Origin: a virus
Reading direction: 5' to 3' (one strand)
Virus record (IMG/VR): IMGVR_UViG_3300032116_001412
Location: 1-22,431 of that record
DNA: 22,431 nucleotides
Part shown: piece by piece, positions 1 through 22,431 of the stretch
Layout of the letters: each line of letters opens with the position of its first letter
Numbering within the stretch: the first letter of the stretch is position 1
Notes under the pieces: model-generated
The model's input: only the letters and a program-made list of their open reading frames with translations
Databases searched by the model: none
What the model was told of the DNA's origin: nothing
Made by a program: the position numbers and the translations under genes

Positions 1-408
1 TGTTATACCAGCAATAGCAGAACTTAAAATACCTAAACCAATTTTAGAACTCTTAGTACTAAAAGGTTTAGGTTTTGCAGGTAGGGTACCACCATCTTGC
101 ATTTTTCTAACAGCACCACCTTTTTTCTTTAAAGTTGGACCTTCACCCATTGCCTTAGCTCTTGTACTAGCAGCTCTTCCCGCAGCATTCTGGTATTCTT
201 CTTTAGTCATTGGACCCGTAGGAATTTTTTTACCTGTATACTCATTAGTATAAGTTCTTACAGATGAGTCTGTATCATAAAGTTTTTCTGCAGCAGCTTG
301 ATTTCTAGCATAAGAAGGTGTACCACCTTTCTGCATTTTTTTAATACCACCTTTTTTCATCATGGTTTTACCATACATGGCTTTAGGCATTTTAGTTTTA
401 GTTTTCAT
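1..408 (-). CDS. Partial KGG-motif protein, possible virion protein (3' end cut by window edge)
   Basis: An open frame of 136 codons starts at ATG 408-406 and runs off the left edge without a stop. The visible part is rich in Lys, Gly and Ala. It carries two related motifs: KKGGIKKMQKGG at residues 18-29 and KKGGAVRKMQDGG at about residues 95-107. A hydrophobic stretch begins near residue 123 (IGLGILSSAIAGIT) and could be the start of a membrane segment. It follows the 338-residue gene by 12 bases, in the same direction and downstream of the capsid gene. From position and composition it could be an internal or ejected virion protein, but this is a guess. I do not recognise a named family. Confidence 0.75.
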   Translation of the reverse strand, partial: MKTKTKMPKAMYGKTMMKKGGIKKMQKGGTPSYARNQAAAEKLYDTDSSVRTYTNEYTGKKIPTGPMTKEEYQNAAGRAASTRAKAMGEGPTLKKKGGAVRKMQDGGTLPAKPKPFSTKSSKIGLGILSSAIAGIT

Positions 409-420
409 TATATATACAAA

Positions 421-1437
421 TTATGAGTTCCACAACTTTTCAATCCTGTTATTAAGATCTTTGAGAATATCCTCATTTAAAGGGTTCTTCAAGTACTCAA
501 TAACTTCAGATGTGTTTCTACCCATCATAGTGTTTGATTTCACATGATAGATATGTCCATCTGTCTTATTAATAATATACTTAAAAAATATGGAATCTTT
601 GACAATTGCTTTAACTTTTAATGTCTCCATATCCATAGAAGCTGCTTCTAGGAATCCTTTAGCCGCTCTTTCTTTATTGTTTTCAGTACCATCACCATTG
701 ATATGCCTATCCATGTTATCATAGATGATATCATTAGGTGTGTGTTTTTTATACTGTACACTAGCTAAGTCTACTGCTTTAGCAATGTAGAAAAGTTTTG
801 TGCTATTCTTATCATACAGTTTTTGAAGTTCAGATAATGCTTTGTTTTTAAGCTTCTTGTACTCCGTCTTAACACCTGCAGTTTCTTGTTCTTTATCAAG
901 ATAGAATTTTGGTGGAACAGCTTTTGATCTAGCTTCATCATAATTTTTTGCTACAATAGAAAATCCTCCAGCTTCAATTGCATAAAGTTTAATTCTATCA
1001 AATGGATCTTTAGGATCTAGGTATACTGGCTCATTACCACAAGATATAGATATCTTATTCCAGAACTCAGCATTATCAGGTTTAAGTAACTTAACATTAT
1101 TCCAGAAGTGAGTATCTTCTACATCAAGAACATTTGCTGCTAATTCTTTTTCTAACTCAGCAATTGCTATTCTAATTTGTTTTACTCTAGCTACTTTTTG
1201 TTCTTCTGGAAGTAGTTTAATTTCAGGAGCAAATTCATTTAATCCAGTAAGATACTGAACTACTCCATTTCTTTCAATACAAGCTAATTGTTCACTGTGA
1301 GTCACTCCATCAAATAGAGAAAGATTATAAATTTCTAATCCCATGTTTGATACAGATCTGTCAAAATATGGTTTAATAGATATAGGAGTTTTTCTGTTCT
1401 CACTAGTCTGAACCATTGTAAAGTTTACATTTTCCAT
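421..1437 (-). CDS. Hypothetical protein downstream of the major capsid gene, likely virion-associated
   Basis: This gene encodes 338 residues of mixed alpha/beta composition, with no signal peptide or membrane segment that I can see. A charged, probably helical stretch lies at about residues 77-102. I do not recognise the family. The ATG at 1437 follows two tandem copies of a 14-base AACCAAC-containing leader repeat. Its first five residues (MENVN) and their codons match the start of the scaffold-like gene at 4419. It lies just after the intrinsic terminator behind the capsid gene, so it may be read by partial read-through or from a weak promoter I could not identify. A head-completion, neck or capsid-associated role is plausible from position only. 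Confidence 0.8.
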   Translation of the reverse strand: MENVNFTMVQTSENRKTPISIKPYFDRSVSNMGLEIYNLSLFDGVTHSEQLACIERNGVVQYLTGLNEFAPEIKLLPEEQKVARVKQIRIAIAELEKELAANVLDVEDTHFWNNVKLLKPDNAEFWNKISISCGNEPVYLDPKDPFDRIKLYAIEAGGFSIVAKNYDEARSKAVPPKFYLDKEQETAGVKTEYKKLKNKALSELQKLYDKNSTKLFYIAKAVDLASVQYKKHTPNDIIYDNMDRHINGDGTENNKERAAKGFLEAASMDMETLKVKAIVKDSIFFKYIINKTDGHIYHVKSNTMMGRNTSEVIEYLKNPLNEDILKDLNNRIEKLWNS

Positions 1438-1440
1438 TTT

Positions 1441-1468
1441 ATTTGTTGGTTTTTATTTGTTGGTTTTA
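1441..1468 (-). repeat. Tandem 14-base leader repeat before the 338-residue gene
   Basis: Two adjacent 14-base copies (1441-1454 and 1455-1468) differ at one position. On the coding strand they read AAAACCAACAAAT and AAAAACCAACAAAT. They sit just upstream of ATG 1437, where a ribosome-binding site would be expected. Related AACCAAC sequences occur just before the starts at 4419 and 14409, so this may be a shared translation-initiation or regulatory leader. Confidence 0.6.
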
Positions 1469-1470
1469 AA

Positions 1471-1509
1471 AAATTAAAAAAAAGGGGAGGTGTTTAGTCT
1501 CCCCCTTTT
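1471..1509 (-). terminator. Intrinsic terminator after the major capsid gene
   Basis: On the minus strand the sequence forms a hairpin with arms AAAAGGGGGAG and CTCCCCTTTT. One base is bulged and the loop is about 9 bases. A T-rich run follows immediately. It lies about 13 bases past the capsid stop codon. The GC-rich stem stands out against AT-rich surroundings. It should end most transcripts of the packaging and head unit, although the next gene continues in the same direction. Confidence 0.85.
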
Positions 1510-1522
1510 CCTGAGATATATA

Positions 1523-3139
1523 TTAGAATGATCCACCAGTAATTGGATTTCTCATAACAATCTTAAGAACCTTAGTAGGATCCTTAACCCAGATAGCTGG
1601 CATTGTTTGAGACATCATTACACGGTACCCATTGAATTGTCCAGAAGACTGGAACCCTTGAGTTCTTCCCATATAATCCATTGTACCATTCTGATACCAC
1701 CACTTCAATTGGTTATCCCAAGAAAGTTTCAACAAGAAGATGTTGTCATTAGTGTTATCAGTGATATCAAAGATAATGAATGAGTAAGAAGACAATGGGA
1801 ATCCATCAATGATTGGGTTCTCAATATCATTAGTATGAACATTGTCAAATGCTGGGTTAAGAACAAACTTAACATTTGCCAAGAAAGGAATCACATATGA
1901 AGTATATGCAAATCCAAAGTTCAAGTCCATACCTTTACCAGTAATTGCACCGATGTCAGCAGCCTGGATAAGAAGACCAGAAGAGATAGCTTCTCTTTTG
2001 ATAGCTTCATTAACCATTCTCATACCACCCATACCAGTCTGAACTACTAGAGATCTCTTTGGATCTGGACCTTGGAACTCAACCTTACCATTGAAGAAGT
2101 TATAGATTTCTCCACGGAATAAGTCAAGTGTAAAGTTATTTTTGTTGTATACTCTTTTGAATGAGTTATCCAACTGCTTCCAAAGACCCACAGATAATCT
2201 GATATCATCTGGACCATCTTGCTTAACTCTACCTCCTTGTCCCCACATCAAGTAAGTCTCAATGTCAGAAGCAATTTTGCTCAAGTGAGCAGCTTCCATA
2301 TTGGTCAAGAATGTACGTGAAAGATTACCATTATCAAATGCTTTCTTCACAGAGTCTTTACCCATAACTTTTACCATGTCCTCAAGAGATGCAATGGATG
2401 GATCAAGACCCTTATCAAATGTTCTCCAGATTTCAGTAACAGGTACAGTACCATCTGCATTCATTCCACCTTTAATCATCAAGTCTGCACGAGAAGAGAT
2501 TGAATAGTGAACGTGAGCTTCAGCACCACCTACATAGTTATAGAATTCACGGAATCCAGCATTAGTGATGATGTCAGAAAATCTTTCACCATACTCACCT
2601 CTTGCAGAACCTTTACGGAATACTTTAGTACCATTAGCAAGATACCTGTTCTCTAAGAACTTGTAGTTGTCATTGTTTACAAGTTGAACAGTATAGATGA
2701 ATCCGTCACCTACAGGAAGAATATCTTCTTGAGTAACATACATCTCCACACCATTGTACTTGTCATAAGTCAAGATATCTCCGTGACCAAACTCACGTTT
2801 GTTAATCTTGATTTTGAAAGTAGTACCATCTACACCTTTGAACTCATTAAGAGGCTCAATGTCTTCAATGATATATGGTAGATCAATAGAGACAGGAGTC
2901 TGCCACTTATACTCTCCACGAGCATTGTCTACCATGATTACATTCTTTCCTCCAAATGAGGACATCTGATAAAGGGGCATCTCTACTTTCTGTGCCATAG
3001 CCCAAAGGTCTACTGGGCCCAGATCCATAGGTTCTGCATCCTTCAACATGTTTGTTAAGTGGTAAGAATCCACGTGTGACGTAGCATTGTATGCAGTGTC
3101 ACGCAGGAATATACCATTGTTTAAAACTGGAGTTGCCAT
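1523..3139 (-). CDS. Major capsid protein (probable HK97-fold)
   Basis: This gene encodes a 538-residue soluble protein, with no signal peptide, in the classic slot after the portal and a scaffold-like gene. Size, position and a private terminator immediately downstream all fit the main shell protein. It uses the Arg codon CGT about nine times, against mostly AGA in neighbouring genes, which suggests selection for high expression. No short motif defines the HK97 fold, so the fold is inferred from the role. The start ATG at 3139 follows an A-rich leader (AACAAATAAACAATG) with no Shine-Dalgarno. Another abundant structural protein is the main alternative, but the gene order makes capsid the best call. 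Confidence 0.8.
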   Translation of the reverse strand: MATPVLNNGIFLRDTAYNATSHVDSYHLTNMLKDAEPMDLGPVDLWAMAQKVEMPLYQMSSFGGKNVIMVDNARGEYKWQTPVSIDLPYIIEDIEPLNEFKGVDGTTFKIKINKREFGHGDILTYDKYNGVEMYVTQEDILPVGDGFIYTVQLVNNDNYKFLENRYLANGTKVFRKGSARGEYGERFSDIITNAGFREFYNYVGGAEAHVHYSISSRADLMIKGGMNADGTVPVTEIWRTFDKGLDPSIASLEDMVKVMGKDSVKKAFDNGNLSRTFLTNMEAAHLSKIASDIETYLMWGQGGRVKQDGPDDIRLSVGLWKQLDNSFKRVYNKNNFTLDLFRGEIYNFFNGKVEFQGPDPKRSLVVQTGMGGMRMVNEAIKREAISSGLLIQAADIGAITGKGMDLNFGFAYTSYVIPFLANVKFVLNPAFDNVHTNDIENPIIDGFPLSSYSFIIFDITDNTNDNIFLLKLSWDNQLKWWYQNGTMDYMGRTQGFQSSGQFNGYRVMMSQTMPAIWVKDPTKVLKIVMRNPITGGSF

Positions 3140-3168
3140 TGTTTATTTGTTTATTTATTAGTTACTAG

Positions 3169-4419
3169 TTAAAAGCGTTTAAATATATTGTTTTGTTGTC
3201 TAGGAATAGTTCTTTGTGGTGCCTTCTTAGATCTTGTTTCTTCTTGATCAGTATTAGTAGAAGATGTAATTTTTCTTTGCTCTTCTGTTTTTAATTTTCT
3301 TACTGTATCTTCTACAGCTTTTTTACCACCTTGATCTCTTACTTTACCTTTATACCCATCAGGATCTGCAAGTAACCATAATGCTTCTGCAATAAGATCA
3401 TGTCTTGGTTCTACAAACTGATACTTCTCTAATAGGTGACCTAGTAAGTTTGTTGGTCTTCCAGATACTGAAGGATAGTTTGGTTGTACTAATCCAGAGT
3501 AAAGCATACTTTGCACTTTCTTATCAAGCTTAAGTCCACCAACTTCTCCAGCTACTAAAGTATTATATACGCTATCAGTATAATACTTTGCTTGCTTCTC
3601 TTGCTGTTCTTTTCTTGCTTCTTGTTCAGCTAGTTGTCTTGCAACAATCTCTTCTTGCATTCTATCTAACTTTGGTTTAAACTGTTTAGCTTTTTGAGCA
3701 AGCTTATCCATGTCTTTCCAGTCAGTGATTTCTTCTTCAATCTCTTCTGGATTACCATCAGCAAAACCTGTAGTATAAAGATACTTTCTTACTATCTCTT
3801 CTTGATGGTACTCATTCTCAGGATCAAGTTCTATAACTTCTTCTACATGAGCAAGAGTTCTAAACAAACCTTTAAGATCTTGTCCACCATCTGCTACATA
3901 CTTAGCAGCAATCTTTAACTCTTCCGGTAAAGCATTAAAGAATTCTTTTGGAGTGTTTTCTCTTACCTTATTTTCCCTTTCTTGGAAGTTAGCTTCAAAG
4001 AGTTCTCTAAAATCTTTAGTAGTGTAATCTTCTAAAGATTTGTCATCATCAAAAGGCATAAGAGTTCCTTCCTCAATCATCTTCAGAGCTAACTCAGCTA
4101 AACCAGACTTATCAATCTTAGGTCTCCCTTTATTACCAGTTTCTTCTTCCTGTGTAATTAGATTGTCTAGTTCTGCAATTGTTTCAGCTACTTCAGCTTT
4201 TTCTTCTGGAGTTGAACTATTATCAGACTTGTCAATGAACGCTAAATCAACAGCACCTTCACTTGAGAATACTGTTTTTTTCTTTTCTTCTTCCTCTCCA
4301 TCTGCAGGTAGCATTATGCTTTCTGCACCAGGAGCTCCAAAGATCTCATCCAAATTAACATCAACTTGTTCTACCTTTGTAGAATCTACAGTCTCTGCTG
4401 TTTCATTTACATTTTCCAT
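3169..4419 (-). CDS. Scaffold-like acidic head-assembly protein
   Basis: This gene encodes 416 residues and lies between the portal and the major capsid gene, the usual place for a scaffold. The N-terminal 100 residues are very acidic (for example GEEEEKKK near residues 41-48). The middle is rich in charged helices, with a likely coiled coil around residues 230-280 (ARQLAEQEARKEQQEKQ). The C-terminus is basic and ends in IPRQQNNIFKRF, as in scaffolds whose basic tail docks on the capsid protein. No protease motif was seen. It starts MENVN like the 338-residue gene, and its ATG directly follows an AACCAACAA leader. The function is inferred from position and charge pattern, because scaffold sequences diverge quickly. 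Confidence 0.65.
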   Translation of the reverse strand: MENVNETAETVDSTKVEQVDVNLDEIFGAPGAESIMLPADGEEEEKKKTVFSSEGAVDLAFIDKSDNSSTPEEKAEVAETIAELDNLITQEEETGNKGRPKIDKSGLAELALKMIEEGTLMPFDDDKSLEDYTTKDFRELFEANFQERENKVRENTPKEFFNALPEELKIAAKYVADGGQDLKGLFRTLAHVEEVIELDPENEYHQEEIVRKYLYTTGFADGNPEEIEEEITDWKDMDKLAQKAKQFKPKLDRMQEEIVARQLAEQEARKEQQEKQAKYYTDSVYNTLVAGEVGGLKLDKKVQSMLYSGLVQPNYPSVSGRPTNLLGHLLEKYQFVEPRHDLIAEALWLLADPDGYKGKVRDQGGKKAVEDTVRKLKTEEQRKITSSTNTDQEETRSKKAPQRTIPRQQNNIFKRF

Positions 4420-4420
4420 T

Positions 4421-4439
4421 TGTTGGTTTTATGTTGGTT
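4421..4439 (-). repeat. AACCAAC leader motif, two copies, before the scaffold-like gene
   Basis: On the coding strand the leader contains AACCAACAT followed by AAAACCAACAAAT, ending directly at ATG 4419. This resembles the tandem repeat before 1437 and the single copy before 14409. The similarity continues into the first codons (ATGGAAAATGTAAA), which are shared with the gene at 1437. Confidence 0.5.
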
Positions 4440-4518
4440 GTTTAATATAATATACAGAAATTCTTTTTAATAAACTTCTAAAATTTATTTAGCACCATTC
4501 TTTTTTGGCATTATATAG

Positions 4519-7272
4519 CTATTCCTTATTCTTCTTATTTGAAGAAGAGTTATCAAATCTATTTTTATTCTCTCTAGCTATTTGTAATTGAGTGTCAGCT
4601 ATCTCTCTTTGAGTTTGAATCTTTTCTCTTTCAATGTCAGCTTTTGAATTCTGAACCTGCTGCTTATTAGACTCTTTCATTCTTTCAATATCAGTCTGTT
4701 CTCTGTATTGCTCTGATTGTCTAATCTCACTCATAGCATCTCTATAATCTGACATTTCATTCTTATTGACATCAGCCATAGAACCATAACCAGCAGCTCT
4801 GATCTCAGCAACTAAGATATCCCTTTGTCTATCTTTCTCTTTCTCAGCTGCTACAGCATCAATCTTCATTTTCTCAAGTTCTTGTTGAGACTGTTGTTGT
4901 TGCTGTTGCATTTGTTGCTGACTCTGCATTTCTTGTTGCTTTGTTTGCTGTTGTTTCTGCTCAGAAGACTTGAGTGCATTATTAAGTTCAGATAATGAAT
5001 CAGACTGAATTACTTTACCTAAGTCATATATAGAGGCTCCCATAGTATTATTAGTCATAGCCATCTGCTTAAGTTGTTCTAACACAGCTCTATTATTAGC
5101 TGTTGTAGTACAGAAGATGTTTAAGTCTCTGAGTAATAAATCAGTACCATTAATTTCAAAGTTTACTTTCTCATCTGCTGTAGTAGTATAAGTAAGTCTT
5201 GCAGATGGTTTAGTAGAATGATAGTACTGTGCTAAGTCTGTACGCATTTGGTGTACTCTAGGCATTAAGTAATCACAGTGCTGGATAAAGAACATTTCTG
5301 TTTGAGCATATGATGCTGATACAGCTTGTTCTACACCAGTAGCAGTCTGTTGAGATAGTTGTTGACCCATACGTTGTGGATTAACACCTATTACTTCATA
5401 TGCTTGTTGCTTAAAGTAATTAGCAAGTTGTATCCTAGACATAAGTCTCTCAGTCTGGGATAAGTCTAGTTTTTGAAAATGCTGGAAGTTTAATGCATTC
5501 TCTGTATTTGTAATAGAAGTATCCAGAGGTAACATCTGGAAATTCTTCATTGCTACATATGCTTTAGCTAGATTACCTTTCCCCCAATCTTCTCCTAATG
5601 AGTGTCTTGGTAAAGTGTTCTGGTCAAGCATGATAATAGTACCTAACTCATCTACTAGTATATCAGCAATTTGGTTATTTACTATGTTATATGCAATTTG
5701 GTATGGCTTCATTAAGTCAAGTAGTGCAGTAGACTTAGTATTTCTATCAGAGAATACAGATCCTTCTACTGGTAACTTACTTCCATATAGACTACTATCA
5801 CCTTTAAACTGAAACTTAAGTGGGCCTATTTTATTCTTTTCTACACCTATGTAGATAGGAGTAAATCCTCCAGGGTTATTCATACCCCAGAATGATGGGA
5901 TGTTTGGTCCAATCTTAACTCCTCCCCAAACTTCATTAATCCAAATCCAATCAATGTGTTCACCAAAGATTATATTGTCTTTAGTTTTATTTTGGAAAAG
6001 TCTAGTATCATAGATAGGCTTATCTGTTATCTTATAGTCTTCTGTTATTATTTCAGTGGATACCTCTCCTGATTCTGATACTTTTGTAAGGTGACCCACT
6101 TTCCTTTGAGACTTCCAGTAACAAGTGGATACTCTAAGTAAGTATGCGGTACCTGCTACGTTATAGTCTTCTCCTTCAGCTAGTATCTGTGATATAACAT
6201 CTCCTCCTTCTAATACAGAACCTGATACCATAGATGTGTACTGACGGTATGCAAGTGAAGGTAAGTTAGTATTCCACTCATGTGTCTTGGTAGCATCATA
6301 ATATGAACCATCATTCTGCATACCACCTATGTTATATCCTGCTGATCTAATAGGGTAAATAGCTTCTAATGCTTCTAGTTGCTCTTCAGTCATTAGATAT
6401 CCGTATCTATCAATAACATCAGCTACTGTATACATGTCAGTTTTTCCTACCCAGTTTGCTTGAGAAATATATCTAGCATCTGGAGACTTATGATAGAATG
6501 ATAATACTGGATTCCAGAGTTCTACTTCATAATCATCCTCCATCATACGGAAGTGCCAAAACTCTCTATCTGTAATGAGCATGTCTCTGAAACCTCTTTC
6601 CTCAAGCTCATCCATCTTAAATCTTTCAACATCTACCTTATGCTGGTGTGATGCCCACTGTTCTACCATAGATCTGTAGTCTTTCTTAAAGTACATTTCT
6701 ATTTCTGGTAGCTGCTTTAATGCATCATCAGATGTTTGTTGAGTAGCTTCTTCTGAAGAAGGATCAAGTCCCTGCTCCATCATAGCTGCTACTATTTTTA
6801 TTTTAGCATCAGATAAGAGAACTTCTTCTACAGCAGCTCTCTTTTGCTCCATCATTTCATTGTAAGAGAACTCATCTACTGCACGGTATGTAAGCTTAGT
6901 TGATCTCTTAGCAAACTCAGCTACTAGAACATTAATTACATTGGGTATAATAGGATAGAACTTGAGTTCAAGTGCAGAGTTATCTTCTTTTGTTAAAGTC
7001 TCTACAATGTCTCTATACTCATTATCCTCTTCAATAATATAATCTGACTTGTCAATTACACCTTTTGCTAGCTTGTAATTCTTCATTAATCTTCTAGCAT
7101 TCATACGGATTTGTTTCAACCCATTCCACTCCAACCAGTCTAGATTCCATGCAGCCCACTCCTGATCCTTCTGGTCTTTTGGTAAAAACTGAAGAGGTTG
7201 GGTAATACTACCCATTCTATTATGCTGTACTTTGGCTCCCTTCTTAAGCTGTAGACTATTATATACTTGCAT
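4519..7272 (-). CDS. Portal protein
   Basis: This gene encodes 917 residues, a large portal, immediately downstream of the terminase region and upstream of the scaffold and capsid genes. The portal is the dodecameric head vertex through which DNA is packaged and ejected. The N-terminal third has Trp- and charge-rich segments (residues 39-52, WAAWNLDWLEWNGL) followed by helices. The central part is mixed alpha/beta, and the C-terminal quarter is helical. A glutamine-rich stretch at about residues 771-801 leads into a long charged coiled-coil tail that ends in Asn, Ser and Lys. The start ATG at 7272 overlaps the end of the GIY-YIG gene by 14 bases. The function is called from size, position and overall resemblance to portals of Bacteroidota podoviruses. 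Confidence 0.8.
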   Translation of the reverse strand: MQVYNSLQLKKGAKVQHNRMGSITQPLQFLPKDQKDQEWAAWNLDWLEWNGLKQIRMNARRLMKNYKLAKGVIDKSDYIIEEDNEYRDIVETLTKEDNSALELKFYPIIPNVINVLVAEFAKRSTKLTYRAVDEFSYNEMMEQKRAAVEEVLLSDAKIKIVAAMMEQGLDPSSEEATQQTSDDALKQLPEIEMYFKKDYRSMVEQWASHQHKVDVERFKMDELEERGFRDMLITDREFWHFRMMEDDYEVELWNPVLSFYHKSPDARYISQANWVGKTDMYTVADVIDRYGYLMTEEQLEALEAIYPIRSAGYNIGGMQNDGSYYDATKTHEWNTNLPSLAYRQYTSMVSGSVLEGGDVISQILAEGEDYNVAGTAYLLRVSTCYWKSQRKVGHLTKVSESGEVSTEIITEDYKITDKPIYDTRLFQNKTKDNIIFGEHIDWIWINEVWGGVKIGPNIPSFWGMNNPGGFTPIYIGVEKNKIGPLKFQFKGDSSLYGSKLPVEGSVFSDRNTKSTALLDLMKPYQIAYNIVNNQIADILVDELGTIIMLDQNTLPRHSLGEDWGKGNLAKAYVAMKNFQMLPLDTSITNTENALNFQHFQKLDLSQTERLMSRIQLANYFKQQAYEVIGVNPQRMGQQLSQQTATGVEQAVSASYAQTEMFFIQHCDYLMPRVHQMRTDLAQYYHSTKPSARLTYTTTADEKVNFEINGTDLLLRDLNIFCTTTANNRAVLEQLKQMAMTNNTMGASIYDLGKVIQSDSLSELNNALKSSEQKQQQTKQQEMQSQQQMQQQQQQSQQELEKMKIDAVAAEKEKDRQRDILVAEIRAAGYGSMADVNKNEMSDYRDAMSEIRQSEQYREQTDIERMKESNKQQVQNSKADIEREKIQTQREIADTQLQIARENKNRFDNSSSNKKNKE

Positions 7273-7918
7273 CTGCTAAAAACTTTAAATTGAATTTGTT
7301 TTTCTTAATGAGTCTAGTCATATGAGAAGGAGATTTTTTAAAAACTCTTGCAACTTCATTTATTGAAGTATAAATATGATTAGTTTCTGTATTAATTACT
7401 TTTTTTCTTGTCTTTGAATATATCTTTTCTTTTTCTTCATCTGATTTTACTCTACCTTTTTGAGCAGAAGCAATTATCATCTTTTGAGTATCCGGTATTT
7501 TTTTACCAAAATTTGGGTTACCTTCTCCTTGCATTTTTATTTTAAAATACTCTTTTCTCTCATCTGACCATTTTATACCATACTGAGGATTTTTTATACC
7601 AAGTTTTGCCTCAGAAATTTTTTTTCTAACAACAGAATTAGGATTATACATTCCTTCTCCACCATCTGTTAAGTTAACAAGAGATATTCCAAAGGATTTA
7701 TAAAGACTAATAAATTCTTTTTCTTTTTTACAAGCAATGTTCCAATCAAGCTCATCTAAAATAATTTCTACCTTATAATCAGTTTTGTTTGTGACACTTA
7801 CCCAATACCTATTTCTATTATACTTAGAATAAGCACGTTTAAATTTAGCATCACTACCTATACCAATATAAAACGGTGTGTTAGTATCTTGTCTTATATG
7901 TCTATACACATATGCCAT
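7259..7918 (-). CDS. GIY-YIG family homing endonuclease with NUMOD-type DNA-binding motifs
   Basis: This gene encodes 219 residues. The N-terminal GIY-YIG nuclease domain shows YVY at residues 3-5, YIG at 17-19, an Arg at 28 in the catalytic position, a likely catalytic Glu at 66 or 68, and the family's NLTDGGEG at 83-90. Two NUMOD3-like segments follow (NPQYGIKWSDE near 110 and NPNFGKKIPD near 134). The C-terminal region at about 174-215 resembles NUMOD1, with a helix-turn-helix (YTSINEVARVFKKSPSHM). Such free-standing enzymes cut a recipient genome lacking the gene and spread by repair. Its ATG directly follows the terminase TAA, and its 3' end overlaps the portal start by 14 bases, so it is wedged between two essential genes with no space lost. 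It looks intact. It is probably dispensable for virion assembly. Confidence 0.92.
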   Translation of the reverse strand: MAYVYRHIRQDTNTPFYIGIGSDAKFKRAYSKYNRNRYWVSVTNKTDYKVEIILDELDWNIACKKEKEFISLYKSFGISLVNLTDGGEGMYNPNSVVRKKISEAKLGIKNPQYGIKWSDERKEYFKIKMQGEGNPNFGKKIPDTQKMIIASAQKGRVKSDEEKEKIYSKTRKKVINTETNHIYTSINEVARVFKKSPSHMTRLIKKNKFNLKFLADASI

Positions 7919-10123
7919 TTATTTAAAGTTTTTGAATGCGGATCTTTTAAAACTTTGCCCCATTACATTTCTACCCTTTCCCATATGTCTGAAAGGGGTA
8001 TGAGATAATTTATACAAATTTTCTGACTTTTGCAAGTTTTTAGAGGCATCATCCATTATTATATCTTTAGCAAAACCTCTATTAGATTGCTGTATTTTCA
8101 TAAATGCTATAAGTGCAGCAAAGGATACAAGACGGTCAACATTGAGTCCTTCTTGATAAGCCTGCATTTCTTTGAGTAGCATTTGATCAGGTATTCTTTC
8201 TATACCATAGTGAGTCTTAACTACAGTACCATCATCTTTAGTTATGGTATCTAACTCTTCTCTTATGTATTCAATAGCATAAGATATTAGATGTGACTTA
8301 AATAGATTACCTGTGTTTCTCCATCCATATTCCTGGAATACATTAGCATTTGCACCTAGATCTTTTAAGAATAAAATCTGAGTTCTTGGTACAAGATACT
8401 TTTGTTTCTTTCTAGATATCATGTACTGTATAAAAAGAGATATGTTATTCTCTATAACTGTCCATGCATTATACCATTCTATGATAAGTTCTAGTTTCTC
8501 ATGTGTCTTCTTAATATCATCAAATCTACCACACCAGGCTGCTACAATTTTATCTTGTTCTATATAGTTTTGTACTTCACCAGCTAAATGCTTTTGTACT
8601 TCAACTGTTGCTTTCATTACATATATAGAACACAATGATTCTGAGGTAGTTGTCTTTCCTTCTGATACAGGGTCAATAGATGCATAGTAGTGCTTATTAA
8701 ACACTGGATCTTTAATAGGTCTTTCCCATACTACAAGTGTTCCTGTTTTATCCTCTGTCTTTTTAGATACAGGAAAATCAAGTATAGGAAGTTTACTAGT
8801 TTCTTTTACTTTAGGTAAGCCATTCTCATCTCTATATATATCTAAGAACTCATATGAATATTCTTTTTCTTCTACTCTTCTTAACTGTGCGGCTACTAAG
8901 TTCTGTGGAAATACAGATGCCTTTCTATAAGCAAATGCTTCTTCTATATTTCTAGGATGCTGTGATATCCTTAACTGATACTGTTCTGGAGATAACTCTT
9001 TCTTCCAGGTTATAAACTGTTCATCTAGTGCGGCTAATGCTTCTGCAACAAGTGAATTACCAAACTCATCTATGTGAGGTGGCATAGACCATTGCTCAGG
9101 AATAAATAGTCCTGATCTACCTATAGTATGATTCTTATCTATAAGGTTTGTATCTACTGCATATATATCATTTGCCTCTGGGTTAAGCACCATTTCTTTT
9201 AATGGTTCACATTGATCTAAATCACCAACTGACCCTGCTGCTATAAACATACCTGTAGTAATCATACCAGATCTCATTGCTGGTCTGATATACTCATATG
9301 TCTGATCCATCTTAGGTGCAATACCTGCTTCCTCATGGAAGAAGAACTTTACTGGTCCACCAACACCATTAGTAGGATCTTTCTCAAATGACATACCTTG
9401 TATTGTACCTTTGAGACCTACCTCAGCTTTTCTATCTCCTTTTCTTACTTCAATCTTTTGCTGCCACATCATTACTTTGTGTGGAGTCATTGGTCTATAC
9501 CATGCTGTGTGCTCATTTAAGAAAGCTGCATATTCATCTAAGAACTTCCATGTACCTTTCTCATTGATATAGTCCTTAAGAGATGCTCCCATCTTTAGAG
9601 TTACTCCAGCTTCAAACCACAATTGATTTATAAACTTAGCGGCATGAAAGTATGATGAAGCTATCTGACGTTTCTTAAGAATAGCTGAATGTCTATAATG
9701 CATTTCTGCTAATAGCTCATATAAAGCCATATGGTACTGAGCATCACGTATTTTAGCAAAGTCAAACTTCTGTTGTTCTTTATCAAAGATTGGTAAGAAG
9801 TTTAACCACATATAGTAGTCTCTGGTTATATACCATTCATCTCTACCATCCTTAACTATTATACCTTGTCTGCATTTAGCTTTCTGATCATCCCAGTATG
9901 ATATAAAGTCTTTAGACTTAAATGGTGCAGTACAGTAAACTTTGTTTTGTCTAAAGATTCTTGATTGCTCATTAAAGACATCTGCAGTTACTTGGTTAAA
10001 TCTGTACTGACCAGGTTCTTTAAATATTGTAAGTAAGAATGTAGTAAAGTCTTGTCTACTAGAAAAGTCTGTAGTAGTCCATGTACCATTGTCCCAAGTG
10101 GGTATATTATTCCAAAACTCCAT
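7919..10123 (-). CDS. terL: Terminase large subunit (ATPase and nuclease of DNA packaging)
   Basis: This gene encodes 734 residues. It is the motor that pumps DNA into the prohead and cuts it. The ATPase half has a deviant Walker A at about 149-158 (KKRQIASSY), a Walker B-like strand at 258-265 ending in His-Glu-Glu (VKFFFHEE), and a coupling motif at 293-298 (FIAAGS). The RNase H-like nuclease half has candidate acidic residues Asp484 (ASIDP), Glu558 (VIENN) and Asp663 (NVDRL). The start at 10123 shares one base with the preceding stop (TAATG). The stop is followed directly by the homing endonuclease start. The gene appears full length, with no intein or intron visible. Confidence 0.92.
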   Translation of the reverse strand: MEFWNNIPTWDNGTWTTTDFSSRQDFTTFLLTIFKEPGQYRFNQVTADVFNEQSRIFRQNKVYCTAPFKSKDFISYWDDQKAKCRQGIIVKDGRDEWYITRDYYMWLNFLPIFDKEQQKFDFAKIRDAQYHMALYELLAEMHYRHSAILKKRQIASSYFHAAKFINQLWFEAGVTLKMGASLKDYINEKGTWKFLDEYAAFLNEHTAWYRPMTPHKVMMWQQKIEVRKGDRKAEVGLKGTIQGMSFEKDPTNGVGGPVKFFFHEEAGIAPKMDQTYEYIRPAMRSGMITTGMFIAAGSVGDLDQCEPLKEMVLNPEANDIYAVDTNLIDKNHTIGRSGLFIPEQWSMPPHIDEFGNSLVAEALAALDEQFITWKKELSPEQYQLRISQHPRNIEEAFAYRKASVFPQNLVAAQLRRVEEKEYSYEFLDIYRDENGLPKVKETSKLPILDFPVSKKTEDKTGTLVVWERPIKDPVFNKHYYASIDPVSEGKTTTSESLCSIYVMKATVEVQKHLAGEVQNYIEQDKIVAAWCGRFDDIKKTHEKLELIIEWYNAWTVIENNISLFIQYMISRKKQKYLVPRTQILFLKDLGANANVFQEYGWRNTGNLFKSHLISYAIEYIREELDTITKDDGTVVKTHYGIERIPDQMLLKEMQAYQEGLNVDRLVSFAALIAFMKIQQSNRGFAKDIIMDDASKNLQKSENLYKLSHTPFRHMGKGRNVMGQSFKRSAFKNFK

Positions 10124-10638
10124 TACATATCATATGCTAAACCTTGACCACCTCTTACTCTACTAGATTGCTCCTCTTGAAGATCTTTATATACACCTTT
10201 AAAAGATGCTCTTATTTGATCAAAGTTTTTTGCTGCAGCAATTAAAGAATTTATGTTTCCATCTCTTCCTGCAGTTATTTGAGTATGTTCCATATATCTA
10301 GCTAATCTATCTAACATAGATGCCATACCTTTATATGCTCTTGCTGTAGGAGTAGCATACATATCTTCACAGAACTGTAGTGCTAGTTTTATAGCTTGAT
10401 CTTCTGAAGAGAACTCAGCTTCTATTTCTTCTAGCACAATCTCTTCTTTATCAATCTCAGGAGTATGAAAGAATGGATTCATATCCGGATTAGGGCAAGT
10501 CATATAGAACAGATACTGATATACTTTAAGATAGTCTTCTGGATACTTATCCATTATTCTTTTAAGTGTCTTAAGTGTATAACAATGTTCTGTGGGTACT
10601 ACTGCACCATTCTGAACATCAAAGAGTCTTACTAACAT
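10123..10638 (-). CDS. Small protein upstream of terL, candidate small terminase subunit
   Basis: This gene encodes 171 mostly helical residues directly upstream of the large terminase gene, coupled to it by a TAATG overlap. The N-terminus (residues 1-40) is mixed, an acidic segment lies around 62-80, and a helical second half spans about 82-160. The C-terminus is RVRGGQGLAYDM. Small terminase subunits are usually short helical proteins encoded just before the large subunit, so this is the best candidate in the window. I see no clear N-terminal helix-turn-helix, and family membership is not established. It could instead be a conserved packaging accessory protein. Confidence 0.55.
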   Translation of the reverse strand: MLVRLFDVQNGAVVPTEHCYTLKTLKRIMDKYPEDYLKVYQYLFYMTCPNPDMNPFFHTPEIDKEEIVLEEIEAEFSSEDQAIKLALQFCEDMYATPTARAYKGMASMLDRLARYMEHTQITAGRDGNINSLIAAAKNFDQIRASFKGVYKDLQEEQSSRVRGGQGLAYDM

Positions 10639-10639
10639 T

Positions 10640-10945
10640 TTAACCTACGTGTTTTTTAAATATATTGGTTTGCTTATCTTTCTTAAATTTAAAATATTGT
10701 TTTATAAAGATGTATCTCAAAGCATCAATTAGGGAAGTAGCTTTATATTCAGTACTAATATCTTTTGAAAGAACAGACCACTTTGTATTCTTTACAATAT
10801 TGTTATTAATGATTGGAACTCTCCATGATTCATCAGGCATCATATAAAAATTTTTTACTAGTAGATATTTAGAGGTTGTCAGTTTAACATCACCTGCTAA
10901 AATAAGATCTTTACGATCTTGTCTTTTATTAAAAAATTGTAACAT
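10640..10945 (-). CDS. Hypothetical protein between the nuclease and terminase genes
   Basis: This gene encodes 101 basic residues starting MLQFFNKRQ, with a Lys-rich C-terminus (FKFKKDKQTNIFKKHVG). I chose the ATG at 10945 because it follows the nuclease stop by a single base. An upstream ATG at 10978 would add 11 residues and overlap the nuclease gene by 32 bases. The segment ATSLIDALRYIFIKQYF is probably a helix. I do not recognise the family. The basic charge and its place beside nuclease and terminase genes suggest contact with DNA or the packaging complex, which is inference. Confidence 0.7.
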   Translation of the reverse strand: MLQFFNKRQDRKDLILAGDVKLTTSKYLLVKNFYMMPDESWRVPIINNNIVKNTKWSVLSKDISTEYKATSLIDALRYIFIKQYFKFKKDKQTNIFKKHVG

Positions 10946-10946
10946 G

Positions 10947-11780
10947 CTATTTACTTTTAATTGAACTTCTATTATCATGTAACCAGTGTATGACTGATAT
11001 TACTTCCTCTTTTAAATAAGGTACTTCTATTGGTATAACTTCTTTTACAATAGGATCACCTTCTGGAGAATACTTTGTAATTGGGTATCCATACTCATCT
11101 TTACCTTCTTCTTCAAACTTGATATGATGAATAAAGATATTTCCTGGTTTTAATTTAGGATTATGCTTTATTATAATATACATATAAATGCTGAGTTGTA
11201 AAGCATAGTGATAAAAGTTGCAATCATCTAAACTATCTAATGGAGATAACATCTTTTTAGACATTCCCTCCCAATCTTTAAATGACTCCTTTACTATTTC
11301 TTTGTTTGTCTTATAGTCAATAATATGTACTCTGCTATTTACTACTTCTACTAAATCTGACTGTCCACATATTCCTGCTGACTTTAGATATACCATATGC
11401 TCAGGGTATATACCATCTGTAAGCTTTTGTTCAGGTGCTTTCTTTTTCTCACCATCTATTATAGGCTTATATACTGGTATAGGAAGTCCTTCTCTTTCAA
11501 TAGAACTTAGAGAACATAAGTCATCTTCTCTTTGATTATGATAGAATGTACCAAGTGTAAGTGCTCTTTCTGATTCTGCTTTCCATAGAGCAAGTATCTT
11601 TTTTGGTTCTAGTCCATACCACTTTGACTTCTTAGATTTAGATACTCTAGCAGCTACCTTTTCAGAATCAAAAGGTTCTTTAAATTGGGAAACAAGTGAT
11701 GTAACACTTATCCATCTTATGTCTTCAGAAGAGTCTAAGCTTTTGTAGCTATGATCTTCTGCATTGAATATTATACTCAT
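10947..11780 (-). CDS. PD-(D/E)XK superfamily nuclease (RecB/Cas4-like exonuclease)
   Basis: This gene encodes 277 residues with the ordered motifs of RecB-family nucleases: GTFYH at 77-81 (the conserved GxxxH), a metal-binding Asp at 142 (GQSDLVE), IIDYKT at 153-158 giving the catalytic Asp155 and Lys157, and QLSIY at 195-199 (the QxxxY motif). This order is typical of Cas4, AddB-C and phage PD-(D/E)XK exonucleases. I see no cysteine cluster for an iron-sulfur site. The ATG at 11780 shares one base with the preceding stop. A role in replication, recombination or genome processing before packaging is likely. Confidence 0.85.
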   Translation of the reverse strand: MSIIFNAEDHSYKSLDSSEDIRWISVTSLVSQFKEPFDSEKVAARVSKSKKSKWYGLEPKKILALWKAESERALTLGTFYHNQREDDLCSLSSIEREGLPIPVYKPIIDGEKKKAPEQKLTDGIYPEHMVYLKSAGICGQSDLVEVVNSRVHIIDYKTNKEIVKESFKDWEGMSKKMLSPLDSLDDCNFYHYALQLSIYMYIIIKHNPKLKPGNIFIHHIKFEEEGKDEYGYPITKYSPEGDPIVKEVIPIEVPYLKEEVISVIHWLHDNRSSIKSK

Positions 11781-12085
11781 TACTTAAGTTTGTCTAGTTC
11801 ATCTTCTTCTTCTTCAGTGATTACAGCATACCACTTATTTGCTGGACATCCTGATGATAAAGATCTTGTTTTAAAGCTTAGAGAACATCCACATAGCATA
11901 CAACAAGGTTGTGTACCAGGTATTGCACATTCTTTACCTACAGAGTCTTTTGAATCACATGAGTTACAAACTTCCATTCTAACTCTAGCAACATCTTCTA
12001 CAAACTCATTACGAACTAATCTATTCTTGATCCCCTCCAGTATCTGAGCTTTGTTCTCCCATATCTGTGCAAATTTCCCTTTCAT
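11780..12085 (-). CDS. Small zinc-ribbon protein
   Basis: This gene encodes 101 residues if started at ATG 12085 (MKGKFAQIWENK). ATG 12118 would give 112 residues, with more overlap onto the upstream gene. Eight cysteines follow the pattern CNSC, then C, then CCMLCGC, then C near residue 80, enough for one or two zinc sites. The C-terminus is strongly acidic (ITEEEEDELDKLK). The start overlaps the IHF-like gene by 65 bases or more, and the end shares one base with the nuclease start. Similar small Cys-rich proteins occur in many phages. The specific role is unknown, but nucleic-acid or protein binding is the usual guess. Confidence 0.75.
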   Translation of the reverse strand: MKGKFAQIWENKAQILEGIKNRLVRNEFVEDVARVRMEVCNSCDSKDSVGKECAIPGTQPCCMLCGCSLSFKTRSLSSGCPANKWYAVITEEEEDELDKLK

Positions 12086-12431
12086 CTCTAAATTTATTTC
12101 TAAGTTCAAGAAACTCATCAATTCTCTTCTGAGCCTCTAATAATTTATTAAGCTTATGTTCTGCTACCTTTTTATTGTGGTAGTTTACAAATGTTTCATT
12201 ATTAAAAATCTTCTCGTAAGTTCTATATTTTTTTATTCTTGTTTTTACTAAAGTGGTTCTTAATAAAAAATTTCCTAAACCAGGTAAGTTTACTTTCAAT
12301 TGATCTAAGCTTGAAAGAGTCTTCCTTACTTCTTTGTAATAAAAACTAACTATATTGTCAATCATAGATTCAGGTAAATCTAGTTGTTCAGATAGTTCTT
12401 TATACAATATCTTCGGTTTCTTTGGTATCAT
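12021..12431 (-). CDS. IHF/HU-like DNA-binding protein
   Basis: This gene encodes 136 residues. Residues 8-60 match the histone-like IHF/HU core: two helices (LSEQLDLPESMIDNIVSFY), then VNLPGLGNFLLR at 47-58, which fits the family's Gly-Phe beta hairpin. The usual Pro-tipped DNA-bending arm is not obvious. The C-terminal half is a charged helical extension ending SSDTGGDQE. IHF/HU proteins bend DNA during packaging, replication or transcription. IHF-like genes occur in crAss-like phages, as I recall. The start overlaps the preceding gene by 32 bases, and the 3' end overlaps the zinc-ribbon gene. Confidence 0.7.
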   Translation of the reverse strand: MIPKKPKILYKELSEQLDLPESMIDNIVSFYYKEVRKTLSSLDQLKVNLPGLGNFLLRTTLVKTRIKKYRTYEKIFNNETFVNYHNKKVAEHKLNKLLEAQKRIDEFLELRNKFRDEREICTDMGEQSSDTGGDQE

Positions 12432-12789
12432 ATCCTAGAAATTTATAATCAAGTAATACAGTGCCTTCTGTTTGAATTTGCAAATTAGGGTTAAGCATTA
12501 CAAGCTTTTTATTACTGCTATCTTTTATTACAAGATTATTTTTCTCAGCTTTATTTATACAGTTTCTAACTGTTTGTGGAGACTTAAATATCCACCCTTC
12601 TTCCGCAGAAGCATCATAGCAAAAATGAGTTAGTTCAATAGGTTCATTAAAACTTAGTAATGTCAAACAATCTAAATCAGAGTTACTCACTGTTATGTTG
12701 TTTATATAACAGTGAGTAAGTATCTGATATTTAACAATATTCCATTTTGGCATCTTGACGCGTTTCTGCACTTGATTAACTAGTGCCAT
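12400..12789 (-). CDS. Possible winged-helix DNA-binding protein
   Basis: This gene encodes 129 residues. The middle (FKSPQTVRNCINKAEKNNLV, about residues 68-87) looks like a recognition helix followed by a short wing (VIKDSSNKKLVMLNP), as in winged helix-turn-helix proteins. The N-terminus is basic. It is the second gene of the unit that starts at about 13100, between a coiled-coil protein and the IHF-like protein. A regulatory or replication-linked role would fit but is inferred from the predicted fold only. I do not recognise a specific family. Confidence 0.6.
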   Translation of the reverse strand: MALVNQVQKRVKMPKWNIVKYQILTHCYINNITVSNSDLDCLTLLSFNEPIELTHFCYDASAEEGWIFKSPQTVRNCINKAEKNNLVIKDSSNKKLVMLNPNLQIQTEGTVLLDYKFLGYDTKETEDIV

Positions 12790-12791
12790 AA

Positions 12792-13079
12792 CTACATCTT
12801 CCTAAGTTTCTTCTTCTGTTCTGTTTTGATTTCCTCCTTAAGATTTTCTTTAGCTGCTTCTTCACCTTCTAAATCTTCAGGTGGATTAGATAACATTGCA
12901 TGTTGCATCTGAAGCTTAATTCTTTCAAATCTTGCAGCATCAATTTTTAACAGCATTTCTTCATATTCAAACTGAGCATTCAAGTACTTCATTGACTCAG
13001 TGTAGAATTGAAACATCTGCTCTTTTCTTTGCATTAACTCCTCTGCAGTTAACTGTTGTTCTTGTGTTGGTTCTTCCAT
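12792..13079 (-). CDS. Small charged coiled-coil protein, first gene of the packaging unit
   Basis: This gene encodes 95 residues starting MEEPTQEQQL. I chose ATG 13079 rather than the GTG at 13163 because the GTG lies inside the upstream terminator hairpin and its extension would be read across the promoter. The protein is nearly all helix-forming, with Glu, Lys, Gln and Met prominent, and has a likely coiled coil over residues 12-62. The C-terminus is basic (KTEQKKKLRKM). The next gene starts two bases after its stop. I do not recognise the family. Confidence 0.7.
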   Translation of the reverse strand: MEEPTQEQQLTAEELMQRKEQMFQFYTESMKYLNAQFEYEEMLLKIDAARFERIKLQMQHAMLSNPPEDLEGEEAAKENLKEEIKTEQKKKLRKM

Positions 13080-13101
13080 AACTTCTATGTGTTTATTTAC
13101 A

Positions 13102-13109
13102 CAAATATA
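13102..13109 (-). promoter_or_regulatory. Candidate Bacteroidota-type promoter -7 element
   Basis: The minus strand reads TATATTTG, an exact match to the Bacteroidota -7 consensus TAnnTTTG. It lies 23 bases before ATG 13079 and just downstream of the lysis-unit terminator, which is where a new transcript should begin. I find no clear -33 TTTG at the usual spacing, so the call rests on the -7 match and position. Confidence 0.55.
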
Positions 13110-13117
13110 TGAAATAA

Positions 13118-13140
13118 GTTTAAATAAAATATGTTTAAAC
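13118..13140. promoter_or_regulatory. Inverted repeat next to the promoter, candidate operator
   Basis: GTTTAAA at 13118-13124 and TTTAAAC at 13134-13140 form a perfect 7-base inverted repeat around a 9-base spacer. It lies between the terminator and the -7 element, where a -33 box or activator site would be. A dimeric regulator could bind here, but AT-rich DNA forms such repeats by chance. Confidence 0.35.
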
Positions 13141-13169
13141 AAAAAATCCAGGTGAATCAACACCTGGAT
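13141..13169 (-). terminator. Intrinsic terminator after the lysis cassette
   Basis: On the minus strand ATCCAGGTG and CACCTGGAT form a perfect 9-base stem around a 6-base loop (TTGATT), followed at once by a T run (TTTTTG). It lies about 20 bases past the stop of the 52-residue gene and just before the next candidate promoter, so it separates the tail and lysis unit from the packaging unit. Confidence 0.93.
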
Positions 13170-13190
13170 CTCAGTATCAGATAGTTACTA

Positions 13191-13349
13191 TTATCTGTTC
13201 TTAACTGTAAGATTGAAGATTGTAAGTAAATAGAAATCTCTGGAAATGTCAACCTCTATGGTCATTACATCAAGGAACCCTAATCTAAATCTAAAAGCAA
13301 ACTTATCCCATTGCTTTGTCCTTGCTTTCCATCCATTTCTAAACTTCAT
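13191..13349 (-). CDS. 52-residue hypothetical protein at the end of the lysis cassette
   Basis: A hand translation gives MKFRNGWKARTKQWDKF followed by an aromatic and basic segment, ending in TVKNR. Its ATG lies one base after the holin stop, and a terminator follows its TAA closely, so it fits as the last gene of the unit. It has no obvious membrane segment but does have hydrophobic stretches (YLLTIFNL). The function is unknown. Tight packing and an intact frame up to the terminator argue that it is real. Confidence 0.65.
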   Translation of the reverse strand: MKFRNGWKARTKQWDKFAFRFRLGFLDVMTIEVDISRDFYLLTIFNLTVKNR

Positions 13350-13350
13350 A

Positions 13351-13512
13351 TTACTTCTTATCTACAATTGACCAAATAGTACCTGCTAAAGCAATAGTAC
13401 CTCCAATAAGTTCATTAAGCACAGACTCATCAATGGCTCCTTTTACTACAAGGAAACCTCCAACAAAAGTTAGGACGTGTCTTGCTACTCCTAGGATTTG
13501 TTCTTTTTTCAT
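13351..13512 (-). CDS. Small holin (Pam3-gp28-like)
   Basis: A hand translation gives 53 residues: MKKEQILGVARHVLTF, then a Gly-rich hydrophobic segment (VGGFLVV), KGAIDES, and a second hydrophobic segment (LIGGTIALAGTIWSIV) ending DKK. Two short membrane helices flanked by charged ends fit a small holin. The pattern KEQILGV.RH.LTFVGG...KG.ID resembles the Pam3-gp28 family of putative phage holins, recalled from memory. It sits 15 bases after the amidase stop, so holin and endolysin are co-transcribed. Holins make the inner-membrane hole that releases or activates the endolysin. Confidence 0.82.
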   Translation of the reverse strand: MKKEQILGVARHVLTFVGGFLVVKGAIDESVLNELIGGTIALAGTIWSIVDKK

Positions 13513-13527
13513 AATTATTAATTTAAG

Positions 13528-14409
13528 TTATAAACTGAGCAGCATATCAATCAGCTCCTGCTGCGGGAACATATCTACTTTTCCTCTAATTACATTAGTA
13601 TGTGAGTACATACCTGGATTCTTTTCTGCATATGCTAGATTAAGTACATCAAAGCCATCTGCACCCTTTTCTTTAACCCACTCTACTAGACCTACTCTAG
13701 GGTCAATATTATATCTCTCAGCGCAGTATAGTATCCAGTTTCTAAGAACTTTAATTTGCTCATCTGAATATCTATGCCATTGCTTATATCCTCTAAATGG
13801 TTTAGCTAGAGTTACTATCTGAGAAGGATCAGCTTTAACTCCTACATATGTTTTACCATCTTTAATACCACCAAAGTTACATACTTCAATAGCTACAGAG
13901 TTTCTATGCATTACAGAGTTTCCTGTACCAGTATGCCATCCATATCCAAATTCAGGAAATACTTGGATAAGCTCTCCGTCAAACTTAGCATTACTGTCTT
14001 TTACAGATTGTCCTCCTAATACAAACTCAGTACCTACGTTACCTCTTGTATCTCTAGCCCACATATCAGCTACTTGGTAAGGATTATGCCATCCTGCTGT
14101 GTGGTGTAAGTATATCCATTGTTTCTTTACAGGACCTTTAAAGTAAGTTCCTTCAGGCATGAAGTACTTCTTTATCTCAAGAGCATTTTCTACTTCTTGG
14201 TTTTCTGCATTATCAGTATTTAGAATACCCATTACAGCCCAGGTCTTTTCTCCTACAATACCATCAGGTAAAAGACCTACTTTCTTCTGGTAGCTTTTTA
14301 CTGCAGATTCAGTCTTTGATCCAAAGATACCATCTACTGTAAGTTTTAGAAACTCTTGAAGAGTCTTTACTGACTCTCCTTTGCTACCCTTTTTTAATAC
14401 AATTGTCAT
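13528..14409 (-). CDS. Endolysin: N-acetylmuramoyl-L-alanine amidase with peptidoglycan-binding domain
   Basis: This gene encodes 293 residues. Residues 1-60 form a PG_binding_1 domain (GSKGESVKTLQEFL, VDGIFGSKTESAVKSYQ, DGIVGEKTW). Residues from about 95 to 282 form an Amidase_2 (PGRP/T7-lysozyme type) domain with zinc-ligand candidates His102/103 (YLHHTAG), His270 (SHTNV) and Asp279 (KVDMFP). It should cut the bond between N-acetylmuramate and L-alanine during lysis. There is no signal peptide, so it would depend on a holin. ATG 14409 directly follows the leader AAAAACCAAC, also found before 1437 and 4419. The flanking genes are the coiled-coil membrane protein upstream and the holin downstream. 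Confidence 0.93.
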   Translation of the reverse strand: MTIVLKKGSKGESVKTLQEFLKLTVDGIFGSKTESAVKSYQKKVGLLPDGIVGEKTWAVMGILNTDNAENQEVENALEIKKYFMPEGTYFKGPVKKQWIYLHHTAGWHNPYQVADMWARDTRGNVGTEFVLGGQSVKDSNAKFDGELIQVFPEFGYGWHTGTGNSVMHRNSVAIEVCNFGGIKDGKTYVGVKADPSQIVTLAKPFRGYKQWHRYSDEQIKVLRNWILYCAERYNIDPRVGLVEWVKEKGADGFDVLNLAYAEKNPGMYSHTNVIRGKVDMFPQQELIDMLLSL

Positions 14410-14420
14410 GTTGGTTTTTA
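14410..14420 (-). promoter_or_regulatory. AACCAAC leader motif before the endolysin start
   Basis: The coding-strand leader TAAAAACCAAC ends exactly at the endolysin ATG. It is one of three gene starts in the window with this motif and has no Shine-Dalgarno. It may help recruit ribosomes or reflect a shared regulatory signal. Confidence 0.4.
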
Positions 14421-14425
14421 TTTAG

Positions 14426-14686
14426 TTATCTATTTAGTATAAGCTGCTTTACTGCATCTGAAAGCTCACTTACATTTCTTGCAAGACTCTTGATTTCTAA
14501 CTGAGTTTGCTCTTGAATAGCTTGATACTTAAGTCTTGACTCTTGTTCTACAAGTTCAATTTTACCTTTGAGTTTTCCTTGTTCTTCTGTGTTTTTTCTA
14601 ACATCATTGTGGACTAGTCTGAGGAAGTAGCCAATGATTAATGTTGCTGTACCAATGATGAACATTGTGATATCTGCTGTGCTCAT
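14426..14686 (-). CDS. One-span membrane protein with coiled coil, lysis-associated
   Basis: This gene encodes 86 residues. One transmembrane helix spans about residues 7-23 (TMFIIGTATLIIGYFL). A long charged coiled coil follows at about 36-84 (LKGKIELVEQESRLKY). The start overlaps the preceding stop (ATGA). It sits between the candidate spanin and the endolysin, so it could be a second holin, an antiholin or a membrane-anchored i-spanin-like partner. The topology (short N-terminus out, coiled coil on the other side) does not settle which. I do not recognise an exact family. Confidence 0.72.
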   Translation of the reverse strand: MSTADITMFIIGTATLIIGYFLRLVHNDVRKNTEEQGKLKGKIELVEQESRLKYQAIQEQTQLEIKSLARNVSELSDAVKQLILNR

Positions 14687-15105
14687 TTTCTAAAGATTGC
14701 GTTAACTATAATATAAAAAGCTAAGAATGCTATAATAATAGCAAGTATCCAATAGAATACTTTCTTCCAAACAGGAGTCTCCTCATATATTCTTACAGGA
14801 ACTTTTCTGTCTATAATTTTTTCAATATATACTGTATCACACTGTCCTTGGATATAGACTTTATTATATCTATCTCTCCAGACTTTGATTTTAAGTTGAT
14901 CCTTTTCTAGGTATATGGTATCCCAAAGTTCTTCTATATCAACTACTGTGTCTATTCTTACTTTTGGAACTGTAATTCTTATTGTATCACGGATTACTAC
15001 TGAATCAATATTAGTTAACTCAGGATGCTTTTTTAGCAAATGTTCCAGTCTCCTTTGTGGAGAACAAGATGCTAATAACAATAAGAGTACAAACAAAAAT
15101 CTCAT
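14683..15105 (-). CDS. Lipoprotein with C-terminal membrane segment, candidate unimolecular spanin
   Basis: This gene encodes 140 residues from ATG 15105. Residues 1-14 (MRFLFVLLLLLASC) are a lipoprotein signal with lipobox LASC, so Cys14 would be lipidated after cleavage. The middle is a charged periplasmic domain with Val/Ile-Asp-Thr repeats (DTIRITV, DTVVDIEE, DTIYLEK, DTVYIEK). The C-terminus is a transmembrane helix at about residues 116-137 followed by Arg-Lys. An N-terminal lipid anchor plus C-terminal inner-membrane helix is the u-spanin layout of phages such as T1, which fuses the inner and outer membranes in the last lysis step. A TTG at 15132 would put residues before the signal and was rejected. 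Confidence 0.72.
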   Translation of the reverse strand: MRFLFVLLLLLASCSPQRRLEHLLKKHPELTNIDSVVIRDTIRITVPKVRIDTVVDIEELWDTIYLEKDQLKIKVWRDRYNKVYIQGQCDTVYIEKIIDRKVPVRIYEETPVWKKVFYWILAIIIAFLAFYIIVNAIFRK

Positions 15106-15147
15106 ATATATAATATACAAAATATTTTGCAATATACGTAAAAATGC

Positions 15148-16764
15148 TTAGTCTATTCTTTTGTATCTTAAAATTGAGCCTTTCATTGTTCTAATTGTAA
15201 AACCATTACTTCCAGCTCTATGTTGAACATTTAATAATGCATTTGCTGAAGTTACAAATACGCCATATATTTTAAAAAAATGAGGATTGGAAATATTATT
15301 CGCTTGACCACTTGATAACATCAAAGATGAAGTTGCGACAGAATTATTTATACTGATAAAATTAACCCACTGGTTTGATTGATTTCTAAAACCTTGATTT
15401 CTGCCCAACATATTGCCACTATTTACATTGAATAATATGCCTATATCCGTACCCGAACTACCACATCCGTAATAAATATCTAACTCAACGCTGTAAACTC
15501 CATTGGCAACAACAGAAAAAGAAAATTCAGTTACATTTGAAGGTGTTGAAGAACTTGTATCTTGGTTTGCACTCTTCACTATAGTAGTCCATCCAGCTGG
15601 GTCAGGTGAAGTTACTGTAAATGTTCTATTTGCAGATAAATCTTGTGTAGTTCCATTAATGGTTAAGGTTCTAGCAAGAGGAACATATGTAGAAGCTGCT
15701 GTTGCAGATGTGAGATATGGTGATAGTGCTGCAGATGTTATAAATCCAGATGGATTAGTTGCATCATATGGTGTATAACCAAGTGCTGTTGTAACATCTA
15801 GAGATGTAATACCAGATATATATCCAGCTGGATTAGTAAGTGGATAATAAGTTGCTGCTGCTGCAGCTGATGTAAGATAAGCAGATAAGCTAGATACTGT
15901 AGCTATAAGAGATGTATCTACAGAAAGGACATTAGGAGAGAGCTCTTGCAAACCATATCCTGCGGCAACTGCTTGTGCTGCATTAAACTGTACATAGTTT
16001 ATAGCTGTAGTTCCTATTGTAATTGTACCTGTAGTATTTAATATAAAACCATAACCTCCGTAAAGAGTCCCTTGTTGTATAAATGTAAAGTCTCCATTTT
16101 GAAGTTCTCCTGCTGGAGAGTTATCTGCATCTGAAGATCTTGTTAGTACCCACGGAGTAGATACAGATCCGGTATTAGTTACATCATATATACCATTCTG
16201 TAGTCCAGATGATTGTTGCCATACAAGAACTCTATCTCCTAAAACTGGAGTATGAGAATCAATTATTAATGCTCCATTTACTGTAGAGGTTAATGTAGCA
16301 CCTACACCAGCTATTCCATTTAAGTATGTAGCAGATAGATTACCTGTTGTAGCTACATGACAAGGGGAGTGAAAGTTTATACCTGCTGATATGTTATCTA
16401 CATACTGTTTAGTTGCTGCATGAAGAGATGCTGTAGGATCTGAGAATAATGTTAGATAACCTAACATACTATCTCCAGATTGATTAACTGGAGTATAACC
16501 TAATGCAGTTGTTACATCTAGAGATGTTATTGCTGTAAGATAGCCTGCTGGATTACTAACTAAAGGATAATATAAACTATTATATGTTGAAGTACCATTA
16601 GACCAGTTTACTGTAGGATTAGGATAAGTTCCTGTTAAGTCTCCTCCTGCAGGTCCTGATGGAGATCCTCCTGCACCACCAAGAGTTTTTAACTTACCAT
16701 CTGATTTGGTTACAGTAATTTTTCCTGCACCAAATTTATTACCATCCTTGTCTATCAGTTCCAT
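15148..16764 (-). CDS. Tail fibre / receptor-binding protein
   Basis: This gene encodes 538 residues. The start (MELIDKDGNKFGAGKITV) leads into a Gly-rich linker and the common fibre motif DLTGTYPNPTV at 42-52. Repeat segments AGYLTAITSLDVTTALGYTP and AGYISGITSLDVTTALGYTP occur at about 73-92 and 313-332. The phage-fibre segment LHAATKQYVDN comes after the first. A central domain (DRVLVWQQSSGLQNGIYDV, then a Trp-Val-Leu-Thr-Arg strand) resembles domains of other phage fibres. The C-terminal 145 residues look like a beta jelly roll and probably form the receptor-binding tip. CpG density is much higher over this tip (15241-15540) than in the rest of the gene. The stop lies 42 bases before the candidate spanin start. 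Confidence 0.82.
   Translation of the reverse strand: MELIDKDGNKFGAGKITVTKSDGKLKTLGGAGGSPSGPAGGDLTGTYPNPTVNWSNGTSTYNSLYYPLVSNPAGYLTAITSLDVTTALGYTPVNQSGDSMLGYLTLFSDPTASLHAATKQYVDNISAGINFHSPCHVATTGNLSATYLNGIAGVGATLTSTVNGALIIDSHTPVLGDRVLVWQQSSGLQNGIYDVTNTGSVSTPWVLTRSSDADNSPAGELQNGDFTFIQQGTLYGGYGFILNTTGTITIGTTAINYVQFNAAQAVAAGYGLQELSPNVLSVDTSLIATVSSLSAYLTSAAAAATYYPLTNPAGYISGITSLDVTTALGYTPYDATNPSGFITSAALSPYLTSATAASTYVPLARTLTINGTTQDLSANRTFTVTSPDPAGWTTIVKSANQDTSSSTPSNVTEFSFSVVANGVYSVELDIYYGCGSSGTDIGILFNVNSGNMLGRNQGFRNQSNQWVNFISINNSVATSSLMLSSGQANNISNPHFFKIYGVFVTSANALLNVQHRAGSNGFTIRTMKGSILRYKRID
15770..15850 (-). repeat. 81-base repeat copy in tail fibre gene (C-terminal-side copy)
   Basis: This segment encodes the later SLDVTTALGYTP unit with the preceding AGY and leucine-rich linker. 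It aligns in frame and without gaps to 16490-16570, with many synonymous differences. It is an old internal duplication of a fibre shaft unit. Confidence 0.75.
16490..16570 (-). repeat. 81-base repeat copy in tail fibre gene (N-terminal-side copy)
   Basis: This segment encodes the first SLDVTTALGYTP unit and is the partner of 15770-15850. The shared core TTACATCTAGAGATGT (one base differs between copies) and TATAACC blocks are visible by eye. Confidence 0.75.
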
Positions 16765-17063
16765 TATGAAACATCTAATAGTAATAAGTATGTTGTGTTA
16801 GCTATAGTAGCTGTCACAGATAATTTATCCCTACCCTGAAGTAAATATTGTGTATCATCAGATATAGAATCTCCAGGATCTAATGTAAGATCATACAAGT
16901 TAATTGTACTAGCTAGAGAGAAGTCATACTTAGATACTGTAACAGAATATGCAACAGGATTGTAAAACTTGAGATACTTTACTCTAGCAGTAGTACTAGG
17001 TCCTACTACATATAGGTCATTAGAACCAACAGATAATACTCCTTGTATAGTAACTTCAGCCAT
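16764..17063 (-). CDS. Small tail-appendage protein (99 residues)
   Basis: This gene encodes 99 residues, beta-rich with few charges (VTIQGVLSVGSNDLYVV near the N-terminus and TTYLLLLDVS at the end). It joins the gene on each side by a TAATG overlap. The short beta-rich form suits a baseplate or fibre-attachment component. I do not recognise a family. Confidence 0.7.
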   Translation of the reverse strand: MAEVTIQGVLSVGSNDLYVVGPSTTARVKYLKFYNPVAYSVTVSKYDFSLASTINLYDLTLDPGDSISDDTQYLLQGRDKLSVTATIANTTYLLLLDVS

Positions 17064-17299
17064 TATACTTCATATGCTTGTAAAGCAATATCTACCATTC
17101 CTGGAACATCTGAATCATCCCATGTATCAACATAAGGCATGTCTTCCATTCTTACACCAAAGATAGCACTAGGTACTGTTAGTGTTATATCTACTGATAG
17201 AAGCTTATCAATAGCTTTGTCACCAATTGTATTCATATTAATTGAAACAGTAGGATTAACTATTTCTACATTAAATTGTGGGAATATGTAAGTTGCCAT
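17063..17299 (-). CDS. Small hypothetical protein in tail-appendage cassette (78 residues)
   Basis: This gene encodes 78 acidic residues starting MATYIFPQFNVEIVNPTVSI and ending in ALQAYEV. It starts two bases after the stop of the Lcl-like gene and ends in a TAATG overlap with the next. The composition is mostly beta strand. The position between fibre genes suggests a connector or accessory, but no family is recognised. Confidence 0.68.
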   Translation of the reverse strand: MATYIFPQFNVEIVNPTVSINMNTIGDKAIDKLLSVDITLTVPSAIFGVRMEDMPYVDTWDDSDVPGMVDIALQAYEV

Positions 17300-17300
17300 G

Positions 17301-17906
17301 TTATGTTAAAGTTGTTCCAGTTACTGTAAATGTTCTACAAGGAATATATTTTACTGATGCTGCTTTTCCTGTATATATAAAACTAGTTCCTGCATTAGTA
17401 AAATAATATGCAATTGTAGAAGCTCCATATAAAGTTGTTGAGGTCCAAAGTTCAAACTCAGTTATATTAAAAGGTGAATAGTTTAATCTTCTTGTATAAT
17501 CAGCACCACCTTCATAATTCATTATGTTCATCAATTCCCGGATATTTGTTAATCTCCATCCAGTAGTAAATGAACCTATACTAACTGCTAAAGCTCCATC
17601 AATTGCATTATCCCAAGGAACAGCTAAACCACTTACTGTTCTTCTATATCCTAATACATTAGTACCATTATATGTACTCCAATCTATTACAATGTTGTTA
17701 GTATATGTTTGTGTACCTAATTCATCAGTAAATCTATCTGTATTCCCAAATGGATTATTTTCATCAAGAATGAAAAATGATATATCTCTACCTGCTTCTA
17801 TATCTCCATCATCTCCAGTTCTATAGGAAATTGTTTGATTAGTTTTCATTAAAGTAGCTGTACTTCTAGATACAGCTGTAGATTTTATATCAATTCTTGT
17901 ACTCAT
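17301..17906 (-). CDS. Lcl/DUF1566-like C-type-lectin-fold tail protein
   Basis: This gene encodes 201 residues. The start TISYRTGDDGDIEAGR at 25-40 and NPFGNTDRFTD at 51-61 fit DUF1566 / Lcl C-terminal domains. So do the WRLTNIRELMNIMNYEG segment at 117-133, WTSTT at 154-158 and the terminal CRTFTV at 190-195. The fold is related to C-type lectins and is common in phage adhesins and bacterial surface proteins, so a receptor-binding role is likely. A second in-frame ATG at 17849 (MKTNQTIS) is a possible alternative start. I saw no reverse transcriptase or template repeat within the window, so I do not claim it is diversified. Confidence 0.78.
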   Translation of the reverse strand: MSTRIDIKSTAVSRSTATLMKTNQTISYRTGDDGDIEAGRDISFFILDENNPFGNTDRFTDELGTQTYTNNIVIDWSTYNGTNVLGYRRTVSGLAVPWDNAIDGALAVSIGSFTTGWRLTNIRELMNIMNYEGGADYTRRLNYSPFNITEFELWTSTTLYGASTIAYYFTNAGTSFIYTGKAASVKYIPCRTFTVTGTTLT

Positions 17907-17908
17907 AT

Positions 17909-19189
17909 TTATCTACTTATTTCTTCCCAGTCCATTGAAGCATATATCAGTTCAGTATTTGTACTAGCACTTACAACTAGGGTTAGTTCATTTGGTGTAC
18001 TAGTAAAGCTATTTCTTTGAAGCTGAAAAGAAAACAATGCTTCTTTTAATATGTCTAGATTTACTGAAGCTTGTGCAGTTGATGTAATAAATCCAGATGC
18101 TAGAGTTCTACCTCCAGCAAAACTTGTCCCAGTTATATTATATTCAACAGATGAATTAACTCCCGCAGGAACCCATGCTCCACCTGTAGTTGTACCACTA
18201 GCAATAACTTTCCAATTATAAACACCTGTTGCTACACCCATTATTGATAATGCAGTAAGAATTACCACACCATCTAAGTAACTTGCACCAAGTTTTACAC
18301 TAATAATTGGATAAAACACTCCTGCTGTAGCTAAACTTGTAGGCGCAGTAATAGGAGTTCCAATAGCTTGTTGAGCACCTCTAAGTTCATACCCACCTTC
18401 TGATATTACTGTGGAGCATATTTGCTTTAATGTACTTGTTGTACCAGTTACACCAGTATTAGTAAGTTCAATTCTTAAAGGTAAAGATGCGGTAGTTATA
18501 TAGGTTGATGCAATTAGATTAGCATGATTAAACTTATGACATAGTATAAAGTTACCATCTATTACAAAACCTAATCTTACAGTACCTACTCCTAACCATT
18601 CAATGTCAGTAAATAGTATCTGTGCTTGAGTTGGGTCTAAAGTAATACCTGAAGGACCTGTACCATCTAACTTGTCTACATTCCATCCAGTATCTCCAGG
18701 ACCATATACTCCACCAGCTTGACTTATTCTAGTTTCTGTTACAGAACCTGTAACTAAACTTCTCTCTACAAAACTAATAGTAGGCTTAGTAGCAACATTC
18801 TCTAGCTGAAGATATATACCATTATCGGTGCCAAAGTAACCTACTCTTTGTCTTAGATTATCTTGAGCAGGAGCTAGTACAAATGTGTTAAGTATTAGAA
18901 GAGATTTACCTGGTTGATAAGAAAATACTTTTGTTGTTTCTCTTAATACTTGAGAACCATTTGTAGTATTTACAGATAGATCTACTAGACCTTGATTTAG
19001 ATTAAATGTTGCTGCTCCTCCACTTGCTGTAGAAGTATTCCATAGTCCATTATCATGGTATCTATTACTTGAATCAAATAAAGTCAAAGGATTAGATACT
19101 CTTAATCTTCCAAATGCATCAGCTAACATTGGAAGATTAGTAAGTATATTTGAACCAGAAGCTCCTATTGAAGTTATTGCAGTTCCCAT
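17909..19189 (-). CDS. Phage structural appendage protein (DAFGRLRVS family)
   Basis: This gene encodes 426 residues. The N-terminal motif DAFGRLRVSNPLTLFDS at about 23-39, then VLRETTKVFSYQPGKSLL, VGYFGTDNGIYLQL and ITLDPTQAQILFTDIEWLGVG, match a protein I recall from marine cyanophages and pelagiphages. The C-terminal third is beta-rich (VVILTALSIMGVATG, NWKVIASG). It is probably a baseplate-edge or fibre-base protein. Its start shares a TAATG overlap with the 118-residue gene. The function is inferred from family memory and position. Confidence 0.78.
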   Translation of the reverse strand: MGTAITSIGASGSNILTNLPMLADAFGRLRVSNPLTLFDSSNRYHDNGLWNTSTASGGAATFNLNQGLVDLSVNTTNGSQVLRETTKVFSYQPGKSLLILNTFVLAPAQDNLRQRVGYFGTDNGIYLQLENVATKPTISFVERSLVTGSVTETRISQAGGVYGPGDTGWNVDKLDGTGPSGITLDPTQAQILFTDIEWLGVGTVRLGFVIDGNFILCHKFNHANLIASTYITTASLPLRIELTNTGVTGTTSTLKQICSTVISEGGYELRGAQQAIGTPITAPTSLATAGVFYPIISVKLGASYLDGVVILTALSIMGVATGVYNWKVIASGTTTGGAWVPAGVNSSVEYNITGTSFAGGRTLASGFITSTAQASVNLDILKEALFSFQLQRNSFTSTPNELTLVVSASTNTELIYASMDWEEISR

Positions 19190-19545
19190 TAGCTAACCCA
19201 AGTAATTAAAAATGTTGTATCTGTTGCATCATAAGTAACTAAATCAAATTGATTATTCAGTACTCCTGCATCATAGTTAACTACTTCTCCAGGTGCTATA
19301 ATTTCTCCTTCTATGGTACCATTAGCAGAACCTACATTAGCAATAGAAAAGCTGTAAGGTCTTATGATAGTTCCTGGGGCAGAAACCCTTTGTATATTAT
19401 GAGTTCTTAGCTCTGAACTTAGTAAATTAATTATACTATCACAACAACCATCATCTATAAGTGCTTGCAGACCTTGAAGCATCTTAAGTTGCCAAGGAAA
19501 ATTATTTCCCTGGTTACCTTGATCTTTTAAATTTCCTATTGACAT
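19189..19545 (-). CDS. Small structural protein in the tail cassette (118 residues)
   Basis: This gene encodes 118 residues. The N-terminus MSIGNLKDQGNQGNNFPWQL is followed by a short helix (KMLQGLQALIDD), then two adjacent cysteines (DGCCDS) and a beta-rich second half ending LITWVS. The pattern GNLKDQGNxGNNFPxQLK occurs in small proteins encoded beside phage tail fibres, as I recall. Its position beside the DAFGRLRVS protein suggests a paired appendage part. The role is unproven. Confidence 0.7.
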   Translation of the reverse strand: MSIGNLKDQGNQGNNFPWQLKMLQGLQALIDDGCCDSIINLLSSELRTHNIQRVSAPGTIIRPYSFSIANVGSANGTIEGEIIAPGEVVNYDAGVLNNQFDLVTYDATDTTFLITWVS

Positions 19546-19548
19546 GGT

Positions 19549-20355
19549 TTAGAAATTATATAGTTCATAATATAAATAGAAAATACCAGTAAACTGACCT
19601 TCACCATGAATAGAACTTACATTAATAGTTAAATCATCAACTCCAACTGCACCTCCTATTAAATCTCCAGAGATTAAAATAGTGTCTGATGGTGCGTAGT
19701 TTATACCAGCGTCAATAAGATAAACTTCAGATACATCACCAAGACTATCTCTTGTTATTGCAAATCTTGCGTTTTGTCCAGGACCAGATGTTATACCTGT
19801 AATAAATGAGTAAGTTGTATTTGCGGCAGCAAGTACTGTTCCACCACCTGATGATGTATAACCATTTATACTTGTTTGCTGCAATCCATTTGCGTTAAAT
19901 ATTGCATAGTTTGCACCTGCTAAAAATCCAGTAGAGATCACATAAGGAATAAAATTATCATTAGCTGCAGGATTATAGTAAGAAGAGTGCTGCATGAAAA
20001 TATTATCAGGATCACTAAAATCTAAACTAGCATTGGTGATTGTTAAAGACTCAGCAGTTTCAAATGATGGAGCTGGGTTAGCATTTCCGGAATCCATTCT
20101 AATTTCAATAACCCCTTTAGGAGTTGTTACGTCTACTACACTTGTAACTGAAAGATCTACAGTATAATATGCTGTATTTGCTACTAAACCAGATTGTACA
20201 GCATCTTTAAGAGGCATTGCATAAGTCTGATACTTATCTCCTCTTTTATTAAAGCCTACATCAGCACCTAGCGCAATTAGATCTGTGTCAGGATCATTAG
20301 CTTTTGTTCTGATTAACTCTTCCTTTCTAAGGAATATCCAATTTAAAATATCCAT
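19549..20355 (-). CDS. Tail-cassette structural protein with beta-rich body
   Basis: This gene encodes 268 residues. Residues 1-54 are distinct and charged (ILNWIFLRKEELIRTKAN, then LGADVGFNKRGDKYQTY). They may be an attachment domain that docks on another virion protein. The remainder is Ser, Thr and Asn rich, with strands such as GYTSSGGGTVLAAAN, and ends in FYLYYELYNF. The ATG at 20355 lies five bases after the stop of the 40-residue gene. It is likely an adhesin or fibre component. The family is not recognised. Confidence 0.7.
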   Translation of the reverse strand: MDILNWIFLRKEELIRTKANDPDTDLIALGADVGFNKRGDKYQTYAMPLKDAVQSGLVANTAYYTVDLSVTSVVDVTTPKGVIEIRMDSGNANPAPSFETAESLTITNASLDFSDPDNIFMQHSSYYNPAANDNFIPYVISTGFLAGANYAIFNANGLQQTSINGYTSSGGGTVLAAANTTYSFITGITSGPGQNARFAITRDSLGDVSEVYLIDAGINYAPSDTILISGDLIGGAVGVDDLTINVSSIHGEGQFTGIFYLYYELYNF

Positions 20356-20360
20356 GGTCT

Positions 20361-20483
20361 TTATTTTTTAAGTTCTTCTAAGGCAGTAAGTATAGCCTGC
20401 ACATCTTGCAGACTATACACTCCCTTTAATGTTGCGGCATCTAGTGCCTGCATGATGATACTCAGTGCTTCTTCTTTATTCAT
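20361..20483 (-). CDS. 40-residue helical protein between fibre genes
   Basis: A hand translation gives MNKEEALSIIMQALDAATLKG then VYSLQDVQAILTALEELKK, with a stop at 20361-20363. Two amphipathic helices are joined by a short turn. It starts two bases after the stop of the large fibre, is in frame, and fills the 130-base gap exactly, so it is probably real. Similar tiny helical proteins recur in phage fibre cassettes, as I recall. It could be a fibre chaperone or a small structural part. Confidence 0.65.
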   Translation of the reverse strand: MNKEEALSIIMQALDAATLKGVYSLQDVQAILTALEELKK

Positions 20484-20485
20484 AA

Positions 20486-22431
20486 TTAAGGAACATATTC
20501 CATTGGGATAAGGTAATTCCTACCATTGATGTTTACCAACCATTGATTATCTGGTGTAGGTACTGATGCTGTAATTGTACCTACAGGATCTGCAAGAGTA
20601 CCGATAACTAGTTGGTTATCTGTAGTTGCTTGTGCATTATTACCAATAATAACAGAGTTATTAAAATCTTGAGTTGTTGTACTACCTCCTATCAAGATAT
20701 TATTTATACCAATAGTATTATCAGATCCAGCATTTGTTCCAATACCAATATTACCAGATGAAGTTGTAACTGATAATGCATTGACACCTAATGCTAAATT
20801 GTCTGTACCTGTACTATTAGCTAATAATGAAGACTCTCCAATAGCAATGTTTCCTGTACCTGTAGTATTATTTGCTAAAGCGTTAACTCCAACTGCTAAA
20901 TTACCTGCTCCGGATGTATTTGCTGTTAATGCTCCAGAACCAATAGCAGTATTACTACTTCCTGTATTTAAAGGTAAAGTGCTAGCACCAAATGCAGTAT
21001 TGTTATTACCAGTTACATTAGAAGCTAAAGCTCTATGTCCAGTTGCAGTATTACCTAATCCTGTAGTGTTTAATTTAAGTGCATTAAATCCTACACCAGT
21101 ATTTAATGTACCTGTAGTGTTAGCTCTTAATGCAGATTCACCAACTGCTACTGTTTCAATAGCAAGATTGGACATCAATGCTTCAAAACCTACAGCAACA
21201 GAATTAGAAGTTGCAGAGTACAAAGCTTTATATCCTACAGCTACAGACTTAGTAGATGAGTTAGTTCCTAATGACATAGCTTGAGAACCAATAGCTGCAT
21301 TCCACTTACCTGTAGTAATGACTGATCCTGCAGCATAACCTACTGCTGTATTATCAACTGCATTACTATTTGATAATGCAAAATAACCTACTGCTGTATT
21401 ATTATTAGAGTTATTAACATTTAATGCATAACTACCTACTGCTGTATTGTTTCCTCCAGAGCTATTATTCTGCAATGCCCCTAAACCAAATGCTGATAAG
21501 AACTGACCAGTTGTACTAGATTGTAAAGCATTTGAACCAAAAGCTGAGTTAGTTGCAGTATTTGCTAAGCCTGTACTATTTAGATTTCCATTAGCAGGAT
21601 TGTAAGTATATCTTGCATCTTCAGAAACTTTACCAGCAACACTTTGGAATAATACTCTTCTAGAACCACCATTAAGAATATCAGTAGTATCTATAGTAAT
21701 TTGGTTAGGACCAGGTATACCTTGAGGTCCCGCAACTCCCTGTGGTCCAGCAGCACCAGTTAAACCTTGAGGTCCTTGTGCTCCTTCAGATGCAAGTAAT
21801 GCCCAGTTAGCAGTATCCGCAGCTGGATCAAGAATAGCAGGTCCTACAGGATTAATACAAAAATAAGATGCTCCATTAAATGAAACTGCATCATCTGCTA
21901 CATATATTCCACCATTTGACCAAGCTCCTTGCCAGTTAAGACCAGCAGGTCCAACAGGTCCTGGTACACCTTGTATACCTTGGATACCCTGAATACCTTG
22001 AGATCCTTGAGGACCAGCAGGGCCTGTAGCTCCAGTAGATCCAGCAGGACCAGCAACACCTGGGATACCTTGAGGACCAGTAGCACCTATGTTAGCTAAC
22101 AAAGCCCAGTTAACTGTATCAGCAGCGGGATCTGTACCAGATGGGCCTACAGTGTTTAAACAAAAGTATGATGCACCTCCAAAGCTTACTGCATCATCTG
22201 GATTGTACATAGTTAGCGCAGACCATGCACCTTGCCAGTTTAATCCAGCTGGACCTATTGCACCAGCAGGACCTTGCAATCCTTGCTGTCCTTGAATACC
22301 TTGAACACCTTGTGAACCTACAGAACCAACTGGACCTTGTGGTCCCGGAGGGCCTTGAGGACCTTGTGGGCCAGCAGTACTTACAGAAGCAGCAAAGTCA
22401 GCAGCACTAATATTAACAGCTAAATAATCAT
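20486..22431 (-). CDS. Large chimeric tail fibre: collagen-like, duplicated binding module, YadA-head-like repeats (5' end cut)
   Basis: About 647 codons are visible, and the frame is still open at the right edge. The TTG at 22279 is therefore not a true start, since 50 in-frame codons precede it in the window. From the N-terminal side there is a short unique lead-in (DYLAVNISAADFAASVS), then three collagen-like Gly-X-Y runs, separated by two copies of a 51-residue module. Next comes a unique linker (NQITIDTTDILNGGSRRVLF), then about 13 repeats of the form NTAVGxxAL(xx)NTTG, as in YadA-type trimeric adhesin heads. It ends NINGRNYLIPMEYVP, without a visible S74 chaperone domain. The Gly-X-Y runs and YadA-type repeats both predict a trimeric fibre. 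This is probably a host-recognition fibre, but the tip is not identified. Confidence 0.85.
   Translation of the reverse strand, partial: DYLAVNISAADFAASVSTAGPQGPQGPPGPQGPVGSVGSQGVQGIQGQQGLQGPAGAIGPAGLNWQGAWSALTMYNPDDAVSFGGASYFCLNTVGPSGTDPAADTVNWALLANIGATGPQGIPGVAGPAGSTGATGPAGPQGSQGIQGIQGIQGVPGPVGPAGLNWQGAWSNGGIYVADDAVSFNGASYFCINPVGPAILDPAADTANWALLASEGAQGPQGLTGAAGPQGVAGPQGIPGPNQITIDTTDILNGGSRRVLFQSVAGKVSEDARYTYNPANGNLNSTGLANTATNSAFGSNALQSSTTGQFLSAFGLGALQNNSSGGNNTAVGSYALNVNNSNNNTAVGYFALSNSNAVDNTAVGYAAGSVITTGKWNAAIGSQAMSLGTNSSTKSVAVGYKALYSATSNSVAVGFEALMSNLAIETVAVGESALRANTTGTLNTGVGFNALKLNTTGLGNTATGHRALASNVTGNNNTAFGASTLPLNTGSSNTAIGSGALTANTSGAGNLAVGVNALANNTTGTGNIAIGESSLLANSTGTDNLALGVNALSVTTSSGNIGIGTNAGSDNTIGINNILIGGSTTTQDFNNSVIIGNNAQATTDNQLVIGTLADPVGTITASVPTPDNQWLVNINGRNYLIPMEYVP
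20600..21574 (-). repeat. YadA-head-like repeats (about 13 units)
   Basis: Units of roughly 20-24 residues carry NTAVG, NTGVG, NTAIG or NLAVG followed by an Ala-Leu pair and NTTG or similar. They match the left-handed beta-roll repeats of trimeric autotransporter heads, common in Bacteroidota surface proteins and fibres. DNA-level copies are diverged. Confidence 0.82.
21707..21784 (-). repeat. Collagen-like Gly-X-Y run 3
   Basis: It contains GAQGPQGLTGAAG and GVAGPQGIPGP triplets, and joins the second module to the linker before the YadA-like repeats. Confidence 0.82.
21791..21943 (-). repeat. 51-residue fibre module, copy 2
   Basis: It begins GLNWQGAWSNGGIYVADDAV and ends DTANWALLA. It matches copy 1 in the first eight residues and in the DDAVSF, GASYFC and DPAADT blocks. 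Each copy is 153 bases and in frame, so it is a duplication. Confidence 0.85.
21944..22087 (-). repeat. Collagen-like Gly-X-Y run 2
   Basis: It contains GATGPQGIPGVAG and GSQGIQGIQGIQG triplets between the two 51-residue modules. The short GIQ/GSQ triplet repeats suggest slippage-prone DNA. Confidence 0.85.
22094..22246 (-). repeat. 51-residue fibre module, copy 1
   Basis: It begins GLNWQGAWSALTMYNPDDAV, continues SFGGASYFCLN, and ends DTVNWALLA. Copy 2 lies at 21791-21943. The Trp-x-Gly-x-Trp, Tyr, Asp-Asp-Ala-Val-Ser-Phe pattern recalls a small carbohydrate-binding module of CBM5/12 type, which is an inference. Confidence 0.85.
22247..22372 (-). repeat. Collagen-like Gly-X-Y run 1
   Basis: Glycine at every third residue, with Pro-Gln and Gln-Gly rich triplets (GPQGPQGPPGPQG), predicts a triple helix. 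It is the first of three such runs in the fibre. Confidence 0.85.

Follow-up and report, generated by a model that had tools for sequence, protein, structure and literature searches.

Lysis cassette in the window

The window, that is, the whole 22,431-nucleotide stretch of viral DNA analyzed here, carries a lysis cassette with the gene order putative unimolecular spanin (u-spanin), 86-aa transmembrane (TM)/coiled-coil gene, amidase endolysin, Phage_holin_10 holin, and 52-aa gene, followed by a hairpin (Table 1). In the region 12800-15500, the pattern scan found two terminator-like sites, compared with a mean of 0.9 (standard deviation, 0.9) in shuffled sequences. The product of the 52-aa gene is basic, and its relatives lie behind the endolysin gene in cassettes of several kinds.

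Table 1. Features of the lysis cassette and of the 140-aa protein in the window
Feature	Position	Strand	Evidence
Putative u-spanin gene, 140 aa	14683..15105	-	ORF and translation; 45 distinct complete family frames; lysis-cassette position
Predicted lipoprotein signal, residues 1-14, lipobox LASC, Cys14	15064..15105	-	Sequence; 45/45 distinct complete frames
Predicted periplasmic domain (residues 15-111) with a short helix, long beta strands after it, and Asp-Thr repeats	14773..15063	-	AlphaFold2, 39-row alignment
Codon of the invariant periplasmic Cys89	14839..14841	-	39-row alignment; exactly one periplasmic Cys in 45/45
Predicted C-terminal transmembrane helix, residues 112-138	14692..14772	-	AlphaFold2; hydrophobic C-terminal segment in 45/45
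86-aa gene; TM helix at the N terminus, coiled coil probable by eye	14426..14686	-	Weak match to phrog_6179, E 6.6e-5
Endolysin, PG_binding_1 and Amidase_2	13528..14409	-	Pfam 7.8e-14 and 2.6e-9; PHROG endolysin
Holin, Phage_holin_10 family	13351..13512	-	Pfam PF23987, 1e-17
52-aa gene, last of the cassette	13191..13349	-	ORF; relative after endolysin in several cassettes
Terminator-like hairpin, 12-bp stem and T run, 3' of the cassette	13143..13172	-	Pattern scan

The boundaries of the 140-aa open reading frame (ORF) in the initial annotation were confirmed, with the gene on the minus strand and an ATG start codon at 15105. The lipobox signal is short, with the cysteine at position 14. An in-frame TTG nine codons 5' of the ATG would shift this cysteine to position 23; for the relatives at loci L004 and L005, the layout scan described below gives an ATG start and a cysteine at position 14. 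The hydrophobic helix at the C terminus ends with a basic tail. The arrangement first noticed in this protein, a lipobox at one end of 140 residues and a membrane segment at the other, was thus borne out by Cys14 of the LASC lipobox and the helix at residues 112 to 138.

Scan for the u-spanin layout

The combination of a lipobox and a C-terminal TM segment was searched for with our own Kyte-Doolittle and lipobox rules, the thresholds of which were chosen after the 140-aa protein had been seen. In this layout scan, the 140-aa gene was the sole ORF of at least 80 aa with the u-spanin layout in the window. No ORF of this layout occurred in 100 first-order Markov windows, and permutation of the residues of the 140-aa protein produced the layout in 8 of 20,000 cases. 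In FCL-2, a phage included in SpaninDB, the scan found a 127-aa ORF of the same layout. The scan is a rough detector. The putative u-spanin gene of phi13:2, whose annotated start falls after the signal, was missed, as were most members of a second family with a longer signal (see below), and an unlikely 90-aa ORF was returned for L014.

No ORF of the layout was found by the scan in crAss001 (positions 1-66000), phi14:2 (1-50000 and 51800-100418), or Fpv3 (1-22294). For cr130_1, it gave just an unlikely 90-aa ORF; the late genes of this phage are unreadable to the scan because they contain in-frame stops under translation table 11. Near the lysis genes of crAss001 and phi14:2 lie Gp27 (L028:94-696) and gp073 (L026:17431-18009), respectively, which are proteins with an N-terminal TM segment and Asp-Thr motifs. 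These may be the envelope-disrupting proteins of crAss phages in which the scan found no u-spanin layout.

Source phage

The capsid protein of the window matched Crass_capsid in Pfam (6.2e-29), and the terminase matched phrog_6681 (4.1e-61). The terminase had tblastn matches in 122 phage records. Among the 60 matches listed, cr130_1 and crAss001 belong to Crassvirales, and a Flavobacterium Fipvunavirus, also listed, is not placed in that order by its record. Judging by the crassvirus capsid and the related terminase, the source is a Crassvirales-type phage, possibly from a sister group of Crassvirales, and the relatives of the terminase point to a Bacteroidota host. Between the portal and terminase genes, a 219-aa ORF (7259-7918) was observed, which by eye resembles a GIY-YIG homing endonuclease.

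Conservation of the 140-aa family

Relatives were gathered by three viral-contig scans with the 140-aa family and one with a neighboring 277-aa protein, followed by a profile search. The 91 frames obtained, many of which were the same contig fetched again, were reduced to 50 distinct frames. After 5 frames cut by contig ends were dropped, 45 complete frames were left, including that of the window, and these correspond to 44 distinct mature proteins. Of the 44 listed references, 37 entered the alignment; with L004 and the window protein added, it has 39 rows.

The initial annotation had named homologs without the C-terminal membrane segment as a finding that would refute a spanin. According to the rule-based tools, both this segment and the predicted lipobox were kept in all 45 distinct complete frames, a conservation that is partly selected for, since the relatives were gathered by family patterns and profile; the lysis neighbors were never search terms. 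The repeated Asp-Thr motif pointed out in the middle of the protein is real. Three pairs (D40-T41, D52-T53, and D62-T63) are invariant in the 39 aligned sequences, as is Cys14, and D90 and T91 are conserved in at least 90% of them. Comparison with L004 gave a dN of 0.088 and a dS of 0.78, indicating purifying selection on the gene.

In all 45 frames, the predicted lipid-bearing cysteine begins the motif C[TS]P[QK], and none of the frames has K-(D/E)2 or Q-A-(D/E)2 right after this cysteine. Such acidic stretches constitute the surface-export signal of the LES rule, as given in the available part of its description (PMC5080379). Their absence agrees with a predicted orientation in which the N terminus faces the periplasm.

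Neighboring genes across relatives

An endolysin gene was located on the same strand within 2.5 kb downstream in 44 of the 45 distinct frames; in the sole exception, L054, the contig ends 35 bases past the gene. By families named from one or two examples each, these endolysins comprised 28 of the Amidase_3 kind (L041-like), 6 resembling the Amidase_2 endolysin of the window, 3 Amidase_2 (L152-like), 5 TIGR02594 (L009-like), and 2 GH108 (L038-like). The CHAP score of the L009 TIGR02594 protein was just below the Pfam cut-off. The putative spanin gene is thus retained, whereas the kind of endolysin beside it differs, as do the neighboring small membrane proteins. Phage_holin_10 and Phage_holin_4_1 were the only named holins beside the family, and the other small membrane proteins next to the u-spanin gene had no holin match in Pfam.

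The search with the 277-aa neighbor yielded 352 loci, of which the best 80 were considered and 35 with at least 4.5 kb upstream were used; several of the 35 are identical or nearly so and are not independent. The 140-aa family was present at 19 of these loci, a second family at 10, and a third type at 1 (L139). At the other 5 (L096, L119, L123, L124, and L156), no gene of the u-spanin layout was seen in the stretch read. The scan alone had given 6 loci with another protein of the layout and 10 with none, and L084, L085, L086, L090, and L091 were later moved to the second family.

The second family, whose members start with SCS[IV]E[HR]HL, was represented by 15 frames (9 distinct) in the same late-gene region of sister phages; it was observed at L101:2875-3378 and also at L083-L087, L089-L092, L100, L103, L106, L114, and L128. 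It resembles the 140-aa family in its lipobox, C-terminal TM segment, and location in this region, whereas it is longer. The lipobox could be anchored in 14 of the 15 frames, and none of these 14 has a periplasmic cysteine. The profiles of the two families aligned over 22 columns at the signal alone (hhalign probability, 19%). A TIGR02594-like endolysin directly follows the second family in 8 of its 15 frames. The third protein of the u-spanin layout (L139:3099-3587) has three cysteines in the middle of the chain, and its gene precedes, by two genes, a 153-aa gene that by eye is lysozyme-like. Such dissimilar u-spanin-like proteins, swapped in one gene region, offer a ready comparison for how freely the function is replaced.

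A lipobox and a C-terminal hydrophobic segment were also noticed in gp18 of Flavobacterium phage Fpv5 (L031:4518-5102), which is annotated as hypothetical and whose gene directly follows one that matches the L009 endolysin. Gp18 is probably an unannotated u-spanin.

Predicted structure and homology searches

An AlphaFold2 model built from 39 sequences was of moderate confidence (mean pLDDT, 67.7; pTM, 0.30); an earlier model, built from 8, had a poor pLDDT of 52.7. The predicted elements are a helix at residues 16 to 26 and strands at 35 to 55, 64 to 68, 71 to 77, and 83 to 103, with residues 64 to 77 forming a small hairpin. The blocks of the membrane helix had mean pLDDT values of 79, 94, and 83. 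The modeled strands agree with the beta-rich T1 gp11 type. The initial suggestion of a beta-type rather than coiled-coil spanin thus held with respect to the beta-rich middle but not as a novelty, since a beta-rich domain is usual for u-spanins according to the available part of PMC6139136. The 140-aa protein had no sequence match in the PDB, and the best E value in a comparison with PDB folds was 0.084. A viral fold library gave two matches at an E value of ≤0.001, both unnamed (2.5e-8 with 37% identity, and 3e-5), and the others were weaker.

The window protein had no match in Pfam or NCBIfam at an E value of ≤1, and its PHROG matches were weak and to unnamed families (phrog_5595, 0.0055; phrog_8529, 0.0062). 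Among the 39 aligned members, the best Pfam match was DUF2706 (0.0015, in one member), and the best PHROG match was the unnamed phrog_6632 (0.0022), a family matched by 28 of the 39. The phrog_8529 profile recovered the L005 gene in its own record (3.2e-4); six named phage records and an additional contig gave no match. These weak matches to unnamed PHROG families may reflect a distant relationship to unnamed phage families. For the PHROG family "Rz-like spanin", E values reached no better than 0.17 (2 of 6 members) and 0.26 (4 of 39). In tblastn searches of the phage collection (E value of ≤10), neither the window protein nor the L009 member had a match, and a scan of bacterial genomes gave 94 pattern stretches with no relative of the 140-aa family among them. 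Homology to lipoproteins of Bacteroides prophages was considered but not established.

In literature searches for spanins of crAss-like phages and Crassvirales, no publication listed pointed to the 140-aa family; a Crassvirales review mentions spanins in general terms in the part available (PMC10136315). On sequence comparison, the family appears to be new, with matches that are solely weak and to unnamed families.

A unimolecular spanin as the best explanation

It is very probable that the 140-aa gene encodes the unimolecular spanin of a Crassvirales-type phage. The u-spanin reading, already put forward in the initial annotation, is supported by a predicted lipoprotein signal and a C-terminal TM segment on the same chain, the conservation of this layout in every complete frame, purifying selection, the place of the gene inside a lysis cassette, and a beta-rich domain in the model. 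Topology, timing, and fusion are pictured by analogy with what has been written on T1 gp11. The protein would tie the outer and inner membranes together, and its beta-rich middle would be trapped in the peptidoglycan mesh, which the amidase endolysin could cut once the holin allowed it. The freed spanin molecules would then cluster or collapse, and the two membranes would be fused or torn. The 140-aa gene is proposed as a candidate for the outer-membrane lysis step in a group of crAss-like phages.

Another way to read the cassette is as a two-component spanin, with the lipoprotein as the outer-membrane half and the 86-aa TM/coiled-coil protein as the inner-membrane half. The two genes share a 4-bp overlap, and an 86-aa-like or similarly built 105- to 108-aa gene adjoins the u-spanin gene in 35 of the 45 frames, with a 70-aa one in 2 more; these counts were taken from neighbor matching, and the coiled-coil heuristic missed the 70-aa genes of L006-L008. 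However, the lipoprotein carries its own membrane helix in every frame, and no partner-like gene was matched in 8 of 45 frames within a span reaching 0.8 kb upstream and 2.5 kb downstream (some of these loci have little sequence on one side). The 86-aa protein also has relatives beside the second family (L100, L101, L103, and L106), as well as in L096, L119, L123, and L124 (E values of 1e-25 to 2e-27), where no u-spanin-like gene was seen; therefore, the 86-aa protein is no obligate partner. In addition, basic residues flanking a membrane helix mark the cytoplasmic side (the positive-inside rule), and such residues follow the 86-aa helix, which would make the coiled coil cytoplasmic. A separate, obligate i-spanin, as expected of a two-component system, was thus not found, and we consider this arrangement improbable. 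The 86-aa protein is a putative lysis accessory. Many of the lysis cassettes collected contain a relative of its gene, and crAss001 Gp28, annotated as a lysis regulatory protein/holin, is similar to it by eye.

Phages can also encode outer-membrane lipoproteins that act in exclusion, and no named functional family matches the 140-aa protein. Its gene might serve a different purpose, for example superinfection exclusion or remodeling of the envelope, and lie beside the lysis genes by chance. Yet such a role should need no conserved C-terminal TM helix, the gene stays with the endolysin gene across several kinds of endolysin, and in sister phages another protein of the u-spanin layout fills the same place, which makes this explanation very improbable. 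That the ORF is a chance or mis-called frame is hardly credible. Chance frames can have hydrophobic ends, and nothing else speaks for this reading; against it stand a dN of 0.088 versus a dS of 0.78, the 45 distinct complete frames, and the 8 of 20,000 permutations.

An invariant periplasmic cysteine

Exactly one periplasmic cysteine was present in each of the 45 frames, in the context G[EKQ]CD[TK] or AECAA. In the 39 aligned sequences it is the invariant Cys89, placed by the model within the long strand of residues 83 to 103. According to the available part of the spanin catalog, none of 58 u-spanins has a periplasmic cysteine (PMC6139136), and the point on u-spanin cysteines is repeated in the available part of PMC7830690. 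This absence is a reported regularity of the 58 proteins, not a definition, and the 140-aa family departs from it. Thus, the family is slightly unusual for u-spanins in having one conserved periplasmic cysteine, a residue to which the initial annotation made no reference.

We tentatively suggest, as a possibility that is more doubtful than likely, that a disulfide at Cys89 joins two beta-type u-spanins into a covalent dimer needed for membrane fusion, in which case this trick of two-component spanins would have been acquired independently. If this is true, covalent dimerization would be a more general need than coiled-coil spanins alone suggest. Through the invariant Cys89, the question of whether covalent dimers are ever used by u-spanins can be put to a test at one residue.

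Comparison with known spanins

The spanin catalog describes 58 u-spanins in 13 families, those of phi13:2 and FCL-2 included, and Table 5 of SpaninDB, in the part available, gives the phi13:2, phi12:1, and phi10:1 families and FCL-2 as u-spanins (PMC6139136). According to the available part of a 2025 survey, unimolecular spanins are the exclusive type in Bacteroidetes phages (PMC12596118). Both sources contradict the initial impression that spanin calls are few in Bacteroidota phages. In the parts available, one u-spanin and one potential u-spanin are annotated in flavophages (PMC8776804), and candidate spanins are mentioned for Porphyromonas phages (PMC10367356).

According to the phage records, phi13:2 has a Cellulophaga host and FCL-2 has a Flavobacterium host. 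The phi12:1 and phi10:1 phages presumably likewise come from Bacteroidota hosts (Cellulophaga or Flavobacterium). The Bacteroidota u-spanins of SpaninDB share with the 140-aa protein the layout, the encoding by a single gene, and hosts in the phylum infected by crAss-like phages, but had no tblastn match to it. The FCL-2 ORF given by the scan and the phi13:2 gene taken as the listed u-spanin show no periplasmic cysteine, unlike the 140-aa family.

The prototype T1 gp11, a beta-type u-spanin, has the same N-terminal lipobox, C-terminal TM segment, beta-rich periplasmic domain, and place in a lysis cassette, as described in the available part of PMC6139136. Oligomerization of u-spanins via beta-sheets is also reported in the part available of PMC9636201. 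The gp11 family is defined by at least 40% identity over 40% of the length, and a tblastn search of the phage collection with the 140-aa protein gave no match at an E value of ≤10. Moreover, the 58 cataloged u-spanins have no periplasmic cysteine, whereas the 140-aa family has one that is invariant. Rz/Rz1 of lambda, as far as the available parts of PMC6139136 and PMC7830690 describe it, has periplasmic cysteines and shares the outer-membrane lipid anchor and the inner-membrane anchor proposed here. The lambda spanin consists of two coiled-coil proteins, whereas that of the Crassvirales-type phage would be one predicted beta-rich protein.

Follow-up and report, generated by a model that had tools for sequence, protein, structure and literature searches.

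The gene at the end of this viral contig quite probably encodes a host-recognition fibre of mosaic build from a crAss-like tailed phage, made from an N-terminal anchor, a shaft of collagen-like rods and CBM5/12-fold modules, and an outer arm formed by a β-roll, with segments that are exchangeable between related fibres. The architecture combines known parts that are widely shared. Together with a close homologue from another contig, the fibre offers a natural comparison of fixed and replaced parts in an environmental relative of the crAss-like phages.

The Fibre Gene and Its Missing Start

The window, that is, the whole stretch of DNA analysed, is the entire virus record of 22,431 bases, and so the record holds nothing further upstream. 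All window features given with coordinates below are on the minus strand. The frame list of the window gives the fibre ORF as 20486–22429, 647 amino acids, open at the 5′ end to the contig end, which bears out the preliminary description of a truncated gene. A 100% identical fibre on contig L003 starts at the edge of its own contig. The start is supplied by a full-length homologue on IMG/VR contig L002, which shares 84% identity with the window protein in the best segment and has the N-terminus MDILNFINWKRSKRQ. This homologue is 683 residues long, so that the window protein should lack only 36 residues.

The order of parts is as originally proposed: three Gly-X-Y runs alternate with two modules of about 51 residues and are followed by a linker and then by repeats. 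The linker (21560–21703; residues 243–290) is modelled by AF2 with low confidence and is 100% identical in amino acid sequence to that of L002. The protein ends in a C-terminal tip (20486–20584; residues 616–647) with a W-x-V-x-I-N-G motif that is common to L005 and L022.

Phage Affiliation

The terminase encoded in the window matches 122 phage records, mainly crAss-like phages and phages of Bacteroides and Flavobacterium. The best rows have 24–26% identity, and the crAss-like alignment extends over about 85%. With its match to PHROG 6681 (E = 4e-61), the protein is related to the terminase large subunit of Crassvirales, and the portal protein also matches a PHROG family. The terminase and portal genes lie close together, as in phicrAss001, but the fibre genes are found on the opposite side from those of phicrAss001; the contig represents only a fragment. 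The phage thus appears to be crAss-like, a label taken mainly from the terminase, in a gene order that differs from that of phicrAss001. Its host is probably a member of the Bacteroidota, judging from the terminase and portal matches.

The identification of the protein as a phage fibre is supported by its matches to PHROG tail-fibre and virion families, by the crAss-like relatives of the terminase and by homologous pieces that are annotated as tail fibre. The same evidence supports the earlier view that it combines collagen shafts with an outer part built from repeats. The fibre might be attached to the head (capsid) rather than to the tail: the head fibres of phicrAss001 dock by short N-terminal peptides (PMC10172136), and some genes nearby have matches in PHROG head and packaging families. 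However, the best PHROG match is to a tail-fibre family and the relatives of the modules are annotated as tail fibres, and a head fibre seems rather improbable. The literature collection searched contains no paper on crAss-like phages that has both collagen and tail fiber.

The N-Terminal Anchor

The N-terminal segment that begins MDILNF opens two consecutive genes in L012–L015 and in L110. In the window, the gene next to the fibre (19549–20355; 268 amino acids) starts with a segment (20194–20355) resembling the anchor that the truncated fibre lacks, although weakly so, with 40% identity over 42 residues by BLASTP (pairwise E = 4e-5) and E = 0.0084 with an anchor HMM. The sharing of the anchor between consecutive genes in L003 is equally weak. 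From these sequence matches, it looks as if tandem appendage genes share an apparent docking segment.

In phicrAss001, the head fibre gp21 docks via residues 1–38 and the tail fibre gp22 via residues 1–26 (PMC10172136). Both are trimeric fibres with a short N-terminal docking segment, and their likeness to the window fibre is one of analogy, since the window anchor has no detectable sequence similarity to phicrAss001 proteins. A further difference is that the paper on these two fibres nowhere uses the word collagen (PMC10172136).

Directly after the fibre stop codon lies an ORF of 40 residues at 20361–20483, MNKEEALSIIMQALDAATLKGVYSLQDVQAILTALEELKK, inside a stretch of 258 nt that is identical in L002.

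A Shaft of Collagen-Like Rods and CBM5/12-Fold Modules

The Gly-X-Y runs at residues 20–64, 115–165 and 216–242 comprise 15, 17 and 9 triplets, respectively. The Pfam Collagen family PF01391 matches the protein in three stretches with 66.8 bits, against a cut-off of 27.2 (E = 1.4e-18). Run 1 (22247–22372; residues 20–61 up to the start of module 1) and run 2 (21944–22087; residues 115–162 up to the start of module 2) are defined by the triplets together with PF01391, and run 3 (21704–21784) by the triplets. Collagen-like fibres of prophages are trimeric (PMC3368898), and the fibre described here is probably a trimer as well.

Module 1 (22094–22246; residues 62–112) and module 2 (21791–21943; residues 163–213) are 74% identical to each other in amino acid sequence and 66% in nucleotide sequence. 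Both are predicted to have the CBM5/12 fold, that of the chitin-binding domain of ChiA1. A profile made from 33 phage modules finds the ChiA1 domain (1ed7) as its first match, over the whole length, with E = 2.8e-8. Pfam PF02839 matches module 2 with 33.5 bits (cut-off 26.2), covering only positions 1–24 of the 44 in the profile. This is the one stretch of the window protein above the cut-off, and the L002 homologue reaches only 14.2 bits. For module 1, the AF2 model reaches a pLDDT of 96.4 and, in VIA comparisons, resembles the tail fibre of cyanophage A-1(L) (8kec) with Z = 8.7 and many binding domains of chitinases and deacetylases with Z = 5–8.4, including 1ed7 (Z = 5.7, 43 residues, 1.6 Å).

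The likeness to the ChiA1 domain of the Bacillus circulans chitinase consists of the whole-domain profile match and the fold, but it does not extend to Trp687, known as the exposed chitin-binding residue. In the alignment with 1ed7, this position is occupied by Thr in module 1 and by Leu in module 2, and its equivalent is aromatic in 2% of about 100 modules from phage contigs. The earlier proposal that the modules bind sugar, which was made from their Trp/Tyr pattern, is weakened because the ChiA1 ligand residue is replaced; the conserved Trp and Tyr positions are most simply explained as those of the fold itself. Other residues may still mediate binding. Chitin binding should not be concluded from a CBM-type match in a phage fibre unless the ligand residue has been checked.

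The Repeat-Built Outer Arm

The linker is followed by about 20 repeats of 16–17 residues, anchored by a Gly, with the pattern NxAxGxxAL. By manual count, 17 are regular and 3, at the end, are degenerate, more than the 13 or so units initially reported. The self-match of the region at a lag of 16/17 is 0.26, compared with 0.115 ± 0.014 for shuffled sequences (n = 5000, maximum 0.168). An AF2 monomer model, with a moderate mean pLDDT of 67.7 that rises to about 70–88 in the middle, folds the repeats into a β-solenoid with one strand per approximately 17 residues, and 18 models in a viral model library are similar to this solenoid at E ≤ 0.001. The proximal β-roll repeats (21056–21559; residues 291–458) are near-identical to those of L002, while the distal β-roll repeats (20585–21055; residues 459–615) are strongly diverged from it.

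The repeats had been described as similar to YadA heads. As a description of the motif, the label stands, since the NSVAVGxxA unit is close to the known YadA head motif, but homology does not follow from it. The Pfam family YadA_head (PF05658) reaches at best 10.5 bits in the window protein, against a cut-off of 25, and is absent from the Pfam scans of ten relatives; a sequence search of the PDB with the repeats gave no match. A Foldseek search of the roll against the PDB gave nothing significant, and VIA-align returned mixed β-helices with a best Z of 17.5 (Vag8), which perhaps reflects merely the common solenoid arrangement. YadA heads are missing among the VIA-align rows, which is no evidence against a YadA fold.

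In their strongest form, these resemblances would mean that the repeats are genuine heads of YadA-type trimeric autotransporters taken from bacteria, and a fibre ending in a YadA domain, over which read recruitment is low, has been reported for a pelagiphage (PMC3909814). The Pfam scan of the window protein contains no family for a YadA-type autotransporter membrane anchor, and the fibre gene sits among virion genes. A search of bacterial genomes with a single-sequence query found relatives of the repeats mostly in Bacteroidota, with some in Verrucomicrobia, Acidobacteria and others. In the five of these bacterial proteins that were scanned, Peptidase_S74 is present and the YadA anchor absent; the phage relatives L009 and L025 likewise carry Peptidase_S74. 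With neither a YadA_head match nor a PDB sequence match, an origin from autotransporter heads is unlikely.

The repeats are shared with NTAVG-type fibres of marine phages and with bacterial Peptidase_S74 surface proteins, which have the same period of 16–17 residues and about 30–48% identity. Most of those examined end in Peptidase_S74 or a different tip and have neither collagen nor CBM, whereas the window fibre ends in its short W-x-V-x-I-N-G tip. Very long arrays of the motif also occur: L004 (1–9132) has 189 NxAxG matches in a single frame of 3044 residues and L007 (1–6642) has 127 in a single frame of 2214 residues, both open at the 5′ end.

Uneven Divergence and Apparent Segment Exchange

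Divergence along the fibre was mapped against one close full-length relative, L002, with which the window protein aligns over 647 residues with zero gaps. Amino acid identity is 92–100% in the lead, the collagen runs, the linker and the greater part of the proximal roll, but only 77% in CBM module 1, 74% in module 2 and 49–58% in the distal roll, with 87.5% in the tip. Synonymous divergence follows the same division. The dS is 0.11 in the lead and first collagen run, 0.06 in the linker and 0.016 in the proximal roll, compared with 0.43 and 0.35 in the two CBM modules and 0.72 (residues 459–575) and 0.51 (residues 576–615) in the distal roll. The tip is intermediate (0.45), and the 258 nt downstream of the gene are 100% identical. 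Such a jump in synonymous divergence inside one gene points to the exchange of segments rather than solely to a higher rate of amino acid change, and fits a scheme in which the CBM modules and distal repeats are exchanged as cassettes.

The suggestion that repeat number tunes the length of the fibre finds no counterpart in this pair, which differs by substitutions and apparent segment exchange and by no indel. Among more distant fibres, module and repeat numbers vary widely.

Two other sources of variation were considered. Diversifying selection is not indicated in the CBM modules and distal roll, where dN/dS is below 1, as it is wherever the counts are meaningful; the value of 1.17 in the proximal roll is based on 9 changes only. 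Adenine-directed hypermutation by a DGR is not favoured for the CBM variation either, as the 54 substitutions affect each of the four bases of the window sequence (A 17, T 13, C 14, G 10).

The differences between the window and L002 modules fall mostly in predicted loops, including the loop that bears the ligand Trp in ChiA1, and this bears on two readings of the modules. The modules may be true lectins for chitin-like or GlcNAc-containing surface glycans, so that adsorption would occur mainly along the fibre shaft. Faster divergence than in the rods, concentrated in these loops, would be in keeping with such a role, as would the fold shared with binding domains of chitinases and chitin deacetylases and the PF02839 (CBM_5_12) score above the cut-off. 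The replaced Trp687, rarely aromatic in phage modules, and the partial Pfam match speak against it, and lectin function is conceivable but doubtful. Alternatively, the modules may be structural beads that hold the three chains in register, leaving recognition solely to the distal roll. The absence of the canonical ligand Trp and the structural role of the conserved aromatics agree with this, and phages alternate from 1 to 15 copies of the module with collagen; a similar domain is present in the tail fibre structure 8kec. Pure spacers, however, would not be expected to diverge more than the flanking rods, and mostly in loops, and we hold a purely structural role to be a real possibility that falls somewhat short of an even chance.

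The reading preferred here, the mosaic host-recognition fibre, takes the distal repeats and the module loops as the likeliest surface contacts. The trimer would dock on the virion by the short N-terminal peptide (MDILNF…), 36 residues of which lie outside the window. Three collagen-like rods with two CBM5/12-fold beads between them would form the shaft, from which the β-roll with its period of 16–17 residues would project outward to end in the small C-terminal tip. Distal repeats and exposed bead loops would contact the cell surface, and new surface variants could be gained by swapping distal repeats or bead segments among related fibres; the anchor, the rods, the proximal repeats and the total length would stay fixed. 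A narrower and more tentative proposal is that the outer roll is an exchangeable recognition cassette: distal repeats would be swapped between phages at constant fibre length, with the CBM beads exchanged too, and the near-identical proximal repeats and conserved downstream region might serve as landing sites for recombination.

Distribution of the Architecture

An alternating rod of collagen and modules had been thought unusual for a phage. Yet, 123 sequenced phage records contain the collagen–CBM piece, in most cases under a tail-fibre annotation, with about 39–58% identity among the matches listed, and up to 15 modules occur in one IMG/VR ORF. Phages of the Flavobacterium elemo group and Escherichia phages JS10 and Rogue1 have a GLNWQGxW-type module beside Gly-X-Y runs, as in the window. 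These collagen–CBM5/12 tail fibres differ from the present one in that no phage record matches the complete window protein: none of 96 covers 80% of it.

In IMG/VR, collagen, CBM and NxAxG repeats are found together in L041, L050 and L061, besides L002, and shafts of the same kind carry other tips in L030, L031 and L012–L016. The longest alternations are in L032 (2–7648), an open frame of 2549 residues with 15 CBM5/12-fold modules between collagen-like runs, and in L033 (2–5728), an open frame of 1909 residues with 14.

Other Genes in the Window

The gene at 17909–19189 encodes a 426-residue product that belongs with PHROG 1645 (virion structural) by its match and shares about 62% identity with proteins from Puniceispirillum phage HMO-2011 and many cyanophages. 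The terminase of this phage matches no phage record nearly so closely, and the gene at 17909–19189 looks to have been horizontally exchanged between unrelated phages. The gene at 17301–17906 encodes a 201-residue protein with an Lcl C-terminal-like domain that scores 28.7 bits, under the cut-off of 34.9. At 13528–14409, a 293-residue product combines a peptidoglycan-binding domain with Amidase_2 and is a probable endolysin.
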